This document shows, one piece after another, positions 1 through 64,000 of a DNA stretch of 64,000 nt. Under the pieces are notes generated by a model. It made no database searches. It was not told the origin of the DNA and was given only the letters and a program-made list of their open reading frames with translations. The translations under genes and the position numbers were made by a program. Numbering within the stretch: position 1 is the first letter of the stretch; the number at the start of each line of letters is the position of its first letter. The stretch lies in assembly GCF_026913205.2 (NCBI RefSeq), contig NZ_CP168151.1, positions 372,001 to 436,000 on the forward strand, given 5' to 3'. Origin of the DNA: Lentilactobacillus sp. SPB1-3 (GTDB lineage Bacteria; Bacillota; Bacilli; Lactobacillales; Lactobacillaceae).

Positions 1-1
1 T

Positions 2-112
2 AAAACCCAATCAAATGTAATGCTGGTTTTGTTCAGTGTTATTCTGATTATTTTTATTGTCTTCATCTGGATAGGTCGACGAATCTATCGGCGGATGTTT
101 ACCGAAGAATAA
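2..112 (+). CDS. C-terminal end of a membrane protein (partial)
   Basis: An open frame enters from the left edge and stops at 110-112, 15 bases before the glycosyltransferase start. The visible 36 residues are one hydrophobic segment (FSVILIIFIVFIWIG) followed by a basic tail (RRIYRRMFTEE), so the protein ends with a membrane anchor. In ydaJKLMN-type exopolysaccharide operons the gene beside the synthase can be a DUF2334 deacetylase (YdaL), and a C-terminal anchor would suit that. This identity is inference from context only. The close spacing indicates co-transcription with the next gene. Confidence 0.6.
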   Translation, partial: KTQSNVMLVLFSVILIIFIVFIWIGRRIYRRMFTEE

Positions 113-127
113 GCGAAGGAGTTATCA

Positions 128-1393
128 ATGTCGGTTTTAGATTTTTTTCTATTAATTGCAGTGCTGTCGATTTGGTTGATTTTAATTGTTAACCTGATTT
201 TGACGATTGCTGGATATACGTACTATTTAAAATGGAGTAAAACTCCTACACCACAATTACCAGAAAATCCTGAGGATGTGCCCTTTGTTTCGATTCTGGT
301 TCCTGCTCATAACGAAGGAATAGTTATTGTTAAAACAGTTCAGGCTTTACTTAACTTTGATTATCCTCATGATCGGTATGAAGTAATTGTGATAAATGAT
401 AATTCAAGCGACAATTCAGCTGAACTGTTGGCTGGGTTACAGGATTTGTACAAAGGCCGAAATTTAGAAGTTATTAACACTGATAAGACCAATGGCGGTA
501 AGGGCAAATCCAATGCACTTAATATTGCACTGAATACCAGGGCCCGCGGTTCACTAATCTCGATTTATGATGCTGATAATACTCCTGAATCAGGAGCGTT
601 ACGCATACTGGTTGCCCAGTTACTACAAAATGATAAGACTGGAGCGGTAATCGGAAAGTTTCGGACTAGAAATAAGAATGCATCATTACTTACTAGATTT
701 ATTAATGTCGAAACGTTATCGTTTCAATGGATGGCGCAGGCAGGTAGACAACAGTTGTTTGGCTTGTGTACGATTCCAGGAACCAATTACGTTATTCGTC
801 GAGATCTCTTGGAAGCCATCGGTGGCTGGGATGAGAAGGCTTTGGCCGAGGATACCGAAATTAGTTTTCAGGTGTATCGTCGGGGTTATCACATTCGCTT
901 TCAACCACGAGCAGTTACGTGGGAACAAGAACCGCAAACACTGGACGTTTGGTTCCATCAACGAACACGATGGGTTAAGGGAAATATCTACGTAATTTTG
1001 AAGAATGCTAAATTGCTATTTGATCCTAAATCAGTGCGAATTCGATTTGATCTATTTTATTTTATGGCTGTGTATTTCTTATTGATGACATCATTGATTT
1101 TGTCAGATACAGTCTTTGTTCTCTCGGTTTCTGGAGTGGTTCATTCCAATCTGCAAGGTTTTAGCAATTCAGTTTGGGCATTTGCGATTCTGTTATTTGT
1201 TTTAAGTACGTTTGTAACGGTCCTAACCGAGAAGGGGGAAATGACCTTCTCAAATTTATTAATAATATTACTTATGTACGCCGTTTATAGCCAAATGTGG
1301 CTTGCTGTGGCCGTACATGGAATGGTGGGGTATATTCGTGAACAAGTCTTTCATCAACAAGCCAAATGGTATAAAACAAAACGATATAAGTAA
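128..1393 (+). CDS. Family 2 processive glycosyltransferase (exopolysaccharide synthase, YdaM/PgaC-like)
   Basis: This 421-residue membrane glycosyltransferase has the GT-A layout of BcsA, PgaC and YdaM. One N-terminal membrane helix (about 7-30) precedes a cytosolic domain with LVPAHNEG (58-64), DAD (148-150), ED (241-242) and the QRTRW motif (278-282) of processive synthases. Several C-terminal helices follow. No PilZ domain is present, so c-di-GMP control must come from a partner. AAGGAG precedes the ATG. The gene is followed, with overlap, by a BcsB-like gene, a GGDEF-like membrane protein and a GH8 lipoprotein. The polymer cannot be named from sequence; a beta-linked glucan or hexosamine polymer is likely from the family. 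Confidence 0.9.
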   Translation: MSVLDFFLLIAVLSIWLILIVNLILTIAGYTYYLKWSKTPTPQLPENPEDVPFVSILVPAHNEGIVIVKTVQALLNFDYPHDRYEVIVINDNSSDNSAELLAGLQDLYKGRNLEVINTDKTNGGKGKSNALNIALNTRARGSLISIYDADNTPESGALRILVAQLLQNDKTGAVIGKFRTRNKNASLLTRFINVETLSFQWMAQAGRQQLFGLCTIPGTNYVIRRDLLEAIGGWDEKALAEDTEISFQVYRRGYHIRFQPRAVTWEQEPQTLDVWFHQRTRWVKGNIYVILKNAKLLFDPKSVRIRFDLFYFMAVYFLLMTSLILSDTVFVLSVSGVVHSNLQGFSNSVWAFAILLFVLSTFVTVLTEKGEMTFSNLLIILLMYAVYSQMWLAVAVHGMVGYIREQVFHQQAKWYKTKRYK

Positions 1394-3449
1394 GTTACTT
1401 GCGTTGTTTATTGCAGTGGTCATGATTTTGTTAGGGGGCCTGACAGCACAATCTGCCAAAGGAGCCACTTCAACATACACTGAACCATTTCAAAATACGA
1501 CGACTAGTTTGTCAGGAAGTTCAGTTCAGACAAATATGTATTTCGTTAAGATGGGTTATTGGGATGTCAAAAAGGCGACATTTAACCTTAGTTTTCAAAT
1601 TTCTCAGCTTAATGATCAAAAATCATCCGATATTACTGTAATGATCAATGGTACTAAATTTTATTCATTCAAGCCTAAGAACAATAGTGGCATTCAAAAT
1701 CGTCAAATTGAAATTCCTAAAAAATTGATTTCTGGTACGAATAATCTGCAAATTATGGGCCAAATTACTAATAAAAATAGTAACCAAGCTGTTTCAACAC
1801 CAGCAAATTGGCTCACGATTTACAGTGGTGCCAACGTGAACTTTGAATATGGTTTGGCGCCTGCCAAGAATTCAATCAAGTCATTCTACGATTATTTTAC
1901 TGGTGCCGATACTATCAGTAACCAATCAGCTGTGGTGGCTACAGCAAATAAACCAGATAATAATGAATTAACATCAAGTGCAACGGCTTTGTCTGGTCAA
2001 GCTCGAACCATCACCACTGCTGATGAAGAGTTACCGATTGTGACTTTGAATGATAAAAAGTATGACCAGGCCAGATATCGGATGATCGTGGCTAAGTATG
2101 ATCACTTGCCTGATAATTTAAAGAAGGCAGTTAGGCGACAAGGACTTGATCAAAAAGCCGTGCTACAACGAGTAAATGACGGTGATCATAATGATCTGGT
2201 AGTCACATCTAACAATAATGAGTTATTGACTCGGGCTGCTAAATTTGTGGCAAACTCAGAATTAATGAGTGAAACTGCTTCAGATGAAAAAACGGTCACT
2301 GATCAAACCAACACCAATACATCTGTGTTGCAATATCAGGGACGCTATCAGCTGACGAATCAAGATGTGCAATTAACGGGTGCTAATCATCATGAACAGG
2401 CATTTTTCGTTAACTTGCCAGTCGATAGAACTAATGCCAATGGTTCTAAGATAAAGATTAATTATAAGTATGCTAAAAATTTGGATTTCAATAATTCGTT
2501 GATTACTGTGTACGTTAATAATCAAGCAATTGGTAGTAAGAAACTTACTATGCAACGAGCCAATGGTGATTCAGTAACTGTTTCTTTGCCAAAAGACAAG
2601 CCCTTAGGGAACAGTTTTACTATTCGCGTGGCTTTTGATTTACAGTTGAAGAAAAATGCTGATAGTAACGCAGAGACACCTTGGGCAACTGTCGATAGCG
2701 ATTCCGAAGCAGATATTAAGTCAGAACCGCAAAACGATTTATTATTCAAAAATTACCCAAGCATGTTTCTTAAGAACGGGGCCTTTAATAATTTGGCGAT
2801 TGTCCGCCCTAAAGACATGACTGCCAATGATTTTAAAACTTTTACTAACATTGTTAATTTGATTGGTAACTATACACAATCCAACATGGGTGATTTAAAA
2901 GTTTATGATAACAAGCCTAGTTCATCCACTTTGGAAAATGCCAATGTGGTGGCCTTTGGTACTCCAGATCAAAATAATTTAATTAAACGATTAAATTCCA
3001 AATTGTATTTTAAATTCGATAACGGGTTCGACCACTTTTTATCTAACGAAAAGTTAAGCATCGAAAGTGGTTATGGTCACAATATTGGAACTGATCAATT
3101 GATCCGATCACCATATAATAAGCAACGGGGGATGTTGATTATTACTGCTGCTAAGCCAGAAGATGTCTTTATAGCATCTACTCAAATCAGTGACCAAAAA
3201 AATATTCAACAGTATCAAAACACTGATGGAATATTGGTAGATCAAGATAACAATCACTATAGTTATCGCTTTAAAAAGGTTGCAGCAATTAACTCACAAC
3301 AAAATATTAGTCACACGATCAGCAAGAATTCACAGCTATTAATATACTTAGGACTTGCTGTATTCGTTGCCACCATTATTGCTGTGGTTGGATTTATGTT
3401 GCTCCGAAAGAATGGACTATTGAAGATAGGAGATAATAAACATGAATGA
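1338..3449 (+). CDS. BcsB/YdaN-like exopolysaccharide synthase partner
   Basis: This protein of about 703 residues has an N-terminal signal segment (KLLALFIAVVMILLGGLTA), a long extracellular beta-rich region and one C-terminal membrane helix (LLIYLGLAVFVATIIAVVGF) with a short cytosolic tail. The layout and operon position match BcsB and YdaN, which sit outside the membrane next to the synthase and guide the nascent polymer. The frame opens upstream at a TTG (1302) with an ATG at 1317. I prefer GTG 1338, which has GGTGGGG upstream and gives a sensible signal peptide. It overlaps the synthase by about 55 bases and the next gene by 8, indicating translational coupling. Confidence 0.82.
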   Translation: MNKSFINKPNGIKQNDISKLLALFIAVVMILLGGLTAQSAKGATSTYTEPFQNTTTSLSGSSVQTNMYFVKMGYWDVKKATFNLSFQISQLNDQKSSDITVMINGTKFYSFKPKNNSGIQNRQIEIPKKLISGTNNLQIMGQITNKNSNQAVSTPANWLTIYSGANVNFEYGLAPAKNSIKSFYDYFTGADTISNQSAVVATANKPDNNELTSSATALSGQARTITTADEELPIVTLNDKKYDQARYRMIVAKYDHLPDNLKKAVRRQGLDQKAVLQRVNDGDHNDLVVTSNNNELLTRAAKFVANSELMSETASDEKTVTDQTNTNTSVLQYQGRYQLTNQDVQLTGANHHEQAFFVNLPVDRTNANGSKIKINYKYAKNLDFNNSLITVYVNNQAIGSKKLTMQRANGDSVTVSLPKDKPLGNSFTIRVAFDLQLKKNADSNAETPWATVDSDSEADIKSEPQNDLLFKNYPSMFLKNGAFNNLAIVRPKDMTANDFKTFTNIVNLIGNYTQSNMGDLKVYDNKPSSSTLENANVVAFGTPDQNNLIKRLNSKLYFKFDNGFDHFLSNEKLSIESGYGHNIGTDQLIRSPYNKQRGMLIITAAKPEDVFIASTQISDQKNIQQYQNTDGILVDQDNNHYSYRFKKVAAINSQQNISHTISKNSQLLIYLGLAVFVATIIAVVGFMLLRKNGLLKIGDNKHE

Positions 3450-4302
3450 TGATGCGCGAAACAATCTTTTATCTGACATATATTTATTAGCCTTTCTAGC
3501 TTTGATGGGATTAACCGCATTACTAATGAGCTTTACCGGTAATGTTATATTGAATACCATTTATATGGCACTAACGATCCTATCAATTATAATTACGTAT
3601 TTTTACGGAATTTACGCTGGCTTTGTTGAAAATCTTGTGTTTATTTTTCTTCAGGTAATTGCGATGTTTTATATTCATGGAGTTAACCCTGAACATTTAC
3701 CAATAAGTTTAGTATTCTGGTTGATCATGCCAATGTTGTTATCAGGCTGTGTTTACCAGATGACTACTAAGCAACGAGAAATTCAATCCTCTAATAATAA
3801 CTTGCGAAAAGCAATTGCGGAGCAAGGAGCTTTTGATACTGAAACAAACTTAAGAACCACAATTGCCTACGTCCAAGATGCTAACGTATTTATTGAAACT
3901 AACCGCAGATTTAATTTACCAGTCTCAACAATTATTATTCGAATTCGTTACTACGAAGAATTAAAGAGAATGATGAGTGTGGAGCAGCAACGATTCTTAC
4001 TAGAAATTACTTCAAATGTCATTACTCGTTCAACTCGTGAAAATGATGTCACATATTATTTGAATAATGAGTTGCCTACTTGGGGAATTTTGGTTTACAC
4101 AGATTCTGATGGTGCCAAGATTGCTGCTGAGCGAATCAAAGAGAATTTCCAGAAGAACTTGGCCACCAATGAACAATTGAATGGATTAAATATTTCCTTG
4201 GCTATCGGAATCTCAATGTGGAATGCTGATGAAATGAACAGTCCATATGACTTGATCGATGGCGGAGTGAAGGAAATCGAATATGATGTGCCAGCATCAT
4301 AA
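3442..4302 (+). CDS. Membrane c-di-GMP receptor with degenerate GGDEF (YdaK-like)
   Basis: About four membrane helices in residues 10-105 are followed by a GGDEF-fold domain (about 125-280). The active-site loop reads NNELP (208-212), so cyclase activity should be lost. An RxxD I-site (REND, 199-202) lies exactly five residues upstream, where c-di-GMP binds in allosteric GGDEF domains. B. subtilis YdaK has this logic: a catalytically dead GGDEF acting as c-di-GMP receptor for the neighbouring synthase. The gene overlaps the BcsB-like gene by 8 bases and has GGAG upstream. I infer that it transmits c-di-GMP level to the synthase. That GGDEF is degenerate is direct; binding is inferred. Confidence 0.85.
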   Translation: MNDDARNNLLSDIYLLAFLALMGLTALLMSFTGNVILNTIYMALTILSIIITYFYGIYAGFVENLVFIFLQVIAMFYIHGVNPEHLPISLVFWLIMPMLLSGCVYQMTTKQREIQSSNNNLRKAIAEQGAFDTETNLRTTIAYVQDANVFIETNRRFNLPVSTIIIRIRYYEELKRMMSVEQQRFLLEITSNVITRSTRENDVTYYLNNELPTWGILVYTDSDGAKIAAERIKENFQKNLATNEQLNGLNISLAIGISMWNADEMNSPYDLIDGGVKEIEYDVPAS

Positions 4303-4313
4303 GGTGAGTAAAG

Positions 4314-5462
4314 ATGAAAAAGATAATTAAGCTATTATTACTTTGTTGTGGCTGCTTATTTATCACTGCCTGTGGCTCCAACAAGCAAGTTCAAGTTAAC
4401 GTGCCTGACCAACAAACTAATAAGAATGTTTTACCGAAATATCAGCTGAGGGTTACTAAGACAGATGTAAAACGTTCCAATCAGTTAAGGGATTTTATTC
4501 AAAATAACTTGTTGGTCAAAAAAGGAATCTACACAAATCTAAATAATCATAAACAATCGACTGAATACGCGACCGGTCATGAAATGTTGAGTGAGTCTTC
4601 AGGTATGTGGTTGACCTATTTAGCGCTATCCAAGCAGAATGAATCGTTCCATCAATTCTTAAGTCAAACCAATAAGACCTTTGGTCAGGGAAGTCAGTAC
4701 AGTTATCGATACGATCCTGATGCAGATAAACAGGCGGATGTTAATGCGACTTTGGATGATTTGAGAATCCTGCGTTCTATGGTTATTTATGATGCAGTAA
4801 GCAAGACCACTCATTACCAAAAAGTTGCTGCCAGAAAGTTTGCCGAACTGAGTCAAAATGTTATTAAAAATGGCCAGTTAACTAACTTCTATGATTTAAA
4901 GTTACAAAAAGGAACGGATAATGGGTCACTGGCTTACTTTGATTTAAAGACTTTAAAGTACTTTGAATCAGCGACAAAAAAAGGCCGAAAAGAATATCAA
5001 CATCAGCTGCGAGTGCTGGAACATGGCTATCTTGGGGATGTTTTCCCACTTTATGCAGCAAGTTATGATTGGAAAACTAAGCAGTACTCACAAAAGGCGT
5101 TGAACGGTTCTGAAGCATTGGAAGTTTTATTGCATTTGGCTGAAGTTGGTAAACTCAAAAAGACGAGTTTGAATTGGTTAAGGTTACAAGTCGATCAACA
5201 TCAGCTCGCCAATACTTATACTGTTACCGGCCAAATCGTTGATAAGAATCAGTCACCAGCCAATTATGGGTTAGCAGCGATGGTTTTTGCTAATGTTCAT
5301 GACCAGGAATACTACCAAAAGGCAATGAAGATTGTTTGGCAATCTCAAGTCAATGAACCGTCTTCTAAGTTAAATGGTGGTATCGGTATTGTTAAAACAA
5401 ATGAATTTTATTCGTATAATAATTTAGTTTCTTTATTAGCTTCACAAATGGGAAATCATTGA
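4314..5462 (+). CDS. GH8 family glycosidase lipoprotein (YdaJ-like)
   Basis: This 382-residue protein has a lipoprotein signal ending in FITAC with Cys20 as the lipidated residue. The rest fits a glycoside hydrolase family 8 (alpha/alpha)6 barrel. It has the SESSGMW segment, with Glu94 at the usual catalytic acid position (EGxxYGM in the family), and the DADKQADVNATLDDL segment (136-150), resembling the family DADLxxAxALL motif. In YdaJ and BcsZ systems the GH8 enzyme trims the nascent polysaccharide. It is the last gene of the synthase operon. The start is ATG 4314 with AGGTGAG upstream. Confidence 0.85.
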   Translation: MKKIIKLLLLCCGCLFITACGSNKQVQVNVPDQQTNKNVLPKYQLRVTKTDVKRSNQLRDFIQNNLLVKKGIYTNLNNHKQSTEYATGHEMLSESSGMWLTYLALSKQNESFHQFLSQTNKTFGQGSQYSYRYDPDADKQADVNATLDDLRILRSMVIYDAVSKTTHYQKVAARKFAELSQNVIKNGQLTNFYDLKLQKGTDNGSLAYFDLKTLKYFESATKKGRKEYQHQLRVLEHGYLGDVFPLYAASYDWKTKQYSQKALNGSEALEVLLHLAEVGKLKKTSLNWLRLQVDQHQLANTYTVTGQIVDKNQSPANYGLAAMVFANVHDQEYYQKAMKIVWQSQVNEPSSKLNGGIGIVKTNEFYSYNNLVSLLASQMGNH

Positions 5463-5481
5463 TAATGCACGCTATTTAGTA

Positions 5482-5510
5482 TTGTTAAAGGCCTTAAGTG
5501 TTAATATAAT
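5482..5510 (+). promoter_or_regulatory. Promoter of the EAL-flavoprotein-GGDEF operon
   Basis: TTGTTA (5482-5487) and TATAAT (5505-5510) are separated by 17 bases, a good sigma-A promoter. The -35 box abuts the palindrome AAAGGCCTTA (5487-5496), whose inverted copy TAAGGCCTTT (5545-5554) sits just before the AAAGGAG ribosome site, so regulation is possible. Confidence 0.7.
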
Positions 5511-5569
5511 AGTGTGTGAGTTAATTAAGTTAAACGTTTTAAAATAAGGCCTTTTAAAGGAGTATTAAC

Positions 5570-6250
5570 ATGTACCGTTATTTTATTCAACCGCAGCTAA
5601 ATAAGTTCACGAACTCGCTAATTGGCTACGAGTTGTTAATGAAAAAATTCGTAGGTGACCATTGGGAGCCGCCGGTTAGATTTGCTGATATTCCTGCAGA
5701 TGTTATCGCAGACGTTTTATTAGCTACTTCCAAAAAATTGGCATTGAAAATTGGATCAGTTTCATTGAATTTAAATCGTACTCAGATGATGGACCCAGCA
5801 ATTAATCGGGCAGTTAGTGAAGCTCAGGATATTCTGCGACCAATGAGGGTGAATATTGAATTAACTGAGGAGCCCTCAGACAAAGGCATTACAGTTGCAG
5901 ATATGGAACCACATTTTAAAGTGTTTGAAGAACGGGGAATGGAATTATGTATTGATGATGTTGGAACAGGGGAAAACCAACTTGATCGAATTGCAGAATT
6001 AATTCCATATTCATCAGAAGTCAAATTTGCGTTACAAAATTTTGATAAACCATTTAGTGATCCTCAAATCCAAGAAAAAGTTAAGTTTTGGCATCAAATA
6101 GCAATTGATAATAAGTTGAGATTCATCCTTGAAGGAATTGAAAATAAAGAAGATGATGAAATCGCAACGTCACTTGAAATTGACTTAAGACAAGGATATT
6201 ACTACGGCGCACCACATTTGCTACGTATTGAAAGTGATGATCCAAGGTGA
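5570..6250 (+). CDS. EAL-domain c-di-GMP phosphodiesterase
   Basis: This is a stand-alone EAL domain of 226 residues. The signature reads ELL (21-23). Residues needed for metal binding and catalysis appear to be kept: Asn in NLNR (67-70), Glu97/Glu100 in IELTE, the DDVGTG loop (129-134), Lys152, Glu188 and QGYYYG (208-213). The enzyme should hydrolyse c-di-GMP to pGpG, opposing the cyclase encoded two genes downstream. It has no membrane or sensory domain. Start ATG 5570 has AAAGGAG. The next gene begins 16 bases after the stop. Confidence 0.88.
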   Translation: MYRYFIQPQLNKFTNSLIGYELLMKKFVGDHWEPPVRFADIPADVIADVLLATSKKLALKIGSVSLNLNRTQMMDPAINRAVSEAQDILRPMRVNIELTEEPSDKGITVADMEPHFKVFEERGMELCIDDVGTGENQLDRIAELIPYSSEVKFALQNFDKPFSDPQIQEKVKFWHQIAIDNKLRFILEGIENKEDDEIATSLEIDLRQGYYYGAPHLLRIESDDPR

Positions 6251-6266
6251 TTATGGGAGTGGAAAG

Positions 6267-7616
6267 ATGAAAGTTGTTATAGTTGGCTGTACTCATACGG
6301 GGATTGCAGCAATTAATGAAATTACTAAACGTTACCCGGATGTAGAAGTTGTGGTATATGAGCGCCATAACAATGTGTCATTCCTTTCTAGTGGAGTGCC
6401 ACTTTATTTAAGCGGCATGGTTGATAAGCTAGAAACAATGTGTTATTCCAGCCCTGAAGAATTGGCTAAGACTGGCGCTAAAATAAACATTAATCATGAT
6501 GTTTTAAAGGTTGATTCAGAAACAAAGACAATTACAGTTGAAAACTTAGAGACAAGAAAGATTTTTACAGATGCATACGATAAGCTGATCATGGCAACTG
6601 GGTCATATGTACCATTGCCACCAATTTATGGTGTAGATGATTCCCGAGTTTTGTTGTGTAAAGATTATAACCAAGCCAGAGCAATCCATGAGACCGCTAA
6701 AAACAATCACAGAATTGCAATCATTGGTGGTGGGTATGTTGGAGTTGAACTCGCCGAAGGTTACACTTCAACTGGACATGAGGTTACTATCATCCAGTCT
6801 AATGAACAATTGCTAAATAATTACGTTGACCCAGATACATCAGATTATGTCGTAAATTTATTGAGAGAGAATGGGGCTGACGTTCGATTAGGTGAACGTT
6901 GTCAATCTTTTGAAAATAGTGAAGATACTAATGAAGTAGTTGTCGAGACAGACAAGAGGGCTTATAATGTGGACTTGGCAATCGTTTGCACAGGCTTCTT
7001 AGCAAATACTGATTTGTTGCAAGGCCAAGTTGATATGACTCGTGAAGGAGCCATTATAGTTGACGATTATATGCGAAGCTCTAATCCTGATATCTACGCT
7101 GCTGGCGACGCTAGTGTCCAGCATTTTAATCCGGATGATGACAATGAATCATATATTCCATTGGCTACTAATGCTATCCGTCAAGGAGCTCTTGCGGGCA
7201 TTAACATTTTAGGTAATGTTCAAAAATCAATGGGGACTCAAGCCACATCGGCTCTTATGATTTATGGTTATACGATCGCTTCTACTGGATTAACATTGAG
7301 AAATGCCTTACGTAAGGGATTGAACGCAACTTCGGTTACTTGGGAAGACGATTATCGTCCTGATTATATGCCTTCGACTGAAAAACTGACTATCAAATTG
7401 GTTTATGATCGTGATTCACGACGAGTATTAGGAGCACAGCTGATTAGTAAGTATGAGGTGGCGCAATCAGCAAATGCGATTTCGATAGTTATTCAAAATC
7501 GTAACACAATTGACGAACTAGCGTACATTGACATGTTGTATAATCCCCACTATGATCAGCCATTTAATTATTTGAATTTAGTTGCTCAACAAGCGGTGGA
7601 TAAAGAATTAAGTTAG
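6267..7616 (+). CDS. NADH oxidase-like FAD/NAD(P) flavoprotein lacking the redox cysteine
   Basis: This 449-residue member of the pyridine nucleotide-disulfide reductase family (Nox/Npr/CoADR group) has an N-terminal FAD loop (VVIVGCTHTG), an NAD-binding loop (IIGGGYVGVELAEG), the second FAD motif (IYAAGDAS) and a dimerisation domain. In this group the motif SFLSCG carries the peroxidatic Cys42; here it reads SFLSSG with codon AGT, so residue 42 is Ser. Classical NADH oxidases mutated this way release H2O2 instead of water, so a changed activity is likely. The frame opens at 6228, but ATG 6267 follows GGGAGTGG and starts exactly at the FAD motif. It lies between the EAL and GGDEF genes. Confidence 0.88.
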   Translation: MKVVIVGCTHTGIAAINEITKRYPDVEVVVYERHNNVSFLSSGVPLYLSGMVDKLETMCYSSPEELAKTGAKININHDVLKVDSETKTITVENLETRKIFTDAYDKLIMATGSYVPLPPIYGVDDSRVLLCKDYNQARAIHETAKNNHRIAIIGGGYVGVELAEGYTSTGHEVTIIQSNEQLLNNYVDPDTSDYVVNLLRENGADVRLGERCQSFENSEDTNEVVVETDKRAYNVDLAIVCTGFLANTDLLQGQVDMTREGAIIVDDYMRSSNPDIYAAGDASVQHFNPDDDNESYIPLATNAIRQGALAGINILGNVQKSMGTQATSALMIYGYTIASTGLTLRNALRKGLNATSVTWEDDYRPDYMPSTEKLTIKLVYDRDSRRVLGAQLISKYEVAQSANAISIVIQNRNTIDELAYIDMLYNPHYDQPFNYLNLVAQQAVDKELS

Positions 7617-7641
7617 GACGAATTTAGATTGAGGTATTTGT

Positions 7642-8766
7642 ATGACGAATCATTCATGGTTATTGTCCCCACTGATGACAAGCGTGTTTTTTGTATTAGG
7701 AGTAGCACTTTTTTTTCAAGTAATCATGCAAATGCTGGCCTTGAATTATGCAAAAACTGAGTGGTCCGTTACCACTTTTGAGCGAATTCAAAGAATAATT
7801 AGTATTTTGTATTTTGGCATTATTGCCGTAATCTTAGAGGTGAACAGCTTTCACAATGTAGGCAGTGGAGGATTTGTTAATTTTCGTATTCTGTTAGTTA
7901 TTTATATCATGGCGTATTTAGGACAGGTTGAAGGATTGTCGGTACTGATGATTAGTTTGATTTCCTATATTACCCTTAGGGGAATTAGTGCTAATACACC
8001 AGTATTTATTGCAATTTTTCTTGGAGGATACGTAATTTTTGCATATTTTGTTAAGTTATTACAATTGAAAAAAATTAAGATGTTAACTTGGTTGATAAGC
8101 GTTAACGTTGTGGTAATTGCATATTGGTTTTGGCTCAGTGGTGGTACGTTTACAAATACGAATATGTGGTATCAAATTTTTGCTTTTATGATAACGAGTG
8201 GTTGCCTTAGCTTTGAACTGACTCAAATTATGACAGACAATAATGAAATTATTATGATTTCTCGACAGGCAAGGACGGACTATTTAACAGGGTTAAAGAA
8301 TGATGGGGCATTCACTAAGGATCTTTCCTATGCTATAGAAAATGCCGGTAATGATGGTAATTCTTTGCATTTGATGGCTTTAGATATTGACCATTTTAAA
8401 ATGATTAATGATCAGCATGGTCACTTGGCAGGTAACAAAATTTTGTCTTTTGTTGGGTGGTCATTCAAACAAATCACCAATGGTATTCCTGGGGTGGAAT
8501 GCTATAGAGTTGGTGGTGAAGAATTTGACATTATTTTTAGGAATGTCCATATTCATGATGTTGAAGAGATAGCCCGTGAAATTAATCAGCAAATACAAAT
8601 TGCAGAAATTGAATATAAAGGGGTATCTATTCCAATTACAGTTTCAATTGGGATCGCGAAAAAGCATGCGAATGATAATAGCGATGACCTGTATGAGCGT
8701 GCGGATAAGATGTTGTATGAGTCTAAACGCAATGGTCGTAACCGAATTACTTCTGATAACGATTAG
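7642..8766 (+). CDS. Membrane diguanylate cyclase (GGEEF)
   Basis: The N-terminal half (about 10-200) contains six or so membrane helices resembling a small-ligand sensor. The C-terminal half is a GGDEF domain opening with TDYLTGLKN. It has ALDIDHFKMIND (metal-binding Asp) and an intact catalytic loop GGEEF (291-295). No RxxD I-site occurs five residues upstream (the preceding residues are GVECYRV), so feedback inhibition by c-di-GMP should be absent. It should make c-di-GMP from two GTP and supply the receptor at 3.4 kb. Start ATG 7642 has GAGG. It closes the operon that begins with the phosphodiesterase. Confidence 0.9.
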   Translation: MTNHSWLLSPLMTSVFFVLGVALFFQVIMQMLALNYAKTEWSVTTFERIQRIISILYFGIIAVILEVNSFHNVGSGGFVNFRILLVIYIMAYLGQVEGLSVLMISLISYITLRGISANTPVFIAIFLGGYVIFAYFVKLLQLKKIKMLTWLISVNVVVIAYWFWLSGGTFTNTNMWYQIFAFMITSGCLSFELTQIMTDNNEIIMISRQARTDYLTGLKNDGAFTKDLSYAIENAGNDGNSLHLMALDIDHFKMINDQHGHLAGNKILSFVGWSFKQITNGIPGVECYRVGGEEFDIIFRNVHIHDVEEIAREINQQIQIAEIEYKGVSIPITVSIGIAKKHANDNSDDLYERADKMLYESKRNGRNRITSDND

Positions 8767-8889
8767 AGAGATACAAGAAAGCTGTTAAATAACAAAGTTT
8801 GCGAGTAAAAAAATAAATTTCAAAATTTGTTTGTAATTATTAGAATTTAATGATAAACTTACTAACTAAGAAATAAGGAGGTCATAATT

Positions 8890-8967
8890 ATGAAAATTAA
8901 GATTAATGACGTACATAAATTTAATGGAACAGTGACCTCCACCTCAACCACCATTATGCCTGGTTGA
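8890..8967 (+). CDS. 25-residue Thr/Ser-rich leader peptide
   Basis: A perfect AAGGAGGT ribosome site (8875-8882) precedes ATG 8890. The frame encodes 25 residues and stops at TGA 8965-8967. Residues 14-21 are T-V-T-S-T-S-T-T: five Thr and two Ser among eight, encoded by ACA, ACC and TCN codons. Such a run just upstream of alternative hairpins is the signature of a ribosome-sensed attenuator. No independent function of the peptide is expected. The regulated gene is the permease at 9089, a family that includes serine and threonine transporters. Confidence 0.78.
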   Translation: MKIKINDVHKFNGTVTSTSTTIMPG

Positions 8968-9066
8968 GTATTTTAAAGTGCCTGTAAATTATCATTAAAA
9001 ACACAAGCCACTCAATCAGATTGCATTACGATTTCCGTAGTACTAAATCTGGTTGGGTGGTTTTTA
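8943..9066 (+). promoter_or_regulatory. Leader-peptide transcription attenuator of the amino-acid permease
   Basis: Four segments can pair in two exclusive ways. Segment 1 CTCAACCA (8943-8950) pairs with segment 2 TGGTTGAG (8961-8968), which spans the leader stop codon. Segment 3 (9008-9022) pairs with segment 4 (9046-9060) over 15 positions with G-U pairs, followed by TTTTT (9061-9065), a terminator. Alternatively, segment 2 (8960-8969) pairs with segment 3 (9010-9019) over 10 positions and breaks the terminator. Ribosomes stalled on Thr codons would cover segment 1 and favour 2:3, giving read-through. The pairings are visible; the Thr signal is inferred. Confidence 0.78.
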
Positions 9067-9088
9067 TTATGCGAGGAGAGATTGACAT

Positions 9089-10498
9089 ATGGATAAGAAG
9101 GAATCAGAACCACAGTTAAAAAGATCGTTGTCGTCAAATCAAATGCAAATGATTGCTCTTGGAGGAACCATTGGAGTTGGATTATTCATGGGTTCGACTG
9201 CAACGATTAAGTGGACTGGCCCATCAGTCCTGTTGGCGTACGGCTTTGCAGGATTTATTTTATACTTAGTAATGCGTGCCCTGGGGGAAATGATTTACAT
9301 TAATCCTGGCACTGGTTCATTTGCTGATTACGCTACAAATTATATTCATCCGTTAGCAGGGTACTTAACTATGTGGAGTAATATTTTCCAATTCATAGTT
9401 GTTGGAATTAGTGAAGTTATCGCAGTTAGTCAGTATTTGAATTATTGGTGGCCTAATTTGCCTGGGTGGATATCCGGGTTAGTGGTAATCATCACTTTGA
9501 CGTTGGCTAACCTAGTGTCAGCTAAGGCTTACGGAACTATCGAATTCTATTTTGCTTTAATCAAGGTAGTCACGATTATCTTGATGATTGTTGTCGGAAT
9601 GATGGTAATCTTCTTGGGCTTTGGTAACAACTGGCATCCAATGGGATTAGCTAACTTGTGGCAAAATGGCGGTTTTTTCACTGGTGGCTTTAAAGGATTC
9701 TTCTTTGCACTTTCAATTGTTGTTGGTTCATATCAAGGAATAGAATTACTTGGAATCACTGCTGGAGAGGCTTCTAACCCACGTGAGGCTATCGTTACTT
9801 CAGTTAAGTCAATTGTTTGGCGGATATTGATTTTCTATATTGGAGCAATTTTTGTAATTGTAACTATTTATCCTTGGAACCAATTAGCCACTGTCGGTTC
9901 ACCATTCGTTGAGACTTTCTCTAAGGTCGGAATTGCTGGAGCAGCTGGAATTATCAACTTTGTTGTTTTAACTGCTGCAATGTCAGGTACTAATTCAGGA
10001 ATTTACAGTGCTAGTCGGATGTTGTACAAATTGTCTAAAGAAGGCCGAGTAGCTAAAATTTATAGCAAGCTCTCTCCACATAAGGTGCCATCCGTTGCGA
10101 TTTTAGCAATTTCAGGAGGAATCTTAATCGGGATCATCTTAAACATCGTATTATCAGCATTTGGTGCCGCTCAAAACATCTTCGTGTTGGTTTACAGTTC
10201 AAGTGTGTTACCAGGAATGGTGCCATGGTTCGTAATCTTGATTTCCGAGTTAAGATTTAGACGTTCTAATCCCGAAGTCATCAAGATGCATCCATTTACG
10301 ATGCCATTTTATCCAATTAGTAACTATATCGGTATCGCTTCGTTACTGATTATCGTTCTCTTCATGTTCATTAATCCCGATACTCGGGCATCAGTTAGTG
10401 TGGGTGCATTATTCTTAATTATTTTATCGATTCACTTCTGGTGGAAACACAGTAGAAGTAAACAAGCCCAACCAAAAGCACAACCAGATAATGATTAA
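9089..10498 (+). CDS. AAT-family amino-acid permease (probable Ser/Thr type)
   Basis: This 469-residue APC-superfamily permease has twelve membrane helices. The first has the family glycine motif ALGGTIGVGLFMGS, and the AGEASNPREAI motif lies mid-protein. The fold matches the AAT group, which holds LysP, CycA, SerP and the B. subtilis threonine permease YbxG. The substrate cannot be read from the protein alone, but the upstream attenuator has a Thr/Ser-rich leader, so threonine and/or serine uptake is the best guess. Start ATG 9089 has GAGGAGAG. The gene is monocistronic, ending in a strong terminator. Confidence 0.87.
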   Translation: MDKKESEPQLKRSLSSNQMQMIALGGTIGVGLFMGSTATIKWTGPSVLLAYGFAGFILYLVMRALGEMIYINPGTGSFADYATNYIHPLAGYLTMWSNIFQFIVVGISEVIAVSQYLNYWWPNLPGWISGLVVIITLTLANLVSAKAYGTIEFYFALIKVVTIILMIVVGMMVIFLGFGNNWHPMGLANLWQNGGFFTGGFKGFFFALSIVVGSYQGIELLGITAGEASNPREAIVTSVKSIVWRILIFYIGAIFVIVTIYPWNQLATVGSPFVETFSKVGIAGAAGIINFVVLTAAMSGTNSGIYSASRMLYKLSKEGRVAKIYSKLSPHKVPSVAILAISGGILIGIILNIVLSAFGAAQNIFVLVYSSSVLPGMVPWFVILISELRFRRSNPEVIKMHPFTMPFYPISNYIGIASLLIIVLFMFINPDTRASVSVGALFLIILSIHFWWKHSRSKQAQPKAQPDND

Positions 10499-10531
10499 CA
10501 ATCGTTATTACAATTAATAAGAGTTTAAAAA

Positions 10532-10577
10532 ATGCCTCATAATGTTAGTCATCAAGATAACACTACGAGGCATTTTA
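10532..10577 (+). terminator. Rho-independent terminator of the permease
   Basis: ATGCCTCATAATGTTA (10532-10547) pairs with TAACACTACGAGGCAT (10558-10573) with two G-U pairs, followed by TTTATT. Confidence 0.85.
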
Positions 10578-10614
10578 TTGTTGAAACATTTATAAGAACT
10601 ATTAATTCAATTTC

Positions 10615-11490
10615 TTAATTATCGAAACGAATAGTTAACCATACGCTCAACAAAATCAATAATGACCCAATCAGAAATCCCCATGTTAAGGATTCGTTCA
10701 GGAATAGCCAACCTAGGATCGTGCCAACAATTGGTTGCCACAAAAAGAACAATCCCGAATTACTGGCACTAACTAAGGTTAGGCCATAATTCCAGAGGAT
10801 AAAGGCGAATGCTGTCGAGACGATTCCCAAGTATAGTAGGGATAACAGAATAATTGGATTAGTTAAGTTAATCGTGGCCATACTATTTGGGTTTGCTATC
10901 ACGAATGGGGTCAGACAGATAATTGCGACCAAGGTAGCGATTATCGTAATCTGTAGGGAACTATAGGTTTTAACTTTCTTGATCAATACCGACATTAGGG
11001 CCCACGTGAGTGCTGCCACGACCAGTAGCAGAATACCTTTGAAGATATGTTTACCGCTGATGTGAACACCCACGATTGCGATTACTCCGGCTGTTGCCAT
11101 TAAGACCGCGATGATTTTAAATTTGTTTAAGCGTTCTTTTAAAAGTACCCAAGCAAAAATCAACATAAAAGTTGGTGTGGCTGACGTTATCACTGCGCCG
11201 GTTTGGGCATTCGATAACCATGTGCCAGTTTCTTGAGCGACGATGGAAATCGTATTGCCAATTAACCCAATCAGAACCACTAGAACTAAATCACGTTTGT
11301 TAATATGCCATTTTTCGCGTCTAATTAGTGAAAATAAAATCAACACAATGATGGCAATCAGGTACCGTGACCACACTAATTCGATTGGTGGGATGTACTT
11401 GACGACGATTTTGACAACTACGAACATGCCTCCCCAGATACTGGCAGCGACACTTAGAGCAATAGGACCGATAATGTTTTTAATTTTCAT
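10615..11490 (-). CDS. EamA/DMT-superfamily transporter
   Basis: This 291-residue protein has ten predicted membrane helices in two EamA repeats. It shows the ASIWGGMFVVVK start, a central TWALMSVLIKK at the second repeat, and FLWQPIVGTILGWLFLNES near the end. Members export amino acids, metabolites or drugs; the substrate is unknown here. The ATG at 11490 has GCGGAGGA ten bases upstream. A 15-residue leader peptide and hairpins lie in its 5' region, suggesting control by translation of the leader. The gene stands alone, with its 3' end facing the permease terminator. Confidence 0.85.
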   Translation of the reverse strand: MKIKNIIGPIALSVAASIWGGMFVVVKIVVKYIPPIELVWSRYLIAIIVLILFSLIRREKWHINKRDLVLVVLIGLIGNTISIVAQETGTWLSNAQTGAVITSATPTFMLIFAWVLLKERLNKFKIIAVLMATAGVIAIVGVHISGKHIFKGILLLVVAALTWALMSVLIKKVKTYSSLQITIIATLVAIICLTPFVIANPNSMATINLTNPIILLSLLYLGIVSTAFAFILWNYGLTLVSASNSGLFFLWQPIVGTILGWLFLNESLTWGFLIGSLLILLSVWLTIRFDN

Positions 11491-11506
11491 TTGTAATTTT
11501 TCCTCC

Positions 11507-11553
11507 GCATAGATTCTAAAGTTTAGAAATCATCAGCGGATGCAATCCGCTGA
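11507..11553 (-). promoter_or_regulatory. Hairpins between leader peptide and EamA gene
   Basis: Reading the minus strand, TCAGCGGAT-TGC-ATCCGCTGA (11553-11533) is a perfect 9-bp stem abutting the leader stop codon. A second dyad (GATTTCTAAA / TTTAGAATC) follows, then the EamA ribosome site. The 3' arm TCCGC can also pair with GCGGA of that ribosome site, so two exclusive folds exist. No T-run follows, which points to translational rather than transcriptional attenuation. Confidence 0.5.
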
Positions 11554-11601
11554 TTAGCGAATTGCTGGAACATCACATTCATTTAATGGTGAATAGATCA
11601 T
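11554..11601 (-). CDS. 15-residue leader peptide upstream of the EamA transporter
   Basis: AAGGAGGT (11618-11611) lies eight or nine bases before ATG 11601. The frame encodes MIYSPLNECDVPAIR and stops at TAA (11556-11554), directly before a perfect hairpin. The strong ribosome site and the position between promoter region and transporter argue for a regulatory upstream ORF. No amino-acid run marks the signal; stalling could depend on an exported compound or antibiotic. I do not recognise the sequence as a described leader. Confidence 0.55.
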   Translation of the reverse strand: MIYSPLNECDVPAIR

Positions 11602-11659
11602 ATTAATTACCTCCTTGAATGAAGAATCATAGGTAATACGATAACGTATATTTAAAACA

Positions 11660-11707
11660 AAAACAACCACGTTCAGATGCGATTGCACTTGGCGTGATTG
11701 TTTTTTT
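11660..11707 (-). terminator. Terminator of the MFS gene
   Basis: On the minus strand, AAAAACAATCACG pairs with CGTGGTTGTTTTT (one U-G pair) around a loop of about 20 bases, ending in a T-rich tract. It lies 16 bases after the MFS stop codon. Confidence 0.7.
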
Positions 11708-11722
11708 CTTATCAATTAAGTC

Positions 11723-12904
11723 TTATCTAGTTTTCATGACGGATGCTAAACGAACGGTTAGCAGAATCGCAATTACTACCATGATAACTCCGAAAATAGG
11801 TGTCATGGCAACAGATAGGGTGGCAGTTACTTCACCACCAATGAAAGAGCCAAGTGTGATACCAATGTTAAAAGCGGAGATGTTTAAAGCAGAGGCTAGA
11901 CCAATATCATTTGGTGTGAATTTTTCAGCTAATTGCACAATATATAGTTGAAGTCCGGGGACGTTCATAAAGGCAAACAAACCTAATAACATAACGGCAA
12001 CTAAACCTAATACTGGTTGGTTAATAAAGATGAATAATAGTCCTAGCGTAATTGCTAAGCCAATGAACATTCTGATCAAAGCACTAAGTGGATTAGAATT
12101 TGCCAGACGACCACCAATAGTATTTCCGACGGCTACCATTAATCCATAAACGATTAAGATGATTACGACTGCGTTAGCACTAAAGTGCATGTATTTTTCT
12201 AGAATGGGAGTTAAGTACGTGTATGAAGTAAATGTACCACCATAACCAAGTGCAGTAATCAACAAAGCGAGGACGATTGGTTGATTTGTTAATACTCGTT
12301 TGAAACCTTTTAAATCCGGGCGGGTTTCTGGGTGAGGTAAATTATTAGGGATTAAGAAGAAGTTAGCAATTAAACCAATTAATCCGACAATTGCAATGAA
12401 AATGAATGACCAGTGCCATGAAAGATGTTGGCCAATAAAGGTTCCGAGCGGAACACCGGTAACAGTTGCGACAGTCAAGCCGGTAAACATAATGGCAATT
12501 GCGCTGGCTCGTTTATCCATCGGTACAACATCTGCAGCGATTAGAGATGAAACAGACATAAAGATACCATGAGCGAGGGCAGCAACGATTCTACCAAGTA
12601 GTAGGATCGCAAATGTTGGTGCGGTTGCAGCCAGCAAGTTACCAATAATAAATATTAGCATGATAGCCAACATTAGTTTCCGCCGATCCCAATTGGCAGT
12701 TAGCACAGTCAGGATGGGAGCACCAATAGTAATTCCTAGTGCATAGATAGAAACTGTTAAACCTGCTTGAGCAAGTGAGATATTGAAACTTTTGACGATA
12801 AGGGGCATAAGACCAACACTGATAAATTCAGTTGATCCAATCGCAAAAGCATTAATGGCTAATGCGGTCAATGTTAGTGCTGGTGAAATTCTTCGATTTT
12901 CCAT
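11723..12904 (-). CDS. MFS efflux transporter (AraJ/sugar-drug efflux type)
   Basis: This 393-residue major facilitator has twelve helices. The stretch GSTEFISVGLMPLI in helix 1 is typical of the AraJ/YdhP-like DHA1 exporters, and DRRKLM sits in the loop 2-3 position. These transporters export drugs, sugars or arabinose-like compounds. The ATG at 12904 has TGGAGGA. It is divergent from an HxlR-family regulator (13039), which probably represses it through the shared 134-base intergenic region. Confidence 0.87.
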   Translation of the reverse strand: MENRRISPALTLTALAINAFAIGSTEFISVGLMPLIVKSFNISLAQAGLTVSIYALGITIGAPILTVLTANWDRRKLMLAIMLIFIIGNLLAATAPTFAILLLGRIVAALAHGIFMSVSSLIAADVVPMDKRASAIAIMFTGLTVATVTGVPLGTFIGQHLSWHWSFIFIAIVGLIGLIANFFLIPNNLPHPETRPDLKGFKRVLTNQPIVLALLITALGYGGTFTSYTYLTPILEKYMHFSANAVVIILIVYGLMVAVGNTIGGRLANSNPLSALIRMFIGLAITLGLLFIFINQPVLGLVAVMLLGLFAFMNVPGLQLYIVQLAEKFTPNDIGLASALNISAFNIGITLGSFIGGEVTATLSVAMTPIFGVIMVVIAILLTVRLASVMKTR

Positions 12905-12972
12905 TTGATTCCTCCATTAGGGTTGTGTTTTTAGCAAGTAATATGTATTATACGGGTACGGAGTTCTATAAC

Positions 12973-12984
12973 AAGTACGTACTT
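12973..12984. promoter_or_regulatory. Candidate HxlR operator
   Basis: A perfect 12-bp palindrome, AAGTACGTACTT, lies midway between the divergent MFS and HxlR genes, with further GTAC half sites nearby (about 12955 and 13009). HxlR/YodB-type regulators bind dyads of this kind (GTAC-centred) in such intergenic regions. The assignment is inferred from position. Confidence 0.5.
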
Positions 12985-13038
12985 TTTAGTGCTATAGGTA
13001 CTTTTAGGTAATAAATTGATATATCAAGGGAGAAAAGC

Positions 13039-13413
13039 ATGGACACAGTTGAAAAAACTTATAATATCGGTGTCGAAGCTACCATGGAGGTCATTGGTGG
13101 TAAGTGGAAACCAATCATCTTATGTCACTTACGTCATGGTGCCAAGCGAACCAGTGAATTAAAACGGGCAATTCCTAACATTACGCAGAAAATGTTGACA
13201 CAACAGCTGCGTGAACTGGAACATGATCACATTGTTGATCGCCAGGTTTATAACCAAATTCCACCCAAGGTTGAGTATTCGTTGTCAGAGTATGGTGAAT
13301 CATTAAGCTATATTTTGAATCAATTATGTACTTGGGGCGAACATCATATTGACCGACAAGTCGCAGATGGCGAGGAGATTCGTCTATTAAATCGTGATGA
13401 CGTTATTAAATAA
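13039..13413 (+). CDS. HxlR-family transcriptional regulator
   Basis: This 124-residue winged-helix protein has the HxlR hallmark MEVIGGKWKPIILCHL (about 15-30) and the recognition segment ITQKMLTQQLRELEHDHIVDR. Many members sense thiol-reactive electrophiles through an N-terminal cysteine near position 6. Here the first 28 residues have no cysteine, and the visible ones are Cys29 (HxlR core) and a Cys near position 98, so sensing by the YodB mechanism is doubtful. ATG 13039 has GGGAG. It probably controls the divergent MFS exporter. Confidence 0.88.
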   Translation: MDTVEKTYNIGVEATMEVIGGKWKPIILCHLRHGAKRTSELKRAIPNITQKMLTQQLRELEHDHIVDRQVYNQIPPKVEYSLSEYGESLSYILNQLCTWGEHHIDRQVADGEEIRLLNRDDVIK

Positions 13414-13417
13414 AACC

Positions 13418-13458
13418 ATCCACTGATCAAGAATAAATTGGTCAGTGGATTTTTTTGA
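13418..13458 (+). terminator. Terminator after the HxlR gene
   Basis: ATCCACTGATC (13418-13428) pairs with GGTCAGTGGAT (13440-13450), followed by TTTTTT. Confidence 0.85.
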
Positions 13459-13476
13459 TTATTTAGTTAGTTTGCG

Positions 13477-13525
13477 TTGACAATGCCTAACTAACGATTT
13501 AATATATTATCTTGTTAGTTAGGCA
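13477..13525 (+). promoter_or_regulatory. Promoter with MarR-type inverted-repeat operator
   Basis: TTGACA (13477-13482) and TAATAT (13500-13505) are separated by 17 bases. A perfect 12-bp inverted repeat, TGCCTAACTAAC (13484-13495) and GTTAGTTAGGCA (13514-13525), brackets the -10 box. This is well placed for repression by the MarR protein encoded just downstream, giving autoregulation of the MarR-ABC operon. Confidence 0.78.
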
Positions 13526-13570
13526 ATGTTTTATCAACCTAAATAAATTTTAAAATAAGGAAGCAATGTT

Positions 13571-14101
13571 ATGGCAGACAAAAATTTTATGGATGAATTA
13601 GGAGAGATGGTTACTAATCGCAGCTTTATGGGAACGGTGTTATTACATCTCCGTCAACAACAGCAAGACAACGCGCGTGGGAAATCCCGCATGTTACAAG
13701 CAATTAGCGAAAATGACGGTGTGACTAACTCACAACTATCAGAAATTCTAGATATTCGTCCTAGTTCAGTTAGTTTACAAGTTAAAGGACTAGAATTTGA
13801 TGGTTTCATTGAACGTCGAGAAAGCCAAGAAGATAAACGAGTTTCGCTGATTTATATAACTAGCAAGGGTCGCCAAGCTCTTGAACAACAATCCGCAATC
13901 GTGGATGAATCAACGGAAAAGTTGATGAACTTGTTAACTGAGGATGAACAAGTGGAGTTGACGAGAATCCTGAAAAAATTAAATGATCAGTTATCTGACT
14001 TAGATGAAGATGATGAGATGTTTAATGGTCCGTTTGGTAACCAGCGTGGTTTCGGATTTCCACACGGTAGGTTTCCTGGCGGCAATCCATTTCGAAAATA
14101 A
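13571..14101 (+). CDS. MarR-family transcriptional regulator
   Basis: This 176-residue protein has a winged-helix MarR core. The recognition helix is TNSQLSEILDIRPSSVSLQVKGLEFDGFIERR and the wing is ESQEDKRVSLIYITSKG. The C-terminal tail is rich in Gly, Pro and Phe (GPFGNQRGFGFPHGRFPGGN), an unusual low-complexity extension. ATG 13571 has AAGGAAG. The gene is 26 bases upstream of an ABC exporter and has an inverted-repeat operator, the usual drug-responsive arrangement. Confidence 0.88.
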   Translation: MADKNFMDELGEMVTNRSFMGTVLLHLRQQQQDNARGKSRMLQAISENDGVTNSQLSEILDIRPSSVSLQVKGLEFDGFIERRESQEDKRVSLIYITSKGRQALEQQSAIVDESTEKLMNLLTEDEQVELTRILKKLNDQLSDLDEDDEMFNGPFGNQRGFGFPHGRFPGGNPFRK

Positions 14102-14127
14102 CAATTAATTTTAGGAGATAAGTAATC

Positions 14128-15894
14128 ATGCAACGTGGACCAATGACTGAACAAAGACCACGAGGTGGCCAATTTAATTTCAGATCTTTTATGCAGTTAA
14201 TTCGCAAAACTAAGCCAATATATTGGCAACTATGGGTTGGATTGGTATTGAGTTTAATTGCAACGGGGATGCAACTTGCAGTTCCTAAGGCCGCTGAAAG
14301 TATGATCAACGGCTTTAAAAATGGAATTAGTGAACCGTTAATTATTGGAGTGATCGTTTTATTTTTGGTAAGTGCTCTGGTAAGTAGTTTATCTGGCTCA
14401 CTTTTAGGATTCTTTGGTGAGAGTATCGTCAGTGAATTAAGAAAGTTGATCTGGAGTAAGTTGCTGAAGCTTAAAGTATCTTATTTTGATGAAACTAAGT
14501 CAGGTGAGATGACTTCCAGATTGATCAACGATTCTTCTCAAGTTAAGGAATTAGTCGCTAACTCCTTTCCCAATCTAGTTAGCGCATTGATCACTATTGT
14601 GGGTGCACTAGTGTTGATGGTAATGATGGACTGGAAAATGACGTTGATCATGGCATTGGCGATTCCATTAGTGATGGTGATTATGTTACCGATTGCTCAA
14701 AGAACTCGCCAAATCGGTCGCAGTCGCCAAGACGAGATGGCTAAGTTCAATGGTCAAGCAGACGAAACATTAAGCGAAATTCGCTTAGTTAAGTCTTCTG
14801 ACGCTGAACCATATGAATCAAAATTAGGCTTTAAATCTATCAAATCTTTATATCAAATCGGCTTGAAAGAGGCCATCTATGATGCTATTTCTGGTCCTTT
14901 GATGACCACGGTCATGCTGGCATTGTTTGTTGGTGTGTTAGGATACGGAGCTGTTCGAGTATCCCAAGGCACTATGTCTTTGGGGAAGATGTTCTCGTTT
15001 TTTATGTATTTATTCCAATTAATGAGCCCAGCCATGATCCTTGGTCAATTTGTTTCCACACTTGGTAAAGCGAGTGGCTCAACTGAGCGAATTCAAGATT
15101 TATTAGCAGCACCTGAAGAAAAATTTGGTATTGGTGATGACGTTGATGTTGAAGGTAAGACCTTATCAATGGAACATGTTGATTTCGGCTATGATAATTC
15201 AACCCCAATTTTAAAAGACGTCAGTTTCACTGCTAAACCAAGTACTGTCGTGGCATTTGCTGGCCCTTCAGGAGGCGGGAAATCAACGATTTTTAGTCTG
15301 TTAGAGCGATTCTATCAACCAGATTTCGGTAAGATTAATATTGGTGACACAGATATTAATAATATCGATTTGAACTCTTGGCGAAAACAGATTGGATTTG
15401 TTAGTCAGGATTCAGCGATCAAAGCCGGCACGATTCGTGATAATTTAACATATGGGTTAACTGGAGAATATTCAGATGAACAATTGTGGAATGTTTTACA
15501 GTTAGCTTATGCAGATAAGTTTGTTCATGAAATGCCGGATGGCTTAGATACGCAAGTTGGTGAACGAGGAGTGAAGGTTTCTGGTGGCCAACGACAAAGA
15601 ATCGCAATTGCCCGGGCCTTTCTCCGCGATCCTAAAATCCTAATGTTAGATGAGGCTACAGCTAGTCTTGATTCAGAATCAGAAGCGATGGTCCAAAAGG
15701 CTTTAGATCAGTTAATGAAGGGACGAACTACTTTAGTTATCGCCCATAGGCTTAGCACGATTGTGGGGGCCGATAATATTTACTTTATTGAACATGGTCA
15801 AGTTAGTGGTTCAGGAACACATTCTGAATTAGTTAAGAGCCATGAGTTATATAGAGAATATGTCGCAACACAGTTTGATGCTGCCACTAAATAA
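14128..15894 (+). CDS. ABC multidrug exporter half-transporter (LmrA/BmrA-like)
   Basis: This 588-residue protein has six membrane helices (about 25-320) followed by an ATPase domain. Walker A is GPSGGGKST, the signature is VSGGQRQR, Walker B is ILMLDEATASLD and the H-loop is IAHRLSTI. It should homodimerise and export lipophilic drugs or lipids. It lies in an operon behind the MarR regulator and ends in a strong terminator. A paralogue of nearly equal length lies at 33798-35561 on the other strand, in an acyltransferase/glycosyltransferase operon. ATG 14128 has TAGGAG. Confidence 0.92.
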   Translation: MQRGPMTEQRPRGGQFNFRSFMQLIRKTKPIYWQLWVGLVLSLIATGMQLAVPKAAESMINGFKNGISEPLIIGVIVLFLVSALVSSLSGSLLGFFGESIVSELRKLIWSKLLKLKVSYFDETKSGEMTSRLINDSSQVKELVANSFPNLVSALITIVGALVLMVMMDWKMTLIMALAIPLVMVIMLPIAQRTRQIGRSRQDEMAKFNGQADETLSEIRLVKSSDAEPYESKLGFKSIKSLYQIGLKEAIYDAISGPLMTTVMLALFVGVLGYGAVRVSQGTMSLGKMFSFFMYLFQLMSPAMILGQFVSTLGKASGSTERIQDLLAAPEEKFGIGDDVDVEGKTLSMEHVDFGYDNSTPILKDVSFTAKPSTVVAFAGPSGGGKSTIFSLLERFYQPDFGKINIGDTDINNIDLNSWRKQIGFVSQDSAIKAGTIRDNLTYGLTGEYSDEQLWNVLQLAYADKFVHEMPDGLDTQVGERGVKVSGGQRQRIAIARAFLRDPKILMLDEATASLDSESEAMVQKALDQLMKGRTTLVIAHRLSTIVGADNIYFIEHGQVSGSGTHSELVKSHELYREYVATQFDAATK

Positions 15895-15898
15895 AAAG

Positions 15899-15938
15899 TA
15901 CCGGTCACTAGTGAAGTTCATTAGTGGTCGGTATTTTT
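15899..15938 (+). terminator. Terminator of the MarR-ABC operon
   Basis: TACCGGTCACTA pairs with TAGTGGTCGGTA (one G-U pair), followed by TTTTTT. Confidence 0.88.
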
Positions 15939-15987
15939 TGTGTTGGGCTATAATAAAATTAGGATTTAATTTTGGGGGCAGATATTC

Positions 15988-17127
15988 ATGAATTTCAAAA
16001 AGATAATACCGTTAATTTTGATTGGTATTCTGGCTGGATGTGCGGCTAATAAGCCGGCTCAAGCACCAACCAAGAAAGTTGCTAAGGCACCAGTTATCTT
16101 AACGACTAAGCAAAAAATCGCTAAACAAGTTGGTAAGATGTCACTGGATGAAAAAATTGGTCAATTGTTTGTGACTGAGGTGTCAAATGATTCCCAACGG
16201 GTTAAAAAAGATATTCAACGATATCATTTTGGTGGCATCTTATTGATGGGAAATAACTTTGTGGGTAATCGACAGACATTTAAACATAGATTATCAAGTT
16301 ATCAAAAATCAGCATCATTGCCATTGCTGATTGCGACTGATCAAGAAGGTGGTACGGTTTCAAGGTTAAGTGATAATCCTCATATCTCTGGCCATAGTAA
16401 TTATCTGTCACCGCAAGCAGCATTCAACCGTGGAGGCATGAAGGCCGTTTTGAGTAATTATCGTCATCAGGCAGATAACTTAAAGAATTTAGGAATTAAT
16501 TGGAATTTGGCTCCGGTGGCTGATGTTTCTAAACAACCGGATAACTTTATTTATGACCGAACATTGGGTAAGGGTTACCAAGCCACTGCTAAGTATATCA
16601 GTGCATCAGTTAAAGCAATTCAGGATAGGAAAATCGCGACATCAGTTAAACATTTTCCTGGTTACGGAGCTGCCGCAGATACTCATACCGGAACAGCCAC
16701 AGTCAACAAGTCGTTGGCAGAATTTAAGCGAACGGATTTTGTTCCGTTTGAAGCGGCGATTAAAGCTGGTGCTGATTCAATCATGGTTACCCATATTATT
16801 TTGAATAAGGTTGATCCAAGACGACCGGCTTCTTTATCTAAAAAAGATATTTCCATTTTGCGGAATGATTTGAAATATTCCGGAGTCATTGCCTCTGACA
16901 GTTTACAAATGGGTGCAGTCAGTGATTACGCTAATAAGTATCATATTTCCAGAGATGTGGTGGCGTTTGAGGCTGGCAATGATATCTTGTTATCCAATGA
17001 TTATCAGAACGGAATTTCAGAAATTAAGCGGGCTGTAAAGCAGAATAAAATTTCTATGAACCAACTTGACCGATCAGTTGAGAGAATTCTTTATATGAAA
17101 CACAAAATTGGCTTGAAAATTAGTTAA
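15988..17127 (+). CDS. GH3 beta-N-acetylhexosaminidase lipoprotein (NagZ-like)
   Basis: This 379-residue protein has a lipoprotein signal with lipobox LAGC (Cys18). The family 3 glycoside hydrolase barrel shows DQEGGTVSRL, the NagZ-specific KHFPGYGAAADTH loop (His222 region) that supplies the acid/base dyad, and the nucleophile in ASDSLQMGAV (Asp304). The likely role is removing terminal GlcNAc from peptidoglycan or related glycans at the cell surface. It is monocistronic, with a weak GGGGG ribosome site and a convergent terminator shared with the Apf gene. Confidence 0.9.
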   Translation: MNFKKIIPLILIGILAGCAANKPAQAPTKKVAKAPVILTTKQKIAKQVGKMSLDEKIGQLFVTEVSNDSQRVKKDIQRYHFGGILLMGNNFVGNRQTFKHRLSSYQKSASLPLLIATDQEGGTVSRLSDNPHISGHSNYLSPQAAFNRGGMKAVLSNYRHQADNLKNLGINWNLAPVADVSKQPDNFIYDRTLGKGYQATAKYISASVKAIQDRKIATSVKHFPGYGAAADTHTGTATVNKSLAEFKRTDFVPFEAAIKAGADSIMVTHIILNKVDPRRPASLSKKDISILRNDLKYSGVIASDSLQMGAVSDYANKYHISRDVVAFEAGNDILLSNDYQNGISEIKRAVKQNKISMNQLDRSVERILYMKHKIGLKIS

Positions 17128-17136
17128 ATATGTACA

Positions 17137-17170
17137 AAAAAAGGTTCGGGGAAATTCCCGAACCTTTTTA
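17137..17170. terminator. Bidirectional terminator between GH3 and Apf genes
   Basis: AAAAGGTTCGGG pairs with CCCGAACCTTTT around a short loop, with A- and T-runs on either side, serving both convergent genes. Confidence 0.9.
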
Positions 17171-17185
17171 ATAGTAATAATTAAA

Positions 17186-17761
17186 TTACATTGACCAAGC
17201 AGCAAGACCTTGTTGCTTGTAAAGACTTACAGCGGCGTTAACTTGTTCTTGAACAGAACCGCCACTAATGTGCATGTTTTGGAATAAACCGTAGGCACCA
17301 GATGAACTGTTACGAACTGATGGTTGCCAGTTTGATTCACGGTTGATGATGTAGTTCCAAGTTGATGCAGAAACACCAGTTCTTGAAGCCATTTCGCTTA
17401 ACACTGCGCTCTTTGAGCTACCGTAGTTAGTAGTTGATTGAGTAGCAGTTGCTGATTGTGCATTAGTTTGTGCAGGTTGTTGAGCAACTGTTGTGTTGTT
17501 AGTTGCTGCAGGTTGAGCAGCTGCTGTAGTTGTTCCATCAGGAATGATTAGAGTTTGTCCTGGAAGGATCAAGTGGTTTTGAATGTGGTTAGCATTTTCA
17601 ACAGCATCAATAGTTGAGCCAAATTGTTGAGAGATAGCCCAAACTGAGTCACCAGATTTAACGGTGTAGTTAGTTGATGCATCGGCATTAGCTGAACCAG
17701 CTAAGAATAAACCAAGGGCAGCAGCAGTAGTTGCAAGTAATGTAGTAACTAATTTCTTCAA
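17186..17761 (-). CDS. apf: Aggregation-promoting factor-type LysM surface protein (copy 1)
   Basis: This 191-residue secreted protein has a signal peptide ending at SANADAST, one LysM domain ([27 protein letters not shown]), an Ala/Gln/Thr-rich linker, and a C-terminal transglycosylase-like domain ([29 protein letters not shown]) as in lactobacillar Apf proteins. It should bind and possibly cleave peptidoglycan. The start codon is TTG, with AGGAG ten bases upstream, as in the paralogue 1 kb away. The C-terminal domains are nearly identical. A WalR-like box lies about 150 bases upstream. Confidence 0.9.
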
Positions 17762-17907
17762 ATGAGTACACTCCTATAATTAATTAAGTTTAGTTTTTAA
17801 ATCTATATTTGATTGCTTTGTCTCAATCAATAAACCATAGTTTACACGGTAAGTGTTACTAACAAATAGCGCCGAAGTTAAGAGATAAAGTCACAAAACG
17901 GGGTTAT

Positions 17908-17924
17908 TTTACAGTCGAGTAATA
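17908..17924 (-). promoter_or_regulatory. WalR-like box upstream of apf copy 1, in a 387-bp gap
   Basis: On the minus strand TATTAC-TCGAC-TGTAAA differs by one base from the WalR consensus TGTWAH-N5-TGTWAH. The gap 17762-18148 between the apf copies also holds the promoter region and 5' UTR of copy 1 and the terminator of copy 2; nothing else was seen. Confidence 0.6.
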
Positions 17925-18073
17925 AATGTAACGGTTAATCATGGTTGAAATAGCATAATATTCGCGTGGTGACGGGACTTACAATTTATATTCAAATATG
18001 CATTTCAATACAATGTTACATAATGGTTTCCATAAGCGTAACATTAAGTGATTTGTTGAAATGATTAGGTTAC

Positions 18074-18111
18074 AAAAAAGGATTCCTACTGAAATCGTAG
18101 GAATCCTTTTT
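18074..18111 (-). terminator. Terminator of apf copy 2
   Basis: AAAGGATTCCTAC pairs with GTAGGAATCCTTT, flanked by A- and T-runs, 40 bases beyond the stop codon. Confidence 0.88.
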
Positions 18112-18148
18112 AATTTAATGATTAATGCAAATAACCTAAAAGGTTAGA

Positions 18149-18751
18149 TTACATTGACCAAGCAGCTAAACCTTGTTGCTTGTAAAGACTTACGGCAGCA
18201 TTAACTTGGTCCTGAACAGAACCGCCACTAATGTGCATGTTTTGGAATAAACCGTAGGCACCAGATGAACTGTTACGAACGGATGGTTGCCAATTTGATT
18301 CACGGTTAATGATGTAGTTCCAAGTTGATGCAGAAACACCAGTTCTTGAAGCCATTTGACTCAATACGGCACTCTTAGAACTACCGTAGTTAGTAGTTGA
18401 TTGACTTGCAGCTGGTTGGCTGTAAGTTTGAGTTTGTTGAGTATTAGTAGTTTGTGCAGGTTGTTGAGCAACAGCGGTATTGTTAGTTGCTGCAGGTTGA
18501 GCAGCTGCTGTAGTTGTGCTTGTTCCATCAGGAATGATTAAAGTTTGTCCTGGGAGGATCAAGTCGTTTTGGATGTTGTTAGCATTTTCGATAGCGTTGA
18601 TAGTTGAATCGAATTTTTGTGAGATGGCCCAAACTGAGTCACCTGACTTAACAGTATAGTTTGTTGATGCGTCAGCGTTAGCTGATCCAGCAAAGAACAA
18701 ACCAAGAGCAGCAGCAGTAGTTGCGAGTAATGTAGTAACTAATTTCTTCAA
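18149..18751 (-). CDS. apf: Aggregation-promoting factor-type LysM surface protein (copy 2)
   Basis: This 200-residue paralogue of 17186-17761 has the same signal peptide, a LysM domain with a few substitutions, a longer Gln/Thr-rich linker and an almost identical C-terminal Apf domain ending QQGLAAWSM. The TTG start and leader are conserved between the copies. The pair is evidently a tandem duplication, and the linker is the most variable part. Expression probably responds to WalRK, judging by the upstream box. Confidence 0.9.
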
Positions 18752-18894
18752 ATGAGTACACTCCTATAAAAATAAATTCTGGACAAGTAATTTATTAACT
18801 TGCCTCTTCATATACAACAGTCGCCATACTACTATGGATTTATTACTGCCAAATATCTGTAAAGTTAAGAGATGAAGTCATAAACCGAAGTTTT

Positions 18895-18911
18895 TTTACA
18901 GGCGAGTAACA
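18895..18911 (-). promoter_or_regulatory. WalR-like box upstream of apf copy 2, in a 370-bp gap
   Basis: On the minus strand TGTTAC-TCGCC-TGTAAA fits the WalR consensus exactly. About 55 bases around it (GTTAAGAGAT...CGAGTAA on the plus strand) are conserved upstream of both copies. The gap 18752-19121 also carries the copY promoter; nothing else was seen. Confidence 0.68.
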
Positions 18912-19048
18912 CTTGTAATATAAAATACACAATTAATGTTTATAATTACGATTAGAAAAGTTAGCTCTGCGGAATTCTGAGAATAACTTTTGGTAAGTTT
19001 TCATATTACATAATTTACTAGATTTTCCCAGATGTCATATAAAAATAC

Positions 19049-19077
19049 TTGCCAAACTAAGTTTACAGTTGTAGACT
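19049..19077 (+). promoter_or_regulatory. copYB promoter with cop box
   Basis: TTGCCA (19049-19054) and TAGACT (19072-19077) are spaced by 17 bases. A perfect cop box TACAGTTGTA (19064-19073) overlaps the -10 region, as expected for CopY repression relieved by copper. Confidence 0.83.
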
Positions 19078-19121
19078 TTAGTAAATCGAACGAATATTTT
19101 AAATATGAGAGGTGAATTTGA

Positions 19122-19580
19122 ATGATTGATGCTAAAAATGTCACTATTTCTGATTCTGAGTGGACAGTAATGCGGGTAATCTGGACTTTACATCAAGTTA
19201 CCAGTCGACAACTGATCGATATGATGCACGAAACTCAAGGATGGTCCGATTCAACTACCAAAACTCTATTAGCCAGATTGATCAAAAAAGAGGCGGTTAA
19301 ACAAATTGGTGAACACCGACCATTCGTATTCGAACCAGCAGTTACAGAAAAAGAGTCAATGGCAACTGCTGCAATTGATCTATTTGATCGCATGTGTGCT
19401 ATGCGTGCCGGTGAGACTATTGAACAAGTAATTAATAGTAGGGAATTATCAAAAGATGATATTAAACAACTGCAAGAACTGTTGGCTGCTAAGGCAGCAA
19501 CGGCTCCTGAGATGGTTGAATGTAATTGTCTTCCAGATGGAAATAGTGATTGTTGTGAGGTGAATGACAATGAAGAATAA
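19122..19580 (+). CDS. copY: CopY/BlaI-family copper-responsive repressor
   Basis: This 152-residue protein has an N-terminal BlaI-type winged helix (VTISDSEWTVMRVIWTLHQVTSRQLID...). The cysteine tail ECNCLPDGNSDCCE resembles the CxCxnCxC metal site of CopY: Zn(II) keeps it bound to DNA and Cu(I) releases it. The last pair here is CC rather than CxC. It starts the copper operon and overlaps the following ATPase gene. A canonical cop box lies upstream. ATG 19122 has GAGAGGTG. Confidence 0.92.
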   Translation: MIDAKNVTISDSEWTVMRVIWTLHQVTSRQLIDMMHETQGWSDSTTKTLLARLIKKEAVKQIGEHRPFVFEPAVTEKESMATAAIDLFDRMCAMRAGETIEQVINSRELSKDDIKQLQELLAAKAATAPEMVECNCLPDGNSDCCEVNDNEE

Positions 19581-21672
19581 TCAACATAATGAAATGGAAC
19601 ACGAGATGAATCATGAACAAATGAAAATGGATCATACAGATATGGATGGGATGCACGACCATATGAATATGGATTCAGATGACATGATGATGCACGGTGG
19701 GCATATGATGCACATGGGGAATTTAAAGCAAAAATTTTGGATTTCAGTGATTTTAGCGATTCCGGTTTTGTTTTTAGCCCCTATCATGGGACTTGAAAGA
19801 CCAATTATTAATGCTGGTAATCCATTGCTAGTCGGTATCATTGTGTTAATGTTTGATGCTGCACTTTATTTTTATGGTGGAGAACCATTTCTAAAGGGTG
19901 CCAAATCCGAGCTACAAAGCAAAGAACCGGCGATGATGACTCTGATTGCTTTGGGAATTTCGGTATCTTTCTTCTATAGTATTTACTCATTTATTGCGAA
20001 TAACTTTACGCATGCAGATCACGTTATGGACTTTTCGTTTGAATTGGCCACATTGATTTTGATTATGTTATTAGGTCACTGGATTGAAATGAATGCAGTC
20101 ATGGGTGCTGGGAATGCTTTGGAAAAAATGGCTGCTCTTTTACCTAAGACTGCTCATCTAGTTGCTGATGATGGTCAAACTACTGAAGTTGCGGTTAGTG
20201 AACTTAAAGTCGGCCAATCTGTAAAGGTGAATGCTGGCGAAAGCATTCCGGCTGATGGTGAAATTACTGAGGGAACAACCACGGTCAATGAATCATTAAT
20301 TACTGGTGAGTCTGAGGCGGTTGAAAAGAATAATGGTGATAAAGTCATTGGTGGTGCGACAAACAACGATGGCACGATTGTTGTTAAAGTTACTGGAACC
20401 GGTGATTCTAGTTATTTATCACAAGTTATGGATATGGTTAAAAACGCGCAACAATCAAAATCAAGCGCTGAAAGTAAGGCCGACATGGTTGCCAGATACT
20501 TATTTTATGCAGCTACTGGTGTCGGTCTGATTGCCTTCTTTGCCTGGTTGCCTCAAGGATTACCAGTTGCGTTGAATCGACTAGTGACCGTGTTGGTAAT
20601 TGCATGTCCCCATGCATTAGGTGTCGCAATTCCATTAGTTGTTGCTAGATCAACTTCAATTGGTGCTCAAAATGGTTTGTTGATTAGAAATCGTCAAGCT
20701 ATTGAAGCTAGTCAAAAAATTACTCATGTCTTATTGGATAAAACCGGAACATTAACTGAGGGTCAATTCAAAGTTAACGCCTTGGTACCAACTACTGACG
20801 TTACTAAAGACGAATTGTTGAGGGATTTATCTGCATTGGAAAGTAATTCAAACCATCCATTGGCTCAAGCAATTGTCAGTTACGCTAATGATGTATTGGG
20901 CAAAGTTGATTCGGCCAGCGATGCTAAGAATATCCCTGGAGTTGGTATCACTGGAAAAATCAATGGTGAAGAATTTACGATAGTCAATGCCAAGTATTTA
21001 GTCGAACACCAAATTCAATTTGATGAATCTGCTGCAGACGAATGGGCTACTAAAGGAAATTCCGTTAGTTTCCTGATCAAGCAAGATAAGGTTCTTGGCA
21101 TGGTTGCCGAGGGCGACACTATTAAACCAGGAGCTCAAAAATTGATTGATGGCTTAAAGAAACGCGGAATCACTCCAGTTATGTTAACGGGTGATAATCC
21201 GAAATCAGCAGCTCATGTTGCAGAAATTTTGGGAATTACTGAATTTGTTGGCGGGTTGTTACCTGAGGACAAACAATCCAAAGTCGCTGAATATCAAGCT
21301 AATGGTAATCACGTTATCATGGTGGGTGACGGTGTTAACGATGCACCAAGTTTAGCTGCTGCAGAAATTGGTATCGCAATTGGCGCTGGAACAGACGTCG
21401 CCATTGATTCGGCGGATGTTATTTTAGTCAAATCAGAACCAAGTGATATCTTACGATTCTTAGATTTAGCCAAAATTACCAATCGCAAAATGGTTCAAAA
21501 CCTGTGGTGGGGAGCTGGCTACAATATCGTTGCCATCCCATTAGCTGCCGGTGTGTTAGCCTTTGCTGGCATTATCTTGGATCCAGCAGTTGGAGCTATC
21601 TTGATGGCATTGTCGACAGTTGTTGTTGCCATTAATGCCATGGGTTTAACTGCAAATAAAATTAATAATTAG
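19570..21672 (+). CDS. copB: CopB-type P1B copper-exporting ATPase
   Basis: This is a 700-residue P-type ATPase. A Met/His-rich N-terminal tail (about 1-50) replaces the usual CxxC domains. The intramembrane metal site is CPH (346-348), which defines the CopB class, and the phosphorylation motif DKTGT begins at Asp390. It also has TGES, HPLA and GDGVNDAP. It should export copper (or silver). It overlaps the copY stop. ATG 19564 is possible, but 19570 has better spacing from GAGGTG. A strong terminator follows. Confidence 0.93.
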   Translation: MKNNQHNEMEHEMNHEQMKMDHTDMDGMHDHMNMDSDDMMMHGGHMMHMGNLKQKFWISVILAIPVLFLAPIMGLERPIINAGNPLLVGIIVLMFDAALYFYGGEPFLKGAKSELQSKEPAMMTLIALGISVSFFYSIYSFIANNFTHADHVMDFSFELATLILIMLLGHWIEMNAVMGAGNALEKMAALLPKTAHLVADDGQTTEVAVSELKVGQSVKVNAGESIPADGEITEGTTTVNESLITGESEAVEKNNGDKVIGGATNNDGTIVVKVTGTGDSSYLSQVMDMVKNAQQSKSSAESKADMVARYLFYAATGVGLIAFFAWLPQGLPVALNRLVTVLVIACPHALGVAIPLVVARSTSIGAQNGLLIRNRQAIEASQKITHVLLDKTGTLTEGQFKVNALVPTTDVTKDELLRDLSALESNSNHPLAQAIVSYANDVLGKVDSASDAKNIPGVGITGKINGEEFTIVNAKYLVEHQIQFDESAADEWATKGNSVSFLIKQDKVLGMVAEGDTIKPGAQKLIDGLKKRGITPVMLTGDNPKSAAHVAEILGITEFVGGLLPEDKQSKVAEYQANGNHVIMVGDGVNDAPSLAAAEIGIAIGAGTDVAIDSADVILVKSEPSDILRFLDLAKITNRKMVQNLWWGAGYNIVAIPLAAGVLAFAGIILDPAVGAILMALSTVVVAINAMGLTANKINN

Positions 21673-21690
21673 TATTACTGTGATAATAGT

Positions 21691-21734
21691 AAATGGCGCT
21701 ACTGAAACCTTATCGTTTCAATAGCGCCATTTCT
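21691..21734 (+). terminator. Terminator of the copper operon
   Basis: AAATGGCGCTA and GAAAC pair with GTTTC and TAGCGCCATTT across a small internal loop, ending in T-rich sequence. It may also serve the convergent SDR gene. Confidence 0.85.
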
Positions 21735-21766
21735 TTGATTAGATTTATTATGTGAAAAAGTTTGTG

Positions 21767-22492
21767 TTACCAAGGAACGATACCATCTGTATCGGAGAAA
21801 GTGCCATTAATAGAATTGGTTGCTTGCGAAGCTAATTCAACAGTGCGGGCAACTCCTTCTTGAAGTGTCTTTGGTCCACCGCCGACAGGTGAATCGGTTG
21901 CTACCCATCCAGGATTGACGGAGTTAACTGTAATATGACTATTTTTTAGCTCATTAGCAAGATCAATCGTAAACATGTTAACGGCAGCTTTAGAAGCTTG
22001 GTAACCAAAAGAAAAGTGCTGATAAACACTACTAGTTGGATCTGATGCGATGTTAAGCGAGCCAACTGCACTCGAGATATTAATGATTTTGGCGCTGGAT
22101 GAATTTTTTAGTAAAGGCAACATGTGTTGCGTGACTGAAACTAGACCGAAAAAGTTGACGTCAAAATCTCCCCGAATTTTATCGATGCTAAGAGTCGATG
22201 GCTTCTCCCAATTATCTAGGGTGATACCGGTATTGTTAATTAAAATATCTAAATGACCGAAACTTTCAGTAATGTTATGTTGTGCGGCGATAATGCTATC
22301 TTCGTCCGCCACATCTAATAGCACAATGTCAGCATCAATATCCTGTTTACGAAGTTCATCAACGGCTAACATGCCTCGTTCGTAGTTGCGGGCACCAATT
22401 AAAACATGTTGTCCAACTTGACCTAATTCTTTAGCTATCTCAAAACCCATACCGCGGTCAGCACCAGTAATTAATGTTAATATTTCGTTCAT
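21767..22492 (-). CDS. Short-chain dehydrogenase/reductase
   Basis: This 241-residue classical SDR has the cofactor loop TGADRGMG (about 9-16), the NNTG motif, a catalytic Ser in NISSAVGSL, and YQASK with the Tyr-x3-Lys pair. It should reduce a carbonyl using NAD(P)H; the substrate is unknown. It is divergent from a MerR regulator, and its promoter has the 19-bp spacer typical of MerR activation, so it is probably the regulator's target. ATG 22492 has AGGAGG. Confidence 0.9.
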   Translation of the reverse strand: MNEILTLITGADRGMGFEIAKELGQVGQHVLIGARNYERGMLAVDELRKQDIDADIVLLDVADEDSIIAAQHNITESFGHLDILINNTGITLDNWEKPSTLSIDKIRGDFDVNFFGLVSVTQHMLPLLKNSSSAKIINISSAVGSLNIASDPTSSVYQHFSFGYQASKAAVNMFTIDLANELKNSHITVNSVNPGWVATDSPVGGGPKTLQEGVARTVELASQATNSINGTFSDTDGIVPW

Positions 22493-22541
22493 TTCTTTAA
22501 CCTCCTAGGTTAATTTTCAAATTGTGATATTGTATGTTTAA

Positions 22542-22572
22542 ATAATAGTCGCCTTACGTAACTGGAGGTCAA
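22542..22572 (-). promoter_or_regulatory. MerR-type promoter with 19-bp spacer
   Basis: On the minus strand TTGACC (22572-22567) and TATTAT (22547-22542) are separated by 19 bases that contain CCTCCAGTTACGTAAGG. This long spacer is diagnostic of MerR-family activated promoters. It drives the SDR gene. Confidence 0.82.
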
Positions 22573-22590
22573 CTAAAAAGGAGCAAAAAA

Positions 22591-22959
22591 ATGATTTTAA
22601 TTGGAGAATTGGCACATAAAACGGGGTTGTCAGTTAGAACAATCAGATTTTATGAAGAAAAAGGCGTGATTGAGTCCGTTGAGCGAGACGCTAATAATAA
22701 ACGCCTTTTTGATGACGATGAGACAGTTCACTGGTTGATTTTTGTTAGATATTTGCGTAAAACTGGTATGTCAATCACAGATATTCAAGAATATCGCAAA
22801 CTGATTGATCAAGGCGATGATACTATTCCTGAGCGAATTCGAATTTTAGAAAAGCAAAAAACAAAAGTGCTGGCTGATATTCAGGAAAAATATACCGAAA
22901 TTGAGCAAATTGACCACAAACTCAATAACTATCGGAATGGTGTAGATGGTTTTCTATAA
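22591..22959 (+). CDS. MerR-family transcriptional regulator
   Basis: This 122-residue protein has an N-terminal MerR helix-turn-helix (IGELAHKTGLSVRTIRFYEEKGVI), the wing and a C-terminal dimerisation coiled coil (about 80-118). There is no cysteine-rich metal site. It is likely to activate the divergent SDR gene through the 19-bp-spacer promoter. ATG 22591 has AAAGGAG. It may belong to the aldehyde/stress-responsive group that often pairs with SDRs, but the effector is unknown. Confidence 0.9.
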   Translation: MILIGELAHKTGLSVRTIRFYEEKGVIESVERDANNKRLFDDDETVHWLIFVRYLRKTGMSITDIQEYRKLIDQGDDTIPERIRILEKQKTKVLADIQEKYTEIEQIDHKLNNYRNGVDGFL

Positions 22960-22972
22960 ACCGCACAGATAT

Positions 22973-23012
22973 ACAAAAAAGGATTGGAATTATTATTCCA
23001 ATCCTTTTTTGT
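22973..23012. terminator. Bidirectional terminator
   Basis: ACAAAAAAGGATTGGAAT pairs with ATTCCAATCCTTTTTTGT, a near-perfect stem between convergent MerR and SDR genes. Confidence 0.9.
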
Positions 23013-23016
23013 GTAA

Positions 23017-23673
23017 TTAATGATATTCAACATTTGGAGTATTCTTATTGGCTGCCAAATCAGCATATGCTTTGGCAATTTCATTAGGGTCCATGTGACC
23101 TGGTTTGCCTTCACGAATATAAGTGTTAATTGTAACCATTCCGGCAAAAGTACCTGATTTAGCTAGTTCCTTGTTCAAAGCGAGCACGTAGTTGTGTAGT
23201 CCAACCTTACCAATTGATTGCTCAACGTCGGTAGTTCCAGGCTTGGCAGCCACAACTGATCCTGTATAAAGTAGGACGCCATCCCCAGTGGCCTTTAATA
23301 ATGGTAATGCCAGGTTAGTCACAGTAACTGCACCAAGAAGGTTGCTAGTTAAACTATCAACTAATAAATCACTGGTGAGTTGAGAAGGCTTGTTCTTAGT
23401 TCTCATAGTGGCATTATATACGACCACTTGTAAATCACCATTTTCGCTAATGGTCTTGAGTCCTTCAGCAACACTAGCAGGATCGCCAAGATCAACTGGT
23501 ACAGTGAATGAATCGATATTATCTGTCTTTAATTCGGCTACTAAATCATTTAAAGGATCAACGTTTTTCCCCATTAACGCAATTTGATATCCTTGTTTGC
23601 CAAAGTTTGTAGCTAGTGCCTTACCAAGGCCAGCATGTCCTGGACCAACGATCAATGCAATTTTAGATGCCAT
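23017..23673 (-). CDS. Atypical short-chain dehydrogenase
   Basis: This 218-residue Rossmann protein has VGPGHAGLGKALA in place of the usual TGxxxGxG and a conserved VYNATMR near the NNAG position. The tyrosine segment reads NYVLALNKELA, so the normal Tyr-x3-Lys pair is not obvious and catalysis may be altered or absent. Similar proteins are annotated as SDR oxidoreductases in lactobacilli. It has its own GGGGGA ribosome site and is monocistronic. Confidence 0.8.
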   Translation of the reverse strand: MASKIALIVGPGHAGLGKALATNFGKQGYQIALMGKNVDPLNDLVAELKTDNIDSFTVPVDLGDPASVAEGLKTISENGDLQVVVYNATMRTKNKPSQLTSDLLVDSLTSNLLGAVTVTNLALPLLKATGDGVLLYTGSVVAAKPGTTDVEQSIGKVGLHNYVLALNKELAKSGTFAGMVTINTYIREGKPGHMDPNEIAKAYADLAANKNTPNVEYH

Positions 23674-23772
23674 AATTAAATCCCCCTATAAATATTGTTA
23701 ATTAAGATTATATTTTTATGCGTCAATAGTAGCACAGATTCCATAAAGTGGTTAAATAAAGCCCTTACTTAA

Positions 23773-23798
23773 AAATGCATTTTATAAATTATGCATTT
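23773..23798. promoter_or_regulatory. Candidate operator upstream of APC permease
   Basis: AAATGCAT and ATGCATTT form an inverted repeat separated by ten A/T-rich bases. The layout resembles ARG boxes (A/T-rich centre, TGxAT arms) but the arms are not standard. The downstream gene is a basic-amino-acid-type transporter, so ArgR binding is possible. Confidence 0.4.
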
Positions 23799-23874
23799 GG
23801 CTAGTTCTGTTATATTATGTAGTTAGCATAATTACTACTATATTATATGGGTTTAATTCCCAGAGAGGTTTTAC

Positions 23875-25317
23875 ATGGAAACGAATAGTCATCCGGAGGG
23901 TAATCCTAACGGAATTGGATTTATGTCACTTACTGCGATGGTAGTAACTTCTTCAATCGGAGCAGGGGTTTTCGCCTTAACATCTGATCTTGCAAAGTCG
24001 GCTTCTCCTGGGCCTGCGTTATTAGCTTGGCTAATTGTCGGCGTTGGAATAATGGCTTTGGCCCTTAGTCTAATGAATTTAGTTGATAAACGGCCAGATA
24101 TTGAAGGTGTGTTTGCGTATGCTGAGGAAGGCTTCGGTGAATACGCTGGATTTATCAGTGGTTGGGGCTATTGGTTGTCTTCATGGATGGGTAACGTCGC
24201 GTTTGCCACAGTTATGATGAGTGCAATTGGTTATTTCATTCCCATCTTTAAATCTGGTCATAATGTTCCATCCATTATTATGGCCAGTTGTGTGTCATGG
24301 ATTCTGATGTACATTGTTAATCGTGGTGTGGAGAGCGCAGCGATTTTGAATGCAGTCATTACTATATGTAAGTTGATTCCATTATTTACCTTCATTGTTT
24401 TTGCAATTATTATGTTTAAAGGAAATGTTTTTACAGCTCATTTTTGGAATAATATGAGTGGTAATTTTAATGGTGGCAGTGGTGTCGGTACTCAAATCAA
24501 AAACTGTTTAATGGTCTTGATGTGGGTGTTCGTTGGTATTGAAGGAGCCACCATGATGTCTTCACGTGCCAAGCGGAAGAGCGATGTTGGTAAAGCAACT
24601 GTTCTTGGTCTGTGTTGCTTGCTGGTAATCTACATATTGGCTTCGATTTTGCCTTACGGTTATCTTTCAAGAGCTGAGTTGGCAAATATCAGTCAACCAG
24701 CGATGGTTTATATTTTTAAGATGATGGTTGGTACCTGGGGTGGCGCTTTGATCAGCGTGGGATTATTTATCTCTACTCTTGGATCATGGTTGTCATGGAC
24801 GATGCTACCGGCTGAAACAGTTAGATTGATGTCTGATCATGATTTGTTGCCGAAAGCATTTGGTAAAGAAAACCGTCATGGAGCACCAACATTTTCATTA
24901 GTGATTAGTGGATTACTGATTCAGGCATTCTTGTGCACACTTATATTTACTTCCAGAGCGTATGACTTTGCTTACTCACTATGTACAGCAGCAATCGTTG
25001 TAAGTTACATCTTCGTAGCTGCTTATCAAGTTAAATACTCTTGGCAAAATATTCATACTAAGGGCAGTGCAGCGCAACTGATCATTGGTTTGGTGGCGTT
25101 GATATTTGAGACCGTGGCAATATACCTAGCTGGTCTCCAATATTTGTTATTATGTTGTATCGCTTATATTCCAGGATTCTTCTTATTTATGAAGGGTCGC
25201 CACAACAAACATAACCGCCGTTGGCTATCTAAACGAGAGATTTTGACGACCTTGGTTATTCTTGCGGGAGCGATTGCTGGATTAGTACTGATTTTTACTA
25301 AAAACATTTCATTTTAA
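23875..25317 (+). CDS. APA-family amino acid/amine antiporter (ArcD/HdcP-like)
   Basis: This 480-residue APC protein has 12-13 membrane helices. It opens with VTSSIGAGVFALTSDLA and includes MWVFVGIEGATMMSSRAK and STLGSWLSWTMLPAE, features of the basic amino acid/polyamine antiporter branch that includes arginine-ornithine exchange and histidine-histamine exchange. The exact substrate is unknown; no decarboxylase or arginine deiminase gene lies next to it. ATG 23875 has GAGAGG. Confidence 0.87.
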   Translation: METNSHPEGNPNGIGFMSLTAMVVTSSIGAGVFALTSDLAKSASPGPALLAWLIVGVGIMALALSLMNLVDKRPDIEGVFAYAEEGFGEYAGFISGWGYWLSSWMGNVAFATVMMSAIGYFIPIFKSGHNVPSIIMASCVSWILMYIVNRGVESAAILNAVITICKLIPLFTFIVFAIIMFKGNVFTAHFWNNMSGNFNGGSGVGTQIKNCLMVLMWVFVGIEGATMMSSRAKRKSDVGKATVLGLCCLLVIYILASILPYGYLSRAELANISQPAMVYIFKMMVGTWGGALISVGLFISTLGSWLSWTMLPAETVRLMSDHDLLPKAFGKENRHGAPTFSLVISGLLIQAFLCTLIFTSRAYDFAYSLCTAAIVVSYIFVAAYQVKYSWQNIHTKGSAAQLIIGLVALIFETVAIYLAGLQYLLLCCIAYIPGFFLFMKGRHNKHNRRWLSKREILTTLVILAGAIAGLVLIFTKNISF

Positions 25318-25325
25318 TTCATGAG

Positions 25326-25352
25326 AAGTTGGCATTTTGCCAGCTTTTTTAT
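25326..25352 (+). terminator. Terminator of APC antiporter
   Basis: AAGTTGGC pairs with GCCAGCTT (one G-U pair), followed by TTTTTT. Confidence 0.8.
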
Positions 25353-25412
25353 TTAAGTCAGATTTAAGTTGACTATGGCATGATATATAAAAGTAGAGGA
25401 GGTCGCAATTCG

Positions 25413-25505
25413 ATGAAATTATCTCATGTGGTTACAGGGTTGAGTTTAGGCATATTAATCGTTGGTACGATCTTTTTAAACGAAGTCAATTTTATTCATG
25501 TATAG
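25413..25505 (+). CDS. 30-residue small membrane protein
   Basis: GAGGAGG lies ten bases before ATG 25413. The encoded 30-residue peptide begins MKLSHVVTGLSLG and is one hydrophobic helix (VVTGLSLGILIVGTIFL) with a short polar tail. A TGaTATATA extended -10 lies upstream (25381-25389) and a strong terminator follows. This makes a complete small transcription unit between two amino-acid transporter genes. I do not recognise it; a small regulatory membrane peptide or a toxin-like peptide are both possible. Confidence 0.55.
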   Translation: MKLSHVVTGLSLGILIVGTIFLNEVNFIHV

Positions 25506-25543
25506 ATTAAGTTTAGTCTGGATCACTAGCATCTATACATAAT

Positions 25544-25578
25544 AAAAACAGGTTTTCCGAAAGGAAATCCTGTTTTTT
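25544..25578. terminator. Bidirectional terminator
   Basis: AAAACAGGTTTTCC pairs with GGAAATCCTGTTTT around GAAA. It serves the small ORF and the convergent permease. Confidence 0.88.
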
Positions 25579-25586
25579 CTTATTAT

Positions 25587-27185
25587 TTATTCTGTTACCG
25601 AATCGTTTAATTTTTCAGCTTGATAGAAGTCAGCAAATACATGGTGACTTCGAATCCCCCAAGCATAGAAGATGAGCGCTGCGACGATAATAATTATGAA
25701 ATCATATGGATAATGAACCCAGTTCATTCCATTGAATTCTTTACTACCACCATATGATGCGAGTGATAGAAATGCCAAGTATACGATCATCCATAGAGAT
25801 GACCAGAAGGCTTTTCTGGTGTTAACAAATCCTGCTCTGTACTCGTAATAGAAGTAAAGTGGTAGGCCAATGGCGATTACCAAAATAACTTCAACTGTCG
25901 TTGGCCACATGGCCCAATAAATGGCTAATGAAGCTAAGACGAATGATAGTGGAGCCATAAAGTTCAGATGTTTTAATCTAATTGGTCGTTTGAAGTTAGG
26001 CGCCATTTTTCTAAACGAAATGGCTGTAACCGGACCAGTTAGGTAAGCAATTAATGTCGAAGTACAGATAACAGTTGCTAGCGTTGCCCATGATCTAAAA
26101 ATGGAAACCATTAACATACTCAAAACTGCATTGACTACCAAGGCAACTCTAGGAATACCATACTTCTGGTTGATCTTACCAATGAAGCTAGGGATGTGTT
26201 GATTAGATTCCATGGCATATAAGGCTCGAGCAGTTGAAGCTGCAAAAGATACCCCAGTACCAAATGGTGAAACAAACGCATCCATATAAAGAAGGACTGA
26301 TAACCAGTGAATTCCTAATAGAATTGCTAAATCAGCAAAAGGCGAATTAAAGTTAATTCCATTCCAACCATATTCGTGAAGGAATGCTGGTTGCATTGAA
26401 GTGATGAACACACTCTGCAACACAATGTAAATGGCACCACTGATCAAGAGAGCAATCATAATTCCACGCATAACATTATGCTTAGAATCTTTGATTTCGC
26501 TTCCCATATTAATTACTGTTTGAAAAGCATTGAATGAAAAGATGATCCCGGCGGTTGCAGTCGCTGAGAAAATCGGTGCAGAACCATATGGCATAAACTC
26601 ATGAAGTGAATGACCATAGTTTTCTGGGTGAAATCCTGAGACGGTCAACATGATGATCGTCAAGATTGGGATACCAATTTTAAAAATTGAAATAAAACTA
26701 GTAAACCTTGCCAGCACACTGACTGACCAGTAATTTAGCAGAGTAAAAACGGCAATAAATACAAAAACCATTAATAACCCTGGTGTCGTAATTTTTCCGT
26801 TAGCCAAGAATCCATGAGTCCACTTAGCGAATGACCATGGCCAAGAACTCATATATTGAACCGCTGCAACAGCTTCAATAGGGATTAAAGTAATTAGTGA
26901 GATCCAGTTAGCCCACGAAGCAATAAAGCCAAGCATAGGACCGTGTGAATATTGAGCATACTTGCTCATCCCACCGGCCTCCGGAAACATTGTTCCTAAT
27001 TCGATATAATTGTACGCGATCGTCGCAATCACGAGACCACCAACAATCCAGGAAATAATAGCCGCGGGCCCAGCCACCTTCGAAGCTTCCCACGAACCAA
27101 ATAACCATCCTGAACCGATTAATGATCCTAAGGTTAACATTACAAGTTGAAATAAACCAATTTTCGTTGTATTTGACGAATCCAT
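25587..27185 (-). CDS. APC-family amino-acid permease
   Basis: This 532-residue protein has about 13-14 membrane helices. It shows the helix 1 motif LGSLIGSGWLFGSWEASKVAGPAA and FSFNAFQTVINMGSEIKD mid-protein, as in aspartate/glutamate-type APC permeases of lactobacilli. The substrate is not resolved. ATG 27185 has AGGAGG. It is monocistronic and upstream of a bidirectional terminator. Confidence 0.87.
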   Translation of the reverse strand: MDSSNTTKIGLFQLVMLTLGSLIGSGWLFGSWEASKVAGPAAIISWIVGGLVIATIAYNYIELGTMFPEAGGMSKYAQYSHGPMLGFIASWANWISLITLIPIEAVAAVQYMSSWPWSFAKWTHGFLANGKITTPGLLMVFVFIAVFTLLNYWSVSVLARFTSFISIFKIGIPILTIIMLTVSGFHPENYGHSLHEFMPYGSAPIFSATATAGIIFSFNAFQTVINMGSEIKDSKHNVMRGIMIALLISGAIYIVLQSVFITSMQPAFLHEYGWNGINFNSPFADLAILLGIHWLSVLLYMDAFVSPFGTGVSFAASTARALYAMESNQHIPSFIGKINQKYGIPRVALVVNAVLSMLMVSIFRSWATLATVICTSTLIAYLTGPVTAISFRKMAPNFKRPIRLKHLNFMAPLSFVLASLAIYWAMWPTTVEVILVIAIGLPLYFYYEYRAGFVNTRKAFWSSLWMIVYLAFLSLASYGGSKEFNGMNWVHYPYDFIIIIVAALIFYAWGIRSHHVFADFYQAEKLNDSVTE

Positions 27186-27340
27186 ACATACCTCCTAAAA
27201 CAAAGTACTTCCTAGTTTAACAAATATAGGAATGATGTCAAAAAAACGCCGTCAAATATAGGTTTTCAATATACTTTCAATCCTTGTAACGAAGGCCATT
27301 TGCGACGATTTTATTTTTTTCATTAAATTTCGACAAAATC

Positions 27341-28954
27341 TTATTCTTCAATAATAATCGCATTAATTCCGTTACCTGCTAAAATTCGGCTAGCGTTGTA
27401 AGCTCCTAGTCCCGGTCTAAATGTGATATAGACTTGTTTGTCCGCGGGAATTTCTTTTATACGAGCTCTTAATTCTGAAAGTGGGATATGAATAGTTGGG
27501 TTGATGGTACCAGTCATTTTTTTATCTTTTTCTCGGATGTCTAAAAATACGGCGTTTTGGTAATCTTCCATAGGAATGTCGGATAACTTAATTGTCTTTA
27601 ATCTATCAGACAGTTGATTGATAGCAACGTATCCAGCAATATTCAAAATATCTCGAGTAGATGAGTATGGTGGTGAATATGGAATTTCAAGCGCTGGTAA
27701 ATCGTATACGGAAAGATTACCAGTGATAGCTACAGAAAGTTGTGAAATTCTTTTATCAACTCCATGACGCCCCACAGCTTGACCACCTAATATTTTGCCA
27801 GTACCATTTTCAAAAATTAGTTTCAGATTAACCCGATCAGCATCAGGATAAAAGTAGGCATGGTCATATGGGGTGATGAAGACAGTTTTGTAATTCGTAG
27901 CCCCGCGTTGAATCAATTCCTGTTCAGTGTAACCAACAAAACTGGCGGTTAGGTTAAATATTTTGGTTGCTCCAGTGCCAATGAAGCCCTTGTATTTGAA
28001 AGGTTCACCATTAAGAATGTCGGCCAATAAATGTCCTTGGCGATTAGCCGCACTAGACAAGAGACTATTGATGGGGTGGTGGTCGATCAAACTAGTAGTT
28101 TGAATTACGTCTCCAATTGCGTAAATATCTTCAACATTGGTCTTGAAATGATCATCGACTGGAATGTGACCATCTTCTGTCACCTTGATTCCTGCTTCTT
28201 GGGCTAGTTTTGAATTAGGTTGAATGCCAGTGCCTAAAAAGATCATGTCAGGATTATGAGTTGAGCCGCCTGAATAGACTACTTTATGGCCATTATCTTC
28301 GATACTAGTAATAGTTTGGTTTAACAACAAACGGACTCCTTGATCACTTAATTCTTGTTTAATGACATCTGTGATTTCCGAGTCAAATGGGGCAGCGATT
28401 TGCTCGCTTTGTTCGACGATGGTTATATCCATTCCGACTTCTTTGAACGATTCAGCCAATTCTAAACCAATCGTGCCCGCGCCAACGATGATGACTGATT
28501 TTGGTTCATGATTATCAAGATACTCTTTGATTTGGTCAGCTTGAGTCAGACTGCGCAGGACAAAGGCGTTGTCGGCAGAATCGATTCCAGGTATCTTAGG
28601 CAAAGTTGGACGTGCCCCAGTGGCTAAAATCAATCGGTCATATGATTCAGCGTATTTTTCTCCGGTTAATTGATTTAAGACCATGACTTGTTTATCATCT
28701 GGATTAATTGCGGTAACTTGGTTATTTAGGCGTACGTCAATATTATTCTTTTCTTTTAAAATTTCGGGTGTCCGCTCAATTAATTGATCACGTTGTTTAA
28801 TGACGCCGCTTAAGTAATAGGGGATGGCACAACTGGCAACAGAAATCGCTGAATTCTGCTCTAATAAAACTATTTCTGCTTGGGCGTCAATTCTAGATAG
28901 TCTAGTCGCAAAAGACGGACCACCGGCAATGCCGCCGACAACTACATATTTCAT
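27341..28954 (-). CDS. CoA-disulfide reductase-like flavoprotein with degenerate rhodanese domain
   Basis: This is a 537-residue fusion. Residues 1-440 form an FAD/NAD(P) disulfide reductase with FAD loop VVGGIAGGPSFA, redox Cys in SCAIPYYLSG (about 42-45), NAD loop VGAGTIGLELAES and dimerisation domain. Residues about 455-537 are a rhodanese domain (AVFLDIRE). In fused CoADR-rhodaneses the active loop has Cys (TCQVGLRG-like), but here it reads ITFRPGLGAY with no Cys, so sulfur transfer should be lost. Likely roles are CoA disulfide or polysulfide reduction, or NADH oxidation. ATG 28954 has AGGAGG. Confidence 0.9.
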   Translation of the reverse strand: MKYVVVGGIAGGPSFATRLSRIDAQAEIVLLEQNSAISVASCAIPYYLSGVIKQRDQLIERTPEILKEKNNIDVRLNNQVTAINPDDKQVMVLNQLTGEKYAESYDRLILATGARPTLPKIPGIDSADNAFVLRSLTQADQIKEYLDNHEPKSVIIVGAGTIGLELAESFKEVGMDITIVEQSEQIAAPFDSEITDVIKQELSDQGVRLLLNQTITSIEDNGHKVVYSGGSTHNPDMIFLGTGIQPNSKLAQEAGIKVTEDGHIPVDDHFKTNVEDIYAIGDVIQTTSLIDHHPINSLLSSAANRQGHLLADILNGEPFKYKGFIGTGATKIFNLTASFVGYTEQELIQRGATNYKTVFITPYDHAYFYPDADRVNLKLIFENGTGKILGGQAVGRHGVDKRISQLSVAITGNLSVYDLPALEIPYSPPYSSTRDILNIAGYVAINQLSDRLKTIKLSDIPMEDYQNAVFLDIREKDKKMTGTINPTIHIPLSELRARIKEIPADKQVYITFRPGLGAYNASRILAGNGINAIIIEE

Positions 28955-29066
28955 AAGTATTAACCTCCTAACGTGTGACGTAAAATACAGTGAATTGATT
29001 TTACCTAAATTCTACTCACGAATTTAAAACAGGGCAATTAAAGAGAATTAGATGTTTACAAAATAA

Positions 29067-29100
29067 AAAGCACTGATAGATCTAATACTATCAGTGCTTT
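29067..29100. terminator. Terminator of the UspA gene
   Basis: AAAGCACTGATAG pairs perfectly with CTATCAGTGCTTT just beyond the UspA stop on the minus strand. Confidence 0.85.
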
Positions 29101-29123
29101 GATGATTTTTATGATTATTATAA

Positions 29124-29600
29124 TTAGTCTGTAGCGATTGGCTTATTGTCCATGGTAGTTCTGACAACCATGACATCATGGTCAGAGTTTCGGTTTACAA
29201 ATGATGAAACCGAACCTTCAAGGACTCGTTGTAAACGACTCATACCAGTAGCACCAATCACAGTTAAATCAATGTTGTGATCCTTTGGAAATTCAAATGA
29301 GATAACTGTCTTAGGATTACCAAATCGAATATGGACATCAATATCATCAAACCCAGTTTTTTGTTTAATTTCAGCAACGAGTTTGTTTAAATATTGGGTA
29401 GTATCTTCAACTAAATTGTTAATGACATCACCGTCAACCATTCCTCCGTAATTGTACCCATATTGAGTAGTACTGAGGACGTGTAAGACGTCAAGATGAG
29501 CTCCATTTAACTTAGCAATGGTAGCTCCTTTGAGAAGTGCACCTTCTGCTTGTTTAGATCCGTCCACTGGCACTAGTACTTTCTTGTAGCTAGTTTCCAT
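29124..29600 (-). CDS. Universal stress protein (UspA family)
   Basis: This 158-residue UspA fold protein opens with KKVLVPVDGSKQAEGALLKG and has the ATP-binding motif VIGATGMSRLQRVLEGSVSSFV (G2xG9xGS type) near the C terminus. It probably binds ATP and helps in stress survival. The frame opens further upstream at a TTG, but GGAGGG lies inside that extension, so ATG 29600 is the start. It is the first gene of this group and ends at a good terminator. Confidence 0.92.
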   Translation of the reverse strand: METSYKKVLVPVDGSKQAEGALLKGATIAKLNGAHLDVLHVLSTTQYGYNYGGMVDGDVINNLVEDTTQYLNKLVAEIKQKTGFDDIDVHIRFGNPKTVISFEFPKDHNIDLTVIGATGMSRLQRVLEGSVSSFVNRNSDHDVMVVRTTMDNKPIATD

Positions 29601-29668
29601 GATTCTTCCCTCCAATAAGCTAATCTTTTAATCAATTCAATTATATCACTAATAAAAGATTGGCATAA

Positions 29669-30172
29669 CTAATTTCGAGATGGAATAGACACCTTTGATT
29701 CTTCGAGAATGTGGTCATCCATTTTGCTTTGTAATTCATTTAACCAGAAACCATCGGATAAATCCAGAATGGAGTCTAGAGCATAAATGTGTAACTGGTA
29801 ATTATGAATTGCATCAGGTGGTTGGGGGCCATTATATCGCCAAGCTGAATCAGGATTCTGGTTGCCAACAAGGCCACCAGCGGTGCTGTTTCGGCCTTGA
29901 ACCATGGGGACAGCAACAGTCTGACTGTTATTTTCAGGAATTTCTGTTACTTTGCCGTCGATGTTAGCTGCAACCCAATGAATCCAAGCGAAGCCACTGA
30001 CAGGAACAGCGTCCCAATCAATTAGTAAAAGTGCAAATGTCTTAGTATTCTTGGGTGCGTCTTGAATCGTGATCGGAAATGAAACGATTGGTGTATCATC
30101 TAACATTTCGGAAGCGTACTTGCCGTATTTATCGGGTAATAATCCATTTTCTAAGGGAACTGAAATTTTCAT
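29669..30172 (-). CDS. YbhB/YbcL-type PEBP (Raf kinase inhibitor-like) protein
   Basis: This 167-residue phosphatidylethanolamine-binding-protein fold has the family segments DWDAVPVSGFAWIHW, the GLVGNQNPDSAWRYNGPQPP ligand-site loop, and YQLHIYALD. Its function in bacteria is unclear; binding of a small anion or lipid headgroup is known for the family. It has GAGGTG upstream of ATG 30172 and follows the 30193 gene closely (20 bases), so the two are probably co-transcribed. Confidence 0.9.
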   Translation of the reverse strand: MKISVPLENGLLPDKYGKYASEMLDDTPIVSFPITIQDAPKNTKTFALLLIDWDAVPVSGFAWIHWVAANIDGKVTEIPENNSQTVAVPMVQGRNSTAGGLVGNQNPDSAWRYNGPQPPDAIHNYQLHIYALDSILDLSDGFWLNELQSKMDDHILEESKVSIPSRN

Positions 30173-30192
30173 AGTTATTCACCTCAATTAAA

Positions 30193-30807
30193 TTATTTAA
30201 CAAACTCTAAGTTATAATACCCTTGGCCATTAGTTGTAATTTTATAGTTAGTGTAGCCATCAGCCAACCACTGATTCTTTGTTGCGTTGGCCCAATCTTT
30301 CGCATCGTCGATTGAAGAGAAAGTGTGCTCGGTTGAAAATGTCTCGTCATCAGAATGCGGTTTATCTTTAGGAGCTTTCGGCTGCTTTTGAGGCGTAGCG
30401 GTTGGCTTGGTTTGAGCATTGTTCAAAATGTTTTGCTCACGCTTCTTAACGGACTGATTATCAGTATCATTAATAACCGTCTGTAATTTTTTGCGTTGAG
30501 TAGTAGTAATGCCATTATCATCTTCTTGATTAAGTCTATCTTGGAATTTAGCGACCTGTTGATCTTGAATTTCAGTGGATAGCTTACCTTTCACGCTCTT
30601 GGTAATTGGATCATTGTTAATCTTATCTTGGGCGTTTTTCTTCGGATTTTGTAAGAAGCTAACGCCTATTCCAATTAATAGGGCAATTACCAACACGATG
30701 ATGGCAAGCCACCATCCGCTAAACTTCGAACGTTCATGAACTCCATTTGGATTCTCGATATTAAAATCGTACCGTTTATAATTTGATGGTTCCTTTTTGT
30801 TATTCAA
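30193..30807 (-). CDS. Single-pass membrane protein of unknown function
   Basis: This protein of about 204 residues has a basic N-terminal cytosolic segment, one membrane helix (WWLAIIVLVIALLIGIGVSF) and a highly charged extracellular part with a Lys/Pro/Gln-rich linker (TKPTATPQKQPKAPKDKP). It ends in a small globular C-terminal domain (AKDWANATKNQWLADGYTNYKI...). The frame opens at TTG 30837, but TTG 30807 has GAGGGA five bases upstream and is preferred. The layout suggests a cell-envelope anchor. I do not recognise a named family. Confidence 0.72.
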   Translation of the reverse strand: MNNKKEPSNYKRYDFNIENPNGVHERSKFSGWWLAIIVLVIALLIGIGVSFLQNPKKNAQDKINNDPITKSVKGKLSTEIQDQQVAKFQDRLNQEDDNGITTTQRKKLQTVINDTDNQSVKKREQNILNNAQTKPTATPQKQPKAPKDKPHSDDETFSTEHTFSSIDDAKDWANATKNQWLADGYTNYKITTNGQGYYNLEFVK

Positions 30808-30900
30808 AAAAATCCCTCGTTTAGTTTTGCTTGCCAAGAAATGCTAACGACTATATTATAACAGAAAGGTTAAAATTATGAATTTAGGGAGGGATGGATC

Positions 30901-31365
30901 ATCAAAGTTACGTTTGATAAATTGGCAGATCTAACACCAAAAGCTTTATTTGATATCTACCAATTGCGGGTCGCGGTCTTTGTTGTAGAACAAAAATGTC
31001 CGTACCAGGAAGTAGATGAAGATGACTTGACGGCATGGCATTTAAGCATGAGAAATGATGCTGGTGAACTGGTTGCTTATTGTCGAGTAATCCCTGAAAA
31101 TAACGACACGGTTGCCCACATTGGTAGGGTAATTGTTAGAAAAGATCAGAGAAAATTTGGATTAGGCAGAAAGTTGATGCAAGATGCGCTAGAGATTTCA
31201 AAAGAAACCATGCCTAATCTTGAAAAGTATATTCTTGCTGGGCAAGAATATATCAAAGGCTTTTACCATTCATTTGGCTTCAAAGATGTTAGTGATGTCT
31301 ATCTGGAAGATGATATTCCACACATTGATATGGAGTTGCCAGTTGGAAAAGTTATTGACAAGTAA
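30901..31365 (+). CDS. GNAT acetyltransferase (ElaA-like)
   Basis: This protein of about 154 residues has the ElaA-type core LRVAVFVVEQKCPYQEVD, the acetyl-CoA loop RKFGLGRKLMQDA, and FYHSFGFKDVSD. The first conventional start in frame is TTG 30922, with no ribosome site and loss of the N-terminal strand. In-frame ATC 30901, seven bases after GGGAGGG (30887-30893), gives the expected N-terminus (KVTFDKLADLTP). So either ATC is the start or one base is wrong: deleting one base would join ATG 30894 to this frame. Its promoter-proximal neighbour is divergent. Confidence 0.8.
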   Translation: MKVTFDKLADLTPKALFDIYQLRVAVFVVEQKCPYQEVDEDDLTAWHLSMRNDAGELVAYCRVIPENNDTVAHIGRVIVRKDQRKFGLGRKLMQDALEISKETMPNLEKYILAGQEYIKGFYHSFGFKDVSDVYLEDDIPHIDMELPVGKVIDK

Positions 31366-31382
31366 ATGACAACAGGTATAAT
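31355..31382 (+). promoter_or_regulatory. Promoter of the uracil permease gene
   Basis: TTGACA (31355-31360) and TATAAT (31377-31382) are spaced by 16 bases, overlapping the end of the acetyltransferase gene. Confidence 0.8.
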
Positions 31383-31410
31383 CGAAAATTAAAGAAATGA
31401 ATCTTTAACT

Positions 31411-31517
31411 CTAGTCCAGAGAGACTAGCAAGACAGCGAATATAAACGGGTGGAGTGGACCTTGGTTCACACTGTCTAAAAACGCTCACTGCTTGCTAGC
31501 AGTGGGCGTTTTGTTTT
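31411..31517 (+). promoter_or_regulatory. PyrR-dependent attenuator
   Basis: The hairpin CTAGTC-CAGAGA-GACTAG (31411-31428) carries the PyrR-binding sequence AGTCCAGAGAGACT. CTAGCAAG (31425-31432) can instead pair with CTTGCTAG (31492-31499) as antiterminator, opening the terminator AAAACGCTCACTGC/GCAGTGGGCGTTTT (31479-31512). UMP-bound PyrR should stabilise the first hairpin and cause termination. Confidence 0.88.
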
Positions 31518-31549
31518 GGATTCAAATAAATTAAGACGGGGTGTAATTA

Positions 31550-32866
31550 ATGCAACACAACCAAGATGAGTTTCATGATGACCGCGCGATTTTAGATATC
31601 CATGATATGCCAAAGTTTTGGCCATGGGTTGGCTTATCTTTGCAGCATATGTTTTCGATGTTTGGTTCGACAGTCATCGTGCCATTACTGGTAGGTTTAA
31701 GCCCAAGTATCGCGTTATTTTCTTCTGGTGTTGGTACTCTGTTACATATAATGATTACAAAACGAAAGATTCCAGCTTACATGGGTTCTAGTTTTGCCTT
31801 CATCCTTCCAATGACCGCATTGATGAAGACGACGGGATATCCCGGAATTGCTCAAGGAGTGATTGGTGTTGGTCTGGTGTACTTATTAGTAGCCTTAATT
31901 ATTTGGCTGGTTGGCTCGGATTGGGTGGATAAGATTCTGCCACCCATTGTTGTGGGACCAATCGTGATGGTAATTGGTTTGTCGCTAGCTGGAAGTGCCG
32001 CGACTGACGCAATGATGAAAAATGGCAAATATGATCTTGAATATTTTATGGTGGCATTGTTTACCTTGTTTTTAGCGATTTTCTTCAATATGGTTTTTAA
32101 AGGCTTTATTGGCCTAATTTCCATTCTGTTAGCAATCGTTTGTGGATACATCTTATCAGTTTGCTTAGGAATGGTTGATATCCATGCGATTGCCAGTGCA
32201 GCATGGTTTCAAATGCCAGCATTTGAGATTCCTGGTATTTCATATCAATTTAAATTGAATTGGCAGGCAATCGTTTCTATTACGCCTATTGCCTTTGTGA
32301 CTATGACTGAACATATGGGCCATATTATGGTGTTGAACGAAATTACTGGTCGGAACTTTTTTAAAGACCCAGGACTGAATCGAACGTTAGCTGGTGACGG
32401 AACTGCTTCACTATTTGCAGGATTAGTTGGTGGTCCAGCAGTCACAAGTTATGGTGAGAATATTGGCGTCATGGCCATAACTAAGATTCATAGTGTCTAC
32501 GTGCTAATGGGGGCCGCCATGTTTGCGATTCTTTTCTCATTTGTCCATAAGTTAAATGTGTTGATCATGCAAATGCCATTACCTGTGATTGGTGGGATTA
32601 GTTTCTTACTATTTGGTACTATCGCCACTTCAGGTATTCAGGTCATGATTGAAAATCAAGTAGATTTAGGATTGAAACGTAATCTGATGATAGCATCTGC
32701 TGTGATGGTGATTGGAGTGGGAAATGCATATTTGCAAATTGGTTCGAGTTTTCAATTCACAGGATTAGCCTTGGCAACGATTATTGGCATCGTGTTGAAT
32801 CTAGTCCTACCACAAAAATCTGCCAGTGAGATTGAGCAGGAAAAGAAAGCAGCAACTAGAAATTAG
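31550..32866 (+). CDS. pyrP: Uracil permease (NCS2 family)
   Basis: This 438-residue permease has 14 predicted helices. It carries NCS2 motifs: SLQHMFSMFGSTVIVPLL at the start, VTMTEHMGHIMVLNEITGRNF mid-protein (substrate-site Glu), and GDGTASLFAGLVGGPAVTSYGEN. The UraA/PyrP branch imports uracil by proton symport. The PyrR attenuator upstream confirms the pyrimidine link. ATG 31550 has GGGGTG. No other pyr gene follows; the next gene has its own promoter. Confidence 0.93.
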   Translation: MQHNQDEFHDDRAILDIHDMPKFWPWVGLSLQHMFSMFGSTVIVPLLVGLSPSIALFSSGVGTLLHIMITKRKIPAYMGSSFAFILPMTALMKTTGYPGIAQGVIGVGLVYLLVALIIWLVGSDWVDKILPPIVVGPIVMVIGLSLAGSAATDAMMKNGKYDLEYFMVALFTLFLAIFFNMVFKGFIGLISILLAIVCGYILSVCLGMVDIHAIASAAWFQMPAFEIPGISYQFKLNWQAIVSITPIAFVTMTEHMGHIMVLNEITGRNFFKDPGLNRTLAGDGTASLFAGLVGGPAVTSYGENIGVMAITKIHSVYVLMGAAMFAILFSFVHKLNVLIMQMPLPVIGGISFLLFGTIATSGIQVMIENQVDLGLKRNLMIASAVMVIGVGNAYLQIGSSFQFTGLALATIIGIVLNLVLPQKSASEIEQEKKAATRN

Positions 32867-32894
32867 TTTGAATTAAGTGTCTCCCAAATAAAAA

Positions 32895-32923
32895 TTGAGT
32901 GAAATCCAAATTATCGCTATAAT
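32895..32923 (+). promoter_or_regulatory. Promoter of the GT8 gene
   Basis: TTGAGT (32895-32900) and TATAAT (32918-32923) are spaced by 17 bases. Confidence 0.65.
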
Positions 32924-32992
32924 ATTAACGTTAAGATCAAAAAAGATTAGTATTCAGTATATGCTTGGAACTGAAGAGGGGACTGTACACAT

Positions 32993-33817
32993 ATCCAGAT
33001 TTTATATTGTGGTGATGATCGAATGTTTAATGGCGTAGTCTTATCAACATTATCATTGCTTAAAAACCAAACTGAGCCGCTTGATATCTATGTTATGACT
33101 GCTGAGTTCACTAATAAAAGAGACAAGTTTACAGGTTTCACTGATTATCATATTAATAAATTGCGATGGTTACTTAGAGAGCATGATTCTAAAAGTTCGG
33201 TGACTAAACTTGATATTACAGGGTTAGTGATGAATAATCCGCTGACGGCCAATGCTAATACGTTCTTCACGCCATATAGTATGCTGCGATTATATGCTGA
33301 CCTTGTACCAGAGTTAAGTGGTCGAATTTTATATTTAGATGCAGACGTGCTGTGTAGAAAATCATTTGCTGATTTTTATCATCAGGATTTAAGCGACGTT
33401 GAAGTGGTTGGGACTCTGGATTATTACGGTAAGTGGTTTTTCCATCATCAATTGAAGAAATTTGACTACATTAATTCTGGTGTTTTGTTAATGAATTTAG
33501 ATTTGATCAGAAAGACTAAATTATTACGCAAGTGTCGTCGTTTGTGCAAAATCAGACCAATGTTGATGCCTGACCAGTCAGCTTTGAATCGTTATTCGCA
33601 TAAGAAACGTTTGGCGCCTAATCGTTTCAATGAACAACATGGAGTAAAGCCAAATACTGTATTTCATCATTTCAGCGCGAATTGGGTGATGTGGCCAGTG
33701 CCACATACAGTAGCGGTAAAACCTTGGGAACAAAAAAAGGTCCAAACAAAGTTGGGCCTTCACGATTATGATGACATTTATGATGAAGCGAATCGGATTA
33801 TTCAAGATTTTGAATAG
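32993..33817 (+). CDS. Family 8 glycosyltransferase (LgtC/GspA-like)
   Basis: GT8 enzymes start with a beta strand ILYCGDD and have DxD and a late HFSxxxKPW motif. Here QILYCGDDR lies in frame before the first ATG (33023), so the start must be upstream. ATC 32993 gives MQILYCGDDRMFNG and has GAGGGG (32976-32981) eleven bases before it. Other visible elements are LDADV (DxD) and HHFSANW...KPW. The product is about 274 residues and should transfer a sugar from a nucleotide donor. Its 3' end overlaps the convergent ABC exporter gene by 20 bases. Confidence 0.82.
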   Translation: MQILYCGDDRMFNGVVLSTLSLLKNQTEPLDIYVMTAEFTNKRDKFTGFTDYHINKLRWLLREHDSKSSVTKLDITGLVMNNPLTANANTFFTPYSMLRLYADLVPELSGRILYLDADVLCRKSFADFYHQDLSDVEVVGTLDYYGKWFFHHQLKKFDYINSGVLLMNLDLIRKTKLLRKCRRLCKIRPMLMPDQSALNRYSHKKRLAPNRFNEQHGVKPNTVFHHFSANWVMWPVPHTVAVKPWEQKKVQTKLGLHDYDDIYDEANRIIQDFE

Positions 33818-35561
33818 GCGATTCGCTTTTTTTGATTTGATTCTCGAAATATTGTCGGTAGAGTGGATGGTGTTCTAGCAAGTATTCGTGAGTCCCGTAG
33901 CCACTGATTTGACCATTCTCGATAAAATAAATCTTATCCGCATCAATGATAGTATTGATACGATGAGCAATGACCAGAGTGGTACGTTTATGCATCAATT
34001 TTTTAAGAGCAGATTGGACCATTGCTTCTGATTCTGGATCCAAGCTAGCAGTGGCTTCATCTAACATCAATATTTTTGGATCTCGAATGAATGCTCTGGC
34101 AATGGTTAAACGCTGCCGTTGACCACCAGAAATGTTTGCTCCATTTTCGTCAATATGAGTTTCTAATTTATCTGGCAGTGCTTCAACAAATTTTTTAGCC
34201 GAAGCTAATTCCAATGCATTCCAAAGCTCATTATCGTTCACGGTTTTATTCAGCCCATATGTCAGATTATATCTAATGCTACCGGACATAATGTCAGCAC
34301 CTTGCCCCACCAGTCCCAACTGGTTTCTCCAGTTAATAATATTAATATCTTCTAGTTTGGTGGTGCCACCTAAAGTTATTTCACCACTATTCGGTTGATA
34401 GAATCGCTCAAGTAGACTAAATATAGTTGATTTACCGCTACCTGAAGGCCCAACAAAAGCAACAACTTCATTCGGTTCCGCAGTAAATGAGATGCCATGG
34501 AGGACTTCTTGACTGTCATCATAACTGAATGAAACATTTTGCATGTTCAGAGATTTTCCCGTGAGATCAATCTGTTGACCAGCCACAGTGTTTTCTTCTG
34601 GAACGGCTAGTAATTCTTGGATTTTCATGGTTGATCCGCTGGCCTTGGCGACCTCTGTTACAAATTGTCCCACAGTCGTGAAGGGGACTATTAATTGAAT
34701 CATGTACATTAAAAAGGCCATTAAGGTTCCCATAGTCATGGTTCCCAAACTTATTCGATAGATTCCATAAGCCAGTATGGCAACGATTAAAGCAAGCATC
34801 ATTACTCCGGTTGTCGGACCAATAATCGAATCATAGATTGCTTCTTTTATTCCAAGTTGGTAAAGAGTTTTCATGTGATTGGAGCCGTTGTTTTTTTCAA
34901 GTTCACTAGCAGTTGATGACTTAACTAATCGGGCATTATTCAGAACTTCGCTAATTCTGCCATTTAAAGTGGCTAAGGAATCCTGACGTTTACGGGCAAT
35001 CGAAGAAGATAGACGAAAAATTGGTAACAGGATTAATAGCATTAGTGGAATGGTAATAAACATAATTAGTGTCATCTTCCAGTCCATCAACAACATTAAA
35101 ATTAAGGCGCCAACTAATTGAAGTATAGAGGTGGCCATCCTTGGAAGTGAGTCTGCAAGTAAGTTTTTTACTTGAGTGGAGTCGTTGGTTATACGAGAAG
35201 CGATTTGCCCCGACTGATTAATATCTAAATATGGAATAGGAAGCGATAAGGACTTTTGCCACAGCCGTTCCCGCAATAAATAAACAACATCTTCCCCGAA
35301 GATTCCTAATAAACTTCCTGAAATGGCACCTAAAAAAATACTAAAAGCAAATAAAATACCAACAATTAGTAATAAATGGAAGTTAACTCCATTAGGAATA
35401 TGATTTAGAAGGTCTTTAGCTAATAGCGGAACTAACAGTTGTAAACTGACTGCAATCGCGCCAAATAAAGTCCCAAGAACTAAATAGAGATATTGAGGCT
35501 TAATTAATTTTATAAGAGCAAAAAAATCGGATACATTCAATTTAGAATGTGATTTAGACAT
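33798..35561 (-). CDS. ABC exporter half-transporter (MsbA/LmrA-like)
   Basis: This 587-residue protein has six membrane helices and an ATPase with Walker A GPSGSGKST, signature ISGGQRQR, Walker B ILMLDEATASLD and IAHRINTI. The Q-loop region is GLVGQGADIMSG. It is a paralogue of 14128-15894. It is the last gene of an operon (acyltransferase, GT8, acyltransferase, exporter) with a 15-base gap to the preceding gene, so it probably flips or exports the lipid-linked product of those enzymes rather than acting as a general drug pump. This is inference from context. Confidence 0.88.
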   Translation of the reverse strand: MSKSHSKLNVSDFFALIKLIKPQYLYLVLGTLFGAIAVSLQLLVPLLAKDLLNHIPNGVNFHLLLIVGILFAFSIFLGAISGSLLGIFGEDVVYLLRERLWQKSLSLPIPYLDINQSGQIASRITNDSTQVKNLLADSLPRMATSILQLVGALILMLLMDWKMTLIMFITIPLMLLILLPIFRLSSSIARKRQDSLATLNGRISEVLNNARLVKSSTASELEKNNGSNHMKTLYQLGIKEAIYDSIIGPTTGVMMLALIVAILAYGIYRISLGTMTMGTLMAFLMYMIQLIVPFTTVGQFVTEVAKASGSTMKIQELLAVPEENTVAGQQIDLTGKSLNMQNVSFSYDDSQEVLHGISFTAEPNEVVAFVGPSGSGKSTIFSLLERFYQPNSGEITLGGTTKLEDINIINWRNQLGLVGQGADIMSGSIRYNLTYGLNKTVNDNELWNALELASAKKFVEALPDKLETHIDENGANISGGQRQRLTIARAFIRDPKILMLDEATASLDPESEAMVQSALKKLMHKRTTLVIAHRINTIIDADKIYFIENGQISGYGTHEYLLEHHPLYRQYFENQIKKSESPIQNLE

Positions 35562-35576
35562 ATTGAAATCTCCTAA

Positions 35577-36437
35577 TTATGATTGGTCGTGCCAACCAGC
35601 AATATCATCGGGCTCGAAGTCGTAGCTCAAAGGTTTGTTATAGGCTGACTCATAAGCTAGTTTCTTTTGGTCGTAATCTTTCTGCATCATCGCATAGCTA
35701 TTTTCTTTTACGTTTAATTCTGGGTCTGGAAAAATTGGATCTAAAACATGAACTCGATAACAAACTTTATTCAGATGGCCATCTGATGAGTCTGGAATGC
35801 CCAAATCAATTATTTCAGTGAAACAAGAAATTATTGGGACGTTAAACTTAGCTGCATAGTAGTAAGCACCACGTTGTGGCGGCCTTGGTTTACGATAATT
35901 AAACCACATTTCTTGCTCTGGATAAATCAAGACTGGATTGCCTTCATCCAGTTGATGCTTAACTAATTCCAAAAAATCGCTTCCCATGTATTCATGTACA
36001 GCAGCAATGGGAATCACATTGGCATAATTCATGAAGAAACCAAGCACACCACTCATGCGATTATTAGTAGCCTGACTAACGATAGCCATATTATGATAAC
36101 CACCCTTGTGAAGTGCTTTTCGGATGGCTGTGTTTTCTAATGGGTTGAAATGGTTACTAGTAACAATTCCGGGCTGGTTGAGTTTCTTAATTTTTTCGGC
36201 GCCGATAATTTTAGTTTTTCGGTTAACCACAATTGTTATGACGTTTGCGAGAGTAGTGGCTAAGTGTAACTTGAATTTGTAAGATATTGTTGGTTGCTCT
36301 TTGACATACTCATCAAGAACAGTCCTAATTTCTTCTCGGGAAACTATGGGATCATTTACTTCAACCTTGTTATGAAATTCCTCAGCATTGACGGATTTCT
36401 TGATATTTTGAATAACTGCTTCTTGTGAATTAGTCAT
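35577..36437 (-). CDS. PlsC-like acyltransferase (divergent)
   Basis: This 286-residue protein has a lysophospholipid-acyltransferase-like core. The motif I position reads SNHFNPLEN (His-x4-Glu instead of His-x4-Asp) and the motif III position reads LIYPEQEMWFNYR (PE kept). A 60-residue N-terminal region and a C-terminal extension surround it. It probably transfers an acyl chain to a sugar or glycerol acceptor near the membrane. It lies between a GT8 gene (8-base gap) and an ABC exporter. The acceptor is unknown. Confidence 0.72.
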   Translation of the reverse strand: MTNSQEAVIQNIKKSVNAEEFHNKVEVNDPIVSREEIRTVLDEYVKEQPTISYKFKLHLATTLANVITIVVNRKTKIIGAEKIKKLNQPGIVTSNHFNPLENTAIRKALHKGGYHNMAIVSQATNNRMSGVLGFFMNYANVIPIAAVHEYMGSDFLELVKHQLDEGNPVLIYPEQEMWFNYRKPRPPQRGAYYYAAKFNVPIISCFTEIIDLGIPDSSDGHLNKVCYRVHVLDPIFPDPELNVKENSYAMMQKDYDQKKLAYESAYNKPLSYDFEPDDIAGWHDQS

Positions 36438-36445
36438 ATGAATAC

Positions 36446-37396
36446 CTATTTGCTTTCGTTTTCACCCAACACACTTTTAAGCGTGATCGGATCCTTTACG
36501 AGGTCCTTTGCTAGTCGCATAATCGTACCAGCCTTTGAGTCATTGGCCGCTCTGATTTCATCGGTAGTGGATGCAAGTTCAGTTGCTAGTTGCTCATAGT
36601 AAGGGGTTCTTTTAGCAGCCTGCCAAAATTCGTCTGCAAAGGGAACATCGTTGTATTGCCAAGGCTTTTCGAACAAATTGTAATGTACTAGTCTCGCAGG
36701 CTTAAAATCTTCAGGCATGACGGCAGTTTCTAAGTTCCACTCCATGGGTAATTGATAAATATCATCTTTGGCAATTGCGTTTAGGTAATCTTGATCAGGA
36801 GCAATTAGTTTGAAATGATAGGTCGTCAATAATTCTAAAAATTTATCAGTAAAATTGGTGTCACGGAACTTTTTAAGGTTCATTAAGAGAACGCCAGAAT
36901 TGACATATAATTGATTACTAATTCCCACCGCATCGTTAGCATATCCAGCAACTACTGGATCAGTGGCTATAAAGCGATCGTTTGCAGCACCAACGATGCT
37001 TCCCATTAAGTCGATATCGTATAACTTAGCAATATCATCGCGAATGAGAATGTCGGCATCAACATAAATTGCTTTATCGAACTCTGGGAACATGTCACCG
37101 ATGAATAGTCGATAGTAAATGGTTAAAGTTATGTAATCAGCTCGAAGAGTATTTTGATCATTATCAAAACGATTACCAAATTTTTCATCAAGTGCGATGA
37201 AACGAATGTTGACGTTATTTGTTGTTAGGGAGCTGATTTTGTCTTGATTTTCTTGAGATAACTCTTGATATAAGACAATTAAATCATAATTATTTTCATC
37301 GCTAGCGTGGTCAATAAGTGAAGCAATTGCAGTGGCTAACGGAGCTGCGTAACGATCATTGACTGAAAAAAATACCGGGATACTTTTAGATGACAT
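36446..37396 (-). CDS. Family 8 glycosyltransferase
   Basis: This 316-residue GT8 enzyme has IPVFFSVNDRYAAPLATAI at the start, YVDADIL (the metal-binding DxD) about one third in, YVNSGVLLMNLKKFR, APDQDYLNAI and the VHYNLFEKPW motif. It should transfer glucose or galactose from a UDP-sugar, retaining configuration. It sits between two acyltransferase genes in one operon, which suggests a glycolipid or acylated glycan product. ATG 37396 has AGAGGA. Confidence 0.87.
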   Translation of the reverse strand: MSSKSIPVFFSVNDRYAAPLATAIASLIDHASDENNYDLIVLYQELSQENQDKISSLTTNNVNIRFIALDEKFGNRFDNDQNTLRADYITLTIYYRLFIGDMFPEFDKAIYVDADILIRDDIAKLYDIDLMGSIVGAANDRFIATDPVVAGYANDAVGISNQLYVNSGVLLMNLKKFRDTNFTDKFLELLTTYHFKLIAPDQDYLNAIAKDDIYQLPMEWNLETAVMPEDFKPARLVHYNLFEKPWQYNDVPFADEFWQAAKRTPYYEQLATELASTTDEIRAANDSKAGTIMRLAKDLVKDPITLKSVLGENESK

Positions 37397-37427
37397 TATA
37401 AATTCCTCTTAACTATAAATTATTAAA

Positions 37428-38189
37428 TTAATGTTTTACATACTTTACGTACTCATAAGTATTAAGTTTACTACGTTGATTCATTTGATTGAAAATTATA
37501 TTTCTCAACTGTTCCTGCTGTTGTTTGGAATTGAGATTGGGTTCCGGCTGAAACGGGCCGTCAAGATACACAGTTGCTTTGGGCTTTTTGTGCCAGCGAG
37601 ATTTTTGATACGTGGTGGTCATGCAAAAAATGGGTGCAGGATTTTTGATGGGATAGCGAAATGCCGTGCCATCAAATGGGCGAATGATAGTTGCGTAAGG
37701 CCAAACATGTGCTTCGGGATATATAAATAAGGATTTATTCTGGTGGATCGAATCATCGACGGAACTTAAAAATTCTCTGTATTGGTGGATCGTGTTTGGA
37801 ACAGGGATGGCTCCGCCCATCGGTAATAGTGGACCTATAACAGGCAACTTTAAATTTTCCGGAGCCACAATGACGTTTAATCTGTGGGAAATTCTAAATG
37901 GCATGAATGCATCACCCAATGGGGCTGTATGGTTACCATAGATATAAACTGCTTTATTACGATATGGCATTAAAATCTTACGATTTTTGATGTGAATGTG
38001 TAGTATCCATAAACATATTGGCGAGATAACCATTCGAACTATATTTTGTAGTAAACGCCCCATGATATTAAATAATCTTGAATGATGATAGCGATATTTC
38101 GATGGTAGTTGATAATCTTGATGGGCTAAGGTTACTATGTCATCAGTATAATTATGATAAAAAATGGTGCGTCGCTGTTTATGTGTCAA
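37428..38189 (-). CDS. PlsC-like acyltransferase
   Basis: This 253-residue membrane-associated acyltransferase has a hydrophobic segment (about 42-65). Motif I reads GNHTAPLGDAF (His-x5-Asp rather than His-x4-Asp), then LPMGGAIPVP, and motif III reads FIYPEAHVWPY. It is related in these motifs to the 35577 protein, and both replace the standard PEGTR. It opens the four-gene operon. The start is TTG 38189, with GAGGTGGG upstream. The acyl acceptor is unknown. Confidence 0.76.
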   Translation of the reverse strand: MTHKQRRTIFYHNYTDDIVTLAHQDYQLPSKYRYHHSRLFNIMGRLLQNIVRMVISPICLWILHIHIKNRKILMPYRNKAVYIYGNHTAPLGDAFMPFRISHRLNVIVAPENLKLPVIGPLLPMGGAIPVPNTIHQYREFLSSVDDSIHQNKSLFIYPEAHVWPYATIIRPFDGTAFRYPIKNPAPIFCMTTTYQKSRWHKKPKATVYLDGPFQPEPNLNSKQQQEQLRNIIFNQMNQRSKLNTYEYVKYVKH

Positions 38190-38280
38190 TCAATCCCACC
38201 TCAGTTCAGTACTTGTAATAAATCACGTTTAAAAGTATATCATTACTATCTGGTATCTTCACGAATAACTTCGGATAATT

Positions 38281-38327
38281 AAAGCGGTAGATCAGAGAAA
38301 CTTTTCCTCTAATCTACCGCTTTTTTT
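38281..38327. terminator. Terminator of gntP
   Basis: AAAGCGGTAGAT and CAGAG pair with CTCT and ATCTACCGCTTT, with T-runs, between gntP and the acyltransferase operon on the minus strand. Confidence 0.82.
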
Positions 38328-38356
38328 GTTAGTTGATATGTTTAATATTGTTATTA

Positions 38357-39712
38357 CTAATGAACGACCGCGTTAATAATTAGAACCATTACCAAACCAA
38401 CAACAGAGATGGCAGTTTCAAGCACCGTCCAAATTTGAAGAGTTTGCTTAACGTTTAATTCAAAGTATTCTTTAACCATCCAGAAACCAGCATCGTTAAC
38501 GTGTGATGCGGCGATTGAACCAGCACCAATGGCTAGGGTGATCATTACTGGATCAGCGTGTGTTGCAGTAACCAAAGGCATAACCAAACCGGCAGCAGTT
38601 AATGAAGCAACGGCAGCAGATCCAAGAGATACACGTAAGATAACCGCAATTAACCAAGCTAAGATAATTGGTGAAAGAGATACGTTAGCCATAGCATGTT
38701 GAATGGCAGTACCAACACCACCATCAAGAAGAACTTGCTTGAAGGCAGCACCACCAGAGATAATCATCAAAAGAACGGCAACTGATTTAATTGCTTCGTT
38801 GAGCGTATCAGTAATTTGCTTAGCAGTTTTCTTTTGGTGAACACCCATTGACCACATAGCAAATAGTAATGAAACCAGCATTGCAGTGGTTGGGGTACCA
38901 ATCATGTTCATGATAGCAGCAAGTCCGTGACGTTCAGCAGCTTTGTCACCATTATTGGCAATCAATGAGTAGATAGTTGAAATACCCATGAAGATAACTG
39001 GTGAAAGTGAAGTTAAGATTGAAATACCGAATCCTGGAGTGTCCTTTAAATCGAATTGTTTCATTTCGCCAAGGGCAGGGAGCTCGCGCTTAACTTTGAA
39101 TGCGTTAGGCGCATAACGCTGAGCGAGTTTTGTGAAGACAGGACCAGCAATGATAACTGTTGGAATAGCAGCAATAAGACCAAAGATCAATACTTTACCA
39201 ATACTTGCGCCCATTGCCATGGCAACAGCAGTTGGTGCTGGTTGTGGTGGCAAGAAGGCTTGTGTAGTTGATAAGGCAGCCAACATAGGAATTCCTAAGT
39301 AGAGCAATGGAATTTCGGCTTCAAGAGCAACGGCAAAGATGATTGGAGTTAAAAGAACTAATCCAACTTCAAAGAACATTGAGATTCCGATAATGAATGA
39401 AGCAATTACGACAGCTAGTTGTAATCGTTTCTTACCGAAAAAGTTAATTAAAGTTTGAGAAATTCTGTATGAACCACCTGCATCAGAAACTAACCGACCA
39501 ATCATGGCTCCAAAACTGAAGACCACGGCCAGTTGTCCCATGGCACTACCAATACCTTTTGTGATGGTATTAGGAACATCGGCAGGATTCATACCTAGAC
39601 CAAGAGCGACAACAAATGCGGTTAAGATTAATGCTACGAAGGTATTCATTTTTACTTTAATAATTAATAGTAAAAGTAAAGCAATACCCAAGAACAGTAC
39701 TAAAAATTGCAA
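38357..39712 (-). CDS. gntP: GntP-family gluconate/organic acid permease
   Basis: This 451-residue protein has 12-14 helices. It carries GntP family signatures: FGAMIGRLVSDAGGSYRIS, FLPPQPAPTAVAMAMG and the GSIAASHVNDAGFWMVKEYF segment near the C terminus. It should import gluconate or a related sugar acid by proton symport. No gluconate kinase lies beside it, so the substrate is less sure. The start is TTG 39712 with AGGAAG. Catabolite-responsive-like sequences lie upstream. Confidence 0.86.
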   Translation of the reverse strand: MQFLVLFLGIALLLLLIIKVKMNTFVALILTAFVVALGLGMNPADVPNTITKGIGSAMGQLAVVFSFGAMIGRLVSDAGGSYRISQTLINFFGKKRLQLAVVIASFIIGISMFFEVGLVLLTPIIFAVALEAEIPLLYLGIPMLAALSTTQAFLPPQPAPTAVAMAMGASIGKVLIFGLIAAIPTVIIAGPVFTKLAQRYAPNAFKVKRELPALGEMKQFDLKDTPGFGISILTSLSPVIFMGISTIYSLIANNGDKAAERHGLAAIMNMIGTPTTAMLVSLLFAMWSMGVHQKKTAKQITDTLNEAIKSVAVLLMIISGGAAFKQVLLDGGVGTAIQHAMANVSLSPIILAWLIAVILRVSLGSAAVASLTAAGLVMPLVTATHADPVMITLAIGAGSIAASHVNDAGFWMVKEYFELNVKQTLQIWTVLETAISVVGLVMVLIINAVVH

Positions 39713-40031
39713 GACTCTTCCTCATTTCTATTAATAAAAAATCCATTGTGAAACAAGATACAATTATATGAGCTGTAAGATAGAAGGTCAACCTTTTTCG
39801 GTAAGTTGTGAAAACGCATTTATTAGTTTTTTCAAATAATCGTTGAAACCGTTACCAGCAATGATGTAAACGGATTTACTGGAAATAATTTATTTTTCAA
39901 ACTAATGGTAAAATAATAAAAAAAAGCGCCTACAAATGCCGAAATTGAGGCATTTGAGGCGCTAAATGTTGCTAACAATCATAGCAAACTTAATACTTTC
40001 TTAATATTTAGGCTGAAAAATGGGACTGATT
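39713..40031. other. 319-bp intergenic region between gntP and pepV
   Basis: This stretch holds the gntP promoter region and the pepV terminator. ATGTAAACGGATTTAC (39864-39879) and GTGAAAACGCATTTAT (about 39808-39823) each resemble the CcpA cre consensus with two mismatches, so catabolite control is possible but weakly supported. No ORF was seen. Confidence 0.4.
39917..39963 (-). terminator. Terminator of pepV
   Basis: On the minus strand AGCGCCTCAAATGCC pairs with GGCATTTGTAGGCGCT, followed by eight T. Confidence 0.88.
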
Positions 40032-41372
40032 TCAGTCTGTACATAACTCTTTGATAGCTTCTGCGTAAATGTCCATTGCTTTATACATACTCTTTAATGG
40101 CCAATTTTCATTTACCTGATGCATGAAGTCGGGAACATCTGGCAACATTGCACCAAATGCGACACAGTTATTCATGGTTCTTGCAAAAGTAGCACCACCA
40201 GAAACTTGTGGCTGAGTATCATCGCCAGTCATTTCCTTATAAACACTCATTAAGGTTTTAACCAATGTTGAGTCGGTTGGCACATACAATGGTGCTAAGT
40301 AATCAAAAGCTTCATATTTTAAGCCAAATTCTTTAACTCGTTCATTGAGGCGATTGATCAAATCATCGCGCTTAACAGTTACTGGAATTCGCATATCGAT
40401 TTGCATGCGAGTTTCCTTTTCATTAATGGTTAAGCTAGAAATGTTAAAGGTTAAGTGACCGGATTGCTCATCAGAAATGTCTCCTAAAACGTTAGTTCCA
40501 GTAGCATCTTCCTTAAATAATTTACCAATAAAGTCTAGGGTTGGACTTGGGAAAACATCGTCTAACGCAATGGCTAATCTTAATACCGCATTAGTTCCAG
40601 TAGGAGCGAGCATTGCATGGACTGATTTACCAGTAACTACAATGCCTTCACCATTGTCTTCGAATTCAAATCCGTGGTCCTCCAATGACTGTTTAACTTC
40701 GTCAAGTTTAGGACCATTGTATTCTGCCTTAGCAGGGACTGCGTTAAAAGCACCTTTAAGATCGATATTTAAGTTATCCATTCCTGGACCAACCAAATAT
40801 GCTTGATCCAATCCCTTTTCAGCGTAGATTAGTGGAAATTCAGCATCTGGGGCAATTCCCATGTCAATTGGATCTTCTTTTTCGTTGTAAACAGCAATTC
40901 CTCGCCAGAGGGTCTCTTCATCAGTCCCAAAAATGAAGCGGATCTTTTTATTGAAATGGTAGCCAGCATCCATTAATGCTTTGACCGCGAACATGGTGGC
41001 AACTGATGGGCCTTTATCATCTTGAGAACCACGACCAAAAATTTTGTCGTTTTCCACGTAGCCATCAAAAGGATCATGATCCCAGTCGTTCACGTCACCA
41101 GCAGGAACCACATCAACGTGACCGATTATTCCAAATGTCTCTTTGCCTTCGCCAATTTCAGCGTAGCCATAGTGACCAGTAGGGGATTTAAATGTTTTAA
41201 AGCCTAAATCAGCAGCAATTTTGAGGACTTCAGTTAATGCTTCATCAATGCCAGCACCAAATGGAGTTGTGTCAGATACAGTGGCTTCGTCGTAGACTGA
41301 CTTTTTACTAATCAAGCCCTTTAAAGCTTCAACAGCAGCGGTATGATGAGCTTCAGTAACAATTTGTTCCAT
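40032..41372 (-). CDS. pepV: Dipeptidase PepV (M20 family)
   Basis: This 446-residue M20 metallopeptidase has IIGHVDVVPAGD (metal-binding His and catalytic Asp), GRGSQDDKGPS (bridging Asp), GTDEETLW (general base Glu and metal-binding Glu) and a late metal-binding His. PepV is the broad dipeptidase (carnosinase type) of lactobacilli and works in the cytosol on dipeptides from casein or other proteins. The start is ATG 41372 with AGGAGG. It follows the YfcC-type transporter by 20 bases and is probably co-transcribed with it, which fits peptide or amino acid uptake. Confidence 0.93.
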   Translation of the reverse strand: MEQIVTEAHHTAAVEALKGLISKKSVYDEATVSDTTPFGAGIDEALTEVLKIAADLGFKTFKSPTGHYGYAEIGEGKETFGIIGHVDVVPAGDVNDWDHDPFDGYVENDKIFGRGSQDDKGPSVATMFAVKALMDAGYHFNKKIRFIFGTDEETLWRGIAVYNEKEDPIDMGIAPDAEFPLIYAEKGLDQAYLVGPGMDNLNIDLKGAFNAVPAKAEYNGPKLDEVKQSLEDHGFEFEDNGEGIVVTGKSVHAMLAPTGTNAVLRLAIALDDVFPSPTLDFIGKLFKEDATGTNVLGDISDEQSGHLTFNISSLTINEKETRMQIDMRIPVTVKRDDLINRLNERVKEFGLKYEAFDYLAPLYVPTDSTLVKTLMSVYKEMTGDDTQPQVSGGATFARTMNNCVAFGAMLPDVPDFMHQVNENWPLKSMYKAMDIYAEAIKELCTD

Positions 41373-41392
41373 TTTCAGTTCCTCCTAAATAA

Positions 41393-42913
41393 TTAAATAA
41401 CGGCCATGACTCCTAAGAAGATAGCAGTCGCAACGAGCAATAGGGCCATTAGTTTAAACGTGAATTTCCACCAAACAGTAATGTCAACATGAGCAATGGC
41501 TAAGGCACCCATAACCACACCAGAAGTTGGTGTAATCAAGTTAACCCAACCAGAAGCACTTTGGTAAGCAGTAACAACTAAACTTGGATCAACACCAGCG
41601 AATTTACCCATAGGACCGATAATTCCCATAGTAGCTGCAGCAAGTCCAGATGTTGATGGGATTAAGAAAGACATTGGGATGTAGAAAATGTATGTCAGGA
41701 TAATAAAGATTACTGAACTTAGTCCTGAAAGTCCGCTTTCACCCCAGTGAAGTACAGTTGCAGTAATGTTACCGTCATTCATAATAACTTGAATACCTCT
41801 GGCAACAGCAACCACGATTGCAACCCCCATGAAGTCATTCATTCCGTTCATGAAGGCAGTGATGAATGTTGATTCCTTCATCTTGAAAACGAACATAATG
41901 ATTACGGCCATCAAGAAGAATAGAGTCGTAATTTCAGTGAAGTACCAAGAACCAAATGGCGTTAAGTTACTTCCGATTAAGTTTCCAAGAACAGGGATGC
42001 CAGTTAACCACTTAGTGAAATCGTTGAAGAATGTCCAGCTTGGATTAATTGAGTCCCATGGAATCAATCCCATGATCATAATCAAGAAAGTTAAACCAAA
42101 TAACCATAAGACAGCTTTTTGTCTGCCAGTCATTTCGTTGTTAGGGTCAGTGTTTTGATCATTGATAGCAAATCGTTTGAGGTCAGCTTCACGTTGGTCA
42201 AAAATCAATGATTCTTTTGGGTTCTTTTCGACTTTTGAAGCATAACGATAAACGAATAGGATACTGATTGCTAAGACAATGACCCATAAAATGATTCTTG
42301 AAAAAATTCCGTCACCAGGAGAGATGTTTAATGCTTGAGAAGCAACTCCAGTGGCGAATGGGTTAACAGTTGATGCTAAACAACCAACTTGTGACCCAAC
42401 TAGTACGATAGCTACGGCAACCAATGAATCAAAACCAACTCCGATCATTACTGGAATCAGTAATGGATAAAAGGCAATGGTTTCTTCGGCCATTCCGTAT
42501 GTTGAACCACCAAGGGCAAATAAAATCATTAGGATAGGAATAAGTAATTTTTCTTTACCTTTGTTTTTCTTAACAACTGATGCGATTCCGTCATCAAGGG
42601 CTTTAGTCTGGTTAACAACCCCTAAGAATCCACCGATTACTAAAATAAATAACGAAACTGAAATAGCACCTTCAGTTTTATCGTTACCAATCATTCCGTA
42701 AATTGGTGCCGCAAAAATGTCCCAAATACCTTGGGGATTTGAGGCAACCGATCTATAAGTATGCGCAATAATGTTACCAGCCTTGTCAGTAGAATACTGT
42801 CCGGCAGGAATTATCCAAGTAAGAATAGCAACTAAAATGATAATCAAGAATAATATGGTATACGCCGAAGGCATCTTAAATCTTCGTTTTGGCTTTGTTT
42901 CGTTATTTTGCAT
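41393..42913 (-). CDS. YfcC/DcuC-superfamily carrier
   Basis: This protein of about 506 residues has 12 or more membrane helices (PSAYTILFLIIILVAILTWIIPAGQY at the start). It contains the conserved YGMAEETIAFYPLLIPVMIGVGFD, QVGCLASTVNPFATG and YIFYIPMSFLIPSTSGLAAATM, typical of the YfcC family and of arginine-ornithine-like or C4-dicarboxylate carriers. The next gene is pepV, which suggests a di- or tripeptide or amino acid substrate. The frame opens at ATG 42946, but ATG 42913 has AAAGGAAG at proper distance. Confidence 0.85.
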   Translation of the reverse strand: MQNNETKPKRRFKMPSAYTILFLIIILVAILTWIIPAGQYSTDKAGNIIAHTYRSVASNPQGIWDIFAAPIYGMIGNDKTEGAISVSLFILVIGGFLGVVNQTKALDDGIASVVKKNKGKEKLLIPILMILFALGGSTYGMAEETIAFYPLLIPVMIGVGFDSLVAVAIVLVGSQVGCLASTVNPFATGVASQALNISPGDGIFSRIILWVIVLAISILFVYRYASKVEKNPKESLIFDQREADLKRFAINDQNTDPNNEMTGRQKAVLWLFGLTFLIMIMGLIPWDSINPSWTFFNDFTKWLTGIPVLGNLIGSNLTPFGSWYFTEITTLFFLMAVIIMFVFKMKESTFITAFMNGMNDFMGVAIVVAVARGIQVIMNDGNITATVLHWGESGLSGLSSVIFIILTYIFYIPMSFLIPSTSGLAAATMGIIGPMGKFAGVDPSLVVTAYQSASGWVNLITPTSGVVMGALAIAHVDITVWWKFTFKLMALLLVATAIFLGVMAVI

Positions 42914-43030
42914 GTGAATCACTTCCTTTTCTTTGTCTATGGACATTGTATGTTAAACATCACTCGAGTTCAATATTCATGATTAGTTATAAGAAAGCGA
43001 AAACAAAATAGCCATTATGGATAAAAATAA

Positions 43031-43063
43031 AAAGTTCTCAGAATTATTCATTCCAAGAACTTT
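43031..43063 (-). terminator. Terminator of the hrt operon
   Basis: AAAGTTCT pairs with AGAACTTT around a 17-base loop; on the minus strand it is followed by TTTTATTTTT. Confidence 0.75.
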
Positions 43064-43068
43064 AAAAC

Positions 43069-43740
43069 TCATTGTTTTGTAATGTTGCCGTCCATAATCT
43101 GGTAAATATTATCCGCAAATTGTTCAAGTCTTTGATCATGTGTCACCACAATAACTGTCTTGCCGTTTTGGTGAGCTAGATCATGTAATAACCTGCCAAC
43201 CTCGACTACCTTGGCGCTATCCAATGCAGCGGTTGGTTCATCTGCCAAGACGATTTCTGGATTAGGGTAGATTGCCCTGGCAATCGCTACTCTTTGACTC
43301 TGACCACCGGACAATTCACTTGGATATTTGCTCATTAAGTTAGCGATGCCCAGCGAAGATAATAATTTTTCTAATTCACTTTCTGATAAGTTACCATTCT
43401 TATTAACTCTGTCCACTAAGGTAAATTGTTCCTTGACAGTTAAATAAGGAAGTAAATTATACGCTTGCAATACGAAACCGATTTTAGTCAATCGAGTTTG
43501 TTCTCTTTGTTTGGCACTTTGCTGACTAATGACTTGGTCATCGATTATGACTTCACCACTGGTAGGTGTTTGCAGGCCACCAGCAATAGTTAAAAATGTA
43601 CTCTTACCGGATCCGGAAGGACCCACTATCAAGCTTAGTTCACCTGGGGTTGCCGTAAAGTTGATGTTATTGAGAACTTGAACGTGATTGGTTCCGGTAC
43701 CGAATTCTTTATTTACGTTTTTTAAGCTTAAAGATGTCAT
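43069..43740 (-). CDS. hrtA: ABC ATPase, heme exporter HrtA
   Basis: This 223-residue MacB/LolD-type ATPase has Walker A GPSGSGKST, signature LSGGQSQR and Walker B IVLADEPTAALD. Its partner is the FtsX-like permease 3 bases upstream, and a TetR regulator opens the operon. The order (TetR, permease, ATPase) matches hrtRBA of Lactococcus lactis, which expels excess heme from the membrane. ATG 43740 has TGGAGG. Without the context, a drug or peptide exporter would also be possible. Confidence 0.85.
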   Translation of the reverse strand: MTSLSLKNVNKEFGTGTNHVQVLNNINFTATPGELSLIVGPSGSGKSTFLTIAGGLQTPTSGEVIIDDQVISQQSAKQREQTRLTKIGFVLQAYNLLPYLTVKEQFTLVDRVNKNGNLSESELEKLLSSLGIANLMSKYPSELSGGQSQRVAIARAIYPNPEIVLADEPTAALDSAKVVEVGRLLHDLAHQNGKTVIVVTHDQRLEQFADNIYQIMDGNITKQ

Positions 43741-43743
43741 TTT

Positions 43744-44799
43744 TTATCCTCCAATTACTGTAACGGGATCGACTTTGACAATTGTTCTAATTGGGATCAG
43801 TGCTGCAACAATCGAGATGACGATCATCCCGACAGTAACGGCCGAAAGAATTGGGATATCAAAGTACATTGGCACACCGATTGGTAGTGATTGTGCAGTC
43901 AGCAAGGTCAGAATACCGCTAAGAACTAAGCCACTGATAACAATGATCAGTGATTGAGCAATCGTGGCATTCACTAATACTTTAGATGGAATTCCTTGCG
44001 CCCGAAGAACTGCGTAATTGGCAATTTTTTGCATAGTCAAAATGTATAAGAATACCGCAATGACAACTAAAGAAATCACCATTAAGAAGCCGATCATGAA
44101 ACCAAAAGTAGTATTTTGAGCAGAGTATCCAGGTAGTTCGTTAATAAAGGTGCTCATTGAATAACTCTTGAGGTATTTACTATCAAACTTAGGATTACCG
44201 CGTTTAACAATAATTCCGCTACCGATGATGTTAGAACTAACACTCTTTAATTTTTGCCAAGTACTAATACTGCCGTAAATTACTGGAGAAATACTATATT
44301 TTTGGTCGTGCATGAAACCGACTATTTCATACTCGTCTGAGTTAGAATTCATCGTGAGCTTGTCACCGAGTTTGTAACCATCAGTTTTAAATTGATCATC
44401 GACAACGATTTGATTGGCATTCTGTGGGCGATGGCCTTGAGTAAGCTTAAGTTGCTTGTAAATGAACTGGTTGGAGTTGATACCTAAGAATCGTGCCGAT
44501 TCGTTCTTGCGATTGGATGCCTTAGTGACAACCGGTGCTTGTCCGATTAAAGCCTGGTTGGAATTAAGCTTACCGACCTGATTTTTAGTAATCATCGACT
44601 GATCAAGACTGATGTTTGAATCTTTATTCATGACAACAGTTCTGGCGTTCCATGAGTCGACAGTCAGAGTATTTTGTCTTGCTAAACCAATGGCTAGGCT
44701 GGTCAAAATAAATATCAAATAGCCAATCAAGACGACCATGGAAATGATTAAACCATAACGTAATTTTTCATGTCGCATTTCTTTGAGTGCTAAGAACAT
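43744..44799 (-). CDS. hrtB: FtsX-type permease, heme exporter HrtB
   Basis: This 351-residue protein has one N-terminal helix (LIISMVVLIGYLIFILTSLAIGLA), a large extracellular domain (about 45-220), and three C-terminal helices, the MacB/FtsX layout. Its opening MFLALKEMRHEKLRYGL and SWNARTVVMNKDSNISL resemble lactococcal HrtB. With HrtA it should pull heme out of the membrane. It follows hrtR by 12 bases and has AGGAGG upstream of ATG 44799. Confidence 0.85.
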   Translation of the reverse strand: MFLALKEMRHEKLRYGLIISMVVLIGYLIFILTSLAIGLARQNTLTVDSWNARTVVMNKDSNISLDQSMITKNQVGKLNSNQALIGQAPVVTKASNRKNESARFLGINSNQFIYKQLKLTQGHRPQNANQIVVDDQFKTDGYKLGDKLTMNSNSDEYEIVGFMHDQKYSISPVIYGSISTWQKLKSVSSNIIGSGIIVKRGNPKFDSKYLKSYSMSTFINELPGYSAQNTTFGFMIGFLMVISLVVIAVFLYILTMQKIANYAVLRAQGIPSKVLVNATIAQSLIIVISGLVLSGILTLLTAQSLPIGVPMYFDIPILSAVTVGMIVISIVAALIPIRTIVKVDPVTVIGG

Positions 44800-44811
44800 A
44801 GTTGGTTCCTC

Positions 44812-45333
44812 CTAAATGAGTTTGCTAATACTAGTTGTAAGTTTTTGGATAATCTGTTGCTTCTGTTCAGGAAAAGTTAATAATTCTCTAATTGCTTCGT
44901 GGCTTAGTGTTGCAATCGACCAAATCACAGGGGGTAATTGGGCCATTCTCGATAAACCACTTTGATCATTCTTCTGATAGCTGCTTTCGTTATACAAATA
45001 ATGTTGTTTAAGTAACTGATAGAAGCGGCTATTAAGGACCTGATCGATGAAAGTTGTGAGTGAGTCGATAAATTCTTCTAAATTAAAATTACTCTCTGAG
45101 ATCTTATTAAATTCCATATGAAAGTCTGCCATTGCAAGGTGAAATACGTAGTTGTAAGCATCATTAGTATCTACAAAATATCTATAAAATGCTCCTCTAG
45201 CAATGCCAGCCGCTTCAATGATGCGAGATACTTGGGCATCCTTAAGCGGATAATTGCTGAATTCACTTATCAAAGCATTGGTTACCAGAGTTTTCTTGGG
45301 TTTCTTTAAATGTTCAAATGTCTGAGTTGGCAT
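44812..45333 (-). CDS. hrtR: TetR-family regulator, heme sensor HrtR
   Basis: This 173-residue TetR protein has the helix-turn-helix VSRIIEAAGIARGAFYRYF (about 35-53). L. lactis HrtR binds heme through His72 and His149; this protein has His72 and a His at 145, close enough to support heme sensing. It probably represses hrtRBA through the palindrome at 45357-45379 and releases it when heme accumulates. ATG 45333 has AAAGGAA. Confidence 0.83.
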   Translation of the reverse strand: MPTQTFEHLKKPKKTLVTNALISEFSNYPLKDAQVSRIIEAAGIARGAFYRYFVDTNDAYNYVFHLAMADFHMEFNKISESNFNLEEFIDSLTTFIDQVLNSRFYQLLKQHYLYNESSYQKNDQSGLSRMAQLPPVIWSIATLSHEAIRELLTFPEQKQQIIQKLTTSISKLI

Positions 45334-45356
45334 GCCACATTTCCTTTCTCAAATCT

Positions 45357-45379
45357 AAAAGTGACACGTCGTCACTTTT
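45357..45379. promoter_or_regulatory. HrtR operator
   Basis: AAAAGTGAC-ACGTC-GTCACTTTT is a 23-bp dyad just upstream of hrtR. Its core GTGACACGTCGTCAC resembles the lactococcal HrtR site ATGACACAGTGTCAT. Confidence 0.75.
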
Positions 45380-45425
45380 TAAGTATAAGGTAACAAGTTT
45401 ATTGTTAAGAGTCAAATAATTGAAT

Positions 45426-45457
45426 AAAAAAGAGGGTCCCAGTTACAGGGACCCTCT
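45426..45457 (-). terminator. Terminator of the TrpXYZ-type operon
   Basis: AGAGGGTCCC pairs with GGGACCCTCT; on the minus strand it is followed by TTTTTTATT. Confidence 0.88.
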
Positions 45458-45467
45458 AAATTGATGA

Positions 45468-46241
45468 TTAACCATCAATATCGTTGAAGAATGTTAATAA
45501 TTTTTCTTTGGTTAATGTATCTTTGTCGCCGTCTTTGACATCATAAGAAATCTTGCCATGGTCTAAGACGATCAATCGATTACCGTAGCTCAATGCATCT
45601 TCTAAGTGATGTGTGATCATTAGGCAAGTTAGCTGATCTTTGTTGATTCGCATGTTAGTGGCATGCATTAATTCAGCTGAAGTCTGTGGATCAAGGGCAG
45701 CAGTATGTTCATCAAGCAGTAAAATTTCTGGTCGTTTGATGGTTGCCATCAAGAAGCTAAGAGCTTGGCGTTGACCACCAGATAAGTCGCCAGTAGGAGT
45801 GTTAAGTCGTTGATCAAGCCCGTTAGGCATGGTCTTGGTGATTTCTTCAAACTCTGCCATGTTTTGCTTAAGGCGACGGGCGCCAAGTCCGCGTACTTGA
45901 CCACGCTTTTTAGATAGAAGCAAATTTTCTGCAACTGTCATTCTTGGGGCAGTGCCCATTTTAGGGTCCTGGAATACTCGGCTTAAGAATCTGGTCCGGT
46001 GTTCAACGGACATGTTAGTGATGTCTTTGCCATGCAAGAGAATTTCACCACTGGTGACTTTTAAATCGCCACCAATAATATTGAATAATGTGGACTTACC
46101 AGCTCCGTTTGATCCTAAAACAGTGATGAAATCACCAGCATAAATCTTCAGGTTAACGTGATCCATAATGTTGATTTCTTCGGGGGTTCCCTGATTGACG
46201 GTTACCACAACATCTTTTAATTCAAAAATAGGTTCACTCAT
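45468..46241 (-). CDS. trpZ: ABC importer ATPase (TrpZ-like)
   Basis: This 257-residue ATPase has Walker A GSNGAGKST, signature LSGGQRQA, Walker B ILLLDEHTAALD and H-loop ITHHLEDAL. The D-loop reads EHTAALD as in the TrpZ/YcjV-like group. It powers import with the permease and binding protein encoded upstream. It overlaps the permease gene by 8 bases. ATG 46241 has GGGGG. The name rests on the operon type, not on a specific residue. Confidence 0.8.
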   Translation of the reverse strand: MSEPIFELKDVVVTVNQGTPEEINIMDHVNLKIYAGDFITVLGSNGAGKSTLFNIIGGDLKVTSGEILLHGKDITNMSVEHRTRFLSRVFQDPKMGTAPRMTVAENLLLSKKRGQVRGLGARRLKQNMAEFEEITKTMPNGLDQRLNTPTGDLSGGQRQALSFLMATIKRPEILLLDEHTAALDPQTSAELMHATNMRINKDQLTCLMITHHLEDALSYGNRLIVLDHGKISYDVKDGDKDTLTKEKLLTFFNDIDG

Positions 46242-47127
46242 GTTTACTAATCCCCCTTGATAATGATCGTTTTAATTGGAATCGTTTTTCAAAAGCTGGG
46301 AACATCATGCAGATTGCAAGGATGATAGCTGAAATTAAGTTCAAGTCGTTAGCGTTGAAGCCAAGTTGAAGAACAATCAAGATAACGAAACGGTACAAAA
46401 TACTACCGATAGTTACAGCGATTAGTCGTTCATTCATAGTTAGTTCACCGAAGACTACTTCACCGATAATAATAGAAGCAAGTGCGACAACGATGATACC
46501 GATTCCCATGTTGACATCAGCGAAACCATTTTCTTGAGCTACTAGTGCGCCACCTAAAGCAATCATACCGTTGGAAACACTTAATCCCATAATTTGCATG
46601 GTATCAGTACTGATTCCAAGTGATTTAGCCATATTAGAGTTATCACCAGTTGCGATGAATGCTTGACCCAAGTTGGTTTGTAAGAAGTAAATGATTAGGG
46701 CAGTCACGATAATAATGACGATCATTCCTAAGAAGACACTGTTGAAGTATGGTGGAAGGCCTTTAAAGAGATCTAATAAGCTGCTCTTACCATAAAGTGA
46801 AAGGTTAGCTCGGCCCATAATTCTAAGATTGATAGAATATGCAGCGGTCATGGTTAGGATTCCTGCTAGTAGTACCGGAATCTTTCCCTTGGTGTAGAGA
46901 AGACCAGTTACTAATCCAGCAAGCATACCAACACAGAAAGCAAGTAATGTTGCAGCGAGAGGTGAGAAACCGTGATAGATTGCGGCGACAGCTGTGGCGG
47001 CCCCCATTGGGAAGGTTCCTTCTACAGTCATATCAGGGAAGTCTAAAATTCTAAAGGTTAGGAAAAGTCCGATACCAACTATTCCCCAAGTCAATCCTTG
47101 ACCGATTGCGGATACTAGAATACTCAT
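46234..47127 (-). CDS. trpY: ABC importer permease (TrpY-like)
   Basis: This 297-residue protein has eight or nine membrane helices (GLTWGIVGIGLFLTFRILDFPDMTVEGTFP at the start). It is related to the branched-chain amino acid permease fold and contains VSNGMIALGGALVAQENGFADVNMGIG. Such permeases pair with ABC_sub_bind proteins; streptococcal homologues form a tryptophan importer. It overlaps the binding-protein gene by ATGA, showing translational coupling. ATG 47127 has AAAGGAG. Confidence 0.82.
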   Translation of the reverse strand: MSILVSAIGQGLTWGIVGIGLFLTFRILDFPDMTVEGTFPMGAATAVAAIYHGFSPLAATLLAFCVGMLAGLVTGLLYTKGKIPVLLAGILTMTAAYSINLRIMGRANLSLYGKSSLLDLFKGLPPYFNSVFLGMIVIIIVTALIIYFLQTNLGQAFIATGDNSNMAKSLGISTDTMQIMGLSVSNGMIALGGALVAQENGFADVNMGIGIIVVALASIIIGEVVFGELTMNERLIAVTIGSILYRFVILIVLQLGFNANDLNLISAIILAICMMFPAFEKRFQLKRSLSRGISKHE

Positions 47128-48134
47128 TTGACGATCTCTCCTTTCGTTTGTGCTTCTTTCATAAGTGAAGCAGGGATGTGAATATTTAATTTCTTAGCGG
47201 CACGTTCATTGATAATTAACTTACTTTTTGTGAAGTATTTGATTGGTGTTGTGGCGGGTTTCTTTTTGCCTTCAAGAATTTCGGCACTCATCTTACCAGT
47301 AGCCACTCCTAATTGGAATTGGTCAATGGCATATGTGGCAACCCCACCAGCTTTAACCATCGTGTCAACGCCTGGAAAGATTGGCACACCTGCTTGATTA
47401 GCAGCACCAACTAATGTTGAAATTGCACCGGCGATTGTGTTATCAGTTGGGACATAAATAGCATCGACTGAATTAACAGCCTGTTGGGCAACTTGATTTA
47501 AATCGTTGGTATTAGTGATTGAATAAGCCTTTAACTTAACGTGTTCTTGTTTACATAAAGCCTTGAACATCTTGTATTGAGCCACAGCAGAATCATCGCT
47601 GGAAGTATAGATAATTCCTAATGTTTTCATGTTGGGCATCAGACGTTTGATCAATCCTAATTGGAGTTTAAATGGAGCTTTGTCAGAAACACCAGTGATA
47701 TTGCCACCTGGGCGGTCGTTACTTTTAACTAAACCAGCTCCATTAGGATCAGTGATGTCGCCTAAAATAATTGGACGATCTGAAATGCTATTTGCTAGTG
47801 CTTGAGCAGCCGGAGTGGCAATTCCGATTGAAAGATCGGCATTTTCGTTAGCAAACTTAGAACTCATTGTTTTTAGATTGCTTTGATCGTTTTGGGCGTT
47901 TTGAAAATCAATGTTAATGTTCTTGCCAGGAATATACCCTTCTTCTTTTAATCCAGCAATGATTCCTTGGTGAATTGCATCGAGAGCGGGGTGGGACATT
48001 AGTTGTAAGATTCCGACGGTCGGCGTCTTAGGTTCTGCTGAATTCTGGTCGCTTTTCTCAGCGAAGAATGCGTAGCCTAAAAAGGCAAACAATATAATTA
48101 TGGCGGTAATCAGTGGGTAACTTCTTTTTGTCAT
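47124..48134 (-). CDS. trpX: ABC substrate-binding protein (TrpX-like, ABC_sub_bind)
   Basis: This 336-residue protein has an N-terminal signal/anchor (LITAIIILFAFLGYAFFAEK) without a lipobox cysteine, so it is probably membrane-anchored or cleaved. The rest is a two-lobed ABC_sub_bind domain: GILQLMSHPALDAIHQG, TPAAQALANSI, and a Thr-Asp-Asn loop VPTDNTIAG. The family includes the tryptophan-binding TrpX of streptococci. The leader upstream has a Trp codon, consistent with tryptophan or another aromatic substrate. ATG 48134 has AAAGGAG. Confidence 0.85.
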   Translation of the reverse strand: MTKRSYPLITAIIILFAFLGYAFFAEKSDQNSAEPKTPTVGILQLMSHPALDAIHQGIIAGLKEEGYIPGKNINIDFQNAQNDQSNLKTMSSKFANENADLSIGIATPAAQALANSISDRPIILGDITDPNGAGLVKSNDRPGGNITGVSDKAPFKLQLGLIKRLMPNMKTLGIIYTSSDDSAVAQYKMFKALCKQEHVKLKAYSITNTNDLNQVAQQAVNSVDAIYVPTDNTIAGAISTLVGAANQAGVPIFPGVDTMVKAGGVATYAIDQFQLGVATGKMSAEILEGKKKPATTPIKYFTKSKLIINERAAKKLNIHIPASLMKEAQTKGEIVK

Positions 48135-48181
48135 GATGGTTCTCCTTTAATATAAATTTTTTAAATTTAATTTTAAAAATG

Positions 48182-48341
48182 AAAAAAAGCAACTCGGCAT
48201 AGGAAAACCGAGTTGCTTTTTTCCGGTCTGCCAAGGTTAACACCTGTACAGACCATTGCATTGTTAGAAACACTGCCGGCACAGATGCGCTTTAATCATC
48301 GCAAAGAGATCAAGCGCCATCTGTGTGAGATGAGGCTTGAT
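48182..48341 (-). promoter_or_regulatory. Attenuator of the TrpXYZ-type operon
   Basis: On the minus strand two exclusive hairpins follow the leader peptide. In one, segment 1 (48341-48328) pairs with segment 2 (48322-48309) over 7+5 bp. In the other, CACAGATGGCGCTT (48325-48312) pairs with AAGCGCATCTGTG (48292-48280) over 13 bp with one bulge. A hairpin GGTCTG/CAGACC (48254-48225) and a strong terminator GCAACTCGG/CCGAGTTGC with T-run (48222-48182) complete it. The gap 48135-48690 also holds the PurBox repeats. Confidence 0.65.
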
Positions 48342-48379
48342 TACCGGAGTTGCCAAAGACGGAGAGTAATCTTATTCAT
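48341..48379 (-). CDS. 12-residue leader peptide with one Trp codon
   Basis: AAAGGAAAG lies about eight bases before ATG 48379. The frame encodes MNKITLRLWQLR and stops at TAA (48343-48341), at the start of the first regulatory hairpin. A single Trp near the end recalls TnaC- and TrpL-like logic. Because the operon is of the TrpXYZ type, a tryptophan-sensing leader is likely. Codons 8-12 (TGGCAACTCCGG region) also resemble the terminator's 5' arm and can pair with its 3' arm. Confidence 0.6.
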   Translation of the reverse strand: MNKITLRLWQLR

Positions 48380-48541
48380 AGGACAGTCTTTCCTTTCGTT
48401 TTTTGATATTTCTAATCATAATGTAATGCTTAAAATCCGTCAAGAGAATATTTCAAGCAAATATTGGCTGATTGTCGCCCCGGTGGTAATAAATGCGAAT
48501 GTTTGGCAATTGATAACTTGCGATAATTCTGTGTATTCGTC

Positions 48542-48666
48542 AAAACACGAACATTAAATGAAGTTTAATTTAAATTAGCCTTGAAAAACTGAATTTTATA
48601 AACTATACTTATGAACAATCATTTCACGAATGCTAATTTTTTAAACAAAATCAATGTTCGTGTTTT
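48542..48666. promoter_or_regulatory. Inverted PurBox-like pair upstream of purine permease
   Basis: AAAACACGAACATT (48542-48555) and its exact inverse AATGTTCGTGTTTT (48653-48666) are 14-bp repeats separated by 97 bases. The core CGAACATT fits the 3' part of the Gram-positive PurBox (AWWWCCGAACWWT). The second copy lies just before the ribosome site. PurR control of the purine permease is the simplest reading. Confidence 0.62.
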
Positions 48667-48690
48667 ACTACAAAGGAGAGATAGATATCG

Positions 48691-50064
48691 ATGACAAATA
48701 AAGAAAATGGTTTGCTATATGGTCCTGAAGATAAGGTGTCTTACTTTCAATCTGGTTTATTAGGTTTACAACATGTCCTAGCAATGGATGTATATGTACC
48801 GCCTTTGATCATGGCCGGATTGCTCTCAATGACCCTGACTCAAAAAACTGGGTTTCTACAAGCCGCGTTTCTTGCGTGTGGAGTTGGAACCATTATTCAA
48901 ACCAAATTCTTTTTAAAAATGCCGATATCTCAAGGACCTTCTTTTGTTCCAATTGGTGCGGTAGCTGGAATCTATGCTGCATATGGAGCTGCTAATGGTG
49001 GCATGGGGACCGTTTTAGGATCCATTGCCATTGGTGCTTTGTTACTGATTGGTTTAGGAGTTTCTGGAATCTATCAAAAAATAATTAATAAACTAGTTCC
49101 AGCTTTAGTCGGTGGAACAATTATCACCTGTGTCGGATTATCTTTGCTTCCTTCTGCCTTGAATGACAATATCTTTAAAGCGGGGGGAAATGTTGACCAG
49201 AATATCGAAGTCGCTGCAGTCACTGGCGGTACAATGTTACTAGCAATTATTATTGGATTAAGAATGCCACAGTTTCAAAAGCTATTTCGGGTTAGTTCGA
49301 TTGTCATCGCGTTAACAGTGGGAACGATTTTTGCATCTTCACGTGGGATGGTCGACTGGTCAGTAGTTGCCAATGCTGATTGGGTTAGTTTACCTAAGTT
49401 CACTGCACTTCATTACGGATTTCACTTTTCATTACCAGCAATTTTTACCTTTGTCATTATTTATATGGTACTAACAACGGAAACCACTGGAACTTGGTTT
49501 GCGATGAGCGCGATTATTGGTGAACCACTGTCAAAGAAACAGTGGAATCGAGGCATCATTGGTGAAGGGATCAGTTGTTTGATTGCTGCATTTTTAGGAA
49601 CTACACCAATGACGGGGTATTCAACAAATGCTGGAATTGTTTCGATCACTGGAGTTGCCAGCAAACGAGTGTTTATTTCCGCTAGTATTTGGTTTATTAT
49701 TTTAGGATTTTTCGGCAAACTGTCCGCATTCTTATCAGCTGTGCCTGCTCCAGTGATCGGTGGCATTTTTGCAATAATTTGTGTCATTATTATGCTTAAC
49801 GGCTTGAATGTTATCAGAAGACTCAATGTCACTGAAAGTACGACATATATATTAGGTATTCCAATTGTTTTGACGATGGGAGTAATTTTGTTACCAACTA
49901 AAGTAATGGATTCAGCTCCTCAAATGATTCAATATCTACTCGGTTCACCAATCACAGTCGGTGCAGTCAGTGCCATCATTTTGAACCTGCTGATGGGTGA
50001 CAAACGAAGTTCAGAAATCGCTACTACTTCTCAATCACATGAAGGTGTGGTTGAAGCTAAGTAG
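48691..50064 (+). CDS. Xanthine/uric acid-type purine permease (NCS2, PbuX-like)
   Basis: This 457-residue permease has 14 helices. It opens with GLLGLQHVLAMDVYVPPLI and has the NCS2 signature SQGPSFVPIGAVAG. The segment TTETTGTWFAMSAIIGEPL holds the substrate-site Glu, and TTPMTGYSTNAGIVSITGVASKR places it near the xanthine/uric acid branch. Import of xanthine or another purine is likely, and the flanking PurBox-like repeats agree. ATG 48691 has AAAGGAG. Confidence 0.88.
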   Translation: MTNKENGLLYGPEDKVSYFQSGLLGLQHVLAMDVYVPPLIMAGLLSMTLTQKTGFLQAAFLACGVGTIIQTKFFLKMPISQGPSFVPIGAVAGIYAAYGAANGGMGTVLGSIAIGALLLIGLGVSGIYQKIINKLVPALVGGTIITCVGLSLLPSALNDNIFKAGGNVDQNIEVAAVTGGTMLLAIIIGLRMPQFQKLFRVSSIVIALTVGTIFASSRGMVDWSVVANADWVSLPKFTALHYGFHFSLPAIFTFVIIYMVLTTETTGTWFAMSAIIGEPLSKKQWNRGIIGEGISCLIAAFLGTTPMTGYSTNAGIVSITGVASKRVFISASIWFIILGFFGKLSAFLSAVPAPVIGGIFAIICVIIMLNGLNVIRRLNVTESTTYILGIPIVLTMGVILLPTKVMDSAPQMIQYLLGSPITVGAVSAIILNLLMGDKRSSEIATTSQSHEGVVEAK

Positions 50065-50152
50065 TGACGAACAATAATTTTAGGATGGTTCTTTGGACTA
50101 ACAACCAGAACTTGGCTAGAATGAAGGTAAATACTGAATGGGGATGTTACTA

Positions 50153-50395
50153 ATGGCTGATGATGATTTAAAGACATTTACTAGCGATGAGTTGGCACAA
50201 TTCGATGGTAATGGTCGACGAGCATACGTTGCAATCGATGGAGTGGTTTATGATGTCACTCATGAAGAATCATGGGAATATGGTAAACACTATGGACTGA
50301 CAGCAGGTAAGGACCTTAGTAAAGAAATTGAGGGAACTCCTCATGGAAAGTCGATTCTGGGAAAATTAAAAGTTGTTGGCAAGTTAGTCGATTAA
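50153..50395 (+). CDS. Cytochrome b5-like heme-binding protein
   Basis: This small cytochrome b5-fold protein has 80 residues from ATG 50153 (GGGGAT upstream; the frame opens 15 bases earlier). The segments LKTFTSDELAQFDGNG, YVAIDGVVYDVT, WEYGKHYGLTAGKDLSKE and TPHGKSIL match the stand-alone cytochrome b5-like proteins of lactobacilli. His residues in GKHYG and TPHG are candidate heme ligands. Its role in an organism that may lack heme synthesis is unclear. It may be co-transcribed with the purine permease. Confidence 0.85.
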   Translation: MADDDLKTFTSDELAQFDGNGRRAYVAIDGVVYDVTHEESWEYGKHYGLTAGKDLSKEIEGTPHGKSILGKLKVVGKLVD

Positions 50396-50430
50396 AAAGA
50401 GGTTCTACACATTTTGTGTAGAACCTTTTT
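50394..50430 (+). terminator. Terminator before cas9
   Basis: AAAAAGAGGTTCTACACA pairs with TGTGTAGAACCTTTTT, isolating the CRISPR operon from upstream transcription. Confidence 0.9.
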
Positions 50431-50460
50431 CATATGGAAAAATAATCTTTGAATTAGTAG

Positions 50461-50489
50461 TTGTTTATATCTATGTAGCCCTTCATAAT
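50461..50489 (+). promoter_or_regulatory. cas operon promoter
   Basis: TTGTTT (50461-50466) and CATAAT (50484-50489) are spaced by 17 bases, with GGAGGAG about 20 bases further on. Confidence 0.6.
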
Positions 50490-50519
50490 AAAATAGAATA
50501 ATTTTTGGAGGAGTACATA

Positions 50520-53500
50520 ATGACAGAACCATACACTTTGGGATTAGATATCGGAACCAATTCGGTAGGTTTTGCTGCTATTGATAGTCATTATCAACTA
50601 ATCAGAGCAAAAGGTAAAAACGTGATTGGTGTAAGACTATTTGAAGAAGGTAAAACCGCAGAAGAAAGAAGGGGCTTTAGAACTACTAGAAGGAGACTTA
50701 ATCGACGTAAGTGGCGGTTAAATTTCTTAAATGAAATCTTTGCACCACATTTGGCCGAAATTGATGAAACCTTTTTGAGAAGATTAAAGTATTCGAATTT
50801 ATCTAATCAAGATACTAATAAAGCATTTTCGGGATCATTATTATTTCCCGATAAAACTGATGCAGAATATTATAAAAATTACAAAACTATCTATCATTTA
50901 CGTCACAAGTTAATGACTGAGGATAGACAGTTCGATTTAAGAGAAGTCTATCTTGCAATCCATCATATTGTTAAGTATCGAGGCAATTTTTTAAATAACA
51001 CCCCAGTTAATCAATTTTCTGTTGGTAAAATGGAGTTGGATGACCAATTTGACCAATTAAACGAAGCTTTTAAGAATTTAGAAATTGATTTTGAAATTAA
51101 TACTGAAGATACCAATTCCTTTAAAGATGAGCTGATTGATAATGAAATTAGAAAGCTTGATCGACAAAAATCTTTAAAAGATAAATTGGCAATCGCGGTT
51201 TCTGATAAACAGATTCAAAAAAATAATAAAAAAATTGCTTCTGAAATTGTCAAAGCTTTCTTGGGATACAAATTCAAATTAGATGTGATTTTGCAGCACG
51301 ACACTGAAGAAGCAAAAGACTGGCAACTAAACTTTGATGATGAAGAAATCAATGATAACCTGGCTAATCTGTCTGGAATGATGAATAATGATGAACTTAC
51401 AATTGTTGAAATCATTCAAAATGTTTGCTCCCAAGTCACTTTAGCTACAATTGTTCCGGAAGGAATGAGCCTATCAGAATCAATGATCGATAAGTATTAT
51501 CGTCATGGTAAAGACTTGGATAAGCTTAAGAAACTAATGGGTTACTTACCAGAACAACAAGCAACAGAATTAAGAAGCGCATATGCCAAATATGTTGGCT
51601 CAATTGATAACGTAAAAGTTATTAGTCGCGATAAATTCTATAGTGAAGTCCAGAATATCGTTGATGATTCAGCTTTGGCCAAAGAAATTTTGGAAGAAAT
51701 TGAATTAGACAAATTTATGCCTAAGCAACGAACATCGGCTAACGGATCAATTCCTCATCAAATGCATCAGATTGAATTAGACAAAATTATCGAAATGCAA
51801 GGAAAGTACTATCCATTTTTATTAGAACTTAATCCAAACGAGCAACGGCAAAAAGTGGCTAAATACAAGTTAGATGAATTAGTTACGTTTAGAGTTCCCT
51901 ACTACGTTGGACCAATGATCACAGCCGAAGACCAAGAAAAATCTTCCGGCAAAAGTTTCGCATGGATGAAGCGAAAAGCTGGTGGCGATATCACCCCATG
52001 GAACTTCGATGAAAAAGTTGATCGAATGGAGTCGGCCAACCAATTTATTCGTCGAATGACAACAAATGACACCTATTTATTTGCTGAAGACGTGTTACCA
52101 GATGAAAGTATCCTATACCAAAAGTTTAAAGTGCTAAATGAATTGAATATGGTCAGAGTCGATGGCCATCGATTAAGCATTTCAGAAAAACAAGCGATTT
52201 TTGACAATCTCTTTAAGCAACAAAAAGGAGTGTCAGTAAAGCAATTACAAAACTTCTTAATTAGTTATAAGCAGTATTTGAAGGCACCAAAGATTGAAGG
52301 TCTATCCGATCCAATTAAGTTTAATAATTCATTAGGAACTTATAATGAACTCAGAAAAACATTCCCAGATAACATTGATAATCCTGATTACCAACATGAT
52401 TTTGAGAATATTATTGAATGGTCAACTGTGTTTGAAGACCGAAAAATATATGAAGCAAAATTGGCTGAAATCACTTGGTTAACGAGTAGTCAAGTTAAGT
52501 CGCTGGTTTCACTAAGACATCGTGGTTGGGGAAGGCTATCAGCCAAATTATTGACGGGTGTTAGAAACGCTAATGGTGAATCTATTATGGATTTACTTTG
52601 GAATACCAATAATAATTTTATGCAAATTATGGCCGATTCAGAGATTGCTGAACAAGTTCATCAGATGAACTTGAACTTTGTTAGGCCGGATAATTTAGAA
52701 ACTATTTTAGATGATGCGTACACCTCACCACAAAACAAAAAAGCGATTCGCCAAGTAGTACGAATCGTGGAAGATATTGTCAAAGCAGTCGGCCAAGAAC
52801 CTGCAAAAATTGCGATTGAGTTTACTCGTTCTGATGATGAACGCCCAGTCCGGACGAAATCAAGATATAGTCAAATGCTTGATACATTTGAATCTACGGC
52901 GAAAGACATTGTTGATGAAGGCCTAAAAGATGAATTGATTAATTTTGCAGATCAAAAGAAAATGAGTGATAAGTATGTTCTGTACTTTTCACAATTAGGT
53001 AGGGATATGTACACAGGGGTACCTATCAATATTGATGATTTAAATAATTATGATATTGACCATGTGCTGCCTCAAGCGTTCATTAAGGACGATTCACTAA
53101 ATAACCGAGTATTAGTAAAAAAAGCGGTTAATAACGCTAAGTCTGATAGCGTTCCTTATGTTAGATTTAGCCAAAAAATGGGTGTCTTTTGGCGTCAGCT
53201 AGCCGATGCCGGTTTGATTTCTAAAAGGAAGCTTAAGAATTTATTTACTGATCCCGATTCAATTGATAAATACACGGCCCATGGATTTATCAATCGTCAA
53301 TTAGTTGAAACTAGCCAAGTCATTAAATTATCTGCCAACATTTTAGGCAACATGTATCAAGAAAAAGGTACTGAGATAATTGAAATTCGGGCAAAGCAAA
53401 ACACAGAGTTTAGAAAACAATTTAATCTTATAAAAGTCCGAGAAGTTAATGATTATCACCATGCTATGGATGGATATCTAACTGCCTTACTAGGATCATA

Positions 53501-54578
53501 TATGTATGAAAGATATCCTAAATTAAGGCCAGCCTTTGTATATGGTGACTTTAATAAACTTCCTGAAACAAATGGAAAATGGTCGTTTGATTTTATAGGT
53601 CCATTAGCTGATACGGATAAAATTACTAATTCTGAAGGTGAAATTCTTTGGGATAAAGAACAGAATTTGAAGATATTAAATGATATCTATAACTACAAAT
53701 TCATGCTGGTTTCCAAGGAAGTTCATGCGAATAAAGGAGCTTTATTTAATCAAACCGTTTATTCTAAATCAACAGTGGAGAATAAACGATTAATTCCAAT
53801 TAAGCAAAGTAAACCAATTGAGCTGTACGGTGGATATAGTGGTAATAACGATGCATACATGGCATTGGTTAAGTCCAAGGGTAAATTCAAGATAGTTGGT
53901 GTACCAGTAAGAGCGGTTAGTCTGTTAAATGAGGCTAAAAAAGTTAGTGAACAAAAATATATTGAAACACTGACAGAAGTATTAGTCCCTCAGTTCAATA
54001 AAAATAAGAAGAATCGTAAAACTGGTGAAATTACTATTGTCACTGATAAATTTGAAATAATAATTCCAAGAATTTTATATGGACAGTTAGTTGTCGATGG
54101 CTCTGATAAGTATACGTTGGGTAGCTCAGAGTACAAGCATAACGCTAAGCAATTAGTACTAAGTAAAAAATCAATGGAAATATTAGATAAACATCGGGAT
54201 ACTCCAGCAAATGATGATCAGTTGATCAGAGTTTTTGATGAAATTATTGGTATAGTTAATCGTCACTTTACACTTTATGATACTAGTAGATCTAGGCAGC
54301 TTTTAAGCGATGGTAGAGATAGATTTGTTGGATTACCAAACTTTAATGAGTATATTGGTAACAAATTAACCTCAATTGGTAAACGGGAAACTCTAGATAA
54401 TATTCTAAATGGATTGCATGCTAATGCGGTTAGAAAGGATCTCAAATTATTAGGATTAAAAACTCCATTCGGAATGATGCAATCGAAAGGAGGAATAGTT
54501 CTATCAGAAAATGCAAAAATTATTTACCAATCGGTGTCAGGCTTGTTTGAGCGAGAAGTAAAAATAAAGGATTTGTAA
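50520..54578 (+). CDS. cas9: Type II-A CRISPR endonuclease Cas9
   Basis: This is a 1352-residue Cas9, close in size to the S. pyogenes enzyme. RuvC-I is LGLDIGTNSVG with Asp10, followed by the arginine-rich bridge helix (RRGFRTTRRRLNRRKWRL). RuvC-II is IAIEFTRS with Glu767. The HNH domain is YDIDHVLPQAF with His848 and a NNAKSD segment. RuvC-III is NDYHHAMDGYL with His981 and Asp984. The C-terminal part is the PAM-interacting region. All nuclease residues are kept, so it should cut both strands under crRNA-tracrRNA guidance. The frame opens at TTG 50505, but GGAGGAG lies inside that extension, so ATG 50520 is the start. Confidence 0.97.
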   Translation: MTEPYTLGLDIGTNSVGFAAIDSHYQLIRAKGKNVIGVRLFEEGKTAEERRGFRTTRRRLNRRKWRLNFLNEIFAPHLAEIDETFLRRLKYSNLSNQDTNKAFSGSLLFPDKTDAEYYKNYKTIYHLRHKLMTEDRQFDLREVYLAIHHIVKYRGNFLNNTPVNQFSVGKMELDDQFDQLNEAFKNLEIDFEINTEDTNSFKDELIDNEIRKLDRQKSLKDKLAIAVSDKQIQKNNKKIASEIVKAFLGYKFKLDVILQHDTEEAKDWQLNFDDEEINDNLANLSGMMNNDELTIVEIIQNVCSQVTLATIVPEGMSLSESMIDKYYRHGKDLDKLKKLMGYLPEQQATELRSAYAKYVGSIDNVKVISRDKFYSEVQNIVDDSALAKEILEEIELDKFMPKQRTSANGSIPHQMHQIELDKIIEMQGKYYPFLLELNPNEQRQKVAKYKLDELVTFRVPYYVGPMITAEDQEKSSGKSFAWMKRKAGGDITPWNFDEKVDRMESANQFIRRMTTNDTYLFAEDVLPDESILYQKFKVLNELNMVRVDGHRLSISEKQAIFDNLFKQQKGVSVKQLQNFLISYKQYLKAPKIEGLSDPIKFNNSLGTYNELRKTFPDNIDNPDYQHDFENIIEWSTVFEDRKIYEAKLAEITWLTSSQVKSLVSLRHRGWGRLSAKLLTGVRNANGESIMDLLWNTNNNFMQIMADSEIAEQVHQMNLNFVRPDNLETILDDAYTSPQNKKAIRQVVRIVEDIVKAVGQEPAKIAIEFTRSDDERPVRTKSRYSQMLDTFESTAKDIVDEGLKDELINFADQKKMSDKYVLYFSQLGRDMYTGVPINIDDLNNYDIDHVLPQAFIKDDSLNNRVLVKKAVNNAKSDSVPYVRFSQKMGVFWRQLADAGLISKRKLKNLFTDPDSIDKYTAHGFINRQLVETSQVIKLSANILGNMYQEKGTEIIEIRAKQNTEFRKQFNLIKVREVNDYHHAMDGYLTALLGSYMYERYPKLRPAFVYGDFNKLPETNGKWSFDFIGPLADTDKITNSEGEILWDKEQNLKILNDIYNYKFMLVSKEVHANKGALFNQTVYSKSTVENKRLIPIKQSKPIELYGGYSGNNDAYMALVKSKGKFKIVGVPVRAVSLLNEAKKVSEQKYIETLTEVLVPQFNKNKKNRKTGEITIVTDKFEIIIPRILYGQLVVDGSDKYTLGSSEYKHNAKQLVLSKKSMEILDKHRDTPANDDQLIRVFDEIIGIVNRHFTLYDTSRSRQLLSDGRDRFVGLPNFNEYIGNKLTSIGKRETLDNILNGLHANAVRKDLKLLGLKTPFGMMQSKGGIVLSENAKIIYQSVSGLFEREVKIKDL

Positions 54579-54581
54579 CAT

Positions 54582-54733
54582 AAAAGCGGAGCCGCCAACC
54601 TGGCGACTCCGCTTTTATGAACTATGTATGCCCCATTAAGAGGTCAAAAGGAAAAACTAAGCGCAAAGCGCTTTGCTTGATTTTAACTAAAGGATGTTAA
54701 ATCAATAAGGTCAAGAATTGGGAGCTACCCAAC
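54582..54733 (-). ncRNA. tracrRNA (antisense between cas9 and cas1)
   Basis: The anti-repeat (54717-54691 on the minus strand) matches the CRISPR repeat over 27 bases with one mismatch. UUAAAAU then pairs with the repeat's GUUUUA as the lower stem, leaving a GA/UUAG bulge like the S. pyogenes duplex. A nexus-type hairpin (AAGC...GCTT around 54679-54660), a CCTC/GGGG hairpin and a terminator (54616-54582) follow. The length is about 150 nt. It is transcribed opposite to the cas genes. The 5' end is estimated from the promoter. Confidence 0.88.
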
Positions 54734-54739
54734 AAAATA

Positions 54740-54768
54740 AATATAATCCAATATTTAATGAAAGGCAA
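54740..54768 (-). promoter_or_regulatory. tracrRNA promoter
   Basis: On the minus strand TTGCCT (54768-54763) and TATATT (54745-54740) are spaced by 17 bases. The start would be near 54733. It lies directly upstream of, and antisense to, the cas1 start region. Confidence 0.75.
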
Positions 54769-54780
54769 GTGTTAATTACA

Positions 54781-55686
54781 GTGGGATGGAGATCAGTAAT
54801 TATTTCGCAGCATGCAAAAATGTCGTATTCAGCGAGGGCGTTAGTTGTTCAAACGAGGGATGGAATCAGTCAGATACCGATTGATGATATTGATATAGTT
54901 CTCATTGAAACCACTCAAGCAGTCTTAACAGCGGCTTTAATTAGTAAGCTAGCTGATCATCAAGTGAAGGTAATCTTCACAGACTCATCTAGTGAACCGG
55001 TGTGTGAGACAGTGGGTTATTATCCTACTAATCGAACTAGACAAAAGATTATCTCACAATGTAACTGGTCTGAAGAAAAAATGGCGACTTTATGGACTAA
55101 AATTGTCGTACATAAAATTAATAATCAAATTAAGGTATTAGAGGCTATGAACTTATCGACGACACCGCTGAATAATTCATTGGATAAGCTAGAATTTAAT
55201 GATATTACTAACCAAGAAGCTGTCGTTGCTAGAAAATATTTTCCGATACTATTTGACAAAGGATTTTCAAGAAGAAGTGGCTCAACAATTAATGCAGCCC
55301 TTAACTACGGTTATTCAATAATATTAGCATGCATTAATCAAGAAATTGTTTCGAATGGATACTTGACAAACTTGGGAATTCATCATTGTAGTGATGAAAA
55401 TCAGTTTAACTTAGGCTCGGATCTGATGGAACCATTTAGACCAATCGTTGATTACTGGGTGGCTAATCAGAAATTTAACGAGCTAACTCCTGATGTAAAG
55501 TATGGGTTAGTTCGATTGCTTAATTTGGAGATTAATTTTAACAACAGGAATATGCTGTTACGAAATGTGCTTACAGAGTATGTTCGAGGATGTTTAGAAT
55601 ATTTAGTGAGTGAGAAGAAGATGATTAAGATGGAGATGGAATTCATAAATGAGGTACCGAATAATGCGATTAATGATAATGTTTGA
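54781..55686 (+). CDS. cas1: CRISPR integrase Cas1
   Basis: This 301-residue type II-A Cas1 starts VGWRSVIISQHAKMSYS and has the metal-binding Glu in NQEAVVARKYFPILF, a His in GIHHCSDENQFNLGSDLMEPFRP, and the following Asp/Glu cluster. It integrates spacers with Cas2. The frame opens at TTG 54718, but homologues begin at MGWR, which corresponds to GTG 54781; its ribosome site (AAAGG) is weak and distant. The 5' leader contains the antisense tracrRNA promoter. It overlaps cas2. Confidence 0.95.
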   Translation: MGWRSVIISQHAKMSYSARALVVQTRDGISQIPIDDIDIVLIETTQAVLTAALISKLADHQVKVIFTDSSSEPVCETVGYYPTNRTRQKIISQCNWSEEKMATLWTKIVVHKINNQIKVLEAMNLSTTPLNNSLDKLEFNDITNQEAVVARKYFPILFDKGFSRRSGSTINAALNYGYSIILACINQEIVSNGYLTNLGIHHCSDENQFNLGSDLMEPFRPIVDYWVANQKFNELTPDVKYGLVRLLNLEINFNNRNMLLRNVLTEYVRGCLEYLVSEKKMIKMEMEFINEVPNNAINDNV

Positions 55687-55969
55687 TCTACCAGTGGAAA
55701 CATCAGACCAAAGAAGAGAATATCGTAAATTCAGAAAAGAATTAATTAATGAAGGTTTTCTGATGATTCAGTATTCTGTTTACGTAAAAGTCTGCGTAAA
55801 TAGGAAGTCAGCTAAGTTTGCGGAAGGAAGAGTAATGTCATATTTACCTAAGCATGGATTAGTACAGTCACTGATGTTGACTGAAAAACAGTATAACGAT
55901 ATGCACTTTTTGATTGGAAAGCCAGTGGATGATGTTAGAAACTCTTCTGAAAGGCTGGTGATACTATGA
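55649..55969 (+). CDS. cas2: CRISPR-associated protein Cas2
   Basis: This 106-residue protein has the type II-A Cas2 opening MRYRIMRLMIMFDLP (ferredoxin fold with the conserved Asp13) and REYRKFRKELINEGFLMIQYSVYVK. It bridges two Cas1 dimers in the integrase complex. It overlaps cas1 by 38 bases and csn2 by 4 (ATGA), so the adaptation genes are translationally coupled. Confidence 0.95.
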   Translation: MRYRIMRLMIMFDLPVETSDQRREYRKFRKELINEGFLMIQYSVYVKVCVNRKSAKFAEGRVMSYLPKHGLVQSLMLTEKQYNDMHFLIGKPVDDVRNSSERLVIL

Positions 55970-56637
55970 AATTAAGTTATGCGACTCATCAAGAAGTAGA
56001 TGTGAAAGTCGGAAAGATTAGTGTCATCGCAACGGATAATCCAGTTGTTTATCGAGACATGGTTTTTGGATTTCGAGGAAAAAATGATTTATTAAGGGTC
56101 TATGATGATCAATTCGAAGAACAGAAAATTGAATCGACAATTGATTGGCTTGGTGACGTGGCTGATGCTGAGTTCGATGTAAAAAAATATGTGACCGAAA
56201 TTTCAAAAACAACAATGGCAGGACTTACTGAAAACAATCGTAATAAAACTATAGAAGCAATTCAAAATTTATATAATGTAATTCAATCTGATTTATTTAT
56301 GGTTGATTTACCGTTACAAGTTGCAGTTGATTTAGATTTAAAAAGAGCCCTGACCTTTTGCAAAGTACACTTTGATGAAGGAGTAATGAACAATCCCTAT
56401 GGTATAATTGAGTCTGTAATTAAAGTGCATGAGGAATGCTCAATTGGTAATTGCGTCGCTTTAACTAATGTAGCTCATTACTTAGATGCGGAACAATTTA
56501 AAGATTTATGTGCATTAATTAAAGATTCGGGTCTTTCAATGATTATTATTGAATTCACAGAATTAGAATTTCAGGAGTTCTATAAAGAATGTGATTTTAC
56601 GTTCATTGATCAAGACTTTGTTGACTGGCATGGATAA
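55966..56637 (+). CDS. csn2: Type II-A adaptation protein Csn2
   Basis: This 223-residue protein matches Csn2 in length and position. The regions KLSYATHQEVDVKVGKISV at the start, NRNKTIEAIQNLYNVIQSD, and the end stretch ECDFTFIDQDFVDWHG fit the family. Csn2 forms DNA-encircling tetramers needed for spacer acquisition and defines subtype II-A. It is the last gene before the array. Confidence 0.93.
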   Translation: MKLSYATHQEVDVKVGKISVIATDNPVVYRDMVFGFRGKNDLLRVYDDQFEEQKIESTIDWLGDVADAEFDVKKYVTEISKTTMAGLTENNRNKTIEAIQNLYNVIQSDLFMVDLPLQVAVDLDLKRALTFCKVHFDEGVMNNPYGIIESVIKVHEECSIGNCVALTNVAHYLDAEQFKDLCALIKDSGLSMIIIEFTELEFQEFYKECDFTFIDQDFVDWHG

Positions 56638-56663
56638 AACTAATATTTTAATGTGAAAACAAC

Positions 56664-56899
56664 GTTTTTAGAAGGATGTTAAATCAATAAGGTTAAGAAC
56701 GAGCATGGTTATCGAAGCAATGAATGCTTCTGTTTTAGAAGGATGTTAAATCAATAAGGTTAAGAACGCAATAATTTTTCAGTGGCTAACATCGGACGTT
56801 TTAGAAGGATGTTAAATCAATAAGGTTAAGAACCAGACAGTTGTTTGGCGAACAAGTCGGCGTGTTTTAGAAGGATGTTAAATCAATATACTCAAGCCA
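56664..56899 (+). CRISPR. Type II-A CRISPR array: 4 repeats, 3 spacers
   Basis: 36-bp repeats begin GTTTTAGAAGGATGTTAAAT and end TAAGGTTAAGAAC. Repeats: 56664-56700 (37 nt, one extra T after the first G), 56732-56767, 56798-56833, 56864-56899 (last 11 bases degenerate, marking the old end). Spacers: 56701-56731 (31 nt), 56768-56797 and 56834-56863 (30 nt). The leader is the 27 or so bases after csn2. Spacer targets could not be searched. Confidence 0.95.
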
Positions 56900-56906
56900 A
56901 ATTAAG

Positions 56907-57032
56907 ATACCATTAAATCAGTTTTTAGAGGAGCTGACTTGATGGTATTTTTATTTATTTAATTTAAATGCCATGTAGGAATTCAGTTACAAAAGCTGTA
57001 TTGTAAGATGTAGATTTTCTAATAGGTTAATT
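56907..57032 (+). repeat. Intergenic repeat element, unit A
   Basis: The unit starts with a terminator-like hairpin (ATACCATTAAATCAG 56907-56921 with CTGACTTGATGGTAT 56934-56948, then TTTTATTT). About 85 further bases end in TAGATTTTCTAATAGGTTAAT. It aligns over its length with unit B next to it. The gap 56638-57250 contains the array, these two units and nothing else I can see. Confidence 0.6.
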
Positions 57033-57041
57033 CGAAATAAA

Positions 57042-57164
57042 ATGTCATAAAATCAGTTATTGAAGTTGATTTTATGGCATTTTTATTTGGGCAATGCAAC
57101 AGATATACAGGAATCTTTTTTCAGGCACTATGGCGCAGAAGTAGACGTTTCTAACGGGTTAATC
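57042..57164 (+). repeat. Intergenic repeat element, unit B
   Basis: The hairpin ATGTCATAAAATCA (57042-57055) with TGATTTTATGGCAT (57067-57080) is followed by TTTTATTT. A downstream segment ends in TAGACGTTTCTAACGGGTTAAT, the same order as unit A at roughly 60-65 percent identity by eye. Confidence 0.6.
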
Positions 57165-57250
57165 TTATGATACTAGCTGTGAGTTCATTGTTTGTTAGGT
57201 CAAGTTTATGATACGCTTGAACTAATTGATACAGATTGAGGGGATAATAA

Positions 57251-57448
57251 ATGCTCACAAACAACTCACCCAAATTAGCGATTATGATCATTTTTCAAAT
57301 CGCATGTTTAAAATTAATATTTACATATTCAGATAGCTTGTTGAATTTTTCTACACTGAATTATAGATTGTTAAAATTAGTGATTGGAATAGGTGCGTTT
57401 GCGTTCTTCGCATATCAAGAAGTTCAATTAGCTAACAACCATGACTAA
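57251..57448 (+). CDS. Small membrane protein of unknown function
   Basis: This 65-residue protein has two hydrophobic segments (LAIMIIFQIACLKLIFTY and LLKLVIGIGAFAFFAYQEV). GAGGGG lies about eight bases upstream of ATG 57251, and the hydrolase gene begins 20 bases after its stop, so the two are probably co-transcribed. I do not recognise a family. Confidence 0.72.
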   Translation: MLTNNSPKLAIMIIFQIACLKLIFTYSDSLLNFSTLNYRLLKLVIGIGAFAFFAYQEVQLANNHD

Positions 57449-57468
57449 CTTTATTAAGGAGTGACATT

Positions 57469-58182
57469 ATGAAAATCGAAACGGTTGCCTTAGATGATCA
57501 AAAAATTAGTTCATTAGATATTTATCAAAGCAATACTGATCAAAAACTACCGGGGTTAGTGATTATTGCTGGTGGTAGTTATAACCCAATTCGTGAACGT
57601 GATTCGGAGCGAGTAGCGATTACATTTGCCACGCAGGCCTTTCAGACATTTGCTGTGAAATATCCCGTAGCTGAAAATCGGAGTTATGAGGGTGCTAAGC
57701 AAGTTATTAGCGACGCATTTAAATACATAGTCGCTAATGCTGACGAGCTGCAGGTAGATGTTAATAAGTTGGGAATCATTGGCTTTTCTGCTGGTGGTCA
57801 ACTGGCCGCAGCCTATGCTGACAGCGATGATACATTGGCTAAATTTGCTATTTTAGGTTATCCAGTCATTAAACCAACGTTGGATGAACAAATGGGAGTT
57901 ACCACTGAAGATATTGTGCCACTAGTCTCTTCAACTACTCCACCAACTTTCATCTTTGGCGCAATTCAGGATGAATTAACGCCGTTCACCGAGCATATTT
58001 TGCCATATACCCAAGCACTTGCTGATAACCATGTTCCTTTTGAATTACATGAATTTGCCACTGGTAATCACGGAATGGGAATCGGTAACAAGTACACAGG
58101 AATCGTGAATGGTGATCGGATCGATGATCATTTTTCTAAGTGGTTAGGATTATCATTGGACTGGTTAAAACAAATTATTTAG
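57469..58182 (+). CDS. Alpha/beta hydrolase (esterase-like)
   Basis: This 237-residue serine hydrolase of the BD-FAE/acetyl esterase type has the oxyanion segment IIAGGSYNPIRERD, nucleophile elbow GFSAGG (about residue 105), acid Asp in GAIQDELTPF and His in TGNHGMG. It probably cleaves small acyl esters, possibly from carbohydrates. No signal peptide is present. ATG 57469 has AAGGAG. It precedes a DUF2075 ATPase by 27 bases. Confidence 0.88.
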   Translation: MKIETVALDDQKISSLDIYQSNTDQKLPGLVIIAGGSYNPIRERDSERVAITFATQAFQTFAVKYPVAENRSYEGAKQVISDAFKYIVANADELQVDVNKLGIIGFSAGGQLAAAYADSDDTLAKFAILGYPVIKPTLDEQMGVTTEDIVPLVSSTTPPTFIFGAIQDELTPFTEHILPYTQALADNHVPFELHEFATGNHGMGIGNKYTGIVNGDRIDDHFSKWLGLSLDWLKQII

Positions 58183-58209
58183 ATATCTTGGCGGAAGGGA
58201 CGACTGATA

Positions 58210-59382
58210 TTGGATTCACATACTTTAAATGCTTTTTCTGCCAACATTGATTTAACTAAGCATCAAGCTGATGTGTTAAATAAAATTACTCAATTCGTCT
58301 ATCAATATCAACAATCTGATGAACACGCAGTCTTTGTTTTAATGGGTGATGCTGGAACTGGTAAGAGTGTGATTTTGAATCAGCTGTTTACCAAATTAGC
58401 ACAAGAATTACCTGCTAGTTATTTCTTGGTTAATCACCCAGAATTGTTGAAGGTCTACCGGGAATTAGCTGGGCAGACACCGGGAATGTTGAAAAAATAT
58501 TACCAACGCCCGACATCATTTATTAATCAAATGCACAAACAAGGGCAGCAGGTTGATTTAACTGTCATTGATGAGGCCCATTTATTATTAAGTAAAGCAG
58601 ATCACTACAATAACTATTATGGTGATAATCAACTAGAAGATATCATTCAGTTGAGTCGAGTAACTGTGGTGGTTTTTGATCCAACACAAGTGTTAAAAAC
58701 TAAGAGTTATTGGGATGAACAGCGCCTGTTATCATTGATCGATTCATATCCTCATGATGTGGTACATCTAACTGAGCAATTTCGGATGCAAGCTAGCTCG
58801 GAAATGATGGCTTGGTTAGACAATCTTATATCTGGAAAACCAATCGATAAGATGCCAGAACCTGGCAATTATGATTTACGGGTCTTTTCAGATGCACAAG
58901 AGATGTATCAGATGATCATTCAACAAAATCAGCGAGTGGGATTGTCTCGCATGACCGCCACCAGTGGTTATCCATCTACGTTGGATGGTGGTAAACACTT
59001 AGTTAATGAAGGAAACTTTCATTTACCATGGGACCAATACAATTTTTCGGCCACACCATGGGCTGAACAACCCCAAACAATCAACGAAGTTGGTAGTATT
59101 TATACAGTTCAGGGGTTTGATTTGAATTATATTGGGATAATTATTGGTCCACCATTTTATTTAACGGACCAAAACAGTCTGGGAGTTGATCCAAGTAAAG
59201 CTACAGATTTAGAGGTTTTTAAACGGCGTCCAGATATGAGTACTGAAGAAATTAACGAAAGTAAGCAACTATTAATGAGAAACGCCTTAAATGTCTTGCT
59301 AAGACGAGGCATTAAGGGAATGTATTTACATGCTCATGACGAAAGGTTAGAGTCGTTTCTTGAAAAGGTCACGATGATATAG
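58210..59382 (+). CDS. DUF2075-type ATPase/helicase-like protein
   Basis: This 390-residue P-loop protein has Walker A GDAGTGKSV (about 46-54), Walker B LTVIDEAHLLL, and later helicase-like motifs (TEQFRMQ and VGSIYTVQGFDLNYIG), matching the DUF2075 (UPF0439-like) family of superfamily 1-type ATPases. Such proteins are often linked to DNA or RNA metabolism, but the cellular role is undefined. The start is TTG 58210 with AAGGGA. It is co-directional with the hydrolase gene. Confidence 0.87.
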   Translation: MDSHTLNAFSANIDLTKHQADVLNKITQFVYQYQQSDEHAVFVLMGDAGTGKSVILNQLFTKLAQELPASYFLVNHPELLKVYRELAGQTPGMLKKYYQRPTSFINQMHKQGQQVDLTVIDEAHLLLSKADHYNNYYGDNQLEDIIQLSRVTVVVFDPTQVLKTKSYWDEQRLLSLIDSYPHDVVHLTEQFRMQASSEMMAWLDNLISGKPIDKMPEPGNYDLRVFSDAQEMYQMIIQQNQRVGLSRMTATSGYPSTLDGGKHLVNEGNFHLPWDQYNFSATPWAEQPQTINEVGSIYTVQGFDLNYIGIIIGPPFYLTDQNSLGVDPSKATDLEVFKRRPDMSTEEINESKQLLMRNALNVLLRRGIKGMYLHAHDERLESFLEKVTMI

Positions 59383-59420
59383 GACAATTTAGAGTGACTA
59401 AAGCATAGGGGGAGAATGAT

Positions 59421-59780
59421 ATGGGCAGATATTCAAGTTGGTTAATCGGAATCTTGATAGTGGCAATTCTAGGCTTTGGAACTTTGTATTATCAAAATAT
59501 GGCCAGAGACTATTACTATGGTCAAGTTGGCGAATTAGCTAATGTTGACGCACGTAAAGGCAATCATAATCCGGATGTCTATTGGTACAACATCAAAGGA
59601 TACGATCGCCAAGGAAACTTCCGTGAGTTACATGTCGGTTCATATCAGGGCCACAAGTTTACTAAGGGTCGTTACCTAAAAATTGGCTGGTCACAACACA
59701 AGGGCGTTATCGATTATAAACGAGTTGACCGTGACCAAATTCCAGATAAAGCACTTAAGAAAATAGATCAACATAAATAG
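59421..59780 (+). CDS. YxeA-family secreted/anchored protein
   Basis: This 119-residue protein has an N-terminal membrane segment (WLIGILIVAILGFGTLYY) and a small extracellular domain containing DYYYGQVGELANVD, YWYNIKGYDRQGNFRELHV and KGRYLKIGWSQHKGVIDYKRV, typical of the YxeA/DUF1093 OB-like family. Its function is unknown; relatives respond to cell-envelope stress in Bacillus. The ribosome site is GGGGGAG. A strong terminator follows. Confidence 0.82.
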   Translation: MGRYSSWLIGILIVAILGFGTLYYQNMARDYYYGQVGELANVDARKGNHNPDVYWYNIKGYDRQGNFRELHVGSYQGHKFTKGRYLKIGWSQHKGVIDYKRVDRDQIPDKALKKIDQHK

Positions 59781-59785
59781 ATATA

Positions 59786-59822
59786 AAGAAGGCCTCCACA
59801 AATGTGTGGAGGCCTTCTTTAT
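59786..59822. terminator. Bidirectional terminator
   Basis: AAGAAGGCCTCCACA pairs with TGTGGAGGCCTTCTT, with A/T-rich flanks, between convergent genes. Confidence 0.9.
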
Positions 59823-59833
59823 AAGAGATGACG

Positions 59834-60571
59834 TCAAGCAAATTTTCGTTTACGTTCTTTTAATATTAATGGGATAAAAATCACTTCTGCTAATAAGAAT
59901 ATACTGATTCTGGTTGGTGAATATAGGTTTAATATATCGCCAGGATTGATAAATGAAAAATAATCTAAAAGAAAATGAATGATAATCGTCAAGACTAATG
60001 ACTCAGTTTTTAGGTATATCAGTGCAAGTAGTATTCCAACTGACATGGCTGATAACGCATTCCAAGCCACCTTCATTAAATCATTGTTTCCTATTAACAA
60101 AGTGAAGTGATTCATGCCGAAGAAGAAGCTACTTAGAAAGATTGCAAATAACTGTTTTGTATAAGTATTACCACGAAAGCTATTCATCAGGCTTGCTAAG
60201 ATTACTCCTCGAAATTGATATTCTTCAAATATTGCAGCGCCCAATGACATTAAAATATAAGGATATGCATTGGATGGAAGGATGTTAGAAGGAAATGATT
60301 GAATGATTATATACATGACTAAGACAGAAAAAGTAATCCAGAATGAACTCTTTTTCCAACTTGATTTTCCTAATTGGACTGATTGTTTCATCCAGATTTT
60401 GTTTAAAACGAATATCAGCAGAACCGATAGAAGGAATCTAACCAAAATTGATGTGATGATTCTTTGATGTAATTTCGTCGTTAGTACAATTGATCCAAGA
60501 GCTATTGCTATGGCGAGGGTGCTGGATACAAGCCAGAAGGAAATGATTATTGAAAGTCTTTTGTAGTTCAT
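59834..60571 (-). CDS. CPBP-family membrane metalloprotease (1)
   Basis: This 245-residue protein has seven or eight membrane helices. It shows the CPBP/Abi motifs: FEEYQFRG (EExxxR), FFFGMNHF (FxxxH) and HFLLDYF (HxxxD), which form the zinc or glutamyl-type active site of Rce1-like proteases. In lactobacilli such genes accompany bacteriocin loci as immunity proteins or process peptides. It has AAGGAG before ATG 60571 and follows a small lipoprotein gene (44 bases). No bacteriocin precursor was found nearby. Confidence 0.88.
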   Translation of the reverse strand: MNYKRLSIIISFWLVSSTLAIAIALGSIVLTTKLHQRIITSILVRFLLSVLLIFVLNKIWMKQSVQLGKSSWKKSSFWITFSVLVMYIIIQSFPSNILPSNAYPYILMSLGAAIFEEYQFRGVILASLMNSFRGNTYTKQLFAIFLSSFFFGMNHFTLLIGNNDLMKVAWNALSAMSVGILLALIYLKTESLVLTIIIHFLLDYFSFINPGDILNLYSPTRISIFLLAEVIFIPLILKERKRKFA

Positions 60572-60614
60572 ACAGTCTCCTTAAATTATGTATTGTTTTG
60601 TGATTTAATACCGG

Positions 60615-61022
60615 TCATACATTTTTATCAACAGGATGATTTAATTTTATGTGTTCTGATTTTGATAATTTAACTATGCAAGTTCCAATAATTGGCATTC
60701 CAGTGATTCTTGCGTATCGCGAGTTTTTATAAACTGTAATTTTGATGGTTACGTTATGAATGCGTTTATGAATTATGTATACGTAACTTTTTTTAACATA
60801 CTTAGGGATTTTCACTGTTGATATTGGTTTATAACGACTGTTTAAATGTTCAAGCTCATTGAAATGTTCTTTATTTCCTTGAGTCCTAGACACTATTTGA
60901 TTCTTTGAGTTAAGAATTTTTATGGAATTTGTACCTTTATCAGATATGCTTAAATTGTGGCATCCGGTCAACGGGAGAGCTAATGAAAACATTAAGCATA
61001 CTAGTAATACATTTTTTCTCAT
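60615..61022 (-). CDS. Small lipoprotein of unknown function
   Basis: This 135-residue protein from ATG 61022 (GGGAAAGGA upstream; the frame itself opens at 61193) has a lipoprotein signal VLLVCLMFSLALPLTGC with Cys19. The mature part is about 115 residues, basic, with KIPKYVKKSYVYIIHKRIH and KITVYKNSRYARITG. No family recognised. It is divergent from an ABC transporter and precedes a CPBP protease on the same strand, so it may belong to an envelope-defence group. Confidence 0.72.
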   Translation of the reverse strand: MRKNVLLVCLMFSLALPLTGCHNLSISDKGTNSIKILNSKNQIVSRTQGNKEHFNELEHLNSRYKPISTVKIPKYVKKSYVYIIHKRIHNVTIKITVYKNSRYARITGMPIIGTCIVKLSKSEHIKLNHPVDKNV

Positions 61023-61259
61023 CTTTAATCCTTTCCCAACTTGAAGCGCGAATTGTAGCATAAGCGAATATTTATAGTGTGAACTAAACATATGTATAAC
61101 GTCAAGAAGATTAAGATTAAATATTATGATTACATTAAATGACCGAAGATAAGCATTTCTTGATTTAACAAAGTTTTTTAAGTACGGTATCATAAATTAT
61201 AAGAGATATTTAATTTAACGATTAATTAAATGTCTGAATTTATTGATGGAGGTATTTTT

Positions 61260-62165
61260 ATGTCAAGAGTTGTGCTGAAAGTAACCAAGCTTAGTAAGTC
61301 TTTTGGAAAAACAAAAACACTTCATGATGTTTCATTTACTTGCAATGAAGGAGAAGTTGTTGGTTTGGTTGGGGCAAATGGTGCTGGGAAGACAACAATT
61401 ATGAAATCCATATTAGGATTAATATCTTGTGATGGCGAAATTTTAGTAAACGATACAGAAAGCACTTTTGAACATCACAACGTATTAAAGGACGTGGGAG
61501 CATTAATTGAGTACCCTAGCTTGTACCCTTTCATGACGGGTAGAGAACAGCTACAACTGTTTGCCAGAGGCGAGAATAGGGAAGAGTTAGTTAATAATGT
61601 GGTCGAAGAATTAAACATGTCTAAATTTATCGATAAGTTAACAAAAGGCTATTCCTTAGGTATGAAGCAAAAGGTTGGTGTGGCTCTTGCCCTTTTAAAT
61701 AATCCTAAATTAGTAATACTAGATGAACCGATGAATGGATTAGATCCAAAAGCAAACAAGGAATTAAGAACAATTGTTGAGAATAGAAAAGCCAAAGGAA
61801 CGACATTTTTAATTTCAAGCCATATATTAGGAGATCTACAAAAAATTGCTGATAGATTAGTAATTGTCGATGATGGCCACATAGTTAAAAAAACTACAAT
61901 GGCTGACATGTTGAATTCTGGAAAACATTCTATTGTTCTTAAAACTTCTGACAATGTTCGAGCCAAAGATATCTTGAGTGAAAATGGATATAAAGTTCTT
62001 GAATCAAATAATGATTATGTAAGAATTGCAGTCGGATCTGAATATAACTTGTCAGTCATAACTAAAACTCTCGGAAATTATGACATTGATATAATTCAAC
62101 TTAACCATGAAGATAGTGATTTGGAAGACTCGATTTTAGAGCTGTTGACATCGAGTGAAAAATAG
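61260..62165 (+). CDS. ABC-2 transporter ATPase (peptide/bacitracin immunity type)
   Basis: This protein of about 301 residues has Walker A GANGAGKTT, signature YSLGMKQKV, Walker B LVILDEPMNGLDP and a C-terminal regulatory tail. It belongs to the BcrA/LanF-like DRA group, which often gives immunity to lantibiotics or bacitracin. The frame opens at 61230, but ATG 61260 follows GATGGAGG. The membrane partner starts 15 bases after its stop. Confidence 0.9.
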   Translation: MSRVVLKVTKLSKSFGKTKTLHDVSFTCNEGEVVGLVGANGAGKTTIMKSILGLISCDGEILVNDTESTFEHHNVLKDVGALIEYPSLYPFMTGREQLQLFARGENREELVNNVVEELNMSKFIDKLTKGYSLGMKQKVGVALALLNNPKLVILDEPMNGLDPKANKELRTIVENRKAKGTTFLISSHILGDLQKIADRLVIVDDGHIVKKTTMADMLNSGKHSIVLKTSDNVRAKDILSENGYKVLESNNDYVRIAVGSEYNLSVITKTLGNYDIDIIQLNHEDSDLEDSILELLTSSEK

Positions 62166-62180
62166 TAGGAGGATTAATTA

Positions 62181-62963
62181 ATGTTAACTTTAATTCATCA
62201 AGAAATTTTTAAATTATTAAAAAAGAAAAGTACATATTGGGCTTCAATAATTTTAATATTAGTTGTAATCGGAATTAGTTTTATTTGTAAGATTTACCCC
62301 AAGACCTTTCCGGGACAAATGTTTTTCACTTCTAGTTTTGGATCTGATTCTTGGGTAATGTTTGTTATGATAGCGGCCTGTGCGTCAATTATTTCAATGG
62401 AATTTCAGTACGGAACTATAAAAGAAGTTATATATCAACAGTATTCTAGAGAAACAGTACTAATTAGCAAATGGATCACCATGTTTTTATACTCTGTATA
62501 TTTGTATTTGTTAACAGGTCTTGCCGCTTTGGTCGGGAAAGTTCTCTTTTTAAACAATACATTCTCTATTACTCAAATTGATAAGGTTAGCAACGGACAT
62601 ATAACATATCTTATGCAGTGGTTTGTGTCTCTTGGAAGTAGTTTTGTAAGCCTATGGCTAGTGTTAAGTGTCGTTTTCTTGTTTGCTACATTATTTAAAA
62701 CTTCTACAATGGCTGTAAGCGTAGGAATAATTGCATTTTTTGCTTTTAGCGCTGTAAGTACATTAATGTTCAGCGTGATTGCAAAACACAACTGGGTTAA
62801 GTGGAATCCATTTAATTTTCTAAACTTTGCTAATCAAATTGGAGATCCGGCTAGAAGTACTTTAACTAAGCTTTCTGATGCTCAGTTGTTTGTAGGTAGT
62901 ATTTTATACACTGTATTATTTCTCTTAATTGGTTTACTCTCATTCAGAAGGAAAAATGTTTAA
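62181..62963 (+). CDS. ABC-2 transporter permease
   Basis: This 260-residue protein has six predicted helices. The first follows the basic start LIHQEIFKLLKKKSTYW, and the ABC-2-type segments MEFQYGTIKEVIYQQYSRETVLISKW and FLFATLFKTSTMAVSVGII follow. It pairs with the BcrA-type ATPase upstream. The likely role is export of a peptide or antibiotic, or immunity to one. ATG 62181 has AGGAGG. Confidence 0.87.
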   Translation: MLTLIHQEIFKLLKKKSTYWASIILILVVIGISFICKIYPKTFPGQMFFTSSFGSDSWVMFVMIAACASIISMEFQYGTIKEVIYQQYSRETVLISKWITMFLYSVYLYLLTGLAALVGKVLFLNNTFSITQIDKVSNGHITYLMQWFVSLGSSFVSLWLVLSVVFLFATLFKTSTMAVSVGIIAFFAFSAVSTLMFSVIAKHNWVKWNPFNFLNFANQIGDPARSTLTKLSDAQLFVGSILYTVLFLLIGLLSFRRKNV

Positions 62964-62995
62964 AAATTTAAAGTATATAATTTAGTGATAATAAA

Positions 62996-63110
62996 AATAT
63001 CTCGAAAAATCAGTTTATAGAAGAACTGATTTTTCGAGATATTTTTATAAAATGAATGATATTGGTTGGAAGTATATGGCCGTCTTATAAATTGCGAATT
63101 TGATTAATTC
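62996..63110. repeat. Intergenic hairpin element, unit C (tentative)
   Basis: A long hairpin (AAATATCTCGAAAAATCAGTT with AACTGATTTTTCGAGATATTT) is followed by T-rich DNA. The tail contains ATGGC...TTAATTC. The AATCAGTT-loop-AACTGATT core and tail order resemble units A and B at 57 kb. The hairpin also serves as terminator for the convergent ABC-2 and CPBP genes. Confidence 0.5.
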
Positions 63111-63115
63111 TTTTT

Positions 63116-63799
63116 TTAAACAGATGAAACTAAATTATTAATCATATGCAACGCAATGTTAAATCGAATATCACGGTAATGCATGTACGAGTACGACAAG
63201 AAGAGTCCAAGCCCTGAATACATCAACCAATTAAGGTCGAATTGCATTTCGTGGGCGAATCCAAAGATCAACGCACTGGTAACCATTGCCAAGATGTTAT
63301 TCAGGCGATTATCTTTATTGAAAAAGTAGTTCATAAAGATACCTCTGAATATAATTTCTTCAAAAATTGGTGCTAAGAAAACCGAATAGATATCGTTCCA
63401 AATCGGCATTTTAATGGATTGCTCCACAACGGCAGTTTGATTTTCCGGCATATGAATGATGCCACTGGTAATTAGCCAGCTCCAAATGTACTGAAAAGAC
63501 ATCATGCCGATAAACAACGCCAACAAAAGCCAAAGCTTCTTAGTGGTAGCTGGTTTATGACCGAAGTTTCGTGGGTTAAAGTTGCTCAATTGGCGGTAAT
63601 ATCGCCAACCAATAATGCTTAAGGCAATCGCCGTGGCAATCAATCCAATTCCTAAGGCATATTGGGCCTTCACCGGATCATTCAAGAAAAAAGTGGTTGA
63701 TTGAAAGATTGATGATGAAATTAGGTAAATTGCTACAAACCCGATCCACTTTAAGATTTGTAATATCTTAGTTGATAAGTAGTTTGCAGTGTTAACCAT
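63116..63799 (-). CDS. CPBP-family membrane metalloprotease (2)
   Basis: This 227-residue protein has about six helices and the CPBP motifs FEEIIFRG (EExxxR), FGFAHEM (FxxxH) and HMINNL (HxxxN). It is distinct from the copy at 59834. The start codon overlaps the stop of the VOC-family gene (TAATG), so the two are translationally coupled. The role may be peptide processing or bacteriocin self-protection; no substrate is visible. Confidence 0.88.
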   Translation of the reverse strand: MVNTANYLSTKILQILKWIGFVAIYLISSSIFQSTTFFLNDPVKAQYALGIGLIATAIALSIIGWRYYRQLSNFNPRNFGHKPATTKKLWLLLALFIGMMSFQYIWSWLITSGIIHMPENQTAVVEQSIKMPIWNDIYSVFLAPIFEEIIFRGIFMNYFFNKDNRLNNILAMVTSALIFGFAHEMQFDLNWLMYSGLGLFLSYSYMHYRDIRFNIALHMINNLVSSV

Positions 63800-64000
63800 T
63801 AGTCAAATACGGTAATTTCAATTTGGTTCTTATCGGGATCAAGAATGGTGATTGAAGTTGCCTTTCTCCTTAGTTCATTAGTTTCTCGAGGGCCATCGAC
63901 GATATCGACAAAGTAGTTGATTAGATGCGAATGGATATTGTCCATAGTATCTTTGTCAACAAAGCCAAATTCGACTGGATATTCCACGTGGTCGACTGAT
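63799..64000 (-). CDS. VOC/glyoxalase-family protein (3' part only)
   Basis: The frame runs off the right edge of the window; only the last 66 residues are visible. The sequence SVDHVEYPVEFGFVDKD and the ending SITILDPDKNQIEITVFD match the C-terminal half of vicinal oxygen chelate domains, including the metal-binding Glu in QIEIT. Family members include glyoxalases and fosfomycin- or bleomycin-resistance proteins. The specific activity is unknown. Confidence 0.78.
   Translation of the reverse strand, partial: SVDHVEYPVEFGFVDKDTMDNIHSHLINYFVDIVDGPRETNELRRKATSITILDPDKNQIEITVFD

Follow-up and report, generated by a model that had tools for sequence, protein, structure and literature searches.

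Results

A leader ORF and alternatively pairing RNA segments precede an amino-acid permease gene

The window, meaning the whole 64,000-nucleotide stretch of the Lentilactobacillus sp. SPB1-3 genome that was analysed, carries a Thr-rich leader ORF, RNA segments with alternative pairings and a terminator ahead of an amino-acid permease gene. This regulatory unit spans from the Shine-Dalgarno (SD) pairing at 8877 through to the permease, and the upstream gene (7642-8766) lies on the same strand as the leader. The features are:

8877..8885, + strand: leader SD, GGAGG from 8877; segment 0 = GGAGGTCAT (sequence; MFE and centroid folds)
8890..8967, + strand: leader peptide ORF of 25 codons, MKIKINDVHKFNGTVTSTSTTIMPG (predicted ORF; relatives have Thr-rich ORFs in the corresponding position)
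8929..8952, + strand: regulatory codons Thr-Val-Thr-Ser-Thr-Ser-Thr-Thr (ACA GTG ACC TCC ACC TCA ACC ACC)
8932..8940, + strand: segment 0' = GTGACCTCC, partner of the leader SD (fold; group swap test)
8943..8950, + strand: segment 1 = CTCAACCA, partner of segment 2 (fold; CTCAACC in 42/45 leaders)
8960..8969, + strand: segment 2 = CTGGTTGAGT, containing the leader stop codon at 8965-8967 (sequence)
9007..9022, + strand: segment 3, terminator 5' arm (fold; swap tests)
9046..9065, + strand: segment 4, terminator 3' arm (9046-9062) with TTTTT at 9061-9065 (fold)
9089..10498, + strand: amino-acid permease of 469 aa, ThrP/YifK-like (best NCBIfam match NF047867)

The sequence-only reading of this DNA had described a 25-residue ORF with a ribosome site and a T-V-T-S-T-S-T-T run, followed by segments forming either 1:2 plus a 3:4 terminator or a 10-bp 2:3 antiterminator, with the leader stop codon inside segment 2. 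Each of these elements is in place: the ORF runs from an ATG at 8890 to a TGA at 8965-8967, within 8960-8969, and segment 2 pairs with part of segment 3 (9010-9019, ACTCAATCAG) over 10 bp including one G-U. The RNA from 8877 to 9075 folds with an MFE of -55.5 kcal/mol compared to -36.8 (sd 4.1) for shuffled sequences (z -4.6), a value reached by 0/200 shuffles. In the window fold the terminator hairpin contributes -29.4 kcal/mol and the 1:2 hairpin -9.8 kcal/mol. A simple promoter scan of 8600-9200 gave 2 sites where 2.5 were expected by chance. A terminator scan of the same region found none, because its loop limit of 8 is too short for the attenuator hairpin. Elsewhere in the window, Rfam placed a PyrR binding site (RF00515) at 31398-31516 on the + strand with 54.9 bits (gathering 54).

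The permease is ThrP-like and the genome has no threonine synthase match

The permease was matched best by the profile of the bifunctional threonine/serine transporter ThrP (NF047867) at 564 bits, narrowly ahead of PRK10746 at 559 bits and far ahead of other permease models. Since this score is under the cut-off of 850, the protein is ThrP-like rather than a proven ThrP, and it is probably a threonine/serine importer. E. coli YifK, on which the ThrP name was founded, is described in PMC10070963 as an H+-dependent carrier of threonine and serine with a Km for threonine 7.6-fold lower than for serine. We found no match to thrC (threonine synthase) in the own genome, while one was present in 14/14 control genomes, suggesting that the organism probably depends on imported threonine. 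The same genome holds a permease paralog (C1:362785-364140) that is 66% identical, lies behind a tRNA gene and clusters with Secundilactobacillus kimchicus in the permease tree; no leader was found for it.

The leader is found before related permeases across several genera

Relatives of the permease were collected by a single scan of genome contigs, and the best 80 of 512 loci were kept. Of these 80 named relatives, 26 have a clear Thr/Ser-run leader (from Pediococcus, Weissella, Ligilactobacillus, Furfurilactobacillus, Limosilactobacillus and one MAG) and 2 more a degenerate one (L037, L052); both these and the three candidates not accepted as leaders (L028, L065, L081) were judged by eye. 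No clear leader was found in 54/80, of which 46 fall in leader-free branches of the tree and 8 among leader-bearing rows. The tree, from which L003 was dropped, carries a long-branch warning, L066 and L028 included.

A motif scan extended this survey. The pattern ACCTCAACCAC-gap-GGTTG, which is blind to Furfurilactobacillus with its different segment 2, occurred at 49 places in 48 of 397 Lactobacillaceae genomes, covering 9 genus codes. At 38 of the 49 places it lay 60-300 nt ahead of the permease (genus codes g1, g5, g6, g9, g18 and g22), and every one of these 38 has its Thr-rich leader ORF. Among the remaining 11 places, a single one (L101) shows an ORF that the leader filter accepts. A stricter pattern was found in 3/395 genomes, all within the 73 Lactobacillaceae, and in 0/322 genomes of other families, which, as this pattern misses the window itself, speaks only to that exact form being unseen outside Lactobacillaceae. 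The pattern GGAGGTCATAATTATGAAA with 2 mismatches was dropped as unspecific (88/301 genomes).

We parsed 45 leaders (39 plus 6 additional) and left near-identical ones unparsed (L010, L011, L106, L108-L110, L112, L113, L116, L123, L125, L154, L155, L158, L160, L161, L163, L164 and L167-L169). At least 6 consecutive Thr/Ser residues were present in 43/45, the remaining residues being variable, and each leader had 4-9 Thr codons. ACC accounts for 57% of the Thr codons in 39 leaders (148/261), whereas its share in 41 long window ORFs is 18% (170/949); for ACT the shares are 11% and 45%, respectively. A script detected the terminator in 44/45 leaders (38/39 and 6/6); in L120, which it overlooked, the fold shows a hairpin before TTTATTTTT.

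Within the genus, a search with the leader DNA matched 3/24 genomes (own, G010 and G015, the last as a 31-base match only), and the permease was detected at E 1e-150 in 2/24, the own genome and G010. The nearest named permeases, in the best 80 of 512 loci, are those of Pediococcus, at up to 86%. A transfer across genera, in either direction, is likely. The closest relative of the leader (88%) is in G010 (C3:202516-204125; L089, L129), an assembly that is 83% complete with 7% contamination. A stop inside its permease frame and weak SD:codon pairing suggest that this copy may be decaying.

Antiterminator and terminator segments fit their own partners

Duplex energies of segments with their own and with swapped partners were compared as genus-group means, with the groups permuted. 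The main grouping (B) comprised 44 leaders in 7 groups with L099 (genus code g9) separate; A had 8 groups, and C left L099 out (6 groups), Weissella being split or joined. L120 is absent from all tests owing to its missed terminator. The numbers of permutations matching the own partners, in the order B (of 5040), A (of 40320), C (of 720) and L099 counted with Weissella (of 5040), were:

2:3: 3; 4; 3; 3
3:4: 1; 1; 1; 1
SD:Thr codons: 1; 1; 1; 1
bases between SD and ATG alone: 73; 154; 1; 1
1:2: 477; 2320; 43; 157
segment 2:arm3 (control): 396; 3442; 2; 18

The other unpredicted pairings gave 627 (SD:segment 2), 3524 (SD:arm5), 2989 (SD:arm3), 1675 (run:arm5) and 1904 (run:arm3) of 5040 in grouping B. 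The control segment 2:arm3 was low in two groupings and not in the other two, so that the test is not perfectly clean, and this result is an unexplained blemish. The comparison nonetheless indicates that the predicted antiterminator 2:3 and terminator 3:4 are conserved by covariation between genera. The check for covarying stems in relatives that the sequence-only reading had proposed thus supports 2:3 and 3:4. For 1:2, predicted in the window fold, the swap test gives no support, its segments being nearly invariant, with CTCAACC of segment 1 kept in 42/45 leaders. In Ligilactobacillus equi (L019) the Thr run is kept and 2:3 is weak (-4.8 kcal/mol). In three Furfurilactobacillus leaders (L018, L020, L022) the 1:2 hairpin recruits a longer part of the Thr run and is very strong, at about -33 kcal/mol.

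A ribosome stalled at Thr codons is predicted to favour the antiterminator

The Thr/Ser codons and the pairings 2:3 and 3:4 are thus conserved in relatives, which supports the attenuator interpretation first offered from the sequence. We infer, with high confidence, that the leader works by ribosome-mediated transcription attenuation, with charged tRNA-Thr as the signal and the putative threonine/serine importer gene as the target. With ample Thr-tRNA the ribosome would reach the stop codon in segment 2 and block 2:3, and the 3:4 terminator would then halt transcription ahead of the permease. With scarce Thr-tRNA the ribosome would stall at the Thr codons and mask segment 1, leaving segment 2 to join segment 3, so that no terminator would form and the permease would be made.

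A thermodynamic model of 38 leaders, in which the ribosome masks 12 nt from the A site, is consistent with this scheme. The expected number of upstream pairs of segment 3 averaged 17.1 for a ribosome stalled at the best Thr codon, 5.5 for one that has reached the stop codon and 12.5 for ribosome-free RNA (17.9, 6.3 and 10.8, respectively, for the window). Segment 3 was predicted to gain more than 3 upstream pairs under a stalled compared to a stop-codon ribosome in 37/38 leaders. Against the ribosome-free state, which itself is predicted to give segment 3 much upstream pairing, the stalled state had an advantage above 3 pairs in just 19/38.

Homologous permeases behind T-boxes point to threonine as the signal

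Rfam gave no family match up to E 1 over 8770-9090, on which we reject a T-box leader (RF00230) or another Rfam family for this leader. The contrast with T-box usage that the sequence-only reading had drawn is borne out by the same genome, with 29 T-box matches, 11 of them above the Rfam cut-off, and a weaker one before thrS (57.4 bits, under the cut-off of 93; specifier read as ACC). Among 12 permease loci searched with Rfam, picked in part after scanning 87 loci for T-box motifs, T-boxes above cut-off precede three permease homologs (L043 1704-1931, L054 1680-1918 and L087 1680-1900) of Leuconostoc fallax, Periweissella beninensis and Liquorilactobacillus uvarum. Their specifiers, read by eye with the rule codon-A-CC (given in PMC5794164 as 'GAA...XXXA'), are ACU (Thr). 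These three are homologs rather than close orthologs, because they lie outside the 61-row tree branch (support 99/87) that contains all 27 leader-bearing rows.

These T-boxes and the missing threonine synthase match lead us to favour threonine over serine as the signal. An attenuator of the same build tuned to serine, or equally to threonine and serine, is the strongest competing explanation, though an unlikely one. Each of the 45 parsed leaders has at least one Ser codon, E. coli ThrP carries serine too (PMC10070963), and the sequence-only reading had left serine open. However, Thr codons outnumber Ser codons in 45/45 leaders. TCA, the common Ser codon, falls within the conserved CTCAACC of segment 1, and the TCC of the window is among the bases paired with the SD. 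Even less probable is stalling through a drug or a general slowdown of translation in the manner of resistance-gene leaders, a type reported from Gram-positive bacteria (PMC8632094, PMC2965389), given that the Thr/Ser run is constant while the other leader residues differ widely between genera, and that the regulated gene encodes a ThrP-like permease. A last reading, to which the lack of an above-chance promoter would be congenial, takes the hairpin as merely the terminator of the same-strand upstream gene and the small ORF as a product of chance. It has next to no credibility, since the Thr run is conserved and is preceded by an SD of its own, and we reject it on the swap-test result that segments 2, 3 and 4 vary between genera yet match their own partners.

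The leader SD can pair with the Thr codons

The MFE and centroid folds of the window both contain a 9-bp helix, absent from the sequence-only reading, between the SD region (8877-8885) and 8932-8940. It extends to 11 bp in Pediococcus stilesii, and in Limosilactobacillus (L035, L038) the pairing is made by other bases. In the group swap test the SD:Thr codon pairing covaries between genera. We then shuffled, leader by leader, the bases that separate the SD core from the ATG, and 15/44 leaders paired better than at least 95% of their shuffles; in many of the remaining leaders the SD core alone pairs with the codons. On these comparisons the pairing is real in part of the leader set and may be trivial in the rest. 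Four leaders (L159, L162 and L165 of g18, and L066) have GGTGG instead of GGAGG as SD, which fits CCACC of their Thr codons.

A tentative extension of the attenuator model, which we regard as possible but doubtful, is that the Thr codons do double duty in ribosome stalling and in pairing with the leader SD, so that each nascent transcript would admit one pioneer ribosome and the choice of ACC and TCC would be partly set by pairing. The helix could then shut the leader to further ribosomes after the first passage. The SD of the trp leader is likewise sequestered.

Discussion

The working principle of this device is long known from other bacteria. E. coli thrL resembles the leader in being short, in its Thr-rich run and in the strong terminator before the first gene. 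It differs in controlling a biosynthetic operon through Thr and Ile codons, where here a permease would be controlled, and the pairing between its SD region and its codons is poor (-6.4 kcal/mol compared to -17.1 here). We claim no sequence kinship. In the T-box-rich Firmicutes, leader-peptide attenuation has been proposed for ilv-leu of Staphylococcus aureus and for hisS/hisZ and his operons of bacilli and others (PMC5794164, PMC2965389, PMC9413887). As described there, those attenuators are of the same leader-peptide type and sense Leu/Ile or His, whereas the present one would respond to Thr and precedes a transporter in Lactobacillaceae. In the Bacillus cereus group, a Thr T-box has been reported ahead of an APC transporter (PMC2494555). 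Threonine T-boxes, used by three homologous permeases, share the signal tRNA-Thr with this leader; a T-box, however, binds uncharged tRNA directly and has no leader peptide, while this locus has a leader peptide ORF. No report of a threonine leader peptide in Lactobacillaceae was among the matches listed from the open-licence full-text literature, mostly titles and abstract starts.

As a highly probable reading, our analysis brings the uptake of threonine in Lactobacillaceae under classical leader-peptide attenuation, in a family whose amino-acid genes have mostly been assigned to T-boxes. Depending on the genus, homologous permeases are preceded by either a leader peptide or a Thr T-box, for what seems to be one signal, and the exchange of RNA sensors is therefore directly testable on them. 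The leader also offers an independent hint at what an APC permease of lactic acid bacteria from food and gut transports.
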